Below, piece after piece: positions 1-64,000 of a DNA stretch of 64,000 nt (positions are counted from its first letter, which is position 1; each line of letters begins with the position of its first letter). The translations under genes and the position numbers were made by a program. Under the pieces are notes generated by a model. It saw only the letters and a program-made list of their open reading frames with translations, ran no database searches and was not told the DNA's origin. Origin of the DNA: Thiothrix unzii (lineage in GTDB: Bacteria > Pseudomonadota > Gammaproteobacteria > Thiotrichales > Thiotrichaceae); the NCBI RefSeq assembly GCF_017901175.1, contig NZ_CP072793.1:310001-374000 (forward strand), given 5' to 3'.

Positions 1-156
1 CGGGTGATCGCCCTGAACCACGAACCGGGCAGGGGCTATAGCATTGAGGCGCAATTAGCCGATGGCAGCAAAGTGGAAGCCTGCGTCGGGAAGCTGTCAA
101 AAAAGTGGGTAAATTCGGTTTTGATTACCAGTAACGGTATTTTCGGTGATGACTGA
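1..156 (+). CDS. C-terminal end of an unidentified protein (truncated by window edge)
   Basis: An open frame runs from the first base to a TGA at 154-156, giving 51 residues that end in GIFGDD. Alternating charged and hydrophobic residues and a GY.IEAQLADGS stretch look vaguely like a small beta-rich domain, perhaps PepSY-like, but this is too little to name. The start lies outside the window. Two similar C/GTGT-T-run-CACAC segments follow the stop (around 163-197). They may end its transcript or belong to the control region of the downstream receptor gene. Confidence 0.45.
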   Translation, partial: RVIALNHEPGRGYSIEAQLADGSKVEACVGKLSKKWVNSVLITSNGIFGDD

Positions 157-239
157 ACTGCGTGTTTTCACACACCTAGCCGTGTTTTTTCACACGACTT
201 ACACCGGGTTAATATTAGTTCGCACCTATAAAGTTGTGT

Positions 240-259
240 AAAAACAACATGTTGTTTTT
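240..259. promoter_or_regulatory. 20-bp perfect palindrome upstream of the copper receptor gene
   Basis: AAAAACAACATGTTGTTTTT is its own reverse complement and ends 58 bases before the receptor start at 318. A gapless dyad in this position is typical of a dimeric repressor or activator site. It is AT-rich and has no loop, so a terminator role is less likely. The regulator is unknown; a metal-responsive factor is an inference from the downstream gene. Confidence 0.45.
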
Positions 260-317
260 TTGGCATGGGTTTTGCTTTGATAAGCGTGATGTATCACACT
301 TTATTGAGGAATTTCAC

Positions 318-2360
318 ATGCAACATCTATCAGTTCGGCTGGTATTGCTGAGTTCAATGCTGGTTTTGAGCAGCGCGGCTTTGGCGGACGACACCTTGGT
401 CGTTAACGTCAAGGCCAATAAGAAAGCGACTCCGAATGAATCCAAGCCATTAGGCACTGATCGTCGCCCGGTATTGCCTGCTGATGGTGGTGATTTCCTC
501 AAGCAACTCAATGGCGTTTCCGGTAGCCGTTTTGGTGGGCGCGGCATTGAGCCGATTATTCGTGGGCAATCACAAACACAAGTGAATGTGTTACTGGATG
601 GAGCGTACCTGCACGGTGGTTGCCCTAATCGCATGGATCCACCTACTAGCTATGCCGCACTGGAAACCTACGAAAAAGTCACCGTTGAAAAAGGGGTGCA
701 AACGCTGCAACACGGCTCAGGTGGCAGTGGTGGTACGGTCTTGTTTGAACGTGACACACGCTCACAAATTGACCCCGAAGATGGTTTAAGCGGTAAAGCT
801 TCCCTGACAGGCTCAACCAATGGCATCAAGCATGATTTATCCGTTGACGTAACCAAAGCCAGTGAAAAAGGTTACGTGCGTGTTTTCGCGCAGGATCGCG
901 AAGCAGGTCACTATGAAGATGGTGATGGTAAAGAAGTGAAAAGTGCTTATAAGCACAAACAAGGTGGAATTGTGTTGGGTGCTACCCCAACGGCTGATCG
1001 TACTATCGAATATAGCTATGAAAACAATGATTTCGATGATGCATGGTATCCGGGTGCGGGGATGGATAGCCCTGTTGAAAAGGCTGATATTCATCGCCTG
1101 AAATACAAAGACAAATTTAACGGCAAAGTCGAAAGTGTCGATGCTGAAGTTTATCTCAGTGAAGTTGAACACGTTATGGATAACTTCAGTGTTCGTATGC
1201 CGGAGCGTCCTATTGCTGACCGTCGTTCTGTGCCTACAACATCTGACACTGTGGGTGGGAAATTAGCGTTAAAATCTCATGTTGGTAATACCGACGTGAC
1301 TTACGGTGTGAATGTGCAAAATCGTACCCGCAATGCCTCAATGAAGGGCGGTACGGGTATGGATATGTACTTGTTGTGGCCGGATGCAAAAACCGATCAA
1401 ACTGGCTTGTTCGTAGAAGCGGAAACTAAGTTGTCAGATCAGGGGAAATTGAAGTATGGGGCACGGGTTGATCGTGTTGAAGCGAGTGCCAGCAAGGCCG
1501 GACAAAATTTTGCTGCAAATACAGCTAACACCAAGTATCAAAAATATTACAGTGGCGTAACGGCGCAGGATACGCAGGGTAAAACAGAAAATAATGTTGG
1601 TGCATTGTTACGTTACGAACATGCGCTTAATGAAAATACCCAAGTGTTTACTGGTCTTAGCCGTACTGTAAGGACTGCGGATGAAACTGAGCGTTACTTG
1701 AACAATGGGACATGGGTTGGCAATCCTAATATCAAGCCTGAAAAACACCATCAACTTGATCTTGGAATTAGCCAGCAGCGCGGTAAAGTTCGTTGGACGG
1801 GAAGCCTGTTTGCTGACAAGGTAGACGATTTCATTCTTCGTGATAAGGCGGCTGGACAAGCTGGCATCAAAACCGCTGACGGAGCAACTATCTATCGCAA
1901 CGTTGATGCTGATATTACCGGTATTGAACTAGGTGCGAGTGCCAAGCTGACGGATAAAGTCACGCTGTCAGGCGATATTGCGCATGTACGTCGCACCAAC
2001 ACCACTGATAATCGTGCTATTTCCCAGACACCTGCGGACAATGGCAAAGTTCAACTTGATTACAATGGTGCGAAATGGGGTAGTGGTGCGCGAGTGCGCT
2101 TCGCTTCTAACCAAGATCGTATTGATACGTTAAGTGGTTTAGATGCAGGTAAAACACCCGGTTATGGCGTGTTAGATGCGTATGGTCGTTACAGTATCAG
2201 CAAAAACACTAAGGTACGGTTTGGCGTTGATAACGTGTTTGATAAAACTTACGCAGAACATGTTAGTCGTGCCGATACAATCAATTCGACTGTTAACGTT
2301 CCTGTCCGTGTCAACGAAGCGGGTCGAACCACTTGGTTGAAGCTCGAAACTGAGTTTTAA
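318..2360 (+). CDS. oprC: TonB-dependent copper receptor (OprC/NosA family)
   Basis: Outer-membrane 22-strand barrel receptor, about 680 residues, that would import copper using energy from TonB. A signal peptide ends near ALA-DD around residue 24 and is followed by a TonB-box-like DTLVV. The plug carries the family hallmark GGCPNRMDPPTSY. The copper ligands known from Pseudomonas OprC (a CxxxM pair plus an HxM pair) are present as Cys102, Met106, His285 and Met287. The protein ends in an aromatic residue (ETEF), as barrel proteins do. An in-frame TTG at 234 would extend the frame, but ATG 318 has GAGGA eight bases upstream and begins the signal peptide, so it is preferred. A 20-bp palindrome lies upstream and a strong terminator follows. 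An exbB-exbD-tonB set lies about 2.6 kb downstream and may power it. Confidence 0.9.
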   Translation: MQHLSVRLVLLSSMLVLSSAALADDTLVVNVKANKKATPNESKPLGTDRRPVLPADGGDFLKQLNGVSGSRFGGRGIEPIIRGQSQTQVNVLLDGAYLHGGCPNRMDPPTSYAALETYEKVTVEKGVQTLQHGSGGSGGTVLFERDTRSQIDPEDGLSGKASLTGSTNGIKHDLSVDVTKASEKGYVRVFAQDREAGHYEDGDGKEVKSAYKHKQGGIVLGATPTADRTIEYSYENNDFDDAWYPGAGMDSPVEKADIHRLKYKDKFNGKVESVDAEVYLSEVEHVMDNFSVRMPERPIADRRSVPTTSDTVGGKLALKSHVGNTDVTYGVNVQNRTRNASMKGGTGMDMYLLWPDAKTDQTGLFVEAETKLSDQGKLKYGARVDRVEASASKAGQNFAANTANTKYQKYYSGVTAQDTQGKTENNVGALLRYEHALNENTQVFTGLSRTVRTADETERYLNNGTWVGNPNIKPEKHHQLDLGISQQRGKVRWTGSLFADKVDDFILRDKAAGQAGIKTADGATIYRNVDADITGIELGASAKLTDKVTLSGDIAHVRRTNTTDNRAISQTPADNGKVQLDYNGAKWGSGARVRFASNQDRIDTLSGLDAGKTPGYGVLDAYGRYSISKNTKVRFGVDNVFDKTYAEHVSRADTINSTVNVPVRVNEAGRTTWLKLETEF

Positions 2361-2405
2361 TCCAAGTCACGGTAATTTTTTCTTCAGTCTGGTTTGTTCT
2401 TTTTT

Positions 2406-2434
2406 GGGTGTGTCTTTTGACACACCCTTTTTTT
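2406..2434 (+). terminator. Rho-independent terminator of the copper receptor gene
   Basis: GGGTGTGTC / TTTT loop / GACACACCC forms a perfect 9-bp stem followed by seven T on the + strand, 45 bases after the receptor stop. The opposite strand has no T-run after the stem, so it acts mainly in the receptor direction. Confidence 0.9.
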
Positions 2435-2457
2435 GAGGCTTATACCATCGGCATCAG

Positions 2458-4728
2458 TCAGTGCCGCGCGTCCAGTTCCGCCGCACTAAAACCCGGCATA
2501 CGTGCCGCCATAATCGCATTCGTGAACGTCGCACTCGGACGCATCACCGCTTTGGTCATGGCAGAATCAGCGTAGAAATAGCCGCCAATATCCACAGGAT
2601 GCCCTTGAGCGTCCTTCAGCTCTGCCAGAATTTTTTCTTCATTTTCCGTCAAAACTGCCGCCAACTTGCCGAAATGCGCCGCCATTTCTGGCTCTTCGGT
2701 TTGCTTGGCAAGTGCTTGCGCCCAATACATCGCCAGATAGAAGTGATTGCCGCGTGTATCCAACTCGCCCGTGCGCGGCTTCGGTGATTTATCGCTCAAC
2801 AACACATTCCCAATGGCCTCATCCAGCGTGACCGACAGCACTTTGGCTTTATTGCTGCCGTATTGTCTGGCTACCTGTTCAAACGAAACCGTCAGTGCCA
2901 GAAACTCACCAAGAGAATCCCAGCTCAGGTGGTTTTCTTCCAACAATTGCTTCACCAATACCGGCGCAGTACCACCCGCACCGGTTTCATACAAACCGCC
3001 GCCTTTCATCAAGGGGACAACTGATAGCATTTTGGCACTCGTACCCACTTCCATAATCGGGAACAAGTCAGTCAGGTAGTCGCGCAAAATATTGCCCGTC
3101 ACGGAAATCGTGCTCTTGCCACGAATAATCCGTTCCAGACTGAAACGCATCCCGCGCAGGGGTGACATAATGCAAATATCTACCCCCGTCAGATCGTAAT
3201 CTTTCAGGTAAGTTTTCACCTTCTTGATCAGCTCGGCTTCATGCGGACGGTACTCATCCAGCCAGAACACGGCAGGTAATTGGGATTCACGCGCTCGTCT
3301 GACTGCCAGACCCACCCAGTCGCGCACTGGCAGATCTTTAGTTTGGCACATACGCCAGATGTCGCCAGCTTCCACGTTTTGTTCAATCAAGACCTTGCCT
3401 TGATCGTCGACAATACGTGCCACGCCATCTTCGGGAATTTCAAACGTCTTGTCGTGTGAACCGTATTCTTCGGCTTTTTGCGCCATCAGACCGACGTTCG
3501 GCACAGTACCGAGCGTGCGCGGGTCGAAAGAGCCGTGGGTTTTACAGAAATTGATGATCTCCTGATAAATACGCGCAAAAGTACTTTCCGGCATCACTGC
3601 CTTGGTATCTTTCAACTTACCCGCCGGGCCATACATTTTGCCGCCATTGCGGATCATGGCTGGCATTGAGGCATCCACGATCACATGGTTGGGGGAATGC
3701 AGGTTGGAAATGCCTTTGGCTGAATCCACCATTGCCAGTTCCGGGCGGTGTTCGTAGCAGGCATGAATATCGCGCTCAATTTCTTCACGCAGCGAGGTCG
3801 GCAGCGTGGCAATCTTTTCATACACACTGCTCATGCCGTTGTTCGGGTTGACACCCAATTCCTTGAACAACTGCGCGTGTTTTTCAAACAGCTCTTTGTA
3901 GAAAATCTTGACGCAGTGGCCGAACACAATCGGGTGCGACACTTTCATCATGGTGGCTTTGACGTGCAACGAGAACATCACGCCCGTTTCTTTCGCGTCC
4001 TCAATCTGCTTTTCGTAGAACTCGCACAGGGCTTTTTTGCTCATGAACATGCTGTCGATGATTTCGCCTTCCAGCAGGGAAACTTTGGGCTTGAGCACAA
4101 TGGTTTTGCCACTGTTCGTCACCAAATCCATGCTGACATCGCAGGCACGATCCAGCGTCAGGCATTTTTCGCTGCTGTAAAAGTCACCGTGATGCATGTG
4201 CGAAACGTGGGTGCGTGAAGCCTGACTCCACTCTTTCATTTCATGCGGAAAAGTTTGTGCGTAACGTTTGACGGCGGCGGGTACGCGCCGATCCGAGTTG
4301 CCTTCACGCAGCACTGGGTTTACCGCACTGCCCAGTACTTTGGAATAACGGCGCAGAAGGGTCTTTTCTTCTTCGGTTTGCGGGTCTTCGGGGTAATCCG
4401 GCAGTGGGTAGCCTGCGGCTTGCAGTTCTTTGACCGTCGCTACCAGTTGCGGCACAGATGCGCTGATATTAGGTAACTTGACGATGTTGCTATCTGGTTC
4501 TTGCGTCAGTTGCGCCAGAATCCCCAGATCGTCAGATACCTGTTGCGCTGCTGTCAGATAGTCAGAGAACTCGACAAGGGTACGTGCAGGTAGTGACAGA
4601 TCACTTTTGGTGATTTCAATGCCTGCGCCTGATGCAAAGGTGCGGATAATCGGTAGCAAAGAGCAAGTCGCCAGCAGTGGCGCTTCATCCGTCAGTGTGT
4701 AAATGACCTTTGGTGTTTCATTATTCAT
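2458..4728 (-). CDS. icd: NADP-dependent isocitrate dehydrogenase, monomeric type
   Basis: Converts isocitrate and NADP+ to 2-oxoglutarate, CO2 and NADPH in the TCA cycle. The 756-residue length and the sequence match the large single-chain IDH class rather than the ~420-residue dimeric enzyme; the N-terminus [17 protein letters not shown] and the internal [14 protein letters not shown] region are typical. The start ATG at 4728 has an AGGAA about 10 bases upstream. It stands alone between the receptor and the TonB operon and converges on the receptor terminator. A perfect 9-bp inverted repeat lies about 50 bases upstream of its start and could be a control site. No oddities were seen in the coding region. 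Confidence 0.95.
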
Positions 4729-4779
4729 GTATAAGTATTCCTAGCGGCGAAATTGTAAGACAATATTATATAAAACTCT

Positions 4780-4818
4780 CAATATTCGCTACAAAATCCG
4801 CACAATAAACGAATATTG
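4780..4818. promoter_or_regulatory. Inverted repeat between icd and exbB
   Basis: CAATATTCG at 4780-4788 and its exact reverse complement CGAATATTG at 4810-4818 are separated by 21 bases, in the divergent region between icd (start 4728) and exbB (start 4965). Two half-sites two helical turns apart fit a regulator that binds cooperatively. The factor is unknown. Confidence 0.3.
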
Positions 4819-4964
4819 TCGACATTTAGTTGGTTGAAAGTTCAGATGCATAATCTCTACTTAAACGGCGGCGGTGATCTGTACGAGGTGGCACTGCGGG
4901 AGGGGATAAACAAAACAGCGGGGCGTGGTTTATACTGCTCCGCAATGTTTATTGAGGGTAACGA

Positions 4965-5399
4965 ATGGAATTTCTACAAGCCAATTTGGATTATCTGGTA
5001 CTCGGCACACTCGGTTTGATGAGTTTCATCATGCTCGCGTTGGTGATTGAGCGTTACCTCTACCTCAACCGCGTTAAGGTGCAGCAGTTCGACCATATCG
5101 AAACCCTGAAAATTGACCTGACCCGTAACCTCACCACCATTTCCAGCATTGGCTCGAACGCGCCTTACGTGGGGCTGTTGGGGACGGTGCTGGGGATTCT
5201 GGTGACGTTTTACACAATGGGGCAGGGCGGCAAGATCGAGGTGCATACCATCATGTTGGGGTTGGCGTTGGCGTTGAAAGCGACAGCAGCGGGGTTGTTG
5301 GTGGCGATTCCGGCGATCTTGTTTTACAACGGTTTGCTACGCAAAGTCGAAGTGCTGACCGCCTGCTGGCAGGCGTGGAAGGATGGTAAAGGCGCATGA
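4965..5399 (+). CDS. exbB: ExbB/MotA/TolQ-family proton channel protein, compact form
   Basis: Inner-membrane proton-channel subunit of a TonB-energising complex. Hydrophobic segments lie near residues 8-28, 68-90 and 98-122, with the family pattern GLLGTVLGILVTF followed by GLALALKATAAGLLVAIPA. At 144 residues it is well short of classical ExbB (about 230-240) and has little cytoplasmic loop. The start ATG 4965 follows GAGGG at a suitable distance. An ATGA overlap joins it to exbD, which in turn overlaps tonB, so the three form one operon. A TATACT-like -10 lies at 4931-4936. TolQ is the alternative, but a true TonB gene rather than TolA follows. Confidence 0.85.
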   Translation: MEFLQANLDYLVLGTLGLMSFIMLALVIERYLYLNRVKVQQFDHIETLKIDLTRNLTTISSIGSNAPYVGLLGTVLGILVTFYTMGQGGKIEVHTIMLGLALALKATAAGLLVAIPAILFYNGLLRKVEVLTACWQAWKDGKGA

Positions 5400-5776
5400 A
5401 ACGCTTTGACCAAATCAATATGATTCCTTTCATTGATATTATGCTGGTGCTGTTGGCGATTGTGCTGACTACTGCGTCGTTTATTTCGCAGGGTTTGATC
5501 CCGGTGGATTTGCCGAAGGCGGAGCAAAGTCAGCAGGCGAGTAGCGATGAGAAGGTGTTGGAAATTGCTATTAATGCGCAGAACCAGATTTTCTTTGAAG
5601 GTAATTTGGTAACGGCGGCGGATTTGGGCGGGAAGCTGGATGCGCATCTCAACACTACACCAGTGCAGTTGCGGGTGGATAAAGTGGCGGCTTTTGAGCA
5701 TTTCATCAGCGTAGTGGATGTGCTGAAAGCCAAGCAATTTGAGCAGCTTTCCATCCAAACTGAGCAAGCCCCGTGA
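5396..5776 (+). CDS. exbD: ExbD/TolR-family biopolymer transport protein
   Basis: Partner of ExbB in the proton-driven TonB motor. The N-terminus KRFDQINMIPFIDIMLVLL holds the single transmembrane helix with the conserved Asp that carries protons (D in PFIDIMLVLL). The remaining ~95 residues form the periplasmic domain. The length of 126 residues is normal for the family. The start overlaps the exbB stop (ATGA) and the end overlaps the tonB start, so translation is coupled. Confidence 0.9.
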   Translation: MKRFDQINMIPFIDIMLVLLAIVLTTASFISQGLIPVDLPKAEQSQQASSDEKVLEIAINAQNQIFFEGNLVTAADLGGKLDAHLNTTPVQLRVDKVAAFEHFISVVDVLKAKQFEQLSIQTEQAP

Positions 5777-6540
5777 AGTACCATTTTACGGGTTTTGCCA
5801 CGTCCGCGCTGTTTCATACCGCGCTGGTCGTCGTCGCTTTGCCGTTATTGTTGTGGCAGGATGTGCTGGAAAAGCCAGCGGTTCCGCAACCTGTTACCTT
5901 GTCATTGACGCAGTTTCAGCCTGCACCCGCGCCACCTGTTGAGTCGCCGCCACCGCCTGCACCTGAGCCAGTCCCGGTTAAACCTCAGCCACCTAAGCCG
6001 GTTGCGAAACCTTTACCCAAGCCACCGGAAAAGCCTAAGCCGCCTAAAAAAGTGGTTGAAAAGCCAACGCCAAAACCACCACCTAAGCCTGAAACAAAAC
6101 CTGAAGTAACACCACCTCCGACACCGCAACCTGCGGTTGTTACGCCCGCACCTGTGGTGACTCCGCCGCCGCGCCCGGTAATGCCTGCGCAAGCACCTGT
6201 TGCAGCGGTAGCAAAACCAACACCCGCGCCAGTTCCGGTAAATAACGGTGCGGCAGAAGCGGCTTACCGCGCCAAGTTACAGCGGTTGATTGCAGCACGT
6301 AAGCAATATCCGCGTATGGCAGAGCAAGCGGAAATTGAAGGGGTCGTGACGGTAGCGTTTACTCTATCCGCCGCTGGAACGGTGATGGGGGCGCGGGTGA
6401 GCCAGAGTTCTGGGAATGAATGGCTGGATAAGGCCGCGTTGCAAGCGGTGAATGCGGTTTCTGGTGCATTGCCATTTCCGCCGGATATTCACAAAGCCCG
6501 CTGGGATTTTTCCTTGAAAGTCACATTCACTTTGGAGTGA
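5773..6540 (+). CDS. tonB: TonB energy transducer
   Basis: Spans the periplasm from the inner membrane to outer-membrane receptors. The N-terminal anchor helix covers about residues 8-28. A long Pro/Lys/Glu-rich linker (about 45-165) follows, with PKPPEKPKPP-like units. The C-terminal TonB domain (about 170-255) carries the RKQYPRMAEQ...EGVV pattern. The start is GTG at 5773, overlapping the exbD stop (GTGA). The length of 255 residues is usual. It is last in the exbB-exbD-tonB operon. The nearest TonB client is the copper receptor at 318-2360; dedication to it is plausible but unproven. Confidence 0.93.
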   Translation: MKYHFTGFATSALFHTALVVVALPLLLWQDVLEKPAVPQPVTLSLTQFQPAPAPPVESPPPPAPEPVPVKPQPPKPVAKPLPKPPEKPKPPKKVVEKPTPKPPPKPETKPEVTPPPTPQPAVVTPAPVVTPPPRPVMPAQAPVAAVAKPTPAPVPVNNGAAEAAYRAKLQRLIAARKQYPRMAEQAEIEGVVTVAFTLSAAGTVMGARVSQSSGNEWLDKAALQAVNAVSGALPFPPDIHKARWDFSLKVTFTLE

Positions 6541-6550
6541 ATACCGCCGG

Positions 6551-6576
6551 TAAAAAAATGCGAGCCGAAGCTCGCA
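6551..6576 (-). terminator. Terminator of the ATP-sulfurylase-like gene
   Basis: On the minus strand TGCGAGC, a TTCG tetraloop and GCTCGCA form a 7-bp stem followed by seven T. It lies 35 bases after the stop of the minus-strand gene. The convergent tonB gene ends 10 bases away but has no T-run after the stem in its direction. Confidence 0.85.
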
Positions 6577-6610
6577 CCGGATCGCGCAACCTGAAGAGAG
6601 GAAGGGAGTT

Positions 6611-7495
6611 TCAGGCTGCGTTGCAAAGGGGATGGCTATTAGATCGCTTCGCCAGTTGAGCACGATTCGCTCGTACCGGAATGATTTCTAAGCCAATTTC
6701 ATCGTGGTGTTGTAACAGCCAGCGGCGAGCTTCGGGTGATACGTGGTTGCTCACCACAAAGCCTGTCGCACCGTAATTCCGGCTCACCAATGCTTGCAAC
6801 AGCAGGCAACGCTTTTCTCCCAAGCCTTCCACGCACGGTAACAGGGAGAGTTTGATTTGACGGGCAGCGGTGCATTTCACCTGATTGCGCAAGTCTCGCA
6901 CGCGCTCGTGGAAATCGGGGGCGGTTTCATTCACGCCTATTTGTACCAACAAACCACCGCCGGTTTCCGTGTCGGTTAACCATGTGCAGGCTTGTTGCAA
7001 ATCCGCTGGATCGAGCGTCGGTGTCGCTTGCACGGCGATAATGCTGTTCCAATGTTGCACACTATGCCGCACAGCAGGGGCGTTAAACCGCAAGCTGTTG
7101 AATGCAGGGTGGAGTATTTTCTGTAAAGGTTTGACTGCGCCACTGACGTACCAAGTATCCAGCGTGCGGCTAGCATCAAAAGCTTGCGCGAGTGCCAGCA
7201 TGTCTGGAGGCAAGCGGTAAAAGCTGTCGATTTCAACTTCTGCAATAGCGCGGCGTTCTGTTGCATCCACTAAGACTATGCGTCCGCTGAGTTGTGCTTC
7301 GCGTTTTTCTGCGGGTGTCAGCGTTAATGCCAGCGGCAGAGGCCATAATGTGCCATTGCTCAGCCGATTGTGTTGCAAAACGCTGCTGTGATCCGCTTGA
7401 TTCAAATAGCCGCGTAACGGGGCAAACGCACCACTCAACAGCAATTCTAAGGTGCTGATTTCCGCGTGACCGATGATTTTGTGGAGAATGCTCAT
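6611..7495 (-). CDS. Catalytically degenerate ATP-sulfurylase-like protein
   Basis: A 294-residue relative of bacterial sulfate adenylyltransferase (Sat, about 400 residues). The PUA-like N-domain is recognisable (SGAFAPLRGYL at 21-31, WPLPLALTL at 51-59). The second domain follows the Sat pattern: a GLGEKRCLLLQALVSRNYGAT stretch, which matches the usual GPREALLHALIRxNYGAT, ends near residue 244. The ATP/sulfate motifs are gone: the QTRNPLH position reads QATPTLDP (from Q156) and the GRDHAG position reads VVSNHV (247-252). The C-terminal ~100 residues of Sat are also missing. It therefore probably does not make APS; a binding or regulatory role is inferred. It is divergent from a CysB-like regulator and carries its own terminator, so it is an expressed gene rather than debris. 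Confidence 0.7.
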   Translation of the reverse strand: MSILHKIIGHAEISTLELLLSGAFAPLRGYLNQADHSSVLQHNRLSNGTLWPLPLALTLTPAEKREAQLSGRIVLVDATERRAIAEVEIDSFYRLPPDMLALAQAFDASRTLDTWYVSGAVKPLQKILHPAFNSLRFNAPAVRHSVQHWNSIIAVQATPTLDPADLQQACTWLTDTETGGGLLVQIGVNETAPDFHERVRDLRNQVKCTAARQIKLSLLPCVEGLGEKRCLLLQALVSRNYGATGFVVSNHVSPEARRWLLQHHDEIGLEIIPVRANRAQLAKRSNSHPLCNAA

Positions 7496-7507
7496 GAGGT
7501 TAACCTC
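7496..7507. promoter_or_regulatory. 12-bp palindrome covering the ribosome-binding site
   Basis: GAGGTTAACCTC is a perfect palindrome that abuts the start codon of the ATP-sulfurylase-like gene (ATG at 7495-7493). Its GAGG is the likely Shine-Dalgarno sequence, so the RNA could fold over its own ribosome site, or a protein dimer could bind the DNA there. Confidence 0.3.
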
Positions 7508-7561
7508 TGGTAGTCTTTCGTTGCTGGCGATTATGCTGCAATGCGTAAATTATAAAAAACG

Positions 7562-7577
7562 CTATAATTCGATATAG
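7562..7577. promoter_or_regulatory. LysR-type dyad in the divergent promoter region
   Basis: CTATA-ATTCGA-TATAG is an interrupted AT-rich dyad 23 bases upstream of the CysB-like start, inside the divergent region shared with the ATP-sulfurylase-like gene. Size and position fit a LysR-family autoregulatory site. It also contains TATAAT, which may serve as a -10 element. Confidence 0.4.
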
Positions 7578-7599
7578 TTATCTTGAAAAGCGATAAAGA

Positions 7600-8508
7600 A
7601 TGAAATTGTTCCAGTTACGTCTTCTCAAAACCTTGTTGAATAACGGCATGAATGTCTCGCGTGCCGCTGATCAGCATTACATTGTGCAATCCGCCGTGAG
7701 CCGCCAATTGGGGTTGCTGGAAGAAGAGTTGGGAATGCCGTTGTTTGAACGCAGGGGGAAGCGGCTGGTTGAGCCAACGCCGGTGTGCAAAGCCATCGTC
7801 CAAGAACTCGACCGCATTGAACAATCGTTGGAAAACATTCGGGCGGTGGCGGACGATTACCGCTTGCAAACCCGTGGTGAAATTCGTATCGCGACCACGC
7901 ATACGCAAGCTAAGTATTTTCTGCCCGAAGTCATGCTGGAATTTCGCCAGCGTTACCCGGAAGTCGCCATTCACTTTTTGCAAGGTACACCCGTGGAACT
8001 GGTGCGAATGCTTCATGATGGCAAAGCAGATATTGCGGTATGCACCGAAGAGCTGGACAAAGACAGTGGCCTAGAAAGCCGCAAATGTTACGACTGGAAT
8101 CACGGTCTGGTATTGCCCGAAGGCCATCCGTTGGCGGCAGGCAAACTCACTTTGGAGCGCATTGCCGAACATCCGGTGCTAACTTACATCTTTGGTTTTA
8201 CCGGACGTTCTAAAATCCACGAAACCTTTCGGGCGGCGGGTTTGCGTTTGGATGTAACGTTTGCCGCCACCGACACCGATGTCATTATTAGCTACGTGCG
8301 CTTGGGTTTTGGGGCGGGGATTATTGCGAAAATGGCGTATTCCCACATTCACGATGATGAGCTGGTGCTGCGTGATTTATCGCATTTGTTTCCACGCTCG
8401 TCGACGCACGTGGCATGGTTGAAAAACAAATACCTCAAGCAATACGTCAATGACATGGTGAAGCTGTTACAAGAACACGGCGAAAGTGAAAGTTGGTATG
8501 CTGAGTGA
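7600..8508 (+). CDS. cysB: CysB-like LysR-family transcriptional regulator
   Basis: Regulator of sulfur assimilation genes in the CysB/Cbl branch of LysR. The winged-helix N-domain is at residues 1-60 (NVSRAADQHYIVQSAVSRQLGLLEEELG). The effector domain starts with the CysB hallmark IATTHTQAKYFLPEV, whose Thr/Thr/Gln residues bind sulfate in CysB. Its length is 302 residues against 324 for E. coli CysB, the difference being at the C-terminus. It is divergent from the ATP-sulfurylase-like gene across 104 bases containing a LysR-type dyad, so that gene is the likely target. Whether it is the main CysB of the cell or a paralogue cannot be told from this window. Confidence 0.8.
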   Translation: MKLFQLRLLKTLLNNGMNVSRAADQHYIVQSAVSRQLGLLEEELGMPLFERRGKRLVEPTPVCKAIVQELDRIEQSLENIRAVADDYRLQTRGEIRIATTHTQAKYFLPEVMLEFRQRYPEVAIHFLQGTPVELVRMLHDGKADIAVCTEELDKDSGLESRKCYDWNHGLVLPEGHPLAAGKLTLERIAEHPVLTYIFGFTGRSKIHETFRAAGLRLDVTFAATDTDVIISYVRLGFGAGIIAKMAYSHIHDDELVLRDLSHLFPRSSTHVAWLKNKYLKQYVNDMVKLLQEHGESESWYAE

Positions 8509-8525
8509 CACCCATTTGCTGAATT

Positions 8526-8975
8526 TCAGGACTGCGGTAATTGCGCCAGCAACTGCCCCGGCACATCGCCAAACAACTGCGCTAGTAAGGCTCGCGAGGT
8601 TGCGGCTACTGAGGCGTGACTCAAACTGCGCGGTGCAAGTAACAAATCCGTTACAAATTCTTTATTGATAAACAGCACATCTTGTGGTGGCGGTGAATAA
8701 GCACTGTTGAAGCTGATCCGCGCAATACGCCCTAAATTGACCCCGCGCCCGTCATCAAGGATTAGCAGGTGCGGGCTTAATTGGCGGTAAGGGTCAGGTT
8801 GTGGGAAATCCACGATTCCCAATAATGTCAGGGGTTTATGCGGGAATTTAACGCCTGCATTGATCTCGGTGGTATCTATTTCAACGAGGTATAACGGCTG
8901 CCCAATGGCGGCACGCAGGTGTTCTACTTGCTGTTGGTATTCGGGCGTTGGCCATAAATTCTGTGTATCTACCAT
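8526..8975 (-). CDS. Hypothetical protein
   Basis: No family recognised. The product is about 149 residues, predicted soluble, with alternating beta-like segments (QPLYLVEIDTTEI, PLTLLGIVDFP, PHLLILDDGRG, ARISFN) and a helical C-terminus (SVAATSRALLAQLFGD). The frame extends to 9041, but ATG 8975 (MVDTQNLWP) avoids overlapping the divergent kinase start. Its ribosome site is weak either way. It ends 17 bases after the cysB-like stop, convergently. Confidence 0.6.
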   Translation of the reverse strand: MVDTQNLWPTPEYQQQVEHLRAAIGQPLYLVEIDTTEINAGVKFPHKPLTLLGIVDFPQPDPYRQLSPHLLILDDGRGVNLGRIARISFNSAYSPPPQDVLFINKEFVTDLLLAPRSLSHASVAATSRALLAQLFGDVPGQLLAQLPQS

Positions 8976-9056
8976 AAATATTGATGCTTTATTGTTCAAA
9001 CTGTAGCAAGCTACCCGTGCTAGGATAAAGCTTTGCAGCAAAGTTGCGGAGTGCGC

Positions 9057-10082
9057 ATGTCGGTCGCCAACGTTATGACACAGGATGTCCGTTTAGAGCA
9101 ATTAACCCAATGGGTTCACAGCCTTCCCGGTTGGGAACACGCGCTGTTAGAAGTCGCGTCGGCGGATGCGAGCTTCCGGCGTTATTTCCGGGCGCGTACT
9201 GTGGATGGCACGGCAATCTGTATGGATGCCCCCCCCGATAAAGAAGATGTACGCCCGTTTGTCGATATTACGCGGCGTTTGCAAGCCAAGGGCGTTCATG
9301 CACCCACGATTTTGGCACAAAACCTGCTCGATGGTTTTTTATTACTCGAAGACCTCGGCAATACCCCGTATTTACAGGCATTAAGCCCGCAAACCGTGAA
9401 TAATTTGTACGCTGATGCATTACACGCTTTGTTGCAATTGCAGCAGGCGGATTGTGATCATTTACCTGCGTATAACGAGCGTATGTTACGCGCTGAAATG
9501 CAGTTAATGCCGGATTGGTTTTTAAGCACGCATTTGGGTTTTTCGGATGATGAAATTCCCCACGATTTGATTAACCACACCATTGAAGCCTTGGTGGAAG
9601 AAGCGGTAGGGCAGCCGGTAGCATTTGTGCACCGCGATTACCATTCGCGCAATTTAATGATTACGGGCGACGACAGCCCCGGCATTATTGATTATCAGGA
9701 TGCGGTATTAGGGCCTGCAACTTACGATTTGGTGTCGTTATTGCGCGATTGCTACGTGGTGTGGCCGCAAAGCCAAGTGGCGGTGTGGGTTGATTGCTTC
9801 CGCAAAGAGGCGATTTCGCAGGGCACGATTCCCCCGGTGGATGCGGATAATTTCCAGCGTTGGTTTGACCTGATGGGGTTACAACGCCATTTGAAGGTGC
9901 TGGGTATTTTTGCCCGCTTATATCACCGCGATGGCAAAGCCGGGTATCTGAACGACTTACCGCTGGTATTGAGTTACGTGCTGGAAATCGGTTCGCGTTA
10001 CCACGAAACAAGCGAGTTGGTGGAGTGGATGCGTCAGGCTGGCATTCCGCAACGGATTGGCACAGTGCATATTCCCGCCTAG
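9057..10082 (+). CDS. amgK: N-acetylmuramate/N-acetylglucosamine 1-kinase AmgK
   Basis: Phosphorylates MurNAc (and GlcNAc) at the anomeric carbon during peptidoglycan recycling. It has an aminoglycoside-phosphotransferase fold: the catalytic loop VHRDYHSRNLM and the metal-binding IIDYQDAVLGPATYDLVSLL are both intact. Its length of about 341 residues is normal. The start ATG 9057 has GCGGA upstream; an in-frame TTG at 9033 is less likely. It is followed 9 bases later by murU, the next enzyme of the same pathway, which makes the assignment much firmer than sequence alone would. Confidence 0.9.
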   Translation: MSVANVMTQDVRLEQLTQWVHSLPGWEHALLEVASADASFRRYFRARTVDGTAICMDAPPDKEDVRPFVDITRRLQAKGVHAPTILAQNLLDGFLLLEDLGNTPYLQALSPQTVNNLYADALHALLQLQQADCDHLPAYNERMLRAEMQLMPDWFLSTHLGFSDDEIPHDLINHTIEALVEEAVGQPVAFVHRDYHSRNLMITGDDSPGIIDYQDAVLGPATYDLVSLLRDCYVVWPQSQVAVWVDCFRKEAISQGTIPPVDADNFQRWFDLMGLQRHLKVLGIFARLYHRDGKAGYLNDLPLVLSYVLEIGSRYHETSELVEWMRQAGIPQRIGTVHIPA

Positions 10083-10091
10083 GTAATGACG

Positions 10092-10760
10092 ATGAAAGCG
10101 ATGATTCTAGCCGCCGGTCTGGGCACGCGGATGCGCCCGCTGACTGACCACACCCCTAAACCTTTATTACCTGCTGGCGGTAAACCGCTGATTGTGTGGC
10201 ATATTGAAAAACTTGCTGCTGCCGGTTTTCACGAGATTGTGATTAATACCGCGCACCTTGGCTGGCAATTGCCGCAAGCCTTAGGCGATGGCGCACAATG
10301 GGGCGTGCGTTTGCACTTTTCCGACGAGCAACAAGAAGGTGCGCTGGAAACCGCAGGCGGGATTGTGAAAGCGTTGCCGTTGTTGGGCGACGCGCCGTTT
10401 TTGGTGGTGAATGGCGATGTATGGTGTGATTACCCGTGTTTGCCGCGTGCATTGTCGGGCAATGATCTGGCGCATTTGGTCTTGGTGAATAATCCCGAAC
10501 ACAACCCGCACGGTGATTTTGCTTTGCAGCAAGCGCGTGTTGCCAGCGAAGGGGCGGTGCGTTACACCTTTAGCGGCATTGGTTATTACCACCCGGCGTT
10601 GTTTGCTGATTTGCCTTACGGTAAACGCCCGTTAGCTCCGTTATTGCGCGAAGCCATGCAGCAACAGCGCGTTAGTGGTGAACTGTTCAGCGGTGACTGG
10701 CGCGATATTGGCACGCCAGAGCGTTTAGCCGAACTGGATGCGTTGTTACAGCGCGGCTAA
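10092..10760 (+). CDS. murU: N-acetylmuramate 1-phosphate uridylyltransferase MurU
   Basis: Makes UDP-MurNAc from MurNAc-1-phosphate and UTP, closing the MurNAc salvage bypass that avoids de novo, fosfomycin-sensitive synthesis. The nucleotidyltransferase signature AAGLGTRMRPLTDHTPKPLL is at the N-terminus, with a metal-site VVNGDVWCDY further on. The length of 222 residues fits MurU rather than the larger GlmU or RmlA. ATG 10086 is also in frame, but the AGG at 10081-10083 is spaced correctly only for ATG 10092. The gene overlaps the 3' end of comM by 15 bases. Confidence 0.9.
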   Translation: MKAMILAAGLGTRMRPLTDHTPKPLLPAGGKPLIVWHIEKLAAAGFHEIVINTAHLGWQLPQALGDGAQWGVRLHFSDEQQEGALETAGGIVKALPLLGDAPFLVVNGDVWCDYPCLPRALSGNDLAHLVLVNNPEHNPHGDFALQQARVASEGAVRYTFSGIGYYHPALFADLPYGKRPLAPLLREAMQQQRVSGELFSGDWRDIGTPERLAELDALLQRG

Positions 10761-12254
10761 ACGATCCAACGCGCGATAGCTCAACGCTTCGGTTAAATGC
10801 GCAGTGCGGATGTCGTCACTGGTCGCCAAATCCGCGATGGTGCGGGCGACTTTGAGAATGCGGTGGTAAGCGCGCGCCGACAGTTTGAAACGTTCCATTG
10901 CCGCGTTTAACAGCTTTTGGTCTTTTTCGGTCAACAGGCAATGCACATCCACTTCACGCCCGCTCAGGGCATTATTGATTTTTCCTTGACGTTGTTGCTG
11001 GCGGTGGCGGGCGGTTTCGACCCGTGTGCGTACTTGCGCACTGCTTTCGCCTTGTTTAAGTGATTGAAGATCGTCTTGTTTAACCCGTGGTACTTCGATT
11101 TGCAGGTCAATCCGATCCAGAAACGGTGCGGAAATGCGATTGCGGTGGCGGCGTTGCTGTTCGGGGCTGCATTCGCAGTTGTCGCGTAAATCGCAGGTGC
11201 GTCCTTGCGGGCAAGGGTTCATTGCGGCAACCAATTGAAAGCGTGCGGGGTAAGTCGCCTGACGTGCGGCACGCGATAAGGTGATTTTGCCGGTTTCTAG
11301 CGGTTCGCGCAGTACGTCCAGCACGCTGCGGTCAAACTCGGTGAGTTCGTCTAAAAACAAAATGCCGTGATGTGCCAGAGAAATTTCCCCCGGTTTGACT
11401 TGCGAGCCACCGCCCACCAACGCGACCCCGGATGAAGTGTGATGCGGCTCGCGCACCGGACGTTGCCCCCAGTTGCAGGCATCAAAACCGTGATGGCTGA
11501 TCGAGGCAATCGCCGCCGATTCCAAGGCTTCGGTCTCATTGAGTGGCGGCAAAATGGTTGCGAGGCGATTGGCTAACATGGTTTTGCCAGTTCCCGGTGG
11601 CCCGACCATGAGCAGGTTATGCCCGCCCGCTGCTGCAATTTCGAGGGCGCGACGTGCCATGAATTGGCCTTTAACATCGCTTAAATCAAACGGGTAATGG
11701 ATTTCACGGGTTTCAATCGCCTGTTCCCAGCGCACCAGCGGTTGCGAACCGTACAAGTGTTCGACCACTTCACTGAGGTGTTGAGCCGCAAATACTTTTA
11801 AGCCCCGGATTAAACTGGCTTCGGCGGCATTTTCCTGCGGCACGATCAAAGCACGTCCGGCTTGCAACGCTGCAAACGCCGTAGGTAATACGCCACGCAC
11901 CGGGCGCAAGTGTCCGCCTAGGGATAATTCCCCAATGAATTCGTAGTTTTGCAGGGTTTCGGTGGCGACTTGTTCGCTGGAGGCAAGCATTCCAATCGCG
12001 ATGGGCAGGTCGAAGCGTCCGCCATCTTTGGGAATATCGGCGGGCGCGAGATTGACGGTAATGCGCCGCACCGGAAAATTGAACCCGGAATTCGTCAATG
12101 CCGCCCGTACCCGGTCACGGCTTTCTTTCACCGCGGTTTCTGGTAAACCGACAATGGAAAAGCTCGGTAAACCGTTGGCAAGGTGGACTTCAACACTCAC
12201 CAAGGGAGCATCTAACCCGCTATTAGTGCGGCTATAAACGACGGCAAGACTCAT
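10746..12254 (-). CDS. comM: YifB/ComM family Mg-chelatase-like AAA+ ATPase
   Basis: Hexameric branch-migration helicase that promotes integration of foreign DNA during natural transformation. Three parts are visible: an N-terminal Lon-protease-like fold (LAVVYSRTNSGLDAPLVSVEVH), a central AAA+ module with Walker A GPPGTGKT and Walker B ILFLDELTEF, and a C-terminal Mg-chelatase domain preceded by a CPQGRTCDLRDNCEC cysteine cluster. The length of 502 residues is typical. It converges on murU and overlaps its 3' end. Confidence 0.93.
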   Translation of the reverse strand: MSLAVVYSRTNSGLDAPLVSVEVHLANGLPSFSIVGLPETAVKESRDRVRAALTNSGFNFPVRRITVNLAPADIPKDGGRFDLPIAIGMLASSEQVATETLQNYEFIGELSLGGHLRPVRGVLPTAFAALQAGRALIVPQENAAEASLIRGLKVFAAQHLSEVVEHLYGSQPLVRWEQAIETREIHYPFDLSDVKGQFMARRALEIAAAGGHNLLMVGPPGTGKTMLANRLATILPPLNETEALESAAIASISHHGFDACNWGQRPVREPHHTSSGVALVGGGSQVKPGEISLAHHGILFLDELTEFDRSVLDVLREPLETGKITLSRAARQATYPARFQLVAAMNPCPQGRTCDLRDNCECSPEQQRRHRNRISAPFLDRIDLQIEVPRVKQDDLQSLKQGESSAQVRTRVETARHRQQQRQGKINNALSGREVDVHCLLTEKDQKLLNAAMERFKLSARAYHRILKVARTIADLATSDDIRTAHLTEALSYRALDRLAAL

Positions 12255-12343
12255 TATTGGTATTTTTCGTGGTGATAATTCCCCGATTTTGCGGTGTCCG
12301 CCAGCCTAGCTCAAGCAAATCGCGATAAGTGGAATGACGGCTG

Positions 12344-13873
12344 TTAATCCTGTGGTTTATCAAGCCGACAATCCGCACGCGGGCGTTGCGCAGGGTCGTT
12401 GATAAAGCCGATAAATAAATCACTGGCGCACGGTTTGTTGTCGAGCACGCTGTGCGCAATTCCGCTGAACCGGAACAAATAGGTGGAGTCCTCAGCAAAT
12501 TGTTTGGTGGCAGCTTTGGCTGCCCATGCCGCCGGGGTAATCGGGTCGTCTTCGCCCGATAAAATCAAACTGGGGACGGTAAGCCGCTCTGCGCTGACTT
12601 GTAAACCGGGGTGTTGGCGGTTTTTATTCCACACGCTGCACATATCGTAATCGGCAGGCAGGTAGTAACGCAGGTGTGGGTAAGTGTCGACTTTCGCCAC
12701 CATGCTATCGCGCGAAATTGCCGGATTATCGCTGCATTCCACTGCCCAGAAAACCGGCTCACGAAATGCCGCGTCAAACTGGTGATAGAGGTAATTGTTG
12801 ATATATTCCCGCGCTAAGTCGATGCGGCCTTCCTGCAAATGGCGGATAAAACTCGGTAAGTATTTCAATTGATGGCTGTTGTATTGCGCGTCGAACAGCA
12901 TTGCCAGCAAAATTTCATCATTGAGTTGCAGCTCTTGCAGATTCCCCAATTGCAAATCCGCGACCGGAATCCGCAACGGTGTGGTGCGTAGTTGTGCCAT
13001 CAGCGCGTGGTAGCGGGCTTCAATATCACCGTTTTCCAGCAGGCAGCGTTCATCCGCCGTGCAATACTGAAACAGACGTTGCAGGCTGTTATTTAACAAT
13101 TCCGGCCAATCGCGTAACAGGTGTTCACCCAGCGGGTAAAGCGAGTCGAGCGTTAAACTGCGCACTCGCTCTGGAAAGCGACGCTGGATTTCGAGTGCTA
13201 AGCGCGTGCCGTAGGAAACGCCGAGTAAATTGCTTTGCTGATAATCCAGCAGGGTCAGGAGATCGTTGACATCTTGCGCACTGAGATGCGTGCCCAGTTC
13301 ATTTAATGGTTGCTTGGCTTGAGTTAACTGTTCTTGGCATTGTTGACTGACTTCGAGGTAACGTCGCGCGTTGTCGGTTGGCGTGCCGGGGTTGGATAAA
13401 ACACTCGCACTTAAATCGCGGTACGCTTGGCAACCTAACGCAGGTTCGCTCATGCCAGTGCCGCGCTGGTCAAACAAGATAAGATCGCGTTTCATCGCGT
13501 ATTTTTGCTCAAACCACGCCAGCCAATGATTTTCCACCCCGTCTTTATCCAGCCATGCGGCAGAACCGGGGCCACCGGCTAAATACACCAAAGGATCAGG
13601 CTGATGCCCCAATCCGGCATGACGCATGATGACAACAGGGAGGCGAAACGCAGAAGGCGCACCGGTTTGTGGTGGGGCGGTGTGTAACCAGCCGCAAGAT
13701 ACTGACAAATTCGTGGTATTGGTAAACCAGCATTCGCTCGGCACGAATTGCGCACCGTTAGGCAATGTTTTAGCAACTGTCGCTTTGATCATAGTGGTTT
13801 GATGTAACGGAACCAAGCCCAGCCCGACCACTATGACTAAGCCACCCAACAGGAGCCAGATTATTTTTTGCAT
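12344..13873 (-). CDS. Alpha/beta hydrolase, TAP-like (peptidase S33 type)
   Basis: A membrane-anchored or exported serine hydrolase of about 509 residues. An N-terminal hydrophobic helix (IIWLLLGGLVIVVGLGLVPL) precedes the hydrolase fold. The oxyanion region reads YLAGGPGSAAW and the nucleophile elbow is GVSYGTRLAL. An Asp region (ILSGEDDPITP) and a late His (GIAHSVLDNKPCA) complete the triad in the TAP C-terminal domain. Members cleave short peptides or esters; the substrate here is unknown. GTG 13891 would add six residues; ATG 13873 starts just before the anchor and is preferred, though neither has a clear ribosome site. Confidence 0.8.
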   Translation of the reverse strand: MQKIIWLLLGGLVIVVGLGLVPLHQTTMIKATVAKTLPNGAQFVPSECWFTNTTNLSVSCGWLHTAPPQTGAPSAFRLPVVIMRHAGLGHQPDPLVYLAGGPGSAAWLDKDGVENHWLAWFEQKYAMKRDLILFDQRGTGMSEPALGCQAYRDLSASVLSNPGTPTDNARRYLEVSQQCQEQLTQAKQPLNELGTHLSAQDVNDLLTLLDYQQSNLLGVSYGTRLALEIQRRFPERVRSLTLDSLYPLGEHLLRDWPELLNNSLQRLFQYCTADERCLLENGDIEARYHALMAQLRTTPLRIPVADLQLGNLQELQLNDEILLAMLFDAQYNSHQLKYLPSFIRHLQEGRIDLAREYINNYLYHQFDAAFREPVFWAVECSDNPAISRDSMVAKVDTYPHLRYYLPADYDMCSVWNKNRQHPGLQVSAERLTVPSLILSGEDDPITPAAWAAKAATKQFAEDSTYLFRFSGIAHSVLDNKPCASDLFIGFINDPAQRPRADCRLDKPQD

Positions 13874-13980
13874 CGTATTAAGCCAGTCCACCCCAATATG
13901 CTTGGGTTTATTGTGGCTTTAATAAACAAGACACAAGCTTAATTGGCAGTGAATTGGCGGGGATTTTTAAAGGCGTTCCA

Positions 13981-14010
13981 CAAAGAAAAGAGGCGGGAAT
14001 TACCCGCCTC
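13981..14010 (-). terminator. Terminator of the porin-glnK-amtB operon
   Basis: A perfect 8-bp stem GAGGCGGG / CCCGCCTC with a 5-base loop; reading the minus strand it is followed by TTTTCTTTG. It lies 35 bases beyond the amtB stop. Confidence 0.88.
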
Positions 14011-14044
14011 AAGTCGACTCGGAGAAGTCAGTTGCTCATTTCGC

Positions 14045-15424
14045 TTAAGAGTAAGCGCGTTCGCCGTGGGAAACAGTATCCAGACCTTCGCGTTCCTCGT
14101 CTTGAGAAACCCGCAGACCGATGGTCATTTTGAGTAAGGTGAACAATACGAAGCTCACTACACCCGACCAAACGATGGCTACGCCTACGCCCCATAACTG
14201 ATTGATGACTTGCGCACTGCTGTATTCAGCCACTGCACCGGTAGCGTAGTCAAAGATACCTGAGCCGCCCAATGCTGGGTTGACCAGAATACCCGTGCCG
14301 ATTGCACCGATGATACCGCCGATACCGTGTACGCCGAATACGTCGAGGGAATCGTCATAGCCCAGCATATGTTTCAGGCCAGTAACACCCCACAAACATG
14401 CTGCACCTGTTACCAGACCCAATGCGATTGCACCCATCGGGCCTGCAAAACCAGCTGCTGGAGTGATTGCAACCAGACCAGAAACCGCACCGGAAACCGC
14501 ACCCAACAGGGAAGGTTTGCCACGCAATACCCATTCTGCGAACATCCAAGATAATGCAGCGGCTGCGGTAGCAACGATGGTGTTAACCATTGCCAACACT
14601 GCGGTGCCAGTTGCTTCCAAGTTAGAGCCAGCGTTGAAGCCGAACCAGCCAACCCACAGCAATGAACCGCCGATCATGGTCATGACCAAGTTGTGTGGTG
14701 GCATCGGGTCACGACCGTAACCTACGCGCTTGCCGACCACGATTGCGCCTACCAGTGCTGCCATTGCCGCGTTGATGTGTACGACTGTACCACCCGCGAA
14801 GTCCAAAGCACCTTTCGCAAACAAGAAGCCAGCCGGAGCGTCATACGCTGAAGGGCCGCCCCAGAACCACACCATGTGTGCCATTGGCAGGTAAGAGAAG
14901 GTGAACCACAATACAGAGAACACTAACAGAGCAGAGAATTTAATGCGCTCTGCAAAACCACCTACGATCAGGGCAACGGTGATAGCTGCGAAGGTCAATT
15001 GGAATGCCATGAACATCATTTCATGAATAACCACGCCCTTGCTGAAGGTTTCGACAGTAACCGCAGTATCCACACCTTTGAGGAACATTTTGCTCAAACC
15101 GCCGACGAAGCTATTCAAGCTGCCACCATCGGTAAAGGCCAAGCTGTAGCCATAAACGACCCACAGAATCGCAATAACGCAGAAAATAGTGAAAACTTGT
15201 GCCAAAACGGACAACATGTTTTTAGCGCGAACCAAGCCACCGTAGAACAGTGCCAAGCCCGGAATAATCATTAAAATAACCAACAGCGTAGAAAGCATCA
15301 TCCACGCGGTATCGCCTTTATCCGGTACAGGAACTGCTGCCGCTGGATCAGGATCAGCTAAGGCGATGCCAGAAAACCCCAACAGGGCGACCAGCAACAT
15401 CCAACCAAAACGTAAGTTCATCAT
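14045..15424 (-). CDS. amtB: Ammonium transporter AmtB
   Basis: Inner-membrane trimeric channel for ammonium. A cleavable signal peptide (ends near ALAD) is followed by eleven hydrophobic helices. Family landmarks are GDTAWMMLSTLLVILMIIPG at the start of the channel, FAGGTVVHINAAMAALVGA, and the DVFGVHGIGGIIGAIGTGI pore-histidine region. The length of 459 residues is normal with a signal peptide. It lies 9 bases downstream of glnK, the usual pairing: GlnK plugs the channel when nitrogen is plentiful. The whole operon is probably driven by the sigma-54 promoter at 16568-16582. Confidence 0.96.
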   Translation of the reverse strand: MMNLRFGWMLLVALLGFSGIALADPDPAAAVPVPDKGDTAWMMLSTLLVILMIIPGLALFYGGLVRAKNMLSVLAQVFTIFCVIAILWVVYGYSLAFTDGGSLNSFVGGLSKMFLKGVDTAVTVETFSKGVVIHEMMFMAFQLTFAAITVALIVGGFAERIKFSALLVFSVLWFTFSYLPMAHMVWFWGGPSAYDAPAGFLFAKGALDFAGGTVVHINAAMAALVGAIVVGKRVGYGRDPMPPHNLVMTMIGGSLLWVGWFGFNAGSNLEATGTAVLAMVNTIVATAAAALSWMFAEWVLRGKPSLLGAVSGAVSGLVAITPAAGFAGPMGAIALGLVTGAACLWGVTGLKHMLGYDDSLDVFGVHGIGGIIGAIGTGILVNPALGGSGIFDYATGAVAEYSSAQVINQLWGVGVAIVWSGVVSFVLFTLLKMTIGLRVSQDEEREGLDTVSHGERAYS

Positions 15425-15433
15425 AAGTCCCCC

Positions 15434-15778
<345 letters not shown>

Positions 15779-15832
15779 TCACTCCTTGCAATAGAAACCC
15801 CACCCATGACAGGCGGGGCGAACAGGACAGAC

Positions 15833-16516
15833 TTAGAAATCGAAAGATTTAGTCCAAGACAGGGACACCTTGGTATCAGTAACGCCAACGCGACCACTTG
15901 GCTTATCTGCTGCCAACACAAAATCGCCTGCTTTTTTGAATGATTTTGTTAAAGCGATTTGAGTATGCGTGTAATCATCACCCGCAGCATCGTCAAAATC
16001 ATATTTACCTACAGTGCCACCAACGCTGAACCCATTTGCAAGTTCCTTGTTTACACCGATGTGGTAGTACTTGTCGCCTTTACTGAATTCTGCGGTGGTG
16101 TCGTCCTTTGAACTCACAGTATAAGCCACACCAGCTTCAGCAATACCGTAGCTACCTTTCAATGAAACTTCTTCAAAATGCGCATTTCCGGCTGTTGCAG
16201 TTGGATATTGGTAAGTGGTGGCAGCAACGTCATAAGCGAATCCATTAGGAAGTTCTTTCGCGTAGCCTGCGTAAACGTCGACTTCTTCACCAAGACCGTG
16301 ACCACCGAGTCCGCTTGCCCATGTGCCAACATATAAACCATTTTCTGCTTCGTAATCCAATCCACCTGAAAACGCACCACGATCCTGAGATTGTGTTAAC
16401 CCACGCCAGATGTAGTTGCTAGTAGCACCGATGTTAGCAGACGCACCTGCAACAGCTTGTGCGCTGATCAACAAAGAACCCAATAATGTTGCAGTTAACA
16501 ATACGCCGTTTTTCAT
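15833..16516 (-). CDS. TorF-family putative porin
   Basis: An outer-membrane beta-barrel of 227 residues from the TIGR02001 (gcw_chp) family. It has a signal peptide ending around AVAGASA, the family start SANIGATSNYIWRGLTQS, alternating aromatic strands, and a final Phe typical of barrel proteins. It is the first gene behind the sigma-54 promoter and precedes glnK-amtB by 60 bases, so it probably admits a nitrogen source across the outer membrane. That role is inferred from context; family members have little direct functional data. Confidence 0.85.
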   Translation of the reverse strand: MKNGVLLTATLLGSLLISAQAVAGASANIGATSNYIWRGLTQSQDRGAFSGGLDYEAENGLYVGTWASGLGGHGLGEEVDVYAGYAKELPNGFAYDVAATTYQYPTATAGNAHFEEVSLKGSYGIAEAGVAYTVSSKDDTTAEFSKGDKYYHIGVNKELANGFSVGGTVGKYDFDDAAGDDYTHTQIALTKSFKKAGDFVLAADKPSGRVGVTDTKVSLSWTKSFDF

Positions 16517-16567
16517 CTCACTATCTCCTGTTTAAGAAAACCAAAATTGTTTAACGATGATTACAAA

Positions 16568-16582
16568 GCAATTGCCGTGCCA
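16568..16582 (-). promoter_or_regulatory. Sigma-54 promoter of the porin-glnK-amtB operon
   Basis: Read on the minus strand, TGGCACG-GCAA-TTGC followed by T matches the -24/-12 consensus (TGGCACG-N4-TTGCW) at every fixed base. The expected transcription start is near 16556, about 40 bases before the porin ATG, which has its own GGAG ribosome site. Confidence 0.92.
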
Positions 16583-16678
16583 ACCCTGAAAAAATCAATG
16601 AGGACGTGGTAAATACAGACAATGTGGTAAAAACACATCATTTTCGTATCATTACAAGCCCCCTTACGCACACCTAAA

Positions 16679-16695
16679 TGCACGATATAAGTGCA
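16679..16695. promoter_or_regulatory. NtrC-type enhancer dyad
   Basis: TGCAC-N7-GTGCA is a perfect dyad with the half-site and spacing of NtrC sites. It lies about 100 bases upstream of the sigma-54 -24 element, the usual enhancer distance. A single TGCACC half-site follows near 16710. It also lies upstream of the divergent ubiK, but nothing suggests that ubiK needs it. Confidence 0.75.
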
Positions 16696-16791
16696 TTAGC
16701 GTTACCTGATGCACCAATGCAAAGATCAGCCTCTCATTTGTGTGTTGTAATGCTACAATTCGGCTCATCTAACGACACGAGGAGATTCCCC

Positions 16792-17034
16792 ATGCAAAAC
16801 TTTGGCAACCTTGATGATTTAGCAAAAAAACTTTCCGCGCTCCTGCCTGAACCCGTGCGCCACATGCAAGAAGACGTGGAAAAAAATATGCGTGGTTTGC
16901 TCGAAGGCGGTTTGCAAAAAATGAATCTGGTGACACGCGAAGAGTTTGATATTCAATCAGCAGTGTTACTGCGCACTCGCGAAAAGCTCGAAGCGCTGGA
17001 AAAACGATTGGCTGTAATCGAAAACTCACAATAG
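16792..17034 (+). CDS. ubiK: Ubiquinone biosynthesis accessory factor UbiK (BMFP domain)
   Basis: A small coiled-coil protein needed for efficient aerobic ubiquinone synthesis; it binds UbiJ and lipids. It has 80 residues: an N-terminal helix (LDDLAKKLSALLPEPVRHMQEDVEKN), then a C-terminal coiled coil with the family motif VTREEFDIQSAVLLRTREKLEALEKRL. The frame is open from 16678, but ATG 16792 has a GAGGA ribosome site and matches the family start, so the longer reading is rejected. Confidence 0.93.
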   Translation: MQNFGNLDDLAKKLSALLPEPVRHMQEDVEKNMRGLLEGGLQKMNLVTREEFDIQSAVLLRTREKLEALEKRLAVIENSQ

Positions 17035-17053
17035 ATATAAAGATTGGGCAGTA

Positions 17054-17380
17054 TTATTCATGCTGCTCAATCGTTGTGCCACTGTCGCTATCCAACTGCA
17101 CTTGTTCCAGCACACGCCCACGCAAAATCGCCCGTCCGCTCCGGCGTTCCACACCTTGTATGCTGTATTCAAATCCGTAAGTGCGTCGCCACACTAAGTG
17201 CCCAGCATTATTTCGTGCCGGTTTTAGGCTTTCCAGCGAAACCGTTTGATCCAGCAGTTGCACATTGATGGACTGGCAGGCGCGTGTTGCCGCTGCGATG
17301 GCGCGTTCGCGGGCGTTCATTGAGTCGATCCAGAACCACACGCCCGCGCCGAGTATGGCAATTAACAGCAAATTTTCCAT
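17054..17380 (-). CDS. DUF3301 domain-containing protein
   Basis: A 108-residue inner-membrane protein with one N-terminal helix (ENLLLIAILGAGVWFWIDS) and a charged cytoplasmic domain (RERAIAAATRACQSINVQLLDQTV, then WRRTYGFEYSI). This is the DUF3301 pattern, widespread in gammaproteobacteria and without known function. The frame extends upstream to 17509, but that part would run into the divergent proC start; ATG 17380 has an AAGGGT upstream. Divergent from proC, convergent with ubiK. Confidence 0.85.
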   Translation of the reverse strand: MENLLLIAILGAGVWFWIDSMNARERAIAAATRACQSINVQLLDQTVSLESLKPARNNAGHLVWRRTYGFEYSIQGVERRSGRAILRGRVLEQVQLDSDSGTTIEQHE

Positions 17381-17450
17381 TATGACCCTTGGAGGTTGTA
17401 AACTAGCACCCATTATCCTACGAAATTCACTGGACAGGCACAAAACGACT

Positions 17451-18293
17451 ATGGAAACACCAAAATTGGCACAAAAGCCGACCACAATTACGTTCATCGG
17501 TGCGGGCAATATGGCGCGTAGTTTGATTGTTGGGTTGTTGCAAGATCAAGCGAATGTCAGCTTGCGCGTGGCTGACCCTGATCAGCGTCAACTGGATGCG
17601 ATTCGCCAGCACTGGCCTACGGTTTTTACCAGCACCGACAATAGCGAAGCCATGCAGGGCGCAGACGTGGTGGTATTAGCAGTGAAACCGCAGGTGATGG
17701 GGGAGGTTGTAAAAACCTTGGCAGAGCAAGCGCAGCGCAGTCGCCCGTTGATTATTTCTGTCGCGGCGGGGATTCGTGAGCAAGCCCTGAATGCTTGGTT
17801 GGGCGGTAATATGCCGATTGTGCGTTGTATGCCGAATACGCCCGCCTTGGTGCAAGCCGGAGCCACGGGTTTATACGCGAATCCGCAAGTATCTGAATTA
17901 CAACGCAGTACCGCTGAAAGTATTTTACGTGCAGTAGGAATTACCTTGTGGTTTGCGGATGAAGGTAAGCTGGATGCGGTGACGGCAGTTTCAGGCAGTG
18001 GCCCCGCGTACTTTTTCCTCGTGATGGAGGCGATGCAAGCGGCGGCTGAACAGTTGGGTATCCGTGCAGAAGATGCACATTTGCTGGTGGTGCAAACCGC
18101 GTTTGGTGCTGCCAAATTGGCATTGGAAAGCCAAGACCCGCCTGCGGAATTACGCCGCAAAGTGACTTCCAAAGGTGGTACGACTGAAGCCGCGCTGCAC
18201 GTGTTAAACGATGGCGAGTTAACGGCGTTGTTTGGTAAGGCGTTGCAAGCGGCTGAAAAGCGTTCTTGTGAACTAGCAGCGGCGAATAGCTAA
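17451..18293 (+). CDS. proC: Pyrroline-5-carboxylate reductase
   Basis: Last step of proline synthesis: reduces pyrroline-5-carboxylate with NAD(P)H. The Rossmann start is TITFIGAGNMARSLIVGLL. The family signature near the C-terminus (VTSKGGTTEAALHVL) and the VSGSGPAYFFL motif are intact. It has 280 residues. The frame is open from 17265, but ATG 17451 begins the recognisable protein. It leads an operon with yggT and yggU. The PLP-binding yggS gene that often precedes proC is absent here. Confidence 0.95.
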   Translation: METPKLAQKPTTITFIGAGNMARSLIVGLLQDQANVSLRVADPDQRQLDAIRQHWPTVFTSTDNSEAMQGADVVVLAVKPQVMGEVVKTLAEQAQRSRPLIISVAAGIREQALNAWLGGNMPIVRCMPNTPALVQAGATGLYANPQVSELQRSTAESILRAVGITLWFADEGKLDAVTAVSGSGPAYFFLVMEAMQAAAEQLGIRAEDAHLLVVQTAFGAAKLALESQDPPAELRRKVTSKGGTTEAALHVLNDGELTALFGKALQAAEKRSCELAAANS

Positions 18294-18304
18294 GAGGATT
18301 TCCC

Positions 18305-18853
18305 ATGAGTGCTTTGCAAAATGTCGGTATTTTTTTGGTAGACACGTTGTTTTCGTTGTACATCGGCGCGGTATTGCTGCGTTTATTGTTAGCGTTAGCA
18401 CGAGCTAATTTTTACAACCCGTTATCGCAGTTTTTGGTGAAAATTACCAATCCGGTATTGGTTCCGATGCGGCGGATGATTCCGGCAATGGGTAAGGTCG
18501 ACACTGCTGCGGTGGTGTTAGCAGTGGGTTTGACGGTAATTAAAGTCTTGTTGCTATTAGGTTTAAAAGGTGGCGGCGCGGATTTATTCGGGATTGTGGT
18601 GTTCTCGGTGCTGGAAGTGATTCGTACCGTTATTCATATCTACATTTTTGCGTTGGTGGTGCAGGCAGTGCTGAGTTGGGTGGGAAATACTTACGGGAAT
18701 CCGCTGGCAGACTTGCTGAATAGTTTGACTGAACCGTTATTGCGCCGGATTCGCGGTTTTGTGCCGGTAATCGGCATGGTGGATCTTGCACCGATGGTGG
18801 CGATTTTGTTGCTGTACGTGGTGCTGATTATATTCCAGTCTTACGGTTTATAG
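18305..18853 (+). CDS. yggT: YggT family membrane protein
   Basis: An inner-membrane protein of 182 residues made of two YGGT repeats, each with two helices; the first repeat holds FYNPLSQFLVKITNPVLVP and the second YGNPLADLLNSLTEPLLRRI. A conserved gene in the proC cluster, linked in the literature to osmotic-shock tolerance and, in other phyla, to cell division and plastid envelope proteins. It starts 11 bases after proC with AAGAGGA upstream. The precise function is unknown. Confidence 0.92.
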   Translation: MSALQNVGIFLVDTLFSLYIGAVLLRLLLALARANFYNPLSQFLVKITNPVLVPMRRMIPAMGKVDTAAVVLAVGLTVIKVLLLLGLKGGGADLFGIVVFSVLEVIRTVIHIYIFALVVQAVLSWVGNTYGNPLADLLNSLTEPLLRRIRGFVPVIGMVDLAPMVAILLLYVVLIIFQSYGL

Positions 18854-18854
18854 C

Positions 18855-19139
18855 GTGGCGGATTTTTACCGCTGGGAAGGCGAAGTGTTGCACCTGTTTG
18901 TGCGGGTGCAGCCGAAAGCCAGCAGTGATGCGTTTGCGGAAATTCAGGAAGAGCGGATCAAGGTAAGAATTACAGCACCCCCGGTTGACGGGAAAGCCAA
19001 TGAGCATTTAGTGAAGTTTATTGCTAAAGCGTGCGGAGTAGCGAAATCACAAGTAGAGATCAAAAGTGGCGAAACAGGTCGCAATAAGCATATTTGTGTG
19101 AGCACGCCGAAGCGTTTACCAGCAGGTGTGGTGAAATAG
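18855..19139 (+). CDS. yggU: DUF167 family protein YggU
   Basis: A small basic protein of 94 residues with the family motif RVQPKASSDAF, RITAPPVDGKANEHLVKFIAK and SGETGRNKHI. Structures of the family show a small alpha/beta fold; the biochemical role is unknown. It uses a GTG start one base after the yggT stop, so it is translationally coupled. Confidence 0.92.
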   Translation: MADFYRWEGEVLHLFVRVQPKASSDAFAEIQEERIKVRITAPPVDGKANEHLVKFIAKACGVAKSQVEIKSGETGRNKHICVSTPKRLPAGVVK

Positions 19140-19140
19140 A

Positions 19141-19169
19141 AAATAGGCTGACAGGATAGCCTGTCAGCC
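19141..19169 (-). terminator. Terminator between yggU and the RRM gene
   Basis: A perfect 10-bp stem GGCTGACAGG / CCTGTCAGCC with an ATAG loop. On the minus strand it is followed by TATTTTC, which suits the RRM gene. On the + strand only TT follows, so it may also stop yggU transcripts, less efficiently. Confidence 0.8.
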
Positions 19170-19177
19170 TTGGCGAA

Positions 19178-19651
19178 TTAGAATTCGCGCTTGCGGAAAC
19201 CACCGCGATCGCCGCCGCGATCGCCGCCGCGATCACCACCACGGTCGCCGCCGCGATCACCACCACGGTCGCCGCCACGATCACCACCGCGACCGCCACC
19301 GAAGCCGCCGCCGTCACGACCACCGCCGTAACCGCCGCCGTAACCACCGCCATCATTGCTGCGTGGACGGAAGCCGCCGCGATCACCGCCACCTGTGCGT
19401 GGGCGATCTTCGCGTGGTTTTGCTTCGTTAACTTTAATGTTGCGGCCTTGAACCGCTTTTTCATTCAACCCCTGAATGGCAGCAGCAGCTTCAGCATCAT
19501 TAGGCATTTCGACAAAGCCAAAGCCTTTAGATTGCCCTGTCATTTTATCCTTAACCATGCTAACGCTTGATACTTCGCCATAAGCTGCGAACAGTTCGCG
19601 CATGTCAGTATCGGTGATTTTGTAGGGCAGGTTGCCAACGTAGATATTCAC
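19178..19651 (-). CDS. RNA-binding protein, RRM domain plus RGG-type glycine-rich tail
   Basis: A 157-residue protein. Residues 1-79 form one RRM with RNP2 (NIYVGNLPY) and RNP1 (KGFGFVEM) both intact. The tail from about residue 85 is Gly/Arg/Asp-rich and ends in seven GGDR units. This architecture resembles cyanobacterial and proteobacterial cold-induced Rbp proteins, which bind mRNA. The start appears to be GTG with a weak ribosome site. It is preceded by about 240 bases of non-coding DNA, compatible with a long regulated 5' leader. Confidence 0.9.
   Translation of the reverse strand: MNIYVGNLPYKITDTDMRELFAAYGEVSSVSMVKDKMTGQSKGFGFVEMPNDAEAAAAIQGLNEKAVQGRNIKVNEAKPREDRPRTGGGDRGGFRPRSNDGGGYGGGYGGGRDGGGFGGGRGGDRGGDRGGDRGGDRGGDRGGDRGGDRGGFRKREF
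19205..19288 (-). repeat. Seven tandem 12-bp coding repeats (GGDR units)
   Basis: Seven consecutive 12-base units, near-identical with changes mainly at third codon positions, encode Gly-Gly-Asp-Arg in the tail of the RRM protein. The multiple of three keeps the frame when the copy number changes, so length variation between strains is likely. Confidence 0.9.
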
Positions 19652-19894
19652 TGTTTATCGTCTCGTAAAATCATGTGCTGTCTGAAAAATACATTAAGAG
19701 GTAACCAGTCACACGAATTACCTGATAACGATCGGCCAACTGACCCGATTTGTTACGCGCTTTGAGACTTGGAGTAAATGGTGGCTAATGATGTCTCATC
19801 TTACAGCGCACTAAAACTTTCAAGTATCAGGCAAGTTAGTTGCAGTGTACCCCAGTTTCTTCTCGCTGGTAACTAAAATCGCTTGATTATGTTG

Positions 19895-21493
19895 TTAATT
19901 TTTATTGGCGTGAAAATCGCCAGAAAAATAAGCTTCAAGGAACTGTGCGAACGGTAGTTGTTCCGCTTGTTCCAGAGTGTATTGTTGCTGGAGTGAATCT
20001 CGCGCCATGTCTTCAAAACTTTGTTTAATCGTGGGTTCTAAACTGCGTTGGAGAAAATAATCCCGATGTTCCAAAGATTTACGCTGGGCGAAATCAAAAA
20101 AGCTTTCGTGATTTTGCTGCATTTCTTCCAGCATCCGTGCGGAAGGCGTGCTATCGGGTTGTGCGGCTAACTGTAATTGCTTATCGAGGCACGCGCTGTA
20201 GGATTGTTCGCCGTGAACGGTATCCAGCAATTCCGCTACCGGGCGCATGGCTTGCAATAAATCGTTGGCGTATTCGAGCAGTGGCAATGCTTTACCTTGG
20301 CAATCCAGCATCACTTGTGGGTCACGTCCCCGGTGCGCGGTTAACATTTGATTGCTATTGATAGCGTTAAATTCCGCATCGGAGATTGCAGGGCTGTCTT
20401 GCAACAAGCAAAAGTGCATGAAGATTTCTAAAAACGCCAGTTGTTTGCGGGTAATGCCAGCCGGGTGAAAAGCGTTAACATCAACAGAGCGCAATTCCAC
20501 GTAAGCAATGCCGCGTTGTTCCAGCGCGTCGGTGGGTTTCTCGAAACGATTGAGCGGCTGCTTGGGGCGCACGGTGCTGTAGTATTCGTTTTCAATTTGC
20601 AGAATATTGGCGTTCAATTGGCGGTATTCACCTGCGACGTTTACCCCAATGTCGGCGTAATGCGGGCAGGGCGTGGCAATCGCACGTCGCAAGCTGGCAA
20701 CGTAAGTATCAAGGCTATCGTAGCTTACTTTTACGCCGGTTTTGTTTTCCTTGCTGTTGGTGTAGCCAATGTTACCCATGCGCAAAGATGTGCCGAACGG
20801 TTCGTACAAACTGTGCTCATTAAAGGTTTCCATCCCCGGCGGCGCGGCGCGACCGGCTAAAAAGCTTTTACAGATGGCGGGCGATGTGCCGAACAGGTAA
20901 ATAATCAACCAGCCGTAACGTTGTAAGTTACGCACCATCCCCATATAAGCGTCGTCACGGAATTGGCGTAATTCGCGGGTATCGCCTTGTAAGGCTTGCC
21001 AAGGTTGCCAAAACGCTTCGTCAATCGAGTAGTTAAAGTGAATCCCCGCAATCACTTGCATGGCTTTGCCGTAACGCCAAGCCAGCCCTTGGCGGTAAAC
21101 GTGTTTCATCCGCCCTGCGTTGGAAGTACCGTATTCGGCAATGCGAATGTCAGCTTCACCGGCTAATACGCACGGCATACTGGTTGTCCACAGCAATTCA
21201 TTATCGAGCTGCTGATAGACAAAGGTTTCAATATTGAGCAGGAAATCCAGCGCGTGATGGGCACGAGCTTGCGGCGGGGTGATTAATTCCAGCAGCGATT
21301 CGGCGTAATCGGTGGTAATCCACGGGTGGGTGAGGGCGGAACCGAAGATCGTGGGGTGATCACGTTGCGACAGTCGCCCACTGTCATTGACGCGCAAGCT
21401 TTCTTTTTCCAAACCGGTGCGGGCGTTGCGCAGGTAAGGGTGCAGGCGGTGGGTGTCAATTTCACGCAGGCGTTGTTCCAACAAACGGTACAC
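19895..21493 (-). CDS. gshA: Glutamate-cysteine ligase
   Basis: First and rate-limiting step of glutathione synthesis (gamma-glutamylcysteine from Glu, Cys and ATP). It has 532 residues, in the range of the gammaproteobacterial class. The N-terminus carries the family motif GLEKESLRV, and GIHFNYS and YVELRSVDVNAFHP lie in the catalytic core. It is downstream of tatD on the same strand with a 75-base gap, so it may have its own promoter. No anomalies. Confidence 0.95.
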   Translation of the reverse strand: MYRLLEQRLREIDTHRLHPYLRNARTGLEKESLRVNDSGRLSQRDHPTIFGSALTHPWITTDYAESLLELITPPQARAHHALDFLLNIETFVYQQLDNELLWTTSMPCVLAGEADIRIAEYGTSNAGRMKHVYRQGLAWRYGKAMQVIAGIHFNYSIDEAFWQPWQALQGDTRELRQFRDDAYMGMVRNLQRYGWLIIYLFGTSPAICKSFLAGRAAPPGMETFNEHSLYEPFGTSLRMGNIGYTNSKENKTGVKVSYDSLDTYVASLRRAIATPCPHYADIGVNVAGEYRQLNANILQIENEYYSTVRPKQPLNRFEKPTDALEQRGIAYVELRSVDVNAFHPAGITRKQLAFLEIFMHFCLLQDSPAISDAEFNAINSNQMLTAHRGRDPQVMLDCQGKALPLLEYANDLLQAMRPVAELLDTVHGEQSYSACLDKQLQLAAQPDSTPSARMLEEMQQNHESFFDFAQRKSLEHRDYFLQRSLEPTIKQSFEDMARDSLQQQYTLEQAEQLPFAQFLEAYFSGDFHANKN

Positions 21494-21567
21494 AGGCAGC
21501 TCCTGATTAGGCTAAACAGGGATTAGAGCACAGCAGGGCAGGAATGCAAATTTCCGTGATGAGTGTG

Positions 21568-22374
21568 TTACGCGCCTGCAAAAAATAAGTCCACGCTGTT
21601 TTTCCACACTTGCGGTAGTAGTGTTTCCAGCGGCACGTTTTTCACCAAGGCGACGTGTTCGGCAATAAACGGCAGGTATTTCGGCTCGTTTTTATGCCCA
21701 CGGTAGGGAATTGGGGTCAAATACGGCGCGTCGGTTTCAAACAAAATCTGTTCAACCGGGGTTATCGCAATAATTTCGCGCACATTGTCCGCTGCTTTAA
21801 AGGTGCTAATGCCGTTAAAGCCTAGACAGAAACCTTCCCCAAGGCAATATTCCGCCAATGCTTGCCCGGAAGTGAAGCTGTGAATTACCCCGCGTTTGGG
21901 CATTTGCCCGACGAAGTTGCGTAAAATCGCTTCCATATCGTCGTCGGATTCGCGGGTATGCACCACAATCGGCAATGCCAGATCAACCGCAATTTGTAAC
22001 TGTCGCTCGAAAGCGTCGCGCTGTTTCGCCCGATCCGAATAGTCGTAGTGGTAATCCAACCCGATTTCACCAATCGCGAGGATTTTTTCATGCAAGGCAT
22101 TGACGCGGATTTGCGCATCCACTGTGTCGCTGTAATCGTTGGCATCGTGCGGGTGAATGCCTTGTGTGCCCCATACTTGTGGGTACTGCTGTGCCAGTGC
22201 CATCACTTTGTCGAGATTATCGGGGGAAACCGCGATGGTGATAATCCGCTCAACCCGTGCGGCGTGCGCGGCTTGTAATGCGGCTTCCAGTCGCTCACCT
22301 TCGAGGTAGTCCAAGTGGCAGTGGGTTTCAATCAGGGGGTGCGCAAAGACGGGAATTTCACGTTTTTTGGACAT
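21568..22374 (-). CDS. tatD: TatD family metal-dependent hydrolase
   Basis: A TIM-barrel metallohydrolase of the TatD/YcfH family, linked to DNA repair or exonuclease activity and to D-aminoacyl-tRNA clean-up in some members. Metal ligands are visible in ETHCHLDYL, the Glu in AIGEIGLDYHYD, IVVHTRE, IHSFTSG and FETDAPYL. Its length of about 268 residues is normal. The start ATG at 22374 overlaps the rlmA stop by one base (TAATG); the longer frame to 22446 lies inside rlmA and is rejected. Confidence 0.9.
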   Translation of the reverse strand: MSKKREIPVFAHPLIETHCHLDYLEGERLEAALQAAHAARVERIITIAVSPDNLDKVMALAQQYPQVWGTQGIHPHDANDYSDTVDAQIRVNALHEKILAIGEIGLDYHYDYSDRAKQRDAFERQLQIAVDLALPIVVHTRESDDDMEAILRNFVGQMPKRGVIHSFTSGQALAEYCLGEGFCLGFNGISTFKAADNVREIIAITPVEQILFETDAPYLTPIPYRGHKNEPKYLPFIAEHVALVKNVPLETLLPQVWKNSVDLFFAGA

Positions 22375-23210
22375 TACAGGCTCTCTTTTTTCATCACAGT
22401 CACCGCAAAATCCACGGTTAAATCCAACTGGGGTAATTGTTGGCAATGCGCTTGTTTTTCCGCACTGGCTGACCAGTAATACGGGGTCATGTGCAACAAC
22501 GCGCTAATACTCGCCTGATCCGGCAACGTGGCACGGTAGTTGACTGCCAGCGCGGGGCATTGCTGCATTCCCTCCAGTGGCGGTAACACTTCAACGCTGT
22601 GCGGCTGCGGCGCATCATAAATCAACTGGCGCAGCTCGAACAAATGCTGTGCCGCCGGATATGCCCACAAATACAGGCCGCCCGGTTTTAACACGCGGGT
22701 AATTTCTGCCTCTGACGCAGGCGCAAACACCCGCACCAATACATCCACCGAAGCATCCGGCAACGGCACAGCAAAGCTCGATGCTACTGCAAATTGCATC
22801 ACCGGGTATTGCTTTGCTGCCATCCGCATCGCCGCACGAGAAATATCCGTGCCGTAATATTGCACGTTTGCGCCGAGGATTTGCGCCAATTGGTTGAGGT
22901 AATAACCTTCCCCGCAACCGGCATCCAACAGCGTTAATGCCTGTGCCGGGTCAGGAAAATGCTCACGAATCGTTGTACTCAACGCCGCCGCCAGTGGTGC
23001 GTAAAAGCCTTGTTGCAGGAATTGCCGACGGCTTTCCAACATCGCTTTATTGTCGCCAGGGTCGGTGGAATGCTTGCGGTTAACCAGCAACAGATTCACG
23101 TAACCTTCTTTTGCTTGATCAAAACTGTGGCGGTTGGCGCAGGTAAAGGTGCGCCCTGTTTGGTTAAGCGGGTCGTGACATAGGGGGCAACGCCAGAGGA
23201 TTGGGTTCAT
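22374..23210 (-). CDS. rlmA: 23S rRNA (guanine-N1)-methyltransferase RlmA
   Basis: Methylates G745 of 23S rRNA using S-adenosylmethionine. An N-terminal zinc site (Cys8, Cys11, Cys24, His28) precedes the family motif HSFDQAKEGYVNLL. The SAM-binding loop is LLDAGCGEGYYL, and GTDISRAAMRMAAKQYP follows. It has 278 residues. It is co-oriented with namZ (4 bases upstream) and overlaps tatD downstream. Confidence 0.92.
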   Translation of the reverse strand: MNPILWRCPLCHDPLNQTGRTFTCANRHSFDQAKEGYVNLLLVNRKHSTDPGDNKAMLESRRQFLQQGFYAPLAAALSTTIREHFPDPAQALTLLDAGCGEGYYLNQLAQILGANVQYYGTDISRAAMRMAAKQYPVMQFAVASSFAVPLPDASVDVLVRVFAPASEAEITRVLKPGGLYLWAYPAAQHLFELRQLIYDAPQPHSVEVLPPLEGMQQCPALAVNYRATLPDQASISALLHMTPYYWSASAEKQAHCQQLPQLDLTVDFAVTVMKKESL

Positions 23211-23214
23211 TAGT

Positions 23215-24417
23215 TCAATACAACAAAAAGGGTGCGCGGGTTATTGCCCACGCTTGTTCGTCGGGCAAGGTCAGTGCGTCCAAATCGCCGGGGGTGGCTT
23301 GCGGATTATCCACCCATTCGCGCAACAGTGGCGAGCCGTTAATCACGTCGATGGGCAGTTTCCCGAAAGCGTATTCATACGGGAAGTCGCGCCATAGGTC
23401 GTAATCGGGGTAAAGCTGACGAATGGCTTTGAACGCCAATGCTTGCACTCGCCAAGGTTGGAAGGCGGCGTGGTCGTAATGTGGAGCTTCGACATGGATT
23501 TGCACACCTGCACACAACTTACCCGCGTGCTTGTGGAAGGTTGGCTCGAACCAGCATTCGCGCAATAAACAACCTTTTAACCAGTGCGGCGCAAGGGTTT
23601 GCATGGTGTTAATGATGGCGCGCGCATCAAGATCGGGTGCGCCGAACAGCTCCAGCGGACGGGTTGTGCCGCGCCCTTCGGATAGGGTTGCGCCTTCCAG
23701 CATGACCGTGCCGGCGTAGCAACGTGCCATCGACAGGTTGGGGGCATTGGGGCTGGGGTTAATCCATTCGCGCTCACCGATGTGCCAGCCGTAACCGGGG
23801 GCGGCATCCGGTTGCCAGCCTTGCATTTCAATTACGCGGTAATCCAGATCCAACTTGAGTTCGTGGATAAACCATAAACCCAGTTCCCCCATTGTCATGC
23901 CGTGGCGCATCGGCATTGCACCCGCACCGACGAAACTTTCCCAACCGTCACGCAAGGTTAAACCTTCCACCGGACGACCTGCCGGATTGGGGCGGTCGAG
24001 TACCCACACCGCTTTACCGTGTTGCGCCGCCGCTTCCAACACGTAGCGCAAGGTGGTAATAAAGGTGTAAATGCGGCAACCCAAATCCTGCAAATCCACC
24101 AGCAGCACATCGAATGTCGCCATCATCGCGTCGGTAGGGCGGCGCACTTCCCCGTATAAACTGAAAATCGGGATGCCATGTTGCGGGTCAATGAAATCGG
24201 GCGATTCCATCATATTGTCTTGCTTGTCGCCTTTGATGCCATGTTGCGGGCCAAACGCAGCAGTCAGGGTAATTTCTGGCATGGCAGCGAGTGCGTCGAG
24301 TGCGTGCGTCAGGTCGGGCGTGACCGACGCGGGGTGTGCCAGCAATGCCACGCGCTTGCCGATTAACGGGGTGCGCAGGGTTACGTCTTCGAGGAGGCGA
24401 TCAAGACCAAATTTCAT
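23215..24417 (-). CDS. namZ: DUF1343 protein, NamZ-type exo-beta-N-acetylmuramidase
   Basis: The DUF1343 family includes NamZ, which releases MurNAc from the non-reducing end of peptidoglycan fragments. Typical stretches are KRVALLAHPASVT, AFGPQHGIKGDKQDNM, IPIFSLYGEVRRPT, DLQDLGCRIYTFITTL and LDRPNPAGRPVEG. It has about 400 residues without an obvious signal peptide, so it may act in the cytoplasm on imported fragments. It fits with amgK-murU and ampG elsewhere in this window as a MurNAc salvage source. ATG 24417 is chosen; GTG 24432 would add five residues. It overlaps the DOMON gene by 17 bases. Confidence 0.85.
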   Translation of the reverse strand: MKFGLDRLLEDVTLRTPLIGKRVALLAHPASVTPDLTHALDALAAMPEITLTAAFGPQHGIKGDKQDNMMESPDFIDPQHGIPIFSLYGEVRRPTDAMMATFDVLLVDLQDLGCRIYTFITTLRYVLEAAAQHGKAVWVLDRPNPAGRPVEGLTLRDGWESFVGAGAMPMRHGMTMGELGLWFIHELKLDLDYRVIEMQGWQPDAAPGYGWHIGEREWINPSPNAPNLSMARCYAGTVMLEGATLSEGRGTTRPLELFGAPDLDARAIINTMQTLAPHWLKGCLLRECWFEPTFHKHAGKLCAGVQIHVEAPHYDHAAFQPWRVQALAFKAIRQLYPDYDLWRDFPYEYAFGKLPIDVINGSPLLREWVDNPQATPGDLDALTLPDEQAWAITRAPFLLY

Positions 24418-24973
24418 GGGTAAATCCGTCACGGTGATGGAAGTCGGGGCGTTCGCCGGGGTGTTTTAACGCCCAGTAGGATTTGCTGCCGTCGGTGAGT
24501 TCGATGACAGCGGTGAGAGCGAGTTGTAGCGGCGCGGCGGCGGGCAGGGCAGTGGATGGGATGGTGGCATCCAGTTGATAGGTGGATTGGCTATCTTGCT
24601 CCGAACATTCCCCCCCATCCCCAGCCCTTCCCCCGCAGGGGGGGAAGGGGGCAAGAAGGAGAGGTGATTCAACTGGCTGGCGGTAGTCGCTGAAGGCGTA
24701 GGCTGCCCATTGGCTGGATGGGGAAAAGTTGAACTCGCGGTAGGCGGTTTCACCTTGGACGGCGACGAATGCCTCGAAACAGGTGTGTTGCCACAAGTCG
24801 TCAGTAAAAACGGGCGGTTGTGGTGCGGGGATGCGTACTTGCGCGAGGTCGCCGCGTAATGTGTAGTGCAGGCGTAAGCTGCCATCTGCCAGCCGTTCCA
24901 CCGTGACATTTAAGGTGTGGATAGCGGGGCAGGGTGTGGCAGGGTGCGACTGTAACGCGAGTTCCCAGATCAT
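24401..24973 (-). CDS. DOMON-like domain protein carrying an in-frame repeat insertion
   Basis: A 190-residue protein with the DOMON-like pattern: LHYTLRGDLAQVRIP, LWQHTCFEAFVAV, YREFNFSPSSQWAAYAF and, at the end, LTDGSKSYWALKHP and ERPDFHHRDGF. The family is thought to bind sugar or haem ligands; the function here is unknown. Between YRQPVESPLLLAPF and TYQLDATIP sits an atypical Gly/Cys/Glu segment encoded by a GC-rich palindromic element (see 24606-24660), inserted in frame. It overlaps lysA by four bases and namZ by 17, so it is in the lysA operon. Confidence 0.8.
   Translation of the reverse strand: MIWELALQSHPATPCPAIHTLNVTVERLADGSLRLHYTLRGDLAQVRIPAPQPPVFTDDLWQHTCFEAFVAVQGETAYREFNFSPSSQWAAYAFSDYRQPVESPLLLAPFPPCGGRAGDGGECSEQDSQSTYQLDATIPSTALPAAAPLQLALTAVIELTDGSKSYWALKHPGERPDFHHRDGFTHEIWS
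24606..24660. repeat. REP-like GC-rich palindromic element inside a coding region
   Basis: The core is a 10-bp perfect stem, CCCTTCCCCC at 24625-24634 and GGGGGAAGGG at 24640-24649, flanked by C-rich and G-rich arms. The composition (runs of C and G around CCCCAGCCC) is like the short palindromic repeats dispersed in many proteobacterial genomes, which normally lie between genes. Only this copy was seen in the window. Confidence 0.6.
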
Positions 24974-26220
24974 GCGGGTAGCACACTTTCCCCACGTAAC
25001 AGATCATCCAGCGTTTCGCGCAGGCGTACCACATACACCGTATCGCCATCCACCATCACTTCCGCAGCACGCGGACGGGTGTTGTAGTTAGAAGCCATCG
25101 TGAAACCATACGCACCGGACGAACGTACTGCCAGTAAGTCGCCCGCTTGGATGTTTAAGTCACGTTCTTTGCCCAAGAAGTCGCCTGTTTCGCACACTGG
25201 CCCTACGATGTCGTAGGTGGCAGTTTCGCCTTCACGCGGTATCACGGGGATGATTTCCTGCCAAGCACTATACAGAGCAGGGCGGATCAGGTCGTTCATC
25301 GCCGCATCGACGACGGCGAAGTTTTTGTATTCCGCGAGTTTCAGAAATTCGACTTCTGTCACCAAAATCCCGGCGTTGGCAGCAATCGCCCGACCCGGTT
25401 CGACGAAAATTTCGTATTGGCGCAGGCGTTCGTCGGTGAACAGTTGTGCCATGTAATCCGCTGGACTGGGGGCTTCTTGACCTTCGCGGTAACGCACGCC
25501 CAAGCCGCCGCCGATGTCGAGGTGATGCACGTTAATGCCTTGTGCGGCGAGGCGTTCCGCCAGTGCCAGCACCCGTTGCAGCGCGTCCATGAAAGGTGAA
25601 AGTGTCAGCAATTGCGAACCGATGTGGCAGTCAATCCCAACCACATTCAGGTGTGGCATCGCAGCAGCTTTCAGGTAAATTTCTTCGGCGCGGCTGATTT
25701 CAACGCCGAATTTATTTTCTTTCAGGCCGGTGGAAATGTAGGGGTGGGTTTGTGCATCCACGTCGGGGTTGACGCGCAAGGAAATCGGCGCGATTTTGCC
25801 CATGTCGCCCGCTACCGCGTTGATGCGGTCAAGCTCGGCTTCGGATTCGACGTTGAAACAGCGGATACCGACTTCCAACGCTTTACGGATTTCTGCGGAT
25901 TTTTTGCCAACGCCGGAAAATACCACCTTGCCGGGGTCGCCGCCCGCACGTAATACCCGCTCCAATTCCCCCGCTGACACGATGTCAAAGCCCGAACCCA
26001 AACGTGCAAATAGGTTGAGAATGGCGATATTCGAGTTGGCTTTGACCGCGTAACACACTAGATGTGGCTGTGCGCCGAAGGCATCGTTGAAAGCGTGCCA
26101 GTGGCGTTCCAGCGTGGCGCGGGAATAAACGTAGCACGGCGTGCCGTGGGCGCGGGCAATGTCGGCGATGGCGACGTTTTCGGCGTGAAGTTGCCCGTTG
26201 CGGTATTCAAAATGATCCAT
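24970..26220 (-). CDS. lysA: Diaminopimelate decarboxylase
   Basis: Last step of lysine synthesis: decarboxylates meso-diaminopimelate with PLP. The PLP lysine is in CYAVKANSN; other landmarks are GSGFDIVSAGEL, HIGSQL, DIGGGLGV, EPGRAI and GPVCETGDFLGKER. It has 416 residues. It follows lptM by two bases, the usual lptM-lysA order; the commonly following dapF is replaced here by the DOMON gene. Confidence 0.96.
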   Translation of the reverse strand: MDHFEYRNGQLHAENVAIADIARAHGTPCYVYSRATLERHWHAFNDAFGAQPHLVCYAVKANSNIAILNLFARLGSGFDIVSAGELERVLRAGGDPGKVVFSGVGKKSAEIRKALEVGIRCFNVESEAELDRINAVAGDMGKIAPISLRVNPDVDAQTHPYISTGLKENKFGVEISRAEEIYLKAAAMPHLNVVGIDCHIGSQLLTLSPFMDALQRVLALAERLAAQGINVHHLDIGGGLGVRYREGQEAPSPADYMAQLFTDERLRQYEIFVEPGRAIAANAGILVTEVEFLKLAEYKNFAVVDAAMNDLIRPALYSAWQEIIPVIPREGETATYDIVGPVCETGDFLGKERDLNIQAGDLLAVRSSGAYGFTMASNYNTRPRAAEVMVDGDTVYVVRLRETLDDLLRGESVLPA

Positions 26221-26222
26221 GT

Positions 26223-26339
26223 TTATTTTGCCTGTTCCTGTTTTGCGCGAGCGTCATCTGGCAAGTACAGCGGGCCTTTGTTGCCACAGCCTGCCAGCAA
26301 AGCGAGTACGATAGCCAATCCCAGCCATTTTTGCATCAT
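26223..26339 (-). CDS. lptM: LptM (YifL) small lipoprotein
   Basis: A 38-residue lipoprotein with lipobox LLAGC, followed by the conserved GNKGPLYLPDD. LptM assists oxidative maturation of the LPS translocon LptD. Two consecutive ATG codons (26339, 26336) can serve as start. The frame is open to 26453, but the upstream part has no family similarity. First gene of the lysA operon. Confidence 0.88.
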   Translation of the reverse strand: MMQKWLGLAIVLALLAGCGNKGPLYLPDDARAKQEQAK

Positions 26340-26479
26340 GGTTTTAGTTCCGTTTTTGGTGAATGTTGTGCAGGATAACGGCTGGCAACGGGATAATAAA
26401 GAAAGGTTTGCACCAGCACAGCAACTTCTGCAAATCTTGGTATACTCAAACAACGCACCTACGTAGGAATGGCATCATC

Positions 26480-27061
26480 ATGGCAGCACTAGCAGAACAA
26501 TTAGGCATCAGCCCGGAAGATTATCTCAGCGGCGAACGTGATGCACCGTTCCGCCACGAATACGTGCATGGGCAAGTTTATGCGATGGCGGGTGCAGCAG
26601 ATGGTCATGTGCGCGTCAGCATCAATGCCGTATTGATATTGAAAAATCACCTGCGTGGTTCGGGTTGCAGCGTTTACATGGCAGATATGAAAGTGCGGGT
26701 TAAGCAAGACACCGCGTTCTTCTACCCCGACGTGATGGTGACGTGCGACCCAGCCGATTTACAGCGTAATCATTTCAAACAATCGCCTTGTTTAGTGATC
26801 GAAGTGTTGTCACCCAGTACTGAAGCTTATGACCGTGGCAACAAATTTGCACTTTACCGCGAGTTAGAAAGCTTGCAGGAATACGTGTTGATTGACCCGC
26901 GCACCTATCAAGTGGATGTGTTTCGGCGCAATGTACACGGGCGTTGGGAGTTGTTTGCCTTTAGCGGTGAAACCGCCACCGTAGTATTTGCCAGTGTCGG
27001 TTGTGAGTGTGCGATGCGTGACTTGTACGAAGATGTGAATTTCGCACTAGAGGCAGAATAG
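26480..27061 (+). CDS. Uma2 family (DUF820) restriction-endonuclease-fold protein
   Basis: A 193-residue PD-(D/E)xK nuclease-fold protein of the Uma2 family, which is abundant in cyanobacteria and filamentous bacteria and is of unknown physiological role. Visible landmarks: RHEYVHGQVYAMAGA, VYMADMKVRV, FFYPDVMVTCD (metal Asp), CLVIEVLSPSTE (catalytic Glu) and REYVLIDP-like QEYVLIDPRTY. ATG 26480 follows AGGAATGG; the frame upstream to 26363 overlaps the lptM promoter and is rejected. It is a single gene without a partner. Confidence 0.88.
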   Translation: MAALAEQLGISPEDYLSGERDAPFRHEYVHGQVYAMAGAADGHVRVSINAVLILKNHLRGSGCSVYMADMKVRVKQDTAFFYPDVMVTCDPADLQRNHFKQSPCLVIEVLSPSTEAYDRGNKFALYRELESLQEYVLIDPRTYQVDVFRRNVHGRWELFAFSGETATVVFASVGCECAMRDLYEDVNFALEAE

Positions 27062-27067
27062 CCCCTA

Positions 27068-27898
27068 TTACGCGACAAACCGCATCGACAAATCCACCGC
27101 CCGCACGTGCTTGGTAATCCCGCCAATCGACACGAAATTCACCCCGGTTTCCGCAATCGCCACCAAGGTTTCCGGGCTAACCCCGCCTGATGCTTCCAAT
27201 GGAATGCGCCCGTCGGTGATGCGCACGGCTTCGCGCATATCAGCGAGGCTGTATTCGTCGAGCATAATAATGTCGGCTTGAGCAGCGGTAGCTTCCGCTA
27301 GTTCCTGTAAGTTTTCGGTTTCGACTTCCACTAAAATGCCGGGGTGCAATTGACGCGCTTGCTGGATCGCGGCGGTAATCGAACCGGCTGCCATAATGTG
27401 ATTTTCTTTGATCAATACGCGGTCATACAGGCCGATGCGGTGATTTGTACCACCGCCGCATACCACCGCGTATTTCTGTGCGGTGCGTAAGCCGGGTAAG
27501 GTTTTGCGCGTGTCCAAAATGCGGCATTGGGTATGCGCCACTAAATCCACGTAGCGGCGTGTCGCGGTGGCGGTAGCGGATAGGGTTTGCAGGAAATTCA
27601 GCGCGGCGCGTTCCCCACTTAAGATTGAACGCGCACTGCCTTGTAGTGTACACAACACCGCGTTGGCTGTTACGCGCTCGCCATCTTGGTGCTGCCAAAT
27701 AATGTGCACTGCGGGGTCAAGCTGGCGAAACACTTCGTCAAACCATGCCGTGCCACACAAAATCGCGGCTTCGCGGCAAATCACCGTGGCGCTGGCTTGC
27801 TTGGCTGCCGGAATCAAGCCAGCAGTGACATCGCCCGTGCCAATATCTTCGTCAAGTACGCGTGCTACTGTCGTTTGAATGTCGTTTGGTAAAAGCAT
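27068..27898 (-). CDS. nadC: Nicotinate-nucleotide pyrophosphorylase (carboxylating)
   Basis: Forms nicotinate mononucleotide from quinolinate and PRPP in NAD synthesis. It has 276 residues. Landmarks: [70 protein letters not shown] and LEASGGV. It stands alone; the convergent Uma2 gene ends six bases away. Confidence 0.95.
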
Positions 27899-27910
27899 TT
27901 TTAGTCCCCG

Positions 27911-27944
27911 TAAATAAAAAATGGGAGGTTGTTACACCTCCCAT
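27911..27944 (-). terminator. Terminator of the sulfide:quinone oxidoreductase gene
   Basis: ATGGGAGGT / ACCTCCCAT forms a 9-bp stem with a 6-base loop (27921-27944); on the minus strand it is followed by TTTTTATTTA. It lies 31 bases after the sqr stop, just upstream of nadC. Confidence 0.88.
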
Positions 27945-27974
27945 CAGCTTGCCCCTGACTCCTCGTCAGATCTG

Positions 27975-29258
<1,284 letters not shown>

Positions 29259-29457
29259 CTAACTAAAATAACGTTAAAGGCATGGGGGTTCTTTGTTCTT
29301 GAATAAGACGTTCAGTGTGACCTCTCCCAGTCACACCACATCACACCACAAATTGGCTGAACCGTCAATCTTGGCCTTGTTTATCAATAAATTAGCGTTT
29401 TCTAATATATCAATCAGGGTGTTAAACTGCACGCTGTTATTTGCAAAATCGAAGCCC

Positions 29458-30705
29458 ATGAAAAACATTCAATATTGGTTAGTCGGCGGTGCGGTGCGTG
29501 ACCGCTTATTAGGGTTGCCTGTGCAAGACCGTGATTGGGTAGTGACGGGTGCAACCCCAGATGATTTGCTTGATCAAGGGTTTAAACCCGTGGGGAGCGA
29601 CTTCCCGGTTTTTTTGCATCCGCAAACCGGTGAGGAATACGCACTGGCACGTACTGAGCGTAAAACTGCCAAGGGCTACCACGGTTTTCAGTTTTATGCT
29701 GCCCCGGATGTGAGTTTGGAAGATGATTTAGCGCGACGCGATTTAACCATCAATGCGATGGCGCAGGATGATACGGGTGCGGTGATTGACCCTTACGGCG
29801 GGCAGGCGGATTTGCAGCAGAAAATTCTACGCCATGTTTCCCTAGCGTTTAACGAAGACCCGGTACGGATTTTGCGGATTGCGCGGTTTGCGGCACGTTT
29901 CGCGGGGTTGGGGTTTGAGGTGGCGGCGGAAACTCAGCAGTTAATGCGCGATATGGTGGCTGCGGGTGAAGTGGACGCGTTGGTTCCAGAACGGGTTTGG
30001 CAGGAAACAGTGCGTGCTTTGGGTGAACCCGCACCTGAGCGTTTTATTGAAGTTTTACGTGATTGTGGGGCATTGCGGGTGTTGTTCCCGGAAATTGAGC
30101 GTTTATTCGGTGTGCCGCAGCCTGAGCAACATCACCCGGAAATTGATTGCGGGATTCACACACTACTGGTGTTGCAACAAGCGGTGAAGTTGAGTGAAGC
30201 CCCTGAAGTGCGTTTCGCGGCCTTGTGTCACGATTTGGGTAAGGGTTTGACCCCGGCAGAAATCTTGCCCAGCCATTACGGGCATGAAGCGGTGAGTAAA
30301 ACCTTGGCCACCGCGTTGTGCGAACGCTTAAAAGTGCCGGTGCGGTTTCGTGACTTGGCGGAGCACGTAGCGGCCTATCACGGGTATATTCACAAGGCGC
30401 GAGAGTTACGCGCAGCTACGGTGTTGAAAGTGCTGGAAGCTACCGATGCATTTCGTAAACCGGCGCGGTTTGAGCAGTTGTTGCTGGCGTGTGAGGCGGA
30501 TGCGCGGGGGCGTGCAGGTTTTGAGGCGCGTGCGTATCCACAAGCGGATTGGTTTCGGCAGATGTTAGCCGCGAGTCAGCAAGTGGATGTGCAGGCGGTG
30601 ATTGCAGCCGGGTTTCAGGGTGAGCAAATTCGCACGCAATTGCATCAGCGGCGGGCGGAGGCTATCCGACAAATACAGCAACATCTTGATATTGGCGGCA
30701 ACTAG
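29458..30705 (+). CDS. cca: CCA tRNA nucleotidyltransferase with HD domain
   Basis: Adds or repairs the 3' CCA of tRNA. The N-terminal nucleotidyltransferase has YWLVGGAVRDRLLG and DRDWVVTG; ARRDLTINAMAQD and EDPVRILRIARFAARF follow. The C-terminal half is an HD phosphohydrolase domain (HTLLVL...CHDLGKG), as in the multifunctional gammaproteobacterial enzyme with phosphatase and cyclic phosphodiesterase activity. It has 415 residues from ATG 29458; the frame upstream to 29293 is low in similarity and rejected. Confidence 0.95.
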   Translation: MKNIQYWLVGGAVRDRLLGLPVQDRDWVVTGATPDDLLDQGFKPVGSDFPVFLHPQTGEEYALARTERKTAKGYHGFQFYAAPDVSLEDDLARRDLTINAMAQDDTGAVIDPYGGQADLQQKILRHVSLAFNEDPVRILRIARFAARFAGLGFEVAAETQQLMRDMVAAGEVDALVPERVWQETVRALGEPAPERFIEVLRDCGALRVLFPEIERLFGVPQPEQHHPEIDCGIHTLLVLQQAVKLSEAPEVRFAALCHDLGKGLTPAEILPSHYGHEAVSKTLATALCERLKVPVRFRDLAEHVAAYHGYIHKARELRAATVLKVLEATDAFRKPARFEQLLLACEADARGRAGFEARAYPQADWFRQMLAASQQVDVQAVIAAGFQGEQIRTQLHQRRAEAIRQIQQHLDIGGN

Positions 30706-30755
30706 CCGCATATTGAAGGATAATGATTATGCACAGCACAAGTAAGGGGTCAGTT

Positions 30756-31085
30756 ATGACAACGATGGATGAAAAAATTGCCTCATTCGGCATTGGTCAG
30801 GTTATTCATCACCGCGAATTCAATTACCGGGGTGTCATTTTTGACGTGGATGCTGTATTCCAAGGCACGGAAGAGTGGTTTCAGAAAAACGTTGGGGTGG
30901 GTAATCCCAGCAAGGAAGAGCCGTGGTATCACGTGTTGATTGATCAAGACGGGCGTGTGGCCTATGTCGCCGAGCGTAACTTGCTGGCGGATGACCCGAC
31001 TGAGCCGGTGGAACACCCGTTGCTGGAAAACTTCTTCACCGGGTTTAACGGCGATCATTATCAAGCTCGCCAGACCTTGAATTAA
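30756..31085 (+). CDS. hspQ: Heat shock protein HspQ (hemimethylated-DNA-binding YccV family)
   Basis: A small protein of about 109 residues; HspQ is a Lon protease specificity enhancer and was first described as binding hemimethylated oriC DNA. The family pattern is FGIGQVIHHREFNYRGVIFD, EEPWYHVLID and AYVAERNLL. ATG 30756 has AAGGGG six bases upstream and is preferred to the in-frame ATG 30723 and 30729. The stop overlaps the next gene by one base (TAATG). Confidence 0.9.
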   Translation: MTTMDEKIASFGIGQVIHHREFNYRGVIFDVDAVFQGTEEWFQKNVGVGNPSKEEPWYHVLIDQDGRVAYVAERNLLADDPTEPVEHPLLENFFTGFNGDHYQARQTLN

Positions 31086-31789
31086 TGGACTGGGGCTGGC
31101 TTTCCCATTCGCAATACCTCGCGGCCTTTTTGGTGGGGTTGTTTGGCGGGGTGCATTGCATCGGCATGTGTGGCGGGATTGTGGGGGCGTTGACCTTCAG
31201 TTTGCCGCAAACAAAGCGCGAATCGTTGCGCACTCTCGCGCCCATGTTGCTGGCTTATAATACCGGGCGCATTGGCGGTTACGTATTGGCTGGCGCATTG
31301 ATGGGCGGTTTAGGCGCGGTGTTTCTCGCGGTGTTATCGCCGGATAGTGTGCTGGTGTTCAACCGTATTTTGCAGGTATTTGCGGCTTTATTCATGATCG
31401 CGCTGGGTTTGTATTTGGCAGGCATTTGGTACGGTGTGGCTAAAGTAGAACAAATCGGGCGGGTCTTATGGCGGTATGTCGAACCATTGGGACGGCGTTT
31501 CATGCCAGTGAATTCGCCTGCGAAAGCTTTGCCGCTGGGTTTTGTTTGGGGCTGGTTGCCGTGCGGTTTGGTGTATAGCGTGCTGGCTTGGGCATTTGCG
31601 GCAGGCAGCGTGGCTAAAGGTGCGTTACTGATGCTGGCATTCGGCGCGGGAACGTTACCCGCGTTGCTGTTGATGGGGGCAGCGGCGGCAACGTTGACAC
31701 GCTTTACCCGTGACTCAAACGTGAAACGTACCGCCGGATTCTTGGTGGTGGCTCTGGGTTTGTTGTTGCTGTGGCGTGCGTTAGTGTGA
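31085..31789 (+). CDS. TauE/SafE-UreH_2-like integral membrane protein
   Basis: A 234-residue protein with about six hydrophobic helices. Its HCIGMCGGIVG at the end of helix 1 and WGWLPCGLVYS in the second half are the paired cysteine motifs of the UreH_2/DsbD-like membrane family, often near cytochrome-oxidase assembly and copper genes and annotated as sulfite exporter TauE/SafE. Transport of a metal or thiol compound is likely; the substrate is unproven. It is translationally coupled to hspQ and convergent with the ScsD-like thioredoxin gene. Confidence 0.8.
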   Translation: MDWGWLSHSQYLAAFLVGLFGGVHCIGMCGGIVGALTFSLPQTKRESLRTLAPMLLAYNTGRIGGYVLAGALMGGLGAVFLAVLSPDSVLVFNRILQVFAALFMIALGLYLAGIWYGVAKVEQIGRVLWRYVEPLGRRFMPVNSPAKALPLGFVWGWLPCGLVYSVLAWAFAAGSVAKGALLMLAFGAGTLPALLLMGAAAATLTRFTRDSNVKRTAGFLVVALGLLLLWRALV

Positions 31790-31797
31790 GTGTGGCT

Positions 31798-32331
31798 TTA
31801 CCACACCTCTGCCAGCCACAAACGCAAGCGCAAGCCCCAGCCGCTGGTTAAACCGACTTCCCGAAAGCGGATATTACCCTCGCCATCCAGCACATAACTG
31901 GTCGGCACGCCGTGAATGCCGTATTGCTCGGCAAGTTTGCCATCTTCGTCGACGACTGTAACCCACTCGGTAATGCCTTTGCGTTCCATGTAACGTTGCA
32001 CTTCTTCGCTTGTGCCAGATTGGAACGCCACGGTAACGACCGGGTGATCATTGGCAATGGCGGTAATGCTGCCTTGTTCCATTTCACACATCGGACACCA
32101 ACTCGCCCAAAAGTGCAGTAACAACGGTTTGCCTTGGTAATCCGCCAAGCGCACCACGCTCCCGTTTAAGGAACCGCGCTCAAAATCGGGTGCAACCCCG
32201 TCTAACATGCCGCGCTGTTGCCATGCACGTACCCCAAAAACAATGGCAACAATGACGAGAATTTCAATCGTCCAGCGCAGCCAACGGCGCGGTTTCCGGG
32301 ATGTTTCATCCGGTAATTTGTGTTTATCCAT
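31798..32331 (-). CDS. Membrane-anchored thioredoxin-like protein (ScsD/TlpA type)
   Basis: About 177 residues: an N-terminal transmembrane anchor (WTIEILVIVAIVFGVRAW) and a periplasmic thioredoxin fold with active site WASWCPMCEMEQGS and cis-Pro loop IHGVPTSYVLD. The WxxWCPxCxxEQGS pattern resembles ScsD of the suppressor-of-copper-sensitivity group. A role in disulfide exchange or copper tolerance is inferred. The frame extends to 32367; the start among 32331, 32340 and 32367 is uncertain. Confidence 0.8.
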   Translation of the reverse strand: MDKHKLPDETSRKPRRWLRWTIEILVIVAIVFGVRAWQQRGMLDGVAPDFERGSLNGSVVRLADYQGKPLLLHFWASWCPMCEMEQGSITAIANDHPVVTVAFQSGTSEEVQRYMERKGITEWVTVVDEDGKLAEQYGIHGVPTSYVLDGEGNIRFREVGLTSGWGLRLRLWLAEVW

Positions 32332-32425
32332 CTTGCCCATTTCTGTATTGTTGATGGAATTCATCATAGCATAATGAAGAATTTCCGCTAAAATCCTGTT
32401 CTATTGTCCCTAAAAAGTTACGTTT

Positions 32426-33229
32426 ATGTTGTTAGTACGTTTTGTGTTATTGCTGTGTCTGAGCTTAGTGAGTGTGGCACATGCCGAGCAACCCGCATGG
32501 CATAAAGTGGCTTATCAGCCGACCAACGGTAAATCCTTAAGTGCTTTAGCCCACAAGCAACACGCGCTGTTTGCATTTTTCTTGGACAATGCATTACGCG
32601 GTAAAGGCCGCAAAGATTTTTTGACGGTGAGTAAACAGGTTAAAAATAAGATTACTTGGCGCAATGGGCAGGGGAATAATATTTACAGCGATGCGTTCCG
32701 GCGTTCCTGGCCGTTTGTGCGCTCGTTGGATTTGAAAGGAATGCCGGATAGCATCTTATTGCTGGCCTATCTGGAATCGCAATGGCACGGGCATAAAGGC
32801 CGCACCGCAGGCGATTACGGGTATTGGCAGCTAGTCCCGGAAGTGATTCAGGAAATTCAGCAGTTGGATTACGTGCCAGCAAAGATTCGTACAACCGATA
32901 TTGATAGCGTGCGTGCCGATGCGCGGTTGAGTACCGAAGTAGCACAGGTGCATTTACACCGTTACCATTTTTATTTTGCGAATGTGGCAGGCTTTTCCGA
33001 GAGTGATGCGTGGTTGCTGACATTTACCGCGTTTAACTGGGGTGCGGGCAATGTGAAACGCTTGATTGCTGAGTTGCAAGCCGAGGGGATTGAGGCCAAT
33101 TACGCCAACTTTTACCAGCGTTTGTACGCGACCCACCGGAAAAATCCGGGGGATCGCTCGTTACGGGCAGCGGTCGAGTACGTGCCTAATTTGTGGAATA
33201 TCGCGCAATTGTTGAAGTCAGAATATTAA
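32426..33229 (+). CDS. Secreted lytic transglycosylase (SLT/MltD-like domain)
   Basis: A 267-residue murein-cleaving enzyme. The signal peptide ends around AHAEQ. The lysozyme-like domain has the catalytic Glu in LLAYLESQWHGH, then GDYGYWQLVPEV and TFTAFNWGAGNVKRLI. C-terminal YVPNLWNIAQLL is typical of the SLT family. No LysM repeats were found. It produces anhydro-MurNAc muropeptides, which AmpG (46828) would import. Confidence 0.85.
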   Translation: MLLVRFVLLLCLSLVSVAHAEQPAWHKVAYQPTNGKSLSALAHKQHALFAFFLDNALRGKGRKDFLTVSKQVKNKITWRNGQGNNIYSDAFRRSWPFVRSLDLKGMPDSILLLAYLESQWHGHKGRTAGDYGYWQLVPEVIQEIQQLDYVPAKIRTTDIDSVRADARLSTEVAQVHLHRYHFYFANVAGFSESDAWLLTFTAFNWGAGNVKRLIAELQAEGIEANYANFYQRLYATHRKNPGDRSLRAAVEYVPNLWNIAQLLKSEY

Positions 33230-33235
33230 GCGGCC

Positions 33236-34435
33236 TCAACTGGCTGATAATACCCGCTCCAGTTCCGCCATGCCTGCGGGTAAATCAATGCTTGCACCAG
33301 CAGAACGCATACTCGAACCCAGCGCGTGCAAGGTGCGGAACAAGTTATGAGCGCGGCTTTGTTCGCCCATTTGCCCGATACGCAGAATATTGAGGCCAAA
33401 CGCGCCGGAAATTTCGACTTTATGCACCCGCGACATGTGCGCACGCACTACGTCAGCGGAAACGTGTTCGGGAACAATAATGCCGACCACGGAATTTAAG
33501 CGGTGTTGTTTTTCGATCAACAGCTTTAAACCCATGGTTTCAATCCCGGCTTGCAGAGCTTCGGAACAGCGTTGATGACGCTCGAAACGGTGCGGCAAAG
33601 TTTCTTCACACACCAAGCGCAAGGCTTCGTGTAAGGCGAGAATGCCGGAAACTGGCGCGGTGTAATGGTAGGATTTTTGGTTCCAGAATTTGTCAGCGAG
33701 TTGCGCATCCAAGCACCAGTGGAACGGTAGAATTTCGCGGTTGGCGATTTTTTTCTCCCACGCGCTTTCGGAAAAAGCTAACAACGACACGCCGGGGATC
33801 GACGACAACCCTTTTTGCCCGCCCGTGATAATCGCATCAACTTGCCAGTTATCCATTTCCAGCGGCATCGTGCTTAAGGTGCAAACCGCATCGACAATGA
33901 CTAAACAGCCGTAGCGTTTCGCCAGTTTCGCGATGTCTTGCAGATTTTTATTGCATACGGTGTTGGAAGTTTCGCCTTGCACCAAGGTGATAACGTCGAA
34001 CTGGCCTTGTTGCAGGGCGCGTTCGACGCTGGCGACATCCGCACTTTCGTTGTGTGCGACTTCCAGCAGGGTGGGTTCGGCACGCACCCGGCGCACGATT
34101 TCCGCCATACGCTGACTGAAATAGCCATTGGTAATGCACAAAACGCGCTCACCGGGCAGCACCAGATTTGCCACGGCCATTTCCATCGCCGCCGATCCGG
34201 GGCCGCTGACTCCCATGACGTGACTCGACGTGGTTTGAAACACGTAACGCCCCATGTCTTTCACTTGCTCAATGACCCGGTTCATGGTTTCACCGAGGTG
34301 ATTGATAACAATCGAGTTCGCCGCCGCCACTTTTTGCGGAATAGGCACAGGCCCTGCACCCATCATCAGTAACGGTTCGTCGGGGAGGATGTGTTCCAAC
34401 GGCACAATATTGGGCGCGGGAAGTGATTCGATCAT
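33236..34435 (-). CDS. Class V PLP-dependent aminotransferase (alanine/serine-glyoxylate type)
   Basis: A fold-type I aminotransferase of 399 residues. The N-terminus LLMMGAGPVPIP and the PLP-binding lysine in ITGGQKGLSSIPG match alanine-glyoxylate and serine-glyoxylate aminotransferases; VDAVCTLSTMPLEMD precedes them. It would transfer amino groups to or from glyoxylate or pyruvate; the exact pair cannot be told from sequence. It is divergent from the toxin-antitoxin pair at 34645. Confidence 0.85.
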   Translation of the reverse strand: MIESLPAPNIVPLEHILPDEPLLMMGAGPVPIPQKVAAANSIVINHLGETMNRVIEQVKDMGRYVFQTTSSHVMGVSGPGSAAMEMAVANLVLPGERVLCITNGYFSQRMAEIVRRVRAEPTLLEVAHNESADVASVERALQQGQFDVITLVQGETSNTVCNKNLQDIAKLAKRYGCLVIVDAVCTLSTMPLEMDNWQVDAIITGGQKGLSSIPGVSLLAFSESAWEKKIANREILPFHWCLDAQLADKFWNQKSYHYTAPVSGILALHEALRLVCEETLPHRFERHQRCSEALQAGIETMGLKLLIEKQHRLNSVVGIIVPEHVSADVVRAHMSRVHKVEISGAFGLNILRIGQMGEQSRAHNLFRTLHALGSSMRSAGASIDLPAGMAELERVLSAS

Positions 34436-34525
34436 GGAGAAGTGTCCTTGCAGAAAAATGTTTGTGATTTTACCCGTGTTAACGTTAGCTGTAATTGTTT
34501 TGTAATGGAAGGGCTATCCGTCGTC

Positions 34526-34589
34526 TGACAATTCCGCAGTGTATTGCGAAATAGTCATGACGATTCCTCAACGTACTGCGGAATTGTCA
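34526..34589. promoter_or_regulatory. Two abutting 32-bp palindromic operators of the PIN toxin-antitoxin pair
   Basis: Dyad A is TGACAATTCCGCA (34526-34538), a 6-base spacer and TGCGAAATAGTCA (34545-34557). Dyad B is TGACGATTCCTCA (34558-34570), a 6-base spacer and TGCGGAATTGTCA (34577-34589). The two dyads touch, and the outermost arms of the pair are exact complements (15 bases at 34526-34540 and 34575-34589). The last half-site overlaps a TTGTCA -35 element, with TACACT at 34609-34614, 56 bases before the antitoxin start. This is the layout of an autorepressed toxin-antitoxin promoter. Confidence 0.7.
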
Positions 34590-34644
34590 TGGCTTAACGA
34601 AAAAGTGCTACACTGTGTGCATACAACCAGGCAGGAGTCGTTAT

Positions 34645-34995
34645 ATGCAAGCTGTCGAAGTCTATACCGCCCGCGATTTGCGCAATCGTTCCGGGGAGTT
34701 ATTGCAACATGCCCACGATGGCAATATCAGCATCATCACCAAGCACGGCAAACCCTCTATTTTAGCAATCCCGTTTGATGCCAATTTATTGCAGCATGGC
34801 ATTCATCGCGTCATCGCTTTACACATGGTGCAATCCCATCAGTTAACGCTGGCGCAGGCCGCTAAGTTGGCAGACATGGATTTGTCATCCTTCATCGAAT
34901 TGCTTGGTGCAAGCGGTATTGATGCGGTGGATTATCCCCCAGAAGAGTTGGAACGCGAACTGGAGGATGCGCTTGCTGCCTGTGATCATTGCTGA
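34645..34995 (+). CDS. Antitoxin: Phd/YefM-like N-domain plus UPF0175-like C-domain
   Basis: A 116-residue protein. Residues 1-45 look like a Phd/YefM DNA-binding domain (YTARDLRNRSGELLQHAHDGNISIITKHGKPSILAIPFD). Residues about 55-105 carry the UPF0175 pattern (LTLAQAAKLADMDLSSFIELL...GIDAVDYPPEELERELE). UPF0175 proteins usually stand next to DUF3368 PIN toxins, as here. ATG 34645 is chosen over the upstream frame because it begins the Phd-like domain. Its stop overlaps the toxin start region. Confidence 0.85.
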   Translation: MQAVEVYTARDLRNRSGELLQHAHDGNISIITKHGKPSILAIPFDANLLQHGIHRVIALHMVQSHQLTLAQAAKLADMDLSSFIELLGASGIDAVDYPPEELERELEDALAACDHC

Positions 34996-35473
34996 TGCCA
35001 GCCCGCTGATTGGCTTGGCAAAAATTGGCAGATTGAATCTGCTACAACACCTTTACCAACACATCTTGATTCCTCCTGCCGTTCATGCGGAATTGCAGGC
35101 GGGTAGCTTGCGTCCGGGTGGTGCAGAACTTCAGCAGGCGTTAGCAGAAGGTTGGTTGGAAACGGCAGATTATGCTGCTATTCCCGCCGCCGCTGTTGCT
35201 GAGTTAAAACAGCGTTTAGACCCCGGCGAAGCGGAAGCCATTGCGCTTGCCCTGCATCTCTCAGCCGATTTACTGCTGATCGACGAACAGCGTGGCAGGG
35301 TAGTGGCGCAACAAAAAGGTGTGCGCATTATCGGTACGGGTATCGTATTGGTGACGGCAAAGCGGCGTGGGCACATCACCAGCGTCAGAACGGAGCTGGA
35401 TGCGTTGTTTCGTTGTGGGTATCGGCTGTCGGCACGGTTGCGTGAACAGCTTGCGGTGATGGCTGGGGAGTAG
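34967..35473 (+). CDS. DUF3368 PIN-domain toxin
   Basis: A PIN-fold ribonuclease-like toxin of about 168 residues. Acidic metal ligands are visible in VIIADASPLIGLAKI, LDPGEAEAIALALHL and LLLIDEQRGR. It overlaps the antitoxin by 29 bases. A GGAGG at 34962-34966 abuts ATG 34967 but is spaced well for the in-frame TTG 34973, so the exact start is uncertain. Expected to be neutralised by the upstream antitoxin and co-regulated by the double operator. Confidence 0.85.
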   Translation: MRLLPVIIADASPLIGLAKIGRLNLLQHLYQHILIPPAVHAELQAGSLRPGGAELQQALAEGWLETADYAAIPAAAVAELKQRLDPGEAEAIALALHLSADLLLIDEQRGRVVAQQKGVRIIGTGIVLVTAKRRGHITSVRTELDALFRCGYRLSARLREQLAVMAGE

Positions 35474-35477
35474 GTGA

Positions 35478-37253
35478 TTAAACTCCCTGACTCTGCAACC
35501 ACATCTCCAACGCCGCCATGTGCCACAGCTTGCTCCCCTGAATCCGCGTCAAATGCGCTTCAGGTTGGGCAATCACCTTGTCGATATAGCTACGCTGATA
35601 CAAACCCCGTTCCCGACACGCTTGCGAATCCAGCAAATCGCGCATCATTTCCAAAAACTCACCGCGAACAAATTTAAGGGCAGGCACAGGGAAATACCCC
35701 TTCGGACGATCAATCACGCTATCCGGCACGAGTCCCCGCGCAATTTGTTTCAGCACATACTTGCCGCCATCACGCAGTTTCAATTCGGTCGGCATTTGCG
35801 CTGCCAGTTCCACCAGTTCGTGATCGAGGAATGGCACACGCGCTTCCAGCCCCCACGCCATCGTCATATTGTCTACGCGCTTGACCGGATCATCGACAAT
35901 GAAAGTTGTTACATCGGCGCGTAATACCGCATCCAGCGTTTCTTCAGCATCCGCCGATTCCAGCAATTCGCGCACCAATTCGCCGGTGTAATCGCGAGTT
36001 TGGAACGGGGTTTGCAGCATCTCCGCCATTTCGCTGTGGTCGCGGTCGAAATAATACGGCGCGAGGCGTTGCAGCCTATCGGGGTTTTTGTCGGCGTGGG
36101 CTTGCGGATACCAGAAATACCCGCCGAATACTTCATCCGCCCCTTGCCCGGATTGCACCACTTTCACATGCTGGGAAACTTGTTCGGAGAGCAGGTAAAA
36201 GCCAATCGCATCCTGCCCGAACATCGGTTCTGCCATGTTCGCCACCGCTTCCGGCAGGCGTGACAGGGTGTGTTCGTTGGGGATGTGGAACTTGTGGTGT
36301 TTGGGTTGGAAGCGTTCCACCACCGCGTCGGAATATTCGTATTCGCTGCCTTTTTCCTCCGGCTGGTCGTCGAAACCGATGGTGAAGGTGCGGATGTCTT
36401 GGATACCGATTTCAGACAGTAAACCGACCAACAAGCTCGAATCCAAGCCGCCGGAAAGCAGTACGCCCACGGGTACGTCAGCGATATTATTGCGGCGGCG
36501 CACGGCGGTTTTCAGCGATGCGTGTACGGCGTCGATCCATTCCTGTTCGGAACGCGCTTCAGCGGGGCGACGTGCGACCAGATTCCAGTAGCGTTTCAGT
36601 TCCTGCCGCCCGTCAGCGTGGATGGTGAGGCTGTGCGCAGGTTGCAGCTTGCGGATGCCGTTCAGCACGGTGCGCGGTGCTGGCACGACAGCGTGCAGTG
36701 AAAACAGGTTGTGGATCGCCAGCGGGTCGAGGCTGGTATCAATCCCCGGCGTGGTCAGCAGGGCTTGCGTGTTGGAGGCAAAGCGGAAACTTTTACCGTC
36801 AGCGGCGTAGTACAGCGGCTTGATGCCCATGCGGTCACGCGCCACGAACAGCGTTTTCTTACGCATATCCCAAATCGCGAAGGCAAACATGCCGAGCAAA
36901 TGCTTGGGCGCGTCTTCACCCCATTCGGCGTAGGCTTTGAGGATGACTTCGGTATCGCCTTCCGAGAAGAAATGATGCCCGCGAGCCTTCAATTCCGCCC
37001 GCAATTCGGGGTGGTTGTAGATCGTGCCGTTGAACACCAGTGCCAAGCCGGATTCGATGTCGACCATCGGCTGGCTGGATTTGTACGACAGGTCGATGAT
37101 CGCCAAGCGGCGATGCCCAAACATCAAGCCACCGTCGGAAAAGCTGCCCGCGTGGTCGGGGCCGCGCTTTTCCAGCTTCGCCATCATGGAGTTGAGGTAT
37201 TTCAGTTCGGGGAGTTGCCCGTCGAGGCGTAGTTCACCGCAGATGCCGCACAT
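35478..37253 (-). CDS. asnO: Asparagine-synthetase-family amidotransferase (N-acetylglutaminylglutamine type)
   Basis: A 591-residue protein: an N-terminal class II glutaminase (Cys2 nucleophile in MCGICGELRLDG) and a C-terminal AsnB-like synthetase with the ATP loop PVGVLLSGGLDSSLLVGLL. The length and the RGPDHAG...GHRRLAIIDLS and FFSEGDTEVILKAY patterns fit the TIGR03104 group, which amidates N-acetylglutamylglutamine to the osmolyte NAGGN. The usual partners (GNAT acetyltransferase and M42 peptidase) are not beside it here. Asparagine synthetase B is the alternative. Confidence 0.8.
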   Translation of the reverse strand: MCGICGELRLDGQLPELKYLNSMMAKLEKRGPDHAGSFSDGGLMFGHRRLAIIDLSYKSSQPMVDIESGLALVFNGTIYNHPELRAELKARGHHFFSEGDTEVILKAYAEWGEDAPKHLLGMFAFAIWDMRKKTLFVARDRMGIKPLYYAADGKSFRFASNTQALLTTPGIDTSLDPLAIHNLFSLHAVVPAPRTVLNGIRKLQPAHSLTIHADGRQELKRYWNLVARRPAEARSEQEWIDAVHASLKTAVRRRNNIADVPVGVLLSGGLDSSLLVGLLSEIGIQDIRTFTIGFDDQPEEKGSEYEYSDAVVERFQPKHHKFHIPNEHTLSRLPEAVANMAEPMFGQDAIGFYLLSEQVSQHVKVVQSGQGADEVFGGYFWYPQAHADKNPDRLQRLAPYYFDRDHSEMAEMLQTPFQTRDYTGELVRELLESADAEETLDAVLRADVTTFIVDDPVKRVDNMTMAWGLEARVPFLDHELVELAAQMPTELKLRDGGKYVLKQIARGLVPDSVIDRPKGYFPVPALKFVRGEFLEMMRDLLDSQACRERGLYQRSYIDKVIAQPEAHLTRIQGSKLWHMAALEMWLQSQGV

Positions 37254-37336
37254 GGAAAATCCTTGTTATCCGTTAAACGTCTGCCATGCAGTGTGCCACA
37301 AATTGGTAAGCAAATCTAAAAGACTGTAATTGATTT

Positions 37337-37690
37337 TTAAAGTTTAATTTCTATGCTTTTCATTCCTTCAGGAAAAGTTCTTTCTTCTGTCCATTTGTAA
37401 AGCTTAGGAGAAGGAATAAGTATCTCTAGTTTCCCTTTTTCCTCCAATGAATTAAGATGTACTGATATGTCTTCTTTTTTCAAACCTGTTTCTCGTGAAA
37501 TGTCATCAATAGTACCAACTTGTTTGCGAAGAAAAAAAGCTATAACTATCTTCTCTTTTTGCTTTTGATAGAATAAAGAAAATGCTGAAATAGCAACTAC
37601 GCCATAGGCATAGTTTCCAATAAAATAATCGGCAATATAATAAACTAATAAAAATGTTAAAAGATAAGCAATTGCATCTTTGATCCACAT
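37337..37690 (-). CDS. Two-helix membrane protein with winged-helix-like C-domain, unknown
   Basis: 117 residues. Two hydrophobic segments (about 6-25 and 27-42) are followed by a charged domain that reads like a winged helix: KIVIAFFLRKQVGTIDDISRETGLKKEDISVHLNSLEEKGKLEIL in outline, with a turn after DISRETG. A membrane-bound DNA-binding or signalling role is possible but unproven. The DNA is AT-rich, like the rest of the islet up to about 40.0 kb and unlike the flanking genes. It is separated from the AAA operon by a 517-base gap. Confidence 0.65.
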   Translation of the reverse strand: MWIKDAIAYLLTFLLVYYIADYFIGNYAYGVVAISAFSLFYQKQKEKIVIAFFLRKQVGTIDDISRETGLKKEDISVHLNSLEEKGKLEILIPSPKLYKWTEERTFPEGMKSIEIKL

Positions 37691-38207
37691 GGCGAGCTCC
37701 TAAGAATATTGGGCCAGATATTTGTGTGAGGTTTTTTATGGGTGAACGCTAGGGTGATTTATATATGGCCAATTTACAACCTGTTTTTAATAAAAAAATT
37801 AATAATGAAAGATAAATATTTGAAACGAAAATATCTAGACCCCGGCTTTTAGAAAGCAGATGATTAAAAAATATGAAAGAACAACTTGATCATTAAATAA
37901 ATTACCCCATAATCAGGGTGGCGAGATAAGTTTAATCAAATTATTCGCAAATCAAATAAATTTATTGATTCAGTATCAGTATAATGCATTAATGTTAAAA
38001 ACTTTAGGGGTCTGCATGGTTACAAATAAGTAACTGAGCCAAAGTTTTCGTGTATTCCTGATTCATAACTCATTGAGTTTCAAAGGGGGTAATGTGCGAA
38101 AACTTAGTACTAGTTACTTATTCAGTCATTATAAAGATCATAAATTATTTAAAGTTGATCATGAGACTATCGAAGATGAATGTTTAGCTCCTGTTATCAT
38201 AATGGTG
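37691..38207. other. AT-rich gap without a confident gene
   Basis: 517 bases with no long frame. A small + strand frame, GTG 38094 to TGA 38231 (45 codons), has AAAGGGGG just upstream and encodes a peptide rich in charged residues that ends with a hydrophobic VIIMVL; it overlaps the next minus-strand gene by 24 bases and may be a remnant. An 11-base inverted repeat (AATAAGTAACT at 38025-38035, AGTTACTTATT at 38112-38122) brackets its ribosome site. No tRNA, att site or terminator was found. Confidence 0.4.
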
Positions 38208-38606
38208 TTAAGGACTCGTTATTTCCAATGAGATTTTGCGATATTTCTTTAGTTCATCTTGGGCTTCTTGATTTAGTTTTTCATGTTGTGAGAAACTTTC
38301 AGAAGAAGCTTTTTTGGTAACCCACTTCCCAGACTTATCTTTAAAATAAAGTTCAGTTAGACAATGGAAACTCTTATTATCATCTGTGGCGAAAATATGA
38401 AATTTCCCTGCAATATAAGTTAATGATTCTTTATTTTGCGCATCATGAATTAATGAGTCACATGCCTTTTCAAAAAGCTTGGCTACCTCTTCAATTGACT
38501 GAGGCGGTTGATCGTTGTCAAAAATAATTGATAACAAGCCTTCATCCACCAGTTTTTTCAAACTTGAGCTTGTTAGGTCAAAAAAATTACTGAATTTATT
38601 GCTCAT
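38208..38606 (-). CDS. Unknown soluble protein, third gene of the AAA operon
   Basis: 132 residues, no recognised family and no membrane segment. The N-half is helical and acidic (SLKKLVDEGLLSII, IEEVAKLFEKACDSLI). The middle has a short beta-like part (LTYIAGKFHIFATDD, CLTELYFKD). From residue 90 it reads DKSGKW then TKKASSES, echoing DKQGKW and TREVPESE in the neighbouring membrane protein. The C-terminus is helical and charged. It starts 30 bases after the membrane-protein gene. The shared peptide suggests binding to a common partner, perhaps the AAA ATPase; this is inference. Confidence 0.6.
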   Translation of the reverse strand: MSNKFSNFFDLTSSSLKKLVDEGLLSIIFDNDQPPQSIEEVAKLFEKACDSLIHDAQNKESLTYIAGKFHIFATDDNKSFHCLTELYFKDKSGKWVTKKASSESFSQHEKLNQEAQDELKKYRKISLEITSP

Positions 38607-38635
38607 GTGCTATTCTTCTATATGTGGATTTTTAT

Positions 38636-38971
38636 TCAAGATAATGCTAATTGTAATTCATGACTAACATCAATCTCTTGATTTATTCTATTGGCTTTCT
38701 CCAATATATCGGCTGGTATTTCTGATTCTGGTACTTCACGAGTGACTATGGTTTCAGACCATTTCCCTTGTTTATCCTGACTATAATGCTTTGATATTTC
38801 TTTTATCTTTTCTCCAACTTTTTGAATAAACACCTTAAATCCAATAATTGCTTTTTGGATCATTTCTTCTAGTTTTATGACAACACTTTTGACCCATGAC
38901 GCGAGTTCCTTCCAATGAGATGCAACGACTCCGCCAATAAGTGCACCTATGAGTAATGCAGTTAAAATCAT
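38636..38971 (-). CDS. One-helix membrane protein of the AAA operon, unknown
   Basis: 111 residues. One N-terminal transmembrane helix (ILTALLIGALIGGVVASHW) is followed by an amphipathic, Lys-rich helical stalk (about 21-60, WVKSVVIKLEEMIQKAII...). Then comes DKQGKW (66-71) and TREVPESEIPADILEKA (77-93). The TREVxxSE peptide recurs at the C-terminus of the AAA ATPase encoded just upstream. Start and ATPase stop overlap (ATGA), so the two are translationally coupled. A docking or substrate tail for the ATPase is a reasonable guess; no family was recognised. Confidence 0.65.
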   Translation of the reverse strand: MILTALLIGALIGGVVASHWKELASWVKSVVIKLEEMIQKAIIGFKVFIQKVGEKIKEISKHYSQDKQGKWSETIVTREVPESEIPADILEKANRINQEIDVSHELQLALS

Positions 38972-39894
38972 AACGCTTTCCCTATGTTATTTTCCACTTC
39001 TGATTTTGATACTTCTCTGGTTTCGATAGAGAAATTTCGTGAGTTTTCATGTTTACTTGTTAGTATGGATTCAATTGATTCTGATATATCATCCATATCT
39101 ACACTGTTAGCTTGACGCTCTGCTGCAGAAAAGGCAGCTAATAATACTGAATTTGATATATCACTTCCTGATAAATTATCATATTTTTTAGATAAATAAT
39201 TTGTATCAATATGATGAGGCATATTGTTTGGAATATACATGTCAAAAAGTTTTACTCTGTTTTGTTGGTCAGGCAGGTTAAACTTTACATGCGCTAATAT
39301 TCGGCGCATAAATGCGGGATCAAAATTCTCTATGAAATTTGTGGCAAATAGGATGGTTTTATCATAATCGTTCAAAATATTCAACAATACTGATCTTGTT
39401 TGATTAACACTTGTGTCGGTAGAGCTGGACATATTAGTGACACGTTTGCTTAACATCGCATCGGCTTCATCAAAAAATATAATAGCATCATTTTTCTTTG
39501 CCATCTCAAATGCAGCCATTAGATTTTTTGGCGTATCACCTACATATTTTGATTCAATATCAGCATAATTTACTATCAACAACGACTTTTCAAGATAGTG
39601 AGCTACTGCATGTGCAGCCATGGTTTTTCCAGTGCCTGGAGCACCATAAAAATTAAGACAAACTCGACTAGAATTTCGATGAGTATGCTTTAATCCCCAG
39701 TGATTAAAAACAAGATCATTATGTTTTCTAAATGCAAGAGCTTTATTTATTTGACTCCTTGTACTATCTGGAATGATCAGGTCATCCAATGAATATTTCG
39801 GCTCACTTAAAAGAAAAGTGTTAATCCTAGAATTTGGTTGTGAACGAATCTCACTCTCTTGTTTTTCTGGATAAATTCTATTTCCAATAGCCAT
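38968..39894 (-). CDS. AAA+ ATPase, first gene of an unidentified three-gene operon
   Basis: 308 residues with one classical AAA module: Walker A GAPGTGKT (84-91), pore-loop-like SKYVGDTPKN (115-124), Walker B IIFFDEAD (Asp142, Glu143), sensor-1 FATN (Asn186), Arg finger MRR (197-198) and sensor-2 region LSGSDI. The module resembles the FtsH/spastin/p97 clade, but no protease or membrane part is attached. The C-terminus (288-308) holds ETREVSKSEVENNI, a peptide echoed in the next protein. ATG 39894 has GGAG six bases upstream. It is AT-rich with unusual codon choice relative to flanking genes. Substrate unknown. Confidence 0.85.
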   Translation of the reverse strand: MAIGNRIYPEKQESEIRSQPNSRINTFLLSEPKYSLDDLIIPDSTRSQINKALAFRKHNDLVFNHWGLKHTHRNSSRVCLNFYGAPGTGKTMAAHAVAHYLEKSLLIVNYADIESKYVGDTPKNLMAAFEMAKKNDAIIFFDEADAMLSKRVTNMSSSTDTSVNQTRSVLLNILNDYDKTILFATNFIENFDPAFMRRILAHVKFNLPDQQNRVKLFDMYIPNNMPHHIDTNYLSKKYDNLSGSDISNSVLLAAFSAAERQANSVDMDDISESIESILTSKHENSRNFSIETREVSKSEVENNIGKAL

Positions 39895-40042
39895 ATATAC
39901 TCCTGTTATTATGTTTTTGTATTAATAATGTGTGCATGATTTTCATGGAAAATATAAGCTGTCGTCAATGTTTTTCTGATGAAAGGGTAGTATTTATACG
40001 AAGTTTGAGGCTTGTAGACCATGCCCCTTTGCCCTATAGTTT

Positions 40043-40061
40043 ACGTACATAATCACGTACA
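40043..40061. promoter_or_regulatory. Direct repeats upstream of yefM-yoeB
   Basis: ACGTACA occurs at 40043-40049 and 40055-40061, 12 bases apart and 11 bases before the antitoxin start. Repeated GTAC-containing elements are typical of YefM-YoeB autoregulation. Confidence 0.45.
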
Positions 40062-40071
40062 GGTTTTAGCC

Positions 40072-40329
40072 ATGAACGCCATTTCCTACACCGCTGTGCG
40101 AGCGGATCTCGCCAAAACGATGGATCGGGTCTGCGAAGACCATGAACCCGTCATTATTACCCGCAACCGCGATCAAGCCGTGGTGATGATTTCGCTGGAA
40201 GATTACAAAGCGATGGAAGAAACCGCGTATTTATTGCGTAGTCCAGCCAATGCCAGCCGCTTGCTGGAGTCCATTGCGGAATTGGAGCGTGGTCAAGGGC
40301 AAGTGCGTGAGTTGATCGAATGCGAATAA
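40072..40329 (+). CDS. yefM: YefM-type antitoxin
   Basis: An 85-residue Phd/YefM-family antitoxin: N-terminal DNA-binding part (ISYTAVRADLAKTMDRVCEDHEPVIITR, then AVVMISLEDYKAMEETAYLL) and an acidic C-terminal arm that would cover the toxin. The frame is open from 40021, but ATG 40072 matches the family start. It overlaps the toxin gene by 10 bases. Composition returns to that of the core genome here, so the pair marks the edge of the AT-rich islet. Confidence 0.92.
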   Translation: MNAISYTAVRADLAKTMDRVCEDHEPVIITRNRDQAVVMISLEDYKAMEETAYLLRSPANASRLLESIAELERGQGQVRELIECE

Positions 40330-40577
40330 TCTTTTCATCCAAAGCGTGGGAGGATTACGGGCATTGGCAACAAGCCGATAAGAAAATTCTCAAGCGTATC
40401 AATGATCTGATCAAAGCGATTTCGCGTGAACCGTTCGAGGGTATCGGCAAGCCCGAACCATTGCGGCACGGGCTTTCTGGCTATTGGTCACGCCGTATCA
40501 ATGATGAACATCGGCTGGTCTACAAAGTGGAAGGGGAAGACTTGCTGATAGCGATGTGCCGCTATCACTACCCGTAG
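40320..40577 (+). CDS. yoeB: YoeB-type mRNA interferase toxin
   Basis: An 85-residue RelE-superfamily ribosome-dependent endoribonuclease. The family pattern is complete: WEDYGHWQQADKKILKRIN, GIGKPEPLRHGLSGYWSRRI with the catalytic Glu and Arg, NDEHRLVY, and the C-terminal CRYHYP with the catalytic His. Translationally coupled to yefM. Confidence 0.93.
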   Translation: MRIIFSSKAWEDYGHWQQADKKILKRINDLIKAISREPFEGIGKPEPLRHGLSGYWSRRINDEHRLVYKVEGEDLLIAMCRYHYP

Positions 40578-40589
40578 TTGGTTATTCCC

Positions 40590-41696
40590 TCACTGTTGCA
40601 TCCGCTTCAACAAATCTTCCATATTAATATCCGGCACGGGCAATTCTGGCATTGCGTTTGGCATTTGCCCATCCGCAGGTGCGCGTTGGATATTGAAGGT
40701 GTGGGTATGAGTTTGCCCCGGTTGTACGGTGAGCGATTTGTAGCCTTGTGTGCCTTGGTAGTTGAAGCGCACTACGAATTCTTCCGCAGGCAAGGTGATT
40801 TCTGCCACCGGCACGCTGTTGATTTGCTCAAAAGTGCTGCCATCCAAACGGTTAATGGTGAAATCGACCGCAATCGGTGAGCCGTTATCCGCATCCAGTG
40901 CGACTAAACGCAATTTCCCCGCCGCTACGTTGCTAACAGGTGGCATTGGCGATGGTTGCATCGGGGTTGGGTTAATGTTGGTCGGTGGTAAACCAACCGG
41001 CGCGGCAGGTGCAGCAGGTGGTGGGTTAGTGGCTAACGGCAGTGCGAAAATTTCATTGACCACCGCTTGGTTCGGCACGCTAATGGTACGGCTAACGCTG
41101 GCACGCCCGTCAGCACGAGCGGTGACACGGTAAGTGCCTTTTTTCAGTAAAAACTTGGCGTTGGGGGTACTGCTGGCTTTGCTAATGTTAGTGCCGTTGG
41201 GTAATTGCACGTAAACGTCCGCCGGAAGTGGAATGCCATTTTCAGCCGTTTGCAGCGCGATTTCGAGCGTGCCTTCGTTGGCGGTAACTGGTGGTGCGGT
41301 CACGGGGGGCGCGACTGCAACCGGCGGAGCAACGTTAACCGGTGCGGCTGGTGCGGTGGTGACAGGTGGTGCAACCACGGGTGCGCTAGGCGGCGTTGGT
41401 GCGGGTTTGCTGACCGGGCGCGGTGTGGGGGTAACGTCAGCAGCCAGTGGCTCTGGTTCGTTAATCAGTTCCACTTTGGTGTTATCGGGGGCGATGGCGG
41501 TGTCTTGTTGGCTGGACGACGGCACGCCGTTGGCTCCGGGTAAACCGACAATGCCAGACGTGTTGGGTTGTTGCCAAGTATTGAGTTCGGGCGGTTTTTC
41601 ATCTTCGCTTAACATGCTTTTGATGCCAACCAGCGCGAATATAACTAGGAGACCGATTACAAGGCCGCCAATCAGTCGTTTAACATTTCCTGTCAT
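40590..41696 (-). CDS. Membrane-anchored proline-rich protein with two beta-sandwich-like repeats
   Basis: 368 residues. A single N-terminal helix (LIGGLVIGLLVIFALVGI) anchors a long Pro/Ala/Val linker (about 80-140). Two similar domains follow, one around GTLEIALQTAENGIPLPADVYVQLPNG...KGTYRVTARADG and one around GKLRLVALDADNGSPIAVDFTINRLDG. Both look like carboxypeptidase-regulatory or PEGA-type beta sandwiches and are separated by another Pro-rich spacer. The C-terminus is a short acidic helix. An envelope-spanning structural role is possible; no function is known. Confidence 0.7.
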   Translation of the reverse strand: MTGNVKRLIGGLVIGLLVIFALVGIKSMLSEDEKPPELNTWQQPNTSGIVGLPGANGVPSSSQQDTAIAPDNTKVELINEPEPLAADVTPTPRPVSKPAPTPPSAPVVAPPVTTAPAAPVNVAPPVAVAPPVTAPPVTANEGTLEIALQTAENGIPLPADVYVQLPNGTNISKASSTPNAKFLLKKGTYRVTARADGRASVSRTISVPNQAVVNEIFALPLATNPPPAAPAAPVGLPPTNINPTPMQPSPMPPVSNVAAGKLRLVALDADNGSPIAVDFTINRLDGSTFEQINSVPVAEITLPAEEFVVRFNYQGTQGYKSLTVQPGQTHTHTFNIQRAPADGQMPNAMPELPVPDINMEDLLKRMQQ

Positions 41697-41813
41697 TGTG
41701 TGTTTTACCCTTGGATGGTGAATGGGGTGAGCTTACCAGAAAAAGACCTTTTGCCCCTATTTACGTTCCGTGGTAAATCTGTCTTTTTAGTGGGTACAAC
41801 AATCAGGTGACGT

Positions 41814-42998
41814 ATGAATGAATCCGCACTGCAACAGTCGATTGCGCAGCAACGGGCTTTGTTGACAGAAACCTTGGGCACGGCGTTGAGCGATTACGCG
41901 GGGCGCATTGTGCCGTATTTGGAAGATGCCGAACATTTGGATGAATGTATGCGTAAGGCATTCGCGGCGTTGGATTATTGCAAATACGTGTATGTAATGG
42001 ATGCGGATGGGGTGCAACTCAGCTCAACCATTAACCGCTACGGCGCGGACAGCGAAGGGCGGCGGCGTGACCGTGCGGAACGGCCTTACATGAGCCATAT
42101 TCATGATCCGGCGGTAGATTTTAATTTGTCGGAAGCTTACATCAGCCGCAATAAGAAACGCCCGTCAGTGACGGCGGTGCAAACTATTCGTGATGCAGAC
42201 GGGCGGCGCGTGGGCTTTTTGGGGGTGGATTACGATTTACGCGAGTTGCCGCATTCCAATGTCATGTACGAGGAACCGCGCCAGTGGCGGCAAATCAAGG
42301 GTGATCCGGCGATTCGTGACGGTTTGTTTTTACAACACCGTGCTGAAAGTATGATGGATCAGCAATTGGATCATGTGATGTCGGTGCATGAGGCGTTGAT
42401 GATTGACCACGGTGTTCATCATTGCCAGATTCACTTTTCCAGCAGCCGTTCGACCATTTGGCACGTGGATGACCCGTATGTTTACCGCATTTTGACGATG
42501 GATGAGTTGGCTGACCCGAATATGTGTCTGGCGTATCCGCGCCGTCCGTATTTTGAGCGGGCGATTGTGCCACCGGAGGATATTGGTAAAGTTTTAGCGC
42601 AATTCAAAGCATTACGGTTTGCGGATGAAACCATTTACCTGCGTTATGGTTCGCTCAATACCGTGAATGGCAAGGTGGGTTTGAATTTTTCCTGTGATGG
42701 AACCCATTATCTGAACTGGGATGAGTTTTTGTCGAAAGGCTTGGAATTTTGGTTTGGTTCCGAGAGTTTTCCGCAAGCGGTTGCCCCGGCGGAGATTTTG
42801 GATAAGGCGCGTTTGGATGAACAAGTGGATGAGTTAGCCAGCAGCGGTTGCATTCAGGTGAATAAATTATTGTACGCGCTGGAAAAGAGTGACGTTCCTG
42901 AGTCGTTGCGTGAGTTCGCGCCTGCTGAACGCGATTACATTTACCGTGAGCTGAAAGCGGTGATGGATGTGTACGAAGGTGGGGTGTGTGGGTTGTGA
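41814..42998 (+). CDS. PDC/Cache sensor-domain protein without an output domain
   Basis: 394 residues, no signal peptide or transmembrane segment. Residues about 10-150 resemble a PDC (Cache) sensor: YCKYVYVMDADGVQLSST, RPYMSHI, SEAYISRNKKRPSVTAVQTI and VGFLGVDYDLREL. The C-half is not recognised (TIYLRYGSLNTVNGKVGLNFSCDGTHYLNWD is a notable stretch). No kinase, GGDEF or methyl-accepting part is present, so it may be a free cytoplasmic ligand sensor or an enzyme that uses the fold. Confidence 0.7.
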   Translation: MNESALQQSIAQQRALLTETLGTALSDYAGRIVPYLEDAEHLDECMRKAFAALDYCKYVYVMDADGVQLSSTINRYGADSEGRRRDRAERPYMSHIHDPAVDFNLSEAYISRNKKRPSVTAVQTIRDADGRRVGFLGVDYDLRELPHSNVMYEEPRQWRQIKGDPAIRDGLFLQHRAESMMDQQLDHVMSVHEALMIDHGVHHCQIHFSSSRSTIWHVDDPYVYRILTMDELADPNMCLAYPRRPYFERAIVPPEDIGKVLAQFKALRFADETIYLRYGSLNTVNGKVGLNFSCDGTHYLNWDEFLSKGLEFWFGSESFPQAVAPAEILDKARLDEQVDELASSGCIQVNKLLYALEKSDVPESLREFAPAERDYIYRELKAVMDVYEGGVCGL

Positions 42999-43091
42999 AT
43001 CCATGCCTAACGTACAGGCTTATTGCATGATGGAGCTTAAATGCCTATCTTACGCGCTTTACCGATAATCTATTTTGAGGAGTAACGACCC

Positions 43092-43679
43092 ATGACGCAC
43101 ACTTTGCCAGAACTGCCGTTTGCGAAAGACGCACTTGCCCCGCACATGTCAGCAGAAACGCTGGAATTCCACCACGGTAAGCACCACAACGCTTACGTGA
43201 CTAACCTGAATAACCTGATTCCTGGCACTGCTTTTGAAAGCATGAGTCTGGAAGAAATCGTGAAAGCGGCTCCGGCTGGCGGCGTTTACAACAATGCAGC
43301 GCAAGTCTGGAACCACACCTTTTTCTGGAACTGCCTGTCCGCTAATGGCGGCGGTGAACCTACCGGTGCGCTGGCTGATGCTATCAATGCGAAATGGGGT
43401 TCTGTTGACGAATTCAAGAAAGCGTTCACTGCGTCTGCGGTTGGCAACTTCGGTTCTGGCTGGACATGGTTGGTGAAAAAAGCTGACGGTTCCGTTGACA
43501 TCGTGAACATGGGTGCGGCTGGCACGCCGTTGACCACTGGCGATACCGCGCTGCTGTGTATCGACGTGTGGGAACACGCTTATTACGTTGATTACCGTAA
43601 CCTGCGCCCTAAGTTTGTTGAAACCTTCCTGACTTCTTTGGTCAACTGGGATTTTGCACAAGCGAATTTCGCCGCGTAA
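43092..43679 (+). CDS. sodB: Superoxide dismutase, Fe type
   Basis: Dismutates superoxide in the cytoplasm. It has 195 residues. Metal ligands are in LEFHHGKHHNAYV, AQVWNHTFFWNC, and LLCIDVWEHAYYVDYRN. The FGSGWTWLV motif, the N-terminal THTLPELPFAKDALAPHMS and a Gln/Ala pattern typical of iron enzymes favour SodB over SodA. The ribosome site TGAGGAG precedes ATG 43092. Confidence 0.95.
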   Translation: MTHTLPELPFAKDALAPHMSAETLEFHHGKHHNAYVTNLNNLIPGTAFESMSLEEIVKAAPAGGVYNNAAQVWNHTFFWNCLSANGGGEPTGALADAINAKWGSVDEFKKAFTASAVGNFGSGWTWLVKKADGSVDIVNMGAAGTPLTTGDTALLCIDVWEHAYYVDYRNLRPKFVETFLTSLVNWDFAQANFAA

Positions 43680-43687
43680 GCACAAAC

Positions 43688-43700
43688 CGCTTGACAAGCG
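43688..43700. promoter_or_regulatory. 13-bp palindrome between sodB and argD
   Basis: CGCTTG-A-CAAGCG is a perfect dyad around a central base. Its TTGACAAGCG part recurs 24 bases further on (43715-43724), where TTGACA serves as the -35 box of the next promoter. A repressor binding both copies would block that promoter. Confidence 0.35.
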
Positions 43701-43714
43701 CACTAAATTGGTGA

Positions 43715-43743
43715 TTGACAAGCGATTGTTGATTGCCTATAGT
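43715..43743 (+). promoter_or_regulatory. Strong sigma-70 promoter upstream of argD
   Basis: TTGACA, a 17-base spacer, then TATAGT. This is a consensus -35 and a near-consensus -10 at ideal spacing. The expected start near 43750 lies only about ten bases before a terminator-like hairpin. Confidence 0.75.
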
Positions 43744-43759
43744 CGTCCGCTTCATTTGC

Positions 43760-43795
43760 AAAGGCAGCCTAACAGAGGCTGCCTTTCGCATTTTT
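43760..43795 (+). terminator. Terminator-like hairpin between the argD promoter and argD
   Basis: AAAGGCAGCCT / AGGCTGCCTTT is a perfect 11-bp stem with loop AACAG, followed by CGCATTTTT. It can stop sodB transcripts, but because it lies downstream of the promoter at 43715 it would also cut argD transcripts short, as in attenuation. Confidence 0.75.
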
Positions 43796-43829
43796 GGCTT
43801 GTTGTGGCAGATTTTTTGGAGGTTTTGCC

Positions 43830-44996
43830 GTGACTCATGCAATTATGCCGACGTATGCACGTTTACCCGTTACTTTCGTTAAAGGCGAAGGCGCACTCCT
43901 GTGGGATACCGCAGGCAAGCAATACTTAGATGCACTCAGCGGCATCTCGGTTTGTAACGTCGGTCATGCGCGACGTGAAGTGGCGGATGCCATTTGTGCG
44001 CAAGCCAATACCTTAATGCACACCTCAAACCTTTACCACATTGAGCACCAGCAGGCACTGGCGGAAAAGCTGTGTGCTTTGTCCGGCTTGGATAGCGTGT
44101 TTTTTGGTAATTCTGGGGCGGAAGCTAACGAAGCCGCGATTAAAATTGCGCGTTTGTACGGGCATCACAAAGGTGTTGCGATCCCGACCGTGGTGGTCAT
44201 GAGTAATTCATTCCACGGGCGCACCATGGCTACCGTTACCGCGACGGGCAATGTGAAATCACAAACCGGTTTCGCCCCGTTGGTGGAAGGTTTCGTGCGG
44301 GTGGAGTATGGCGATGCCGATGCTGTCGCAGCGTTAGCAGGCAACCCCAATATCGTCGCCGTACTGGTTGAGCCGGTGCAAGGCGAAGGCGGGATTCGGA
44401 TTCCGGCGGCGGATTATTTACCGCGCTTGCGGGCGATTTGCGACCAAAACGACTGGCTGCTGATGCTGGACGAAGTGCAGTCCGGTATGTGTCGTACCGG
44501 CAAGTGGTTTGCGTTCCAGCATACCGCGATTAAGCCTGATGTCATGACCTTGGCAAAAGCCCTTGGCAATGGCGTACCGATTGGAGCGTGCCTTGCTGGT
44601 GGTAAAGCCGCCAATGTATTTGGCCCCGGCAATCACGGTTCCACGTTTGGTGGCAATCCGCTGGCGTGCAGTGCCGCGCGTGCGGTAATTGCGGTGATGG
44701 AAGCCGAACAGTTGGCGGAAAAAGCCGCGAGTTTGGGCGATTATTTCGTGACGCAATTCCGGGCGCAATTAGCTGATGTAGCGGGTGTGCGTGAAGTGCG
44801 TGGCAGCGGTTTAATGCTGGGCATTGAACTGGAAAAAGATTGTGCAGAATTGGTAAAACAAGCCTTGGAGAAGGGGCTGTTAATTAACGTTACAGCGGGG
44901 AATGTGATCCGTTTATTACCGCCTTTGGTGATTACCCAGGCGCAAGCGGATCAAATAATAACAACCGTGGTGGAATTGGTGCGGGCTTTTGTCTAA
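43830..44996 (+). CDS. argD: Acetylornithine aminotransferase
   Basis: PLP aminotransferase of arginine synthesis (N-acetylornithine to N-acetylglutamate semialdehyde). It has 388 residues. Landmarks: LLWDTAGKQYLDALSGISVCNVGH, FFGNSGAEANEAAIKIAR, SNSFHGRTMATVTATG, LLMLDEVQSGMCRTGKW and the PLP lysine in DVMTLAKALGNG. The start is GTG 43830 with GGAGG upstream. argF follows, so this is an arginine operon. Confidence 0.93.
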   Translation: MTHAIMPTYARLPVTFVKGEGALLWDTAGKQYLDALSGISVCNVGHARREVADAICAQANTLMHTSNLYHIEHQQALAEKLCALSGLDSVFFGNSGAEANEAAIKIARLYGHHKGVAIPTVVVMSNSFHGRTMATVTATGNVKSQTGFAPLVEGFVRVEYGDADAVAALAGNPNIVAVLVEPVQGEGGIRIPAADYLPRLRAICDQNDWLLMLDEVQSGMCRTGKWFAFQHTAIKPDVMTLAKALGNGVPIGACLAGGKAANVFGPGNHGSTFGGNPLACSAARAVIAVMEAEQLAEKAASLGDYFVTQFRAQLADVAGVREVRGSGLMLGIELEKDCAELVKQALEKGLLINVTAGNVIRLLPPLVITQAQADQIITTVVELVRAFV

Positions 44997-45019
44997 GGTC
45001 TAAGCCCGCCTTGGAGTGT

Positions 45020-45041
45020 GACCACCTGTTATCGGGTGGTC
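45020..45041 (+). other. Stem-loop in the argD-argF spacer
   Basis: GACCACC / GGTGGTC forms a 7-bp stem with an 8-base loop just before the argF ribosome site (GAGAGAGGA). No T-run follows, so it is not a terminator; it may be an RNA-processing or stability element within the operon. Confidence 0.4.
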
Positions 45042-45059
45042 AGAGAGAGGATTACTATA

Positions 45060-45989
45060 ATGAAACGTGTCAGACATTTTTTGACCCTGACTGACTTTAC
45101 CCCCGTAGAGTTGCACGCCGTTATCGGTCGTGCGATTGATTTAAAAGCAATGCATAAACGCGGTGAGGTGATTGATTCACTGAAACACCGCACCTTGGCA
45201 ATGATTTTCGAGAAATCATCGACCCGCACCCGCGTGTCATTTGAAGCGGGCATGACCCAATTAGGCGGGCATTCGATGTTTTTGTCGCCTAACGATACCC
45301 AATTGGGGCGTGGCGAACCGATTGAAGATTCCGCCAAAGTCATTTCGCGCATGGTTGATGTGGTGATGATCCGCACTTTTGAGCAAGAAAAGGTGGAAAC
45401 CTTTGCTGCCCATTCGCGTGTGCCTGTCATTAACGCGCTGACCGATAAGTTCCACCCCTGCCAATTGCTGGCAGACATGATGACGTGGATGGAACAGCGC
45501 GGCTTACCCAACGGTAAAACCGTGGCATGGATTGGCGATGGCAATAATATGTGCCATTCGTGGATGGAAGCGGCGCAATTGTTTGGTTTCCACCTCAATG
45601 TCGCCTGCCCCGAAGGTTACGATCCTGACGCAGACATCGTAAAAGCTACTGCTGGTTCTGTGACCTATTTCCGTGACCCAACGGCAGCGGTGAAAGGTGC
45701 GGAAGTGGTGGTGACTGACACTTGGGCAAGCATGGGGCAAGAGTCCGAAAAGAAAGCCCGTGAAAAAGCTTTCGCTGGCTATCAAGTGGATGGCGCGATG
45801 ATGCAACTGGCAACACCGGGCGCGATTTTCATGCACTGCCTGCCTGCTTACCGTGGTTTGGAAGTTTCCGCCGAAGTCATGGACGGGGCGCAAAGCGTGG
45901 TATGGGATGAAGCGGAAAACCGCTTGCACGCCCAGAAAGCGTTGCTGGAAGTGTTGGTGTGTGGTTTCCCGGAAGGGTTGCCAGCTTAG
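45060..45989 (+). CDS. argF: Ornithine carbamoyltransferase
   Basis: Makes citrulline from ornithine and carbamoyl phosphate. It has 309 residues. The carbamoyl-phosphate loop [10 protein letters not shown], the [11 protein letters not shown] motif, [11 protein letters not shown] and MHCLPAYRG are all intact. ATG 45060 is chosen; the frame extends back to 45018 without similarity. The stop overlaps the xthA start by one base (TAGTG). Confidence 0.96.
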
Positions 45990-46774
45990 TGCGCATCATT
46001 TCCGCCAACACCAACGGTATCCGTTCCGCCGCGAAAAAAGGTTTCTTCGACTGGATGAAGCAACAAGCGGCGGATGTGGTGTGTATCCAAGAAACCAAGG
46101 CGCAAATCCACCAGTTGGAAGAGGATCGCGCCTTGTTTTTCCCGGAAGGCTACCACTGCTATTACCATGATGCGGAAAAGAAAGGCTACAGTGGCGTGGC
46201 AATCTACGCCCGCGCCGTGCCGGATCAGGTCATTATAGGCATGGGCAACGCGGAATTTGATGCGGAAGGGCGTTACATTGAAGCGCGTTTCGGCAATCTG
46301 AGCGTGATTTCCCTGTATTTGCCGTCAGGTTCATCTGGCGATGAACGCCAGCAAGCGAAATACCGTTGCATGACGCATTTCCTGCCTGTCATGGAGGCGA
46401 TGAAGGCTTCCGGACGCGATTGCGTGATTTGCGGCGACTGGAACATTGCCCACAAAAATGCCGACATCAAAAACTGGAAAGGCAATTTAAAGAATTCTGG
46501 TTTCCTGCCCGAAGAACGTGCTTGGTTAGATAAGCTGTTCGATGAACTCGGTTTTGTCGATGGTTTCCGCGAAGTGAACCAAGAAGCCGAGCAATATACA
46601 TGGTGGTCAAACCGTGGACAGGCGTGGGCAAAAAACGTCGGTTGGCGGATTGATTACCAGATTATTACCCCCTCGCTGAAAGGCACGGTCAAGGCTGCTG
46701 CTATCTATAAGGATGAACGGTTTTCGGATCACGCGCCGTTGATTTTGGATTACGGGTATCCTTTACAACCCTGA
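45989..46774 (+). CDS. xthA: Exodeoxyribonuclease III
   Basis: AP endonuclease and 3' exonuclease of base excision repair. It has 261 residues. Endonuclease/exonuclease/phosphatase motifs: RIISANTNGIRSAAKKGF, VVCIQETKAQ, GVAIYAR, DWNIAHKNADIKN, and RIDYQIITP with a late SDHAPLILD. The start is GTG 45989 inside the argF stop, so it is coupled to the arginine genes, an unusual but clear arrangement. Confidence 0.92.
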   Translation: MRIISANTNGIRSAAKKGFFDWMKQQAADVVCIQETKAQIHQLEEDRALFFPEGYHCYYHDAEKKGYSGVAIYARAVPDQVIIGMGNAEFDAEGRYIEARFGNLSVISLYLPSGSSGDERQQAKYRCMTHFLPVMEAMKASGRDCVICGDWNIAHKNADIKNWKGNLKNSGFLPEERAWLDKLFDELGFVDGFREVNQEAEQYTWWSNRGQAWAKNVGWRIDYQIITPSLKGTVKAAAIYKDERFSDHAPLILDYGYPLQP

Positions 46775-46827
46775 ACGATTCCCCGATGATGCAGTCCTAA
46801 CCATAATACGATCAAAGGAACTGCCGC

Positions 46828-48387
46828 ATGACTGAAAGCTCCACCACACAGCCGATGGGCTGGACTGAATCCCTCCGCACTTTCATCCACCCGCGTGTTA
46901 TTACCATGTTATTCCTCGGCTTTGCGGCGGGGATTCCGTTGTTGCTGATTTTTTCTTCGCTATCGTTATGGTTGGGCGAAGCGGGGGTTGAGCGCAAGGC
47001 AGTAACGTTTTTTAGTTGGGCGGCGTTGGCGTATTCGTTCAAGTTTGTGTGGGCTCCGTTGATTGATAAATTGCCATTACCGTTTTTGACCAAAGCCTTA
47101 GGGCGGCGGCGGGCATGGTTATTGGTGGCGCAAATAGGCATTATTTTGGCGATTGTGTTGATGGGGAGTATTGACCCTGCGACGAGCCAAGATAATTTAA
47201 TGTTCATGGCATTGGCGGCGGTATTGTTGGGTTTTACATCCGCAACGCAAGATGTGGTGATTGACGCTTATCGGATTGAAGCGGCGGAAACCCGGTTGCA
47301 GGCGATGATGTCGTCTACCTACATTGCAGGGTATCGGTTGGGGATGATTGTAGCGGGGGCGGGAGCGTTGTTTCTGGCTTCGGGCATGGGGTCGGAAAAA
47401 GGGCATTACGTGTACAGTGCTTGGCAGTGGACTTACTTCATTATGGCGGCAACCATGTTGGTGGGGGTGGTAACGACGTTGGTGATTCCAGAACCGCAAC
47501 GCCAGACAGTGGATAAACACCATTACGCTACGGCGGATTACCTGCGTCTGGTGTTGGTGTTTGGGTGTGCAGTGACGGGGTTTGCGTTGACGTTTTTCTA
47601 CGGAAGCGATGTGTTTAAGGCGGTCACTGCGCTGGCAGGTAATGATGCGTTCGTGGGGTTCTTGGTGGAAACCGTGCATTTCGCGCTGGCAATTGCGGTG
47701 GCAGTGCTGATCGGTTGGGCATTGGTGCAAGCGGGGGCGGTGAACCAAGCAATGGCAAAAGATACGTGGATTGCCCCGATTGCGGACTTTTTCCAGCGTT
47801 ACGGCTTAAAAACCGCGTTCTTGCTGTTGGCGTTGATTGGGTTGTACCGCATTACCGATATTGTGCCGGGGGTGATTTCCAATGTGTTTTACCAAGATTT
47901 GGGCTTTAGCAAACCAGAAATTGCCACAGCGGTGAAAACCTTCGGGGTGATTGTAAGCATTATCGGTGGCTTTGCGGGTGGTTTGTTTGCGACGCGCTTT
48001 GGCGTGATGCGCACCTTAATGTGGGGCGCGATGTTGACCGCATTTACCAACTTGGTGTTTGTGTGGTTGGCGTATGCAGGGCATGACGTGCCGGTGATGT
48101 ATTTGGCAGTAACGGCGGATAATCTGGCGGCAGGTTTTGCGAGTGCGGCGTTTGTGGCGTTTTTATCGAGCCTCACCAACGTGTCGTTTACCGCCGTGCA
48201 ATACGCGATTTTCAGTTCCCTGATGACCTTGTTGCCGAAAACCATTGGTGGGTATTCCGGCACGATGGTGGATGGCATTGGCTATCCTGGCTTTTTTATC
48301 TTCGTGACACTGATCGGAATTCCGGTGTTGTGGCTGGTGTGGGCGGTGGGTAAGCACTTGCAAGTCGAGCAGTCTCCATCCGCCTAA
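46828..48387 (+). CDS. ampG: AmpG family muropeptide permease
   Basis: A major-facilitator transporter that imports GlcNAc-anhydroMurNAc peptides for recycling. It has 519 residues and about 12-14 helices. The family start FLGFAAGIPLLLIFSSLSLWLGEAGV, then AALAYSFKFVWAPLIDKL and the STQDVVIDAYRIE-like SATQDVVIDAYRIEAAE are diagnostic. It is convergent with the EndoU-like gene (4-base overlap). It would feed the MurNAc salvage enzymes found at 9057-10760. Confidence 0.9.
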   Translation: MTESSTTQPMGWTESLRTFIHPRVITMLFLGFAAGIPLLLIFSSLSLWLGEAGVERKAVTFFSWAALAYSFKFVWAPLIDKLPLPFLTKALGRRRAWLLVAQIGIILAIVLMGSIDPATSQDNLMFMALAAVLLGFTSATQDVVIDAYRIEAAETRLQAMMSSTYIAGYRLGMIVAGAGALFLASGMGSEKGHYVYSAWQWTYFIMAATMLVGVVTTLVIPEPQRQTVDKHHYATADYLRLVLVFGCAVTGFALTFFYGSDVFKAVTALAGNDAFVGFLVETVHFALAIAVAVLIGWALVQAGAVNQAMAKDTWIAPIADFFQRYGLKTAFLLLALIGLYRITDIVPGVISNVFYQDLGFSKPEIATAVKTFGVIVSIIGGFAGGLFATRFGVMRTLMWGAMLTAFTNLVFVWLAYAGHDVPVMYLAVTADNLAAGFASAAFVAFLSSLTNVSFTAVQYAIFSSLMTLLPKTIGGYSGTMVDGIGYPGFFIFVTLIGIPVLWLVWAVGKHLQVEQSPSA

Positions 48388-49451
48388 AATCCACTAATCG
48401 CTGCTTGGCACGCAGGATCATCGTGTGCTGGCGTTGCATCCGGGTAAAAGGTACGAATCCCGGTGGCACGGCGCACAAACACGGTGGTGAAGCTTTTACC
48501 ATCATCCGTAATCGGTAACAAACAAGCGGTGCTGTCTTTGCTGCTGCTTGGGTTTTCTGCAAAAGCGCGGGTAACGACCTTGAGCATGTCGCTGGCACTT
48601 AGCGTTAAGCCGTAACCTTTGGTCGCATGACGGGCAAGATTACCGTCAGCCGTTTTCAGCGTGACACCCATCGTATAAATGACTCCCGGCACGACTTCGT
48701 TTTGACGGTAGTTATCCATCCGGCACGCCGCGCCGCTCTCCTGTAATTGCAAGTAACGCCCGTGAAAATGCAAACCACCGATTTTGCCGCCGTCGAGTTC
48801 GCCGCAGAAAATATGGTCAAAAGCTTTGAGCGAAAACCATGCTTCGGTAAGGTCGTTTAGGTAAGCTGCGGGGTCGGTGTGCGCGGGGCGTTGCGCAAAG
48901 ATTTTACCGCCGGTAAATGCCATGAGGTCGGTTAACACGTTTTGGTGGTTTTGCAGCAGGGTTTTGAACTCGGTTTCGCTCACCGCTTTGCCGACTGCAC
49001 CACAGGTTTGATCAATGGCGAGATCGAAAGCATCCAGTGTCGGTGCGACGGGGGTAATGTCGGCCGAAGTATTACCTTTGAGTTTTACCGGATTGTCGGT
49101 ATTGTCAAAAAATGGCAAGCAGCTATCAGCAGTGCCGGGCGGCGCAGCTATTGGTGCTTGCACATTGTCGGCGTAATGCCCACAACTTAGCGCAACCCAA
49201 CGCTGGCCTTCCGGAAGTTGTAATAAGGCATGAGTCGCGTCATTGGCTTTATTTTCGGCTAATGCGCGGTAAGGTGTGCTGGGCGTGAGTGCAAGTGGCT
49301 CGCTGGATTTTTTTAGCGAGGTGTAGGCACTGCAAGCTTGGTCAACCACAAAGTTGCGCGGTTGCGGAAAGGTCATTTGTGCGGCAACAGGGAGTACGCT
49401 CACGCTGAACAGGACAGCAATAAGGCTTGCGCCCCAGACATTGATTTTCAT
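48384..49451 (-). CDS. Secreted EndoU-like protein
   Basis: 355 residues with a signal peptide (ASLIAVLFSVSVLPVAAQ). The C-half has His213 in DHIFCGEL, then GGKIGGLHFHGRYLQL (His228, His230) and GVIYTMGVTLKTADG, a pattern close to bacterial EndoU ribonuclease domains, in which two His and a Lys form the active site. Several cysteines suggest disulfides and export. ATG 49451 has AAGGAA upstream. A role as a secreted nuclease is plausible; no immunity gene or secretion leader was recognised beside it. Confidence 0.6.
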   Translation of the reverse strand: MKINVWGASLIAVLFSVSVLPVAAQMTFPQPRNFVVDQACSAYTSLKKSSEPLALTPSTPYRALAENKANDATHALLQLPEGQRWVALSCGHYADNVQAPIAAPPGTADSCLPFFDNTDNPVKLKGNTSADITPVAPTLDAFDLAIDQTCGAVGKAVSETEFKTLLQNHQNVLTDLMAFTGGKIFAQRPAHTDPAAYLNDLTEAWFSLKAFDHIFCGELDGGKIGGLHFHGRYLQLQESGAACRMDNYRQNEVVPGVIYTMGVTLKTADGNLARHATKGYGLTLSASDMLKVVTRAFAENPSSSKDSTACLLPITDDGKSFTTVFVRRATGIRTFYPDATPAHDDPACQAAISGF

Positions 49452-49467
49452 GAAATTCCTTGAGTGA

Positions 49468-50535
49468 TTAACGCACGCGCCGCAGCATCCACAACCCACC
49501 AGCGAGAAATAACAGCAGTGGTAAAGTTGCCGCTAATAATGGCGGAATGCCGTACACAATCCCCATATTGCCGAGTATGCGGTTGAACAGGAAAAAAACA
49601 ATCCCAATCAGAATACCGATAAAAATCCGTTGCCCCGCGCCTGCATTACGTTGAAACCCAAATACAAACGGCGCGGCAATAATCAGCATGACCAAGGTCG
49701 ACAACGGCGTTGTGAAGTGTTGCCAGAAGGCTTGTTCAAAGCGTCCGCTGCTCAAGTCATTGGCGCGTTGATGGGCGATGAATTCCGCCAATTCTTGCGC
49801 TGCCAATTGATTAGGTTTGACCGCTGCAATGGTGAGAACTTGTTCGGGAATCAGCTTATCTTCGCGCAGTTCCGCGTAGGTTTCAGGGGTAATGCCGTCG
49901 TTGCGCAAGGTTTGGCGTTCCACTTGACGCATGACCCAAGTGCCAGCCTCACGTTCGGCACTCGCTGCGCGGGTAATGCTGGCAATACGGCCTTGCTGCT
50001 GGTCGATTTGGTAAATCGTGATATTTTCGAGTTTCTTTTCCGACCATAATTTACCAATATTGATAATGCGCTCGCCGTCTTTGATCCAAGTTCCCTGCAC
50101 CCCAACGGCTAATTGCTTTTGCTGCATTTGCAGTTTGAAACTGTTGGCGATTTGTTCGGTGCGTGGCGCGACCCATTCGCCCAATACGAAGACCATCAAC
50201 GCCAAAACCAACCCCAGTTTTAACGTCATGCTCACAATTTGGCGGATAGCAACGCCCGCCGCTCGCATTGCGGTTAATTCACTGTTGGCGGCTAAATTAC
50301 CCAAACCCAACAAACTACCAATCAAGGTGGCAGTCGGAAAGTAGTCGTATAAGCGACGCGGTGCGCCCATCAATATGTAATACAGAGCTTGGAGATTGCC
50401 GTAATTGTTGTTTTGCCCGACATCACCGATCTCACCAAGAAAGGCGAAAAAGCTGTCGAGCATCACCAGCGATAACCAAGTAATCAAAATGCTGAAAAGG
50501 ACACTTTTCCACAAATAGCGTTCGATAATGTTCAT
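49468..50535 (-). CDS. lptG: LPS export permease LptG
   Basis: One of two permease subunits of the LptB2FG transporter that extracts lipopolysaccharide from the inner membrane. It has 355 residues with six helices and a periplasmic beta-jellyroll in the middle. The start MNIIERYLWKSVLFSIL and the GEIGDVG...PRRLYDYFPTATLIGSLLGLG pattern identify LptG. Its start overlaps the lptF stop (ATGA). Confidence 0.95.
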   Translation of the reverse strand: MNIIERYLWKSVLFSILITWLSLVMLDSFFAFLGEIGDVGQNNNYGNLQALYYILMGAPRRLYDYFPTATLIGSLLGLGNLAANSELTAMRAAGVAIRQIVSMTLKLGLVLALMVFVLGEWVAPRTEQIANSFKLQMQQKQLAVGVQGTWIKDGERIINIGKLWSEKKLENITIYQIDQQQGRIASITRAASAEREAGTWVMRQVERQTLRNDGITPETYAELREDKLIPEQVLTIAAVKPNQLAAQELAEFIAHQRANDLSSGRFEQAFWQHFTTPLSTLVMLIIAAPFVFGFQRNAGAGQRIFIGILIGIVFFLFNRILGNMGIVYGIPPLLAATLPLLLFLAGGLWMLRRVR

Positions 50536-51602
50536 GCGGGTTTCCCGTAGTATTTACGCAATAACCAGAACACGAAGCCTAGCATGACCAAGTGTATCCA
50601 CCATAAGCCCGGAAAAATCGGAAAATCCCCGCGTTCGACCATGCCGCGCACCGTTGCTAACACGTTGGCGTAAACCGCGTAAATTAGGATAGCAACCGCC
50701 ACTTTGCCGTAACGTCCCTGACGCGGTGCGCTATAACTCAAAGGAAACGCCAGTAATGCCAACAAGGGTGCGGAAATAATAATGGCTATCCGCCACTGCC
50801 ATTCGGCTTGCGCACCTGCATCAGATTGCTGCCATAAGGTCTGTGAGGGTATGGAACCCCGGTTGCTGGCTTGTGCCACATCACGTAACGGGATGCGAAT
50901 CCCGTGTTCATCAAACTGGGTAATGCGCATACCCGGTTCAGCACTGTCGGATTCGTAACGGTAGCCATCACGAATTTGCAGCACCCGCTCACCGTTCGCG
51001 GAATCAACAAATAACACAGCGGAACGCGCCCAGATAGCGGTTTCTTGTGTGCCATTTTGGGCGCGAATAAAGAAGCGTTCCATCACGGTATTGCTGGCAT
51101 CAATATTTTCCGCCAACGCGGTATAGCCGCCACTGCTTGAGCCAGCAGTCACAAATTCACCGGGGGGAATACCAGCGGCTTCTGGGCGTTCGTTAATTTG
51201 ACGGCGTAAATCGAGATTCTGCTGCTCTACCCAAGGTGAAACGAGCAATACCAATCCCGCCAAAAACAGGGTTAACGGCAAGACAAAACTAAAAATCGCC
51301 CGATAAAAGTGACGTGGTGCAACCCCGGCTGCACGAAGTGCCGCCATTTCTGAGTCGCGGTACAGACGGCTAAACGCCAGCATCATACCAATCAGCAGAG
51401 CCACTGGAATCAGGCGAATCAATTGTTTTAACGAGCCAAACCATAATAGGCTGCCGAGTAAGTCGGAAGGCAGTTCGCCGGTGCTGGCATCCGCCAACAG
51501 GCGCACAAAGGTATTGCCCACAATAATTAATGTCAGCACTAACAAAGTTGCGCTGAAGCTGAGAGCAATTTCTTTGAGGAGGTAGCGGTCAATGATTTTC
51601 AT
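50532..51602 (-). CDS. lptF: LPS export permease LptF
   Basis: Partner of LptG. It has 356 residues with the same six-helix plus jellyroll plan: MKIIDRYLLKEIALSFSATLLVLT, SLKQLIRLIPVALLIGMMLA and RDSEMAALRAAGVAPRHFYRA. First gene of lptF-lptG. It is divergent from the flippase-like gene at 51671 across 68 bases. Confidence 0.95.
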   Translation of the reverse strand: MKIIDRYLLKEIALSFSATLLVLTLIIVGNTFVRLLADASTGELPSDLLGSLLWFGSLKQLIRLIPVALLIGMMLAFSRLYRDSEMAALRAAGVAPRHFYRAIFSFVLPLTLFLAGLVLLVSPWVEQQNLDLRRQINERPEAAGIPPGEFVTAGSSSGGYTALAENIDASNTVMERFFIRAQNGTQETAIWARSAVLFVDSANGERVLQIRDGYRYESDSAEPGMRITQFDEHGIRIPLRDVAQASNRGSIPSQTLWQQSDAGAQAEWQWRIAIIISAPLLALLAFPLSYSAPRQGRYGKVAVAILIYAVYANVLATVRGMVERGDFPIFPGLWWIHLVMLGFVFWLLRKYYGKPA

Positions 51603-51670
51603 CGGATTTCCATAAATCAGCCGTCGGCTTGGGCTACAATCGGTTTTGGATTATACGTTAAAGCAGGTGG

Positions 51671-52600
51671 ATGATGACACAACAGAACCCTAGTGCGCTC
51701 AAAGCTTGGCAACAACCCTTGGGCTGGTTGTTATTCCTTTTGTTAGTCGGAGGGGTGGAATACCTGTTGGGTTGGGGTAAGGTCGTTGGTGTTTGGGCTG
51801 GTGTAAATCCAACGGCGGTGATGGTGGCTTTTGTATTGCTGTTGCTGGCTTACGGGTTATCTGCATGGCGGCTGTATGATTATTTTCCGCAGGTATTGCA
51901 AGGTAAGGGTTTGGCAACTTGGCGGTTATTGCTCACACACACCTTGCGTAGTCAGTTTTTCCCCACGCACACTGGCACGGGCAGTTTTCCGGCTGCGATG
52001 AAAGGTGAGTTTGGGATCACTCATGCGCATTCAGTATCAGCTTTGCTGTGGTTCCGTTTTTTGGATATTCATGCGGCTCTTGCGTTTCTCATTTATCCGT
52101 TGTTGGTGGTAACGCCATTGAAACGTTTGGCGATTCCAGTGATTGTGGTGTGGGTGGTGTTACCGTTGCTGGTGTATTTACTACGCAATGTTATTGAGGC
52201 ACGATTTGCTGGGCGTGACGGCTATTTCAGTCAGTTAGTACAGCAAACGGTTTACGGATTGCCGGATAATTGGAGTGAGTTTTGGCGCAGTTGGCTCATG
52301 ACTTGGGCAAGTTGGATGGTGAAATTGCTGACTTTGGCGTGGCTGTTGGGGCAGTTTTTACCGGATGTCACTTGGAACATGCGCCTCACTGCGGTCGTTT
52401 TAGGCGAGTTAGCCAGTGGTTTGCCGTTGTTTATCCCACTGAATGCGGGGTTGTATGAAGGCGGTATTATCGCAGGATTACTGCCAGTAAGCGCGGCGCA
52501 ACCCAGCGCGATCGCGGCGATTAATGTGCATCTATTCGTGTTGGCAGTGATGTTAGTCGGTGGCTTAGTGGCGAATTTTCTGGGCAAGTTGCGTGGTTAA
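51671..52600 (+). CDS. Flippase-like (lysylphosphatidylglycerol synthase TM-type) membrane protein
   Basis: 309 residues with about eight hydrophobic helices. The arrangement HTLRSQFFPTHTGTGSFPAAMKGEF and ELASGLPLFIPLNAGLYEGGIIAGL matches the UPF0104/LPG_synthase_TM family. Members flip or transport lipids or lipid-linked precursors; the substrate is unknown. Two consecutive ATG codons (51671, 51674) follow AGGTGG. It converges on hemW with a 4-base overlap. Confidence 0.8.
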   Translation: MMTQQNPSALKAWQQPLGWLLFLLLVGGVEYLLGWGKVVGVWAGVNPTAVMVAFVLLLLAYGLSAWRLYDYFPQVLQGKGLATWRLLLTHTLRSQFFPTHTGTGSFPAAMKGEFGITHAHSVSALLWFRFLDIHAALAFLIYPLLVVTPLKRLAIPVIVVWVVLPLLVYLLRNVIEARFAGRDGYFSQLVQQTVYGLPDNWSEFWRSWLMTWASWMVKLLTLAWLLGQFLPDVTWNMRLTAVVLGELASGLPLFIPLNAGLYEGGIIAGLLPVSAAQPSAIAAINVHLFVLAVMLVGGLVANFLGKLRG

Positions 52601-53745
52601 TCCTCCAAAAACAACTGCATAACCTCGTTTAAAAACTGCCAGCCGTGTTCTGTAGGGCGCACTTGCTCTCCGGTTACGCTGAGTAAGCCGCGTTGAAGTG
52701 CTTGATCTAAGCCGGTTTGTAGGTGTTCCACGCTTAAACCGGTGCGTTCGCTGAATAAGGGTAGGGCGAAACCGTCGCGTAATCGCAGGGCATTGAGCAT
52801 AAATTCAAAGTTTAAATCGGCAGTAGTGAGCGTTTGTGTGCCGCTGCGGGCATTGCCTTGTGGCGTGTGTTGCAGGTACTCGCTCGGTTGGCGGTAATTG
52901 TGGTAACGGGTCACGCTGCCATCCGCCGGATGGGTGATTTTACCGTGTGCGCCTGCACCGATGGCGAGATAATCGCCAAACTCCCAGTAATTACGATTGT
53001 GGCGGCATTGTTGCTGTGGTTGCGCGTAGGCGGAGACTTCGTACTGCTGATAATTTGCCGCGTTGAGTAATGCTTGCCCCGCGAATTGCATATCAGCGAC
53101 TAAATCATCGTCCGGCAAGGGCGGTGGTTGTTTGTAAAACAGGGTGTTAGGTTCTAGGGTGAGCTGATACCAAGACAGGTGCGTCGGTTGCAAATCAATT
53201 GCTTGCTGCAAATCTTGCATGGCTTCGGCTAATGTTTGCTGCGGCAAGCCAAACATCAGATCCAAATTAAAATTATCGAAACCCGCCGTCCGCGCAATGT
53301 CTGCCGCACGCAATGCTTCCTCGCGGTTATGGACGCGCCCTAATGCCTGTAAATGCGCGGGGTTGAAACTTTGAATGCCTACTGACAGACGATTGATGCC
53401 CGCTTCGCGAAATCCCCGGAATTTGTCTTGCTCAAACGTGCCGGGGTTGGCTTCTAAGGTGACTTCCACATTGGGGCGAAACGGCATCAGGGCGCGGATA
53501 CCGCACAGCAATTCGTCAATACTGTTCGCTGAAAACAGGCTGGGCGTGCCACCGCCAATGAAGATGGACTCCAGCTTGCGTCCCCAGACGTGCGGTAATT
53601 CGCTGGCAAGGTTGGTGAGCAAAGCTTGCACATATGCTGACTCCGGCAAACCGCTGGCGGCGGCGTGCGAGTTGAAGTCGCAATACGGGCATTTACGGAT
53701 ACACCAAGGGATGTGGATGTAGAGGGCAAGGGGGATATGGGTCAT
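52597..53745 (-). CDS. hemW: Radical SAM heme chaperone HemW
   Basis: Inserts haem into respiratory enzymes. It has 382 residues. The [4Fe-4S] motif is HIPWCIRKCPYCDFNSH (CxxxCxxC); IFIGGGTPSLF and GINRLSVGIQSFN follow, and the C-terminal HemN-like domain ends the protein. The extra Cys seen in coproporphyrinogen oxidase HemN is absent from the motif, which supports HemW. It overlaps the next upstream gene (ATGA). Confidence 0.93.
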   Translation of the reverse strand: MTHIPLALYIHIPWCIRKCPYCDFNSHAAASGLPESAYVQALLTNLASELPHVWGRKLESIFIGGGTPSLFSANSIDELLCGIRALMPFRPNVEVTLEANPGTFEQDKFRGFREAGINRLSVGIQSFNPAHLQALGRVHNREEALRAADIARTAGFDNFNLDLMFGLPQQTLAEAMQDLQQAIDLQPTHLSWYQLTLEPNTLFYKQPPPLPDDDLVADMQFAGQALLNAANYQQYEVSAYAQPQQQCRHNRNYWEFGDYLAIGAGAHGKITHPADGSVTRYHNYRQPSEYLQHTPQGNARSGTQTLTTADLNFEFMLNALRLRDGFALPLFSERTGLSVEHLQTGLDQALQRGLLSVTGEQVRPTEHGWQFLNEVMQLFLED

Positions 53746-54590
53746 GGTTTTTCTAGGATCGGACGCTGAATGATGACTTTGAACTGATTGCCTGCGCGAT
53801 CGTCAATCAACTGAATTGCCGCGTAATTTTCTAAAGCACGAGGAATGCCACTGCCCAATCCGCGATAAGGCATTTGCCGTGTAGCGTGTGAGGCAATGAT
53901 CGGATTACGCATATTGGATAAGCCAAAATGAATTTGCTCAATGGTTAAATGATTGGGTAAATGACCGGGGCTAATGATTTCTACCCTGTCGATAAACATC
54001 AGGATGCGGATAGGCGCGGGAATAAAATAATCGCGGTGAATAAGGGCATTAACCAACACTTCCTGCAAAGTGATTTCGGGAATTTCTAGTTTGCCGAGGC
54101 TATTGATGCCCTGTCCCGCCTGTAAACGGTGCAAGTTACGGGTGATGAAAGCAAGGCTGCGTTCGTATTGATCAAGCAGGCAACCTTCAATATCTTCGCT
54201 ATCGCGGTAGTGTTGGGAAGCAATGTCCGTACCGTCGATGTAAACCGCTTTTACCATGAACGCGGGGCGGAACTGTTGCGGATTTTTGCCGAACAAAAGC
54301 AAGCCCGCTAGGTTTAAGCGTTCCCCATTACTGATATGCAAACTTTTGGTAATTTGTGCTAGATCTAAACCAGATTCTTCCAAGGTTTGTTGGTAGCGGT
54401 TTTCAAAATAAACGGCAAGGCGAGTTCGGTGCAGGTCTTGCAAGCTGCTGTCGGGAATAATATTTTCTTCGGCGTACACCAAACCGGTTTCTTGAAACAT
54501 CCGTTGGATTTCTTCGCGGGCGGTTACGTACTGGCTATCCTCACCTTGGGCTAGGATAGTCTCCAGTTGTTCAGGGGTGAGTGTTGTCAT
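53742..54590 (-). CDS. RecG-like ATP-binding protein lacking its AlbA_2/Schlafen N-domain
   Basis: 282 residues. The C-terminal 250 residues match the HATPase_c_4 (Divergent AAA_4) family: REEIQRMFQETGLVYAEE, LNLAGLLLFGKNPQQFRPAF, LVNALIHRDYF, DRVEIISPGHLPNHLT and GLGSGIPRALE. Normal members are about 100 residues longer, with an AlbA_2 DNA-binding domain at the N-terminus. Here a typical start (LTPEQLETILAQGEDS) runs straight into the post-AlbA_2 segment around residue 20, as if that domain had been deleted in frame. The reading frame and the coupling to hemW are intact. Confidence 0.75.
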   Translation of the reverse strand: MTTLTPEQLETILAQGEDSQYVTAREEIQRMFQETGLVYAEENIIPDSSLQDLHRTRLAVYFENRYQQTLEESGLDLAQITKSLHISNGERLNLAGLLLFGKNPQQFRPAFMVKAVYIDGTDIASQHYRDSEDIEGCLLDQYERSLAFITRNLHRLQAGQGINSLGKLEIPEITLQEVLVNALIHRDYFIPAPIRILMFIDRVEIISPGHLPNHLTIEQIHFGLSNMRNPIIASHATRQMPYRGLGSGIPRALENYAAIQLIDDRAGNQFKVIIQRPILEKP

Positions 54591-54621
54591 CAGGCTGTTT
54601 CCTTAATTCTTCCGAGGCTGT

Positions 54622-55038
54622 TCACAAGCCAAACCAATTTTCGACGCGGACATCTGCGAATGACGCAAAATCATCTACATTACGAGTCACGATGGTTAAA
54701 TGGTTGACGATGGCAACTGCCGCAATCTCGCTGTCATATTTACTAGGCGTTAAGCCTAATCGCTTAAGACGTACTCGCTCTTGTGCCAGCCATTCCGCCG
54801 CATGTTGGCAAAAGGGTAGAATTTCCAGCCCATCTTCCACTAGCATGGTCATGTAATCTGTCAATTCTTGTTGACGCTGACTTGTGGGCATTAAGTGAAT
54901 GCCGTGCCATAACTCGTGCCAAACCGTGGCGGAGGTGCAAGCAAAAATGCCGTCAAGTTCCAGTCGGGAAATCACATTTGGATCAGGCAGAGGCTTGGTC
55001 TGTTCGGAGAGGATATTGGTGTCCAATAAATAGCGCAT
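54622..55038 (-). CDS. vapC: VapC-family PIN toxin
   Basis: A 138-residue PIN ribonuclease. The acidic metal ligands are seen in MRYLLDTNILSE (Asp6), VWHELWHG, SKYDSEIAAVA and TRNVDDFASF. It is three bases downstream of the Phd-type antitoxin on the same strand. Confidence 0.92.
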   Translation of the reverse strand: MRYLLDTNILSEQTKPLPDPNVISRLELDGIFACTSATVWHELWHGIHLMPTSQRQQELTDYMTMLVEDGLEILPFCQHAAEWLAQERVRLKRLGLTPSKYDSEIAAVAIVNHLTIVTRNVDDFASFADVRVENWFGL

Positions 55039-55041
55039 GAT

Positions 55042-55329
55042 TTAATCCCACGCCGCCGACCGTGTTTCGTGCTGAACACGAGTACGCTGGTGCAATTGTT
55101 CTAGTTCATCCGCTGTGAAACCTTGTGCGTTGGGGTATTTTGCACGCCAGCGTAAATAGGTATTGAATGCCCCTTTGCCAGTATGGAAGGCGCGGTTGTA
55201 ACGTTCCAATGATACGATCATCGCAACCGGTTTGCCGTGGCGGGTAATTTGGATGTCTTCACCCTGTTCGGCTTTGTGTACCCATTCAGGCAGTTGGTTT
55301 TTCAACGTGGAAATAGTAGCGGCACTCAT
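55042..55329 (-). CDS. Phd/YefM-type antitoxin of the VapC pair
   Basis: 95 residues: N-terminal Phd fold (ISTLKNQLPEWVHKAEQGEDIQITRHGKPVAMIVSLERY) and a basic, helical C-terminus ending ETRSAAWD that would bind the toxin. ATG 55329 has AAGGA six bases upstream; ATG 55344 is possible but less well placed. TATATT and repeated TGGCTA elements upstream probably form the promoter and operator. Confidence 0.88.
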   Translation of the reverse strand: MSAATISTLKNQLPEWVHKAEQGEDIQITRHGKPVAMIVSLERYNRAFHTGKGAFNTYLRWRAKYPNAQGFTADELEQLHQRTRVQHETRSAAWD

Positions 55330-55393
55330 GGCTATTCCTTTCATTGGGATATAGCCATAATATAACAAAAGTAGCCAGAAATTACCGAGTAAA

Positions 55394-56065
55394 TTACTGC
55401 CGCTTAATACTATCCACCGACACATAAACCGGCGGGGTACTGCCCTTAAATGGCGTTTCCGGCGGTGGTTTATGCGCCGCAGCGACGTGGAAATAGCGCA
55501 AACCGTTAATCATGCCCGAAATTGCCGCGCCTTTGCCTTTCAAGTCGTGCAAAAACGCCGCCAACACGTGCAAAATCACAAAGCCACTGATCAGTACGGC
55601 TAAATTGCCGTGCAAGCTGTGCATGGATAAACCTGCCAAGGTATACGGCGCGTTATACACCAATCCTGTAGCACAAGCTGCGATCAACACCAACCACAAC
55701 AGTGGGTACAATTGCCGCCAAAACGGGTTGTGCGCGAACCAGTTTGGCAACGGAAATTTTCCGAAGCTCAGGTAAAAACGCGCCATTTGCAACAGCCCAT
55801 CCCACTGCGCTTTATCCGGTAATAACGCTCGCCAATGTCCGCTTCCCGGTAATAAAAACAGCAAAATAATCCGCCCCACCACACTGATTAACAGCAATTG
55901 CCCGCTGATCATGTGCCAGTCGCGCCAGAAAGCGTAATCGACATTGCCGTGTTGAATCGCCCAAGCACTTACGATTTGAAACAACACCCCAAACGCGATC
56001 AGCCAATGGGTTAACCGCACCCAACCCGACCACACGGGAATGCAGCGTATATTTTCTTGTTGCAT
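55394..56065 (-). CDS. Cytochrome b561-type membrane protein
   Basis: 223 residues with four hydrophobic helices. Haem-ligand histidines lie in VRLTHWLIAFGVLFQ, DWHMISGQLLL, GLSMHSLHGNLAV and FVILHVLAAFLHD. This is the b-type subunit pattern of nickel hydrogenases and thiosulfate or diheme cytochrome systems. It would pass electrons between a redox partner and the quinone pool. The partner is not encoded beside it. Confidence 0.85.
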   Translation of the reverse strand: MQQENIRCIPVWSGWVRLTHWLIAFGVLFQIVSAWAIQHGNVDYAFWRDWHMISGQLLLISVVGRIILLFLLPGSGHWRALLPDKAQWDGLLQMARFYLSFGKFPLPNWFAHNPFWRQLYPLLWLVLIAACATGLVYNAPYTLAGLSMHSLHGNLAVLISGFVILHVLAAFLHDLKGKGAAISGMINGLRYFHVAAAHKPPPETPFKGSTPPVYVSVDSIKRQ

Positions 56066-56182
56066 AACAACCTCTTTACTTACTGATATGCCGCCATCCT
56101 AACAGGAATGTGCGCGGATGCCTTGATCTGCTGCAAAATGGTATACTATCTGCCATCAACCGTTTATCTGATGGATTTCTAC

Positions 56183-56752
56183 ATGGCATCACTACACGAG
56201 CAACTCCTCAAAGCTGGCTTAATCGACAAATCCAAAGCCGATGCGGCTGAGCGCGAACAGCGTAAAAAAGCCCATAATCATACCGCTAAAGCCCAAAAGA
56301 AAGCCCATAAAACCGGCGAATCGTTAGTGGACGAAGCCAAGTTATTAGCGGAAAAAGCCCTGCAAGAAAAGGCTGAACGTTCCAAAGAACTCAACCGCAT
56401 CCAACGCGAACAAGCCCAACAAAAAGCCATTCAAGCGCAAGTCAAACAACTGATTGAGCTGAATCGGATTGATCGCAAGCACGGAGGTTTGGCTTACCAA
56501 TTTGCTGATGGCAGCAAGGTGAAAAAAATCTATGTTACTGATTTACTGCAAGATCAACTCGCTTACGGGGTGATTGCTTTGGTCAAATTCGGTGACGGTT
56601 ATGAGCTGGTGCCGCGCCAAATTGCGGAAAAAATTGCGCAACGCGATGCCGCTTGCATTCTAGTGCAAAACGCGGGCAGTCTGGAGCAACAGGCCGCTGC
56701 CGCAGACGACCCTTACGCCGATTTCAAAATCCCTGACGATTTGATGTGGTAA
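56183..56752 (+). CDS. DUF2058 family protein (YaiL-like)
   Basis: About 189 residues. The N-half is a long charged coiled coil rich in Lys, Ala and Gln (SLHEQLLKAGLIDKSKADAA, then AEREQRKKAHN). The C-half is a small folded domain (YQFADGSKVKKIYVTDLLQDQLAYG). This is the DUF2058 layout; its members associate with nucleic acids or ribosomes by report, but the function is open. ATG 56183 is preferred; ATG 56171 is also in frame. It precedes ubiB by nine bases. Confidence 0.85.
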   Translation: MASLHEQLLKAGLIDKSKADAAEREQRKKAHNHTAKAQKKAHKTGESLVDEAKLLAEKALQEKAERSKELNRIQREQAQQKAIQAQVKQLIELNRIDRKHGGLAYQFADGSKVKKIYVTDLLQDQLAYGVIALVKFGDGYELVPRQIAEKIAQRDAACILVQNAGSLEQQAAAADDPYADFKIPDDLMW

Positions 56753-56761
56753 ACACCCTAA

Positions 56762-58402
56762 ATGAAACCCTTCACCCGCATCCTGCGTCTGTGGACGATC
56801 AACCGTGTCTTTATCCGCCACGGCTTGGACGAACTCGTCTTCAACATCCCCTTCATGCGCCCGCTGGCGTTTGTTTATCACATTTCCCCTTGGAACTGGG
56901 GTAAACAAGAAACTCGCCCTCGTGGGGAGCGCATCCGCCGCGCTTTGGAAGATTTAGGACCCATTTTCATCAAATTTGGGCAAATGCTTTCCACTCGCCG
57001 CGATTTGTTGCCGGACGACATTGCGGCTGAATTGACCCGTTTGCAAGACCGCGTGCCACCGTTTTCCAGCCTTGAAGCGCGGAAAATGATCGAAAAGGCT
57101 TACGGCAAATCCGTCACCGAAGTGTTTCAACGGTTTGAAACCGACCCGCTGGCATCCGCCTCCATTGCTCAAGTCCATGCTGCACAATTGTGGGATGGCA
57201 AAGAAGTGGTGGTAAAAGTGTTGCGCCCCGGCATCGACAAAACCATTCGCCAAGACGTGGAACTGATGTATTTAATGGCGGGTTTGCTGCAACGCTACTG
57301 GAAAGAAGCCCGCCGTTTGCGCCCGGTGGACGTGGTTGCCGAATACGAAAAAACCATTTTCGACGAACTCGATATGATGCGTGAAGCCGCGAATGCCAGC
57401 CAAATTCGCCGCAATTTCGAGGCAAACCCCACCTTGTACGTGCCGGAAATTTACTGGGATTACACTCATCCCAATGTGATTGTGATGGAACGCATTTACG
57501 GTGTGCCCGTGGGCGATATTCCGCGCTTGCGCGAGTTGGGGGTGAATTTCAAACGGCTGGGCGAATTAGGAGTGGAAATCTTTTTCACCCAAGTCTTCCG
57601 CCACAACTTTTTTCACGCGGATATGCACCCCGGCAATATTTTTATTGACCCTAGTAATCCGAATGACCCGCAATACATCGCGGTGGATTTCGGCATTGTC
57701 GGCACGCTGTCTCCAGCGGATAAACGTTATCTGGCGGAAAATTTTTACGCCTTTTTCCAGCGTGATTACAAACGGGTAGCAGAATTACACGTAGAATCGG
57801 GCTGGGTTCCGCCTTCCACTCGTGTGGATGAATTTGAATCGGCGATTCGTTCGGTGTGCGAACCGATTTTCAACCTGCCGATTAAAGACATATCTTTTGG
57901 GCAGTTTTTGCTGCGCCTGTTCCAGACTGCACGACGTTTTAATATGGAAGTGCAGCCGCAATTGGTTTTGCTGCAAAAAACCTTGCTGAATATCGAGGGT
58001 TTAGGCCGCCAGCTTTATCCCGATTTGGATTTGTGGTCGACCGCTAAACCGTTTATTGAACGCTGGATGGATGAGCAAGTCGGGGTGCGTGCTTTGTTCA
58101 ATGGCGCAAAAGTAAACTTACCGAAGTTCCTTGAAAACCTGCCCTACATGCCGAATATGTTGCACGACATTATGCAGCAAACGAGTCAGCACAAGCTCAA
58201 AATGCAGTGGGAATCACAGCAATTGGAAGCCATGCGTCAGGAAATGCGGCAAGCACAGCGTAGTAATCGGCTGGCGATTGTGGGTGGTGCGTTATTGGTT
58301 AGCGGCGTGGTGGCATTCGGGTTGTTGCCAGCTATGTCACTGTTGGCAATGAGTATGATGGGTACGGGTGTGGTATTGTTGATATATACTTCCTTGAAAT
58401 GA
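56762..58402 (+). CDS. ubiB: Ubiquinone biosynthesis regulatory protein UbiB
   Basis: An atypical kinase/ATPase of the UbiB (ADCK) family that supports ubiquinone synthesis at the membrane. It has 546 residues. The KxGQ motif is in [13 protein letters not shown], the Ala-rich loop is [11 protein letters not shown], and the catalytic lysine is in [21 protein letters not shown] and [10 protein letters not shown] form the metal and nucleotide loops. Two C-terminal helices ([20 protein letters not shown] and the following one) anchor it. ubiJ and ubiE are not adjacent; ubiK is elsewhere in the window. Confidence 0.95.
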
Positions 58403-58433
58403 TTTAAGTGGACTCAAGTAAGAGGTAAAACTT

Positions 58434-58670
58434 ATGTATGCAGTTGAATTTGAAGCGAGTATTAACGATGGAATGTTTAAAATTCCCGAAACATTCCGCA
58501 AACTACAGTCTGTAACAAAAGCCAAAATTATCATCATGATAGAAGACGAGTTGGCAATACCTCAAGTGGCAGTGAAAAAGATCGGCTTTATTGAGCGTTT
58601 GGCTAATAATCCCATTCATGTTGATAGAGCGGTAAAGTTTTTGTCCCGTGAGGAAGCCAATGAACGTTAA
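58434..58670 (+). CDS. Small antitoxin-like protein upstream of a PIN toxin
   Basis: 78 residues, starting AVEFEASINDGMFKIPETF, an AbrB-like or DUF2281-like beta-rich beginning, and ending in a charged helix (LANNPIHVDRAVKFLSREEAN). Its size, position and 11-base overlap with a PIN-domain gene argue for the antitoxin of that pair. The family assignment is tentative. Confidence 0.75.
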   Translation: MYAVEFEASINDGMFKIPETFRKLQSVTKAKIIIMIEDELAIPQVAVKKIGFIERLANNPIHVDRAVKFLSREEANER

Positions 58671-59067
58671 GGTATTCATTGATTCCAATGTGTTTTTGTA
58701 CACCTTCACCGATAAAGAACCACTTAAGCAGAACATCGCTAAAGCATTGGTGTTAGCTGGACGGCACACCATTTCTGTGCAGGTTGTAAACGAGGTCAGC
58801 AATAATTTGTTGAAAAAACTCGGTTTGGTTAATGCGGATGTTCAAGATTTTGTCGATGATTGCTACAGTCGTTATCAGATTGAAAATCTCTCGCAAGCGG
58901 TGTTTGGTAAGGCTGCTTCACTCAGGGAACGCTATCGGTTTTCGTATTACGACTCCATCATTGTGTCATCTGCTTTACTCAGTGACTGTCAGGTGCTTTA
59001 CAGCGAAGATATGCAACACAATTTACTTGTTGATAATCAATTAACCATTCTTGATCCTTTTGCTTGA
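58660..59067 (+). CDS. PIN-domain toxin
   Basis: 135 residues with the PIN active-site residues: VFIDSNVFLYTF (Asp8), VVNEVSNNLL, RFSYYDSIIVSSALL and LYSEDMQHN. ATG 58660 overlaps the upstream antitoxin gene; the frame to 58648 is less likely. The DNA is slightly more AT-rich than ubiB, suggesting recent acquisition. Confidence 0.88.
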   Translation: MNVKVFIDSNVFLYTFTDKEPLKQNIAKALVLAGRHTISVQVVNEVSNNLLKKLGLVNADVQDFVDDCYSRYQIENLSQAVFGKAASLRERYRFSYYDSIIVSSALLSDCQVLYSEDMQHNLLVDNQLTILDPFA

Positions 59068-59084
59068 TTTCCAACCAATAAACG

Positions 59085-59113
59085 CAAAAAGCCGCCGAGT
59101 TTCCCCAGCGGCT
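59085..59113 (-). terminator. Terminator of the OmpA-domain gene
   Basis: On the minus strand AGCCGC and GCGGCT form a 6-bp stem around a 12-base loop, followed by TTTTGCG. It lies 33 bases after the OmpA-gene stop and also sits after the convergent PIN toxin. Confidence 0.7.
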
Positions 59114-59145
59114 GATTTCGTTACGCAATTACCGTTTTAGGGTTA

Positions 59146-61761
59146 TTATGTTGCGTTGAAGGTGTAATCTACAGTGATAGTAGTAGGGCAATTCTTCAGT
59201 TTGATGTAGAACGTTTTCTTTATATCTGTACAGTATCCATTAGTCGCTGGCGTAAATTTCACATTATTGTCAGACGATACACTGAGAAGACCAGCTAAAA
59301 CTGGATTACCGTTAGTTCCTTTTGCATAAACTTGTCCCGGAATCTTAGGGTTTTCTGTGCTTGGTGCAAAGGTAATTGACTCAATATCTGTTAAGCCTTT
59401 GCCTGTAGGTAGAAAACTAGTTACATCAATAGGTTGGTCTACTGGATTGGAACTACTGTATTGATAAGTCAATGATCCGGTTTTTGATTCATTAGCTGGG
59501 CAACTGCTTTCAGGAACAACGATAGTAATTGTCGCTGGTGTTGCTGATTTCACGCCATCTTTCTCTGTGTAATACTGGAACTTGTATGTGCCAGCCACGC
59601 CGTTAGGATTAAACGTTAATTCACCTGCATCAGAAATGGTGTAAGTGTAACCTGTTGCACCCGTTGGAACCGATAACACGCTGCGGTCAACAACGGTATA
59701 ACCCGTGATGTCATCCGCATCGTTAGTTAATACATTGCCCAGTGCGGATGTACCTTTGTAGTCATACGTATCATCTTTCACGGTTGGTTTTGCACCGCCA
59801 TCGGCTTTCTTAACGGTAACTGAGAAATCAGCACTGTCAGTATCGCCATTCTTATCTTCAATCGTGTAAGTACACTGTTTGGTGCTTTCCGGTGTCGTAT
59901 CATCTGTAGTGATGGTGAAGTCTTTGCCACCGCTTGTGATGAATTCAGAAACGTCTTTACCATCACACATGACTTTGGTGATTTTGGTGTTACTGTCAGG
60001 GCAGAAATCATCGTTTTTGAGCAGGTCGATGATTTTGGTATTGCCTTTAGTAATAACGGTTTCACCATCATCTTTAGCTTCTAAACCCTCGCAAACTTCC
60101 GGTTTATTTTCACCACCCGCAGTCGTTTTGTAGGTGTCAACCCGTTGTTTGTGATCAGCAACGTTGTGTAAACCTTGACGTACCCACAGTGGTGGCGTTG
60201 GGATCAGCTCTTGCTTCCATACGACTTTCGGGTCAGTGCGTGTTACGCCACCTTCTTGTACGGTTTGGTCTTTGTACTCGTTTTGGTAGCACACGTATTC
60301 CACGTCAACCCGGCGATTTTTATGACGCTCGGATTCGGTGTTCGGGTATTTCGGGCTGCTTTCGCCTAAACCTTGTGCCAATAAAGTTTCTGCCGGAAAG
60401 CCATTCTTAATCAGGAACTCGCGGACGCTGTTAGCACGGCGTTCTGACAGTTTTTGGTTGTGCGCAGTGGAGCCAATGTCGCAAGTGTTGCCGCTGATGC
60501 GGATATTGCCTTCGCTACCACATTCACGCATTTTCGCAGCAACACTGTTCATGCGTTCCAGTGCTTCTGGAGTCAGCTTGGCACTGTCGACTTTGAAGAA
60601 GCTATCCGCTTCCAGTTCCATTGTGTGCTTAACCAGTTTGCGCTCGACTTTTGCTGGTTTTTTGATTTCTTCACCCGGAATTTCGGTACGTACCCGGCGA
60701 TACATTTTGTCCGCTTGCCAAATGCCGGATTCGCTGGCTAAGTCATAGCGGTAGCCTACGCCACCACGCACTTCTGCTTTTTGTTCACCTTCGACATAGC
60801 CGCCAGATTTTTTGTAAACGTCAATATTGGCGTTAACGCTGTGTGGGCTGTCGGGGAAGAATTTTTCCACGCCGCCAGTCAGGGTAACTTGTTTTGCTTT
60901 GCTTTCGGTGGCGGCTTGTTCAGTGCCCCATTCGTAGTCCAAACCGCCTTGAACGCGCATTTGCTGTTCGGAAATAAATGTACCAACACGACCGCCTACG
61001 CCCCAGTCGTAGCCTTTTTCATAAATGGTATTGCCGTTTTTGTCTTTTTGCCCGGTATCAAACTTGTCACCCAAGCCTTTCATGACGCTACCTGACCAGA
61101 ACATATTTTCACGTTCTTGACCGTAACCCACGGTTACTTTTTTCGCTTGTTTGCCGTCTTTGTCGGATGAGCCGTTTTGGTCATACGCACCAAAAACTTT
61201 ATTGACGTGTGAGGCTTGACCCGCTTCGTCCTTAGAAACCCAGTGGTAGTTTAATTTCGCACCCGCCCCGGTAATGTGACCTTTGGCATCGTCTTTTTTC
61301 GGGTTAACGCCGATGTAACCTTGACCAATAACCGCAGTGTCTTCAGTTTCGGTAAACACGTGGCTCAAATCAGCTTTGCCTTTGAATTCAGAATCAATGC
61401 CGATACCAATACGGGTTTTGCCGCCGACGTAGCCAGTATTCAGGCTAGGTGCGCCGGTTTCGGTAGCATCTTCGATGAAACCATCGCTTTCATTGCTCAG
61501 TTGTTTGGCTTGTTGCATGGAATCAGGGGCAGCCGCCGCAGCACTTTCCACATTCGCGCATTCGCCGCGTGACGGGTCGCCGCTGTCACAACTGACATCA
61601 GCAGCTTGCTCGGTTTCGAGAGTCAGCTCATTTTGCGAAGGAGGGGGCAGTTGTCCGTAAGGCGCATCAATGCCGCCGTCGCCAGCTAACACGGTAGCAG
61701 AGCAGAACAGCAGTGGTAAAAGAGCAGCCCTATAGGAAAGACGAGAGTGTTTGTTAGTCAT
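59146..61761 (-). CDS. Outer-membrane protein: barrel-like region, OmpA domain, then Ig/cadherin-like repeats
   Basis: About 871 residues. The signal peptide ends near VLAGDGG. Residues about 110-350 alternate in the manner of a beta barrel and contain phrases like ADLSHVFTETEDTAVIGQGYIG and SVMKGLGDKF. An OmpA peptidoglycan-binding domain lies at about 375-490 (FFKVDSAKLTPEALERMNSV, CDIGSTAHNQKLSERRANSV with the Asp and Arg that bind diaminopimelate). The last ~300 residues hold Ig or cadherin-like modules (KGNTKIIDLLKNDDF, TYTIEDKNGDTDSADFSVTV). OmpA domains normally end such proteins, so the repeats after it are unusual. ATG 61761 is chosen; the frame extends to 61821. Confidence 0.8.
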   Translation of the reverse strand: MTNKHSRLSYRAALLPLLFCSATVLAGDGGIDAPYGQLPPPSQNELTLETEQAADVSCDSGDPSRGECANVESAAAAAPDSMQQAKQLSNESDGFIEDATETGAPSLNTGYVGGKTRIGIGIDSEFKGKADLSHVFTETEDTAVIGQGYIGVNPKKDDAKGHITGAGAKLNYHWVSKDEAGQASHVNKVFGAYDQNGSSDKDGKQAKKVTVGYGQERENMFWSGSVMKGLGDKFDTGQKDKNGNTIYEKGYDWGVGGRVGTFISEQQMRVQGGLDYEWGTEQAATESKAKQVTLTGGVEKFFPDSPHSVNANIDVYKKSGGYVEGEQKAEVRGGVGYRYDLASESGIWQADKMYRRVRTEIPGEEIKKPAKVERKLVKHTMELEADSFFKVDSAKLTPEALERMNSVAAKMRECGSEGNIRISGNTCDIGSTAHNQKLSERRANSVREFLIKNGFPAETLLAQGLGESSPKYPNTESERHKNRRVDVEYVCYQNEYKDQTVQEGGVTRTDPKVVWKQELIPTPPLWVRQGLHNVADHKQRVDTYKTTAGGENKPEVCEGLEAKDDGETVITKGNTKIIDLLKNDDFCPDSNTKITKVMCDGKDVSEFITSGGKDFTITTDDTTPESTKQCTYTIEDKNGDTDSADFSVTVKKADGGAKPTVKDDTYDYKGTSALGNVLTNDADDITGYTVVDRSVLSVPTGATGYTYTISDAGELTFNPNGVAGTYKFQYYTEKDGVKSATPATITIVVPESSCPANESKTGSLTYQYSSSNPVDQPIDVTSFLPTGKGLTDIESITFAPSTENPKIPGQVYAKGTNGNPVLAGLLSVSSDNNVKFTPATNGYCTDIKKTFYIKLKNCPTTITVDYTFNAT

Positions 61762-61952
61762 GTTTGTTATCTCTTTTTTTCGTTGCGTGTCTTTGTTATG
61801 GCTATGAGACGACACTTGCACGAACTATAGGATGTGTTGCCGGAAAACCACAAATTCATCCGACGAACGTACATTTACGATGGTTAAGCCTGACGGCAGC
61901 GTAGCTTTGTTTTATACTTGGTGGCACGCAACTCACTGATAGTGCCACAATC

Positions 61953-62366
61953 ATGCTCAAAACCCTGCAACTCGTTCCGTTATTTGGCGTATTATTCGTC
62001 GTTTATTGGTTGGCGGTGAAGGTTGGTTTTTTCCCTGAAAAATTAAATAACGTTTTATTTCATATGCGTCTGCCTTCGGGGTCGATCTGGAAGCCGACAT
62101 GGGGCGACTTCATGATTTTAATGGGGGTGCTGACGCTTTATGTAGAGCTGTTCAAGTCAACCCGCACTTCGGAAGTAACGATTTTTGACCATTTGTTTTC
62201 TACGTTTGTGTTGATTGCCTATTTAACGGCTTGGCTGATTTACGATTGGGGTGGAAACTCGGTGTTTCTGATTTTAGCAGGCATGTCTTTTTTGGATGTG
62301 ATTGCAGGCTTTACCATAACCATATCAGCCGCCCGCAGAGACCTGTCACTAGGGGGCAAGGGCTAG
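61953..62366 (+). CDS. Small multi-helix membrane protein, unknown
   Basis: 137 residues with about four hydrophobic helices (LVPLFGVLFVVYWLAVKVG, GDFMILMGVLTLYVELF, HLFSTFVLIAYLTAWLIY and SVFLILAGMSFLDVIAGFTI). No family name is assigned. It lies between two envelope-protein genes and precedes the repeat protein by 50 bases, so co-transcription is possible. Confidence 0.7.
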   Translation: MLKTLQLVPLFGVLFVVYWLAVKVGFFPEKLNNVLFHMRLPSGSIWKPTWGDFMILMGVLTLYVELFKSTRTSEVTIFDHLFSTFVLIAYLTAWLIYDWGGNSVFLILAGMSFLDVIAGFTITISAARRDLSLGGKG

Positions 62367-62416
62367 TGTGCGTCATTCTAACGATTTTAAGTATTGAGAT
62401 GAGGAAGGTTCCCGTT

Positions 62417-64000
62417 ATGTATAAATTCATTGCCTGTCTAAGCATGAGTTCCGTGCTGGTTACGTCGGCCTATGCTGAAACCTTACAATTTCCAGATCCG
62501 GCGAGTGTGCCACCTGAAGTCGTCAGCACTACGCAAGTGACTACGACGACGACCAGTACGGCGGAAACCGCGCCTGTTACAGCTGCAACCACGGGAACTA
62601 GTGTTACCGAGAAAACTGAAACCACGCAGGGTTACGTTTATCCCGCCAGCACCACCAGTGTCACCAGTATGACGGATACGGCTACCGCGAATACTGCTGC
62701 GACTACCAGCGTAACTCCAGTGACAACTGCGGCGACTACCACGACGGCAGCTGCACCGACTACTTACGGTTACACCTACAATTACGCGCAACCTTACAGT
62801 ACGAGCGCGAATAACTACCGCTATGGCACACAACCGTTTAACACCGGAATGGGAATGCCGTTTTACAACCCCGGTTACTTCTTGCCCGCGCCGTTGTTTA
62901 CACCACCGACACCACCGCAATTGTATTTACCGCAAATGCCGAGTTTCGCATGGCCTAACATGGGTGGCTATCGCAACGGTTACGCGACCACTACCAACCA
63001 ATATTACACTGGTGCGCAACAACAGCAGCCAGCGCAAACGCAGGCAGTAACCTCCACCCAAACCAACACCACACAGCAAATTGATACATTGAATCGCTCC
63101 TTGGGCACATTGCGCCAGCAGCAAACCGATTTGATGAGCAAAACCCAAGAAACCTTGTCTGCTCAAGATAAAACCATTGCTGACCTGAAACGCCAATTGG
63201 AAGATGCGAGTAAGGGTAAAGGTGAATTGCAGGGCAAGCTAGATGCGTTGCAAGGCGAGTTGGCAACCAGTGTCAAAAAGGCCGAACTCGAAAGCTGCAA
63301 AGCTGAAAAAGGCGAGTTGGAAGTCAAAGTCACAGACATGGATCAAAAAGTTTCCGCGATTGCTGAGGTTTCCCAGCAGTTTGCGCAATTGCGCCAGAAT
63401 TTTGCGGCGTTAGAAACGGAAAAACAGCAATTGGCAGCGGAAAAACAACGTTTAGCCAGTACCCTCGAAACCGAAACCAAAGACGGCGATAAAGACGGTA
63501 TTCCTGACAAACTCGACAAGTGTTTGGAAACCGCAGCGGGCGTAACCGTTGACGCAACCGGTTGTGAGCCACCCAAAGATGGCGACAAAGACGGCGTACT
63601 TGATCCTGCTGACAAGTGCCTAGACACCAAAGACGGCGTGAAGGTCGACGACAAAGGTTGTGATTTACCGCCACCACCACCGACAGATGGTGACAAAGAC
63701 GGTGTTCCAGACGATGCGGATAAGTGCCTTGATACTAAAGAAGGCGTGAAAGTCGACGACAAGGGTTGTGACTTACCACCACCGCCACTGGCTGATGGTG
63801 ATAAAGATGGCGTTCCAGACGATGCTGATAAGTGCCTCGATACCAAAGAAGGCGTGAAAGTCGACGACAAGGGTTGTGATTTACCACCACCGCCACCAGC
63901 AGATGGTGACAAAGACGGTGTTCCAGATGATGCTGACAAGTGCCTTGATACCAAAGAAGGCGTGAAAGTCGACGACAAGGGGTGTGATTTACCGCCGCCT
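62417..64000 (+). CDS. Secreted protein with thrombospondin type-3 repeats (3' end outside window)
   Basis: An open frame of 528 codons reaching the window edge without a stop. ATG 62417 has GAGGAAGG upstream. Order of parts: a signal peptide (about 1-20, ending SAYAE), a Thr/Ala-rich stretch (35-115), a Tyr/Pro/Asn-rich segment, a coiled coil (about 220-350, rich in Gln, Lys and Glu), then calcium-binding type-3 repeats with DGDKDGVPDDADKC and GVKVDDKGC, separated by Pro runs. Such repeats usually precede a C-terminal OmpA domain that anchors the protein to peptidoglycan; that part would lie beyond 64000. Confidence 0.85.
   Translation, partial: MYKFIACLSMSSVLVTSAYAETLQFPDPASVPPEVVSTTQVTTTTTSTAETAPVTAATTGTSVTEKTETTQGYVYPASTTSVTSMTDTATANTAATTSVTPVTTAATTTTAAAPTTYGYTYNYAQPYSTSANNYRYGTQPFNTGMGMPFYNPGYFLPAPLFTPPTPPQLYLPQMPSFAWPNMGGYRNGYATTTNQYYTGAQQQQPAQTQAVTSTQTNTTQQIDTLNRSLGTLRQQQTDLMSKTQETLSAQDKTIADLKRQLEDASKGKGELQGKLDALQGELATSVKKAELESCKAEKGELEVKVTDMDQKVSAIAEVSQQFAQLRQNFAALETEKQQLAAEKQRLASTLETETKDGDKDGIPDKLDKCLETAAGVTVDATGCEPPKDGDKDGVLDPADKCLDTKDGVKVDDKGCDLPPPPPTDGDKDGVPDDADKCLDTKEGVKVDDKGCDLPPPPLADGDKDGVPDDADKCLDTKEGVKVDDKGCDLPPPPPADGDKDGVPDDADKCLDTKEGVKVDDKGCDLPPP
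63482..64000 (+). repeat. Tandem 108-bp coding repeats (type-3 repeats)
   Basis: Repeat starts are at 63482, 63578, 63686, 63794 and 63902. The first unit is 96 bases and divergent; the next are exactly 108 bases (36 codons) and increasingly alike. Each unit has the Asp-rich calcium motif, two Cys and a Pro-rich tail. The array continues past the window. Confidence 0.93.

Follow-up and report, generated by a model that had tools for sequence, protein, structure and literature searches.

The nlmA(orf1)-glnK-amtB operon of Herbaspirillum seropedicae, for which Noindorf 2006 and Huergo 2010 are reportedly the cited sources, has the same three-gene order as the locus studied here, begins with a membrane-associated gene product and is induced by nitrogen limitation. 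PMC3023670, the one paper with nlmA in this sense among the matches listed, reports that the operon depends on NtrC and that expression of an amtB::lacZ fusion is 21-fold higher when nitrogen is limiting. NlmA is presented there as a membrane protein of unknown function that is likely to be periplasmic, and a search of the main text found neither "porin" nor "outer membrane" nor "sigma." Because this operon had already been reported as NtrC-dependent, neither the operon type nor its control is new. The T. unzii locus is a new member of this known type, and it leads to a broader nitrogen-channel hypothesis for the TorF family.

A functional parallel is offered by the amide/urea porin FmdC. FmdC of Methylophilus is described as an ammonia-repressed porin encoded with a nitrogen-solute uptake system (PMC10781810) and as the characterized porin nearest to ExtI, itself annotated as a phosphate-selective porin, at 19% identity (PMC5877670); according to PMC11064514, comammox Nitrospira possess fmdC for urea. 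FmdC appears to belong to a porin family other than TorF. PMC5955497 lists Shewanella torF as an outer membrane porin of the TMAO reductase system. Judging from the family name, Shewanella oneidensis TorF (SO4694) presumably gave the NCBI family its name.

Pfam describes the corresponding domain, Gcw_chp, as a protein of unknown function. Among the matches listed in the open-licence literature, nothing linked TorF or Gcw_chp to glnK-amtB; Gcw_chp was not found there, and "TorF family" was seen, among the matches listed, on gold nanoparticles. The open-licence literature likewise yielded no experiments on Thiothrix unzii or on any TorF pore, and amtB is absent from the accessible part of a paper on NtrC of B. 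cenocepacia (PMC5491218). Because the gene leads glnK-amtB and is preceded by sites of the NtrC type, this orphan family acquires a concrete and testable role.

The porin-glnK-amtB locus of T. unzii

The window, by which we mean the whole 64-kb stretch of T. unzii DNA that was analyzed, carries on its minus strand, in 5' to 3' order, a TorF/Gcw_chp gene, glnK, and amtB. The first gene (15833..16516) encodes a putative porin of 227 residues that scored 131.9 bits against TIGR02001, "TorF family putative porin" (cut-off 47.15), and 97.7 bits against PF09694 (cut-off 24). The P-II gene at 15434..15772 (PF00543, 115.8 bits) is named glnK because it adjoins amtB; its best NCBIfam model, PRK10665, gave 177.8 bits, slightly below the cut-off of 181. 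The ammonium transporter gene amtB lies at 14045..15424 (PF00909, 398.5 bits; TIGR00836, 442.1 bits with a cut-off of 343.3). These scores and the gene order bear out the preliminary description, which had placed a TorF-family porin ahead of glnK and amtB and covered 15833-16695, that is, from the porin stop codon to the distal end of the dyad described below.

On the 3' side of amtB, also on the minus strand, a terminator-like hairpin at 13990..14010 (8 pairs, 7 of them G-C, followed by TTTTCTTT) probably marks the end of the three-gene operon, although such sites were in no excess over the region as a whole (5 found versus 4.1 in shuffles). Upstream of the porin and outside the operon stands a divergent ubiK-like gene on the plus strand (16792..17034; PF04380, 93.1 bits with a cut-off of 37.2), with an ATG start preceded by AGGAGA; against the UbiK model of NCBIfam it scored 93.5 bits, slightly below the cut-off of 100. 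The genome holds one TorF gene, two P-II genes, one above-cut-off match to NtrC (734.3 bits versus 558.6), and one match to RpoN (489.7 bits versus a cut-off of 277.35), while a profile search of the genome gave no match to UrtA. Elsewhere in the window, 19178-19651 encodes a small RNA-binding-like protein, RRM-type in appearance, with a long tail of RGGD repeats.

The preliminary description had also claimed an exact -24/-12 promoter with an NtrC dyad about 100 bases upstream, and both elements were recovered. The sigma-54 promoter TGGCACGGCAATTGCT at 16567..16582 (minus strand) agrees with the consensus at 12/12 positions, has the -24 GG and the -12 GC at the correct spacing, and is the sole match without mismatch to TGGCACG-N4-TTGCW in the 64-kb window, where shuffles predict 0.08. 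The putative enhancer at 16679..16695 (minus strand) is a perfect TGCAC-N7-GTGCA dyad, which is the consensus form recognized by NtrC; it is the sole exact match in the window (0.14 expected), and about 105 nt separate its center from the -24 GG downstream. With transcription predicted from the promoter position to start near 16556, 12 nt past the -12 element, the message would have a 40-nt 5' leader (16517..16556, minus strand), and the dyad center would fall at about -130. Sigma-70 promoters were no more frequent in the region than in shuffles (3 versus 4.4). Rfam gave no match at gathering score in 13500-17500, which includes both the leader and the porin-glnK spacer, and the idea that either contains a known RNA element was therefore rejected.

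Since each of the two sites alone is expected about 0.1 times per window, a single window proves little against the idea of chance sites beside a passenger gene.

Gene order and regulatory sites among relatives

The survey of porin-glnK-amtB linkage that the preliminary description had proposed gave a positive result. An even draw from the same class comprised 140 genomes, each at least 95% complete, and TorF was present in 72 of them (T. unzii counted). The 71 others hold 88 TorF genes, of which 40 are followed by glnK on the same strand within 1.5 kb, two of these being second TorF copies of the same operon, so that the order occurs in 38 of the 71 genomes. Five more are followed by UrtA, one has an amtB-like gene but no glnK, and 42 have neither. 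Inspection by eye linked 6 of these 42 in other ways: the porin follows glnK-amtB at L137, L178, and L185, TorF is divergent from glnK at L140 and from urtA at L166, and at L180 it precedes a formamidase gene. In a draw from the phylum, TorF/Gcw_chp was found in 215 of 398 genomes, and 13 of the 30 best-scoring loci have glnK downstream. A further set, the best 80 of 565 relatives of one Limnohabitans query, is not an even draw and is nearly all Burkholderiales or Betaproteobacteria by title; here, 73 of the 80 TorF genes stand ahead of glnK. Two arrangements may be noted separately. At L126:5001-6754, two tandem TorF genes precede glnK-amtB, and a scan of 400 nt before the upstream copy showed no sigma-54 site and no dyad; at L076, from the phylum draw, the order is glnK-amtB-TorF, with the porin last.

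TorF was absent from 68 of the 140 class-draw genomes and from 36 of 63 genomes of the T. unzii order; because of these absences, and because in two relatives within the genus the promoter is retained directly ahead of glnK-amtB and TorF is missing there, the porin is dispensable. A tree built by a quick method from 117 rows (30 from the order and 87 from the class draw, one short piece having been dropped) required 17 changes of the amt label versus 39.0 in shuffles, with 42 of 114 inner branches open, and amt linkage is therefore clustered, yet often gained or lost. For this tree and for the charge counts given below, the amt label was assigned by eye to L137, L178, and L185 (porin after glnK-amtB) and to L140 (divergent), and L041, at a contig end, was taken as amt; the divergent L166 was labeled urt, as was L055, from its near-identity to L057 and not from its own surroundings.

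The regulatory sites follow the gene order. We scored a sigma-54 site at 10 or more of 12 positions, with GG and GC fixed, and a dyad at 9 or more of 10; these thresholds were set after the window and the loci of the order had been viewed, and the expected numbers come from shuffles of two-base blocks, which are weaker than true dinucleotide shuffles. The amt class comprised 41 genes, the 40 with glnK and the one with the amtB-like gene only; three with less than 300 nt upstream were set apart, all of which have a sigma-54 site. In the remaining 38, a sigma-54 site was found in 29 (0.5 expected) and a dyad in 23 (0.48 expected). For the urt-linked genes of the class draw the counts were 5/5 and 1/5, and for the other 42 genes they were 12 for sigma-54 and 6 for the dyad (0.6 expected for each); the 30 of these 42 that lack a sigma-54 site at this threshold speak against the explanation favored below. 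The best-80 set gave 69/77 and 50/77, with 1.65 expected for each. As for the two sites together, a sigma-54 site precedes 32 of the 40 glnK-linked genes of the class draw, in 21 cases with a dyad upstream of it, as compared with 0.2 expected (4 matches in 640 shuffles).

Within the genus, we searched for a composite of dyad, 80-110 nt, and sigma-54 site, a pattern slightly looser than the two exact ones. It matched once in the T. unzii genome and 12 times, in 11 genomes, among 16 genomes of the genus, while the reversed composite used as a control gave no match in the same 16; the spacing of dyad and sigma-54 site was similar among the genus relatives. Nine of the 12 matches lie ahead of porin-glnK-amtB and two directly ahead of glnK-amtB without an intervening TorF; the last lies elsewhere, with no match to a reference gene in its 3.1 kb. 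In the two relatives that have dyad and promoter directly ahead of glnK-amtB (L208 and L214), a separate TorF gene lies elsewhere in the genome, beside urtA in one (L064) and beside an urt remnant in the other (L062).

The dependence of enhancers on the face of the helix is established for activators of the NtrC type. In the class draw (n = 21), the distances from dyad center to -24 GG cluster near 84, 93, 103, 114, 125, and 135 nt, with R = 0.66 at a period of 10.5, a best period of 10.9, and no trial as high among 5000 in a jitter test. The set from the order, which includes the present locus, gave R = 0.85 and a best period of 10.6 (n = 15), its members being close relatives. Among the Burkholderiales (n = 49), there was no significant 10.5-nt phasing (R = 0.23 with a best period of 13.4; p 0.067 in the jitter test). 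We read the phasing as a trace of selection in two of the three sets.

Conservation of the sites across genera far above the shuffled expectation, and their phasing in two of three sets, stand against the idea of chance sites beside a passenger gene; the class-draw, genus composite, and best-80 counts reject a chance origin, to which we give practically no credence. The claim of nitrogen-regulon control made in the preliminary description thus gains strong comparative support from the sites, the gene order, the phasing in the class draw and the order, and the presence of NtrC and RpoN in the genome. On these comparative grounds, it is nearly certain that porin-glnK-amtB is regulated by NtrC and sigma-54. 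When nitrogen is scarce, phosphorylated NtrC would bind the dyad and loop to the sigma-54 RNA polymerase at -24/-12, and one transcript would then carry all three genes.

The comparison also bears on NlmA. In an Undibacterium MAG of the Oxalobacteraceae, the family of Herbaspirillum, a TorF gene (186.4 bits with TIGR02001) stands immediately ahead of glnK, and on this analogy within the family NlmA may be a TorF member; TorF would then offer a candidate identity for a protein left without a function. Against this, the TorF gene of Massilia phyllostachyos (L293), which we take to belong to the Oxalobacteraceae, has no glnK in the 4 kb downstream. No Herbaspirillum is named among the best 80 of the 565 relatives of the Limnohabitans query, and of two pattern scans built on the glnK primers of PMC3023670, one over genome contigs and one over 399 genomes, neither found the nlmA locus.

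A stem-loop between porin and glnK

At 15797..15819 on the minus strand, the porin-glnK spacer contains a stem-loop (10 pairs, 6 of them G-C), either terminator-like or 3'-protecting. Folding of the spacer plus the porin stop codon gave -22 kcal/mol (z -2.64), a value as low being reached by 2 of 200 shuffles. In 54 spacers of 35-120 nt from the order, phylum, and class sets, the mean z was -2.24 and 28 fell under -2. The controls, drawn from 30 linked loci of the order and phylum sets only, gave mean z values of -0.19 for porin leaders (30), -0.09 for porin coding sequence (60), and 0.27 for glnK coding sequence (30). Among 11 spacers of the genus, both partners have changed in 5 of 9 pairs and can still pair. 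Twelve of 67 spacers, including all four from the family of the Limnohabitans query, are shorter than 35 nt and were left unfolded.

Whether by ending some of the transcripts or by guarding a 3' end, the stem-loop would probably raise the porin message over that of glnK-amtB. Protection of the transcript, as an alternative to termination, fits equally well.

The predicted barrel and its candidate solutes

An AlphaFold model of the porin, built from 43 sequences of the window and related loci, shows a 12-stranded barrel (mean pLDDT 85.9) with an N-terminal helix at residues 4-16, modeled with low confidence, at the position of a signal peptide; the C-terminal residue is Phe. The protein is accordingly modeled as an outer-membrane beta-barrel with an export signal. 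No solved sequence relative was found at E values up to 1. By fold, the best matches were KdgM (4pr7; Z 17.9 over 166 residues) and VhGalP (Z 16.8), followed by NanC (2wjq; Z 16.6 over 181 residues), which is tied with FapF (16.5) and the COG4313 channel (16.3); intimin, autotransporters, OmpG, Tsx, and OMPLA ranked lower. The 12-stranded KdgM/NanC porins are thus alike in fold, but their identity to the TorF model is about 10%. Pfam includes a KdgM model, and a Pfam scan at E 0.001 gave Gcw_chp only, with no profile match to the KdgM/NanC family. KdgM and NanC channels carry acidic sugars, whereas the TorF lumen is predicted to be acidic itself.

Residues facing the lumen were assigned by strand alternation and not from coordinates; for strand 61-69 the assignment is weak because its two faces hardly differ in hydrophobicity. 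The mean net charge of the inner face is -9.7 in 62 amt-labeled proteins (-9 in the window porin), -6.6 in 42 Burkholderiales rows (36 amt-linked and 6 not glnK-linked), -6.9 in the 40 rows without linkage, and -5.1 in the 15 rows labeled urt or fmd. The acidic interior is therefore family-wide, and the Burkholderiales proteins, mostly amt-linked, are no more acidic than the unlinked ones. Across all rows, an acidic residue occupies position E78 in 99%, D80 in 96%, and E116 in 100%. D54 is kept in 96% of amt-labeled and 100% of Burkholderiales rows, while the urt/fmd group has D in 46% and K in 46%. Median lumen charge was -10 for amt versus -3 for urt (n = 62 and 14), with a Mann-Whitney value of 2.5e-5 that is too small because the rows are related, and the Burkholderiales fall between the two. 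If the pore favors cations, it would suit ammonium.

A barrel with no part in uptake, serving instead in envelope remodeling or as a structural protein made under nitrogen stress, would fit the two genus relatives that have no TorF ahead of glnK. It agrees poorly with a predicted 12-stranded barrel whose nearest folds are known channels, with the conservation of charged residues at positions presumed to face the lumen, and with co-location beside three different systems of nitrogen uptake and use, and we consider it improbable. We judge it likely that the barrel acts as a channel in nitrogen acquisition.

Those three systems are ammonium, urea, and formamide, since a TorF barrel heads the genes of each. 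In 13 stretches of the T. unzii order around TorF genes without glnK, UrtA lies directly downstream in nine (L062, where only an urtA-urtE remnant is left, L063, L064, L065, L067, L070, L071, L074, and L075). The seven of these genes that were scanned all have a sigma-54 site of 11/12, at -83 to -135, and among them there is a single dyad of 9/10, distant at -334. The TorF gene ahead of the formamidase gene (L180; 769 bits) has sites of 11/12 for sigma-54 and 10/10 for the dyad. Because sister genes head urea and formamide loci, the range of likely substrates is wider than ammonium.

From this it could be argued that the T. unzii porin, too, is a nitrogen-limitation channel for larger or other solutes (urea, short amides, amines, or amino acids) and is merely timed together with glnK-amtB. 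The urt-linked sisters (5 of 88 in the class draw and 9 of 13 stretches in the order), the formamidase locus, and Shewanella torF, by the description cited above, all speak for such a role. On the other side, linkage to amt is far commoner than linkage to urt (40 versus 5 of 88), the T. unzii genome has no UrtA match, and the amt lumen, being more acidic than the urt lumen, fits a cation, with the reservation that the rows are related and the Burkholderiales are intermediate. We regard a channel for other solutes as possible but rather unlikely.

We favor, as moderately probable, the explanation in which porin-glnK-amtB is a nitrogen-limitation operon and the barrel admits ammonium. Ammonium, possibly along with other small solutes that contain nitrogen, would enter the periplasm through the small 12-stranded outer-membrane barrel with its acid-rich interior; from there AmtB would carry ammonium into the cell, and GlnK would close AmtB once nitrogen returns. 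The roles of AmtB and GlnK are established for their families. The gene identities, the sequences of promoter and dyad with their wide conservation, the predicted fold, and the stem-loop come from computation, and from these we infer NtrC binding, co-transcription, and the conductance, substrate, and graded expression of the porin. On whether ammonium is the main solute of the barrel, our opinion is evenly divided. Ordinary porins are wide enough to pass ammonium, and the existence of a dedicated channel therefore calls for an explanation, for instance very low ammonium. The place of the porin in the operon raises a neglected question, namely whether passage through the outer membrane becomes limiting for the uptake of ammonium at very low concentrations.

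For the family at large, we put forward a tentative proposal that we hold possible, though short of probable: TorF proteins may be acid-lined outer-membrane channels for nitrogen solutes, whose sub-lineages are tied through sigma-54 to an Amt, Urt, or Fmd partner. Outer-membrane permeability to ammonium would then be regulated by NtrC, and charge changes such as D54 to K would tune the pore between ammonium and neutral solutes.

Three of the urt-type loci have surroundings of their own. At L075, TorF-urtABC, urtE, urease genes, a gene whose first residues resemble ubiK, and TorF-glnK-amtB lie within 16 kb. At L062:5629-6352, only a piece of urtA and a piece of urtE remain beside TorF, and the locus looks like a decayed urea transporter operon with a leftover porin. 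At L064:4076-6449, three genes resembling those of a polar amino-acid ABC transporter are divergent from the urt-type TorF, and the binding protein among them matches TIGR01096 barely above the cut-off.
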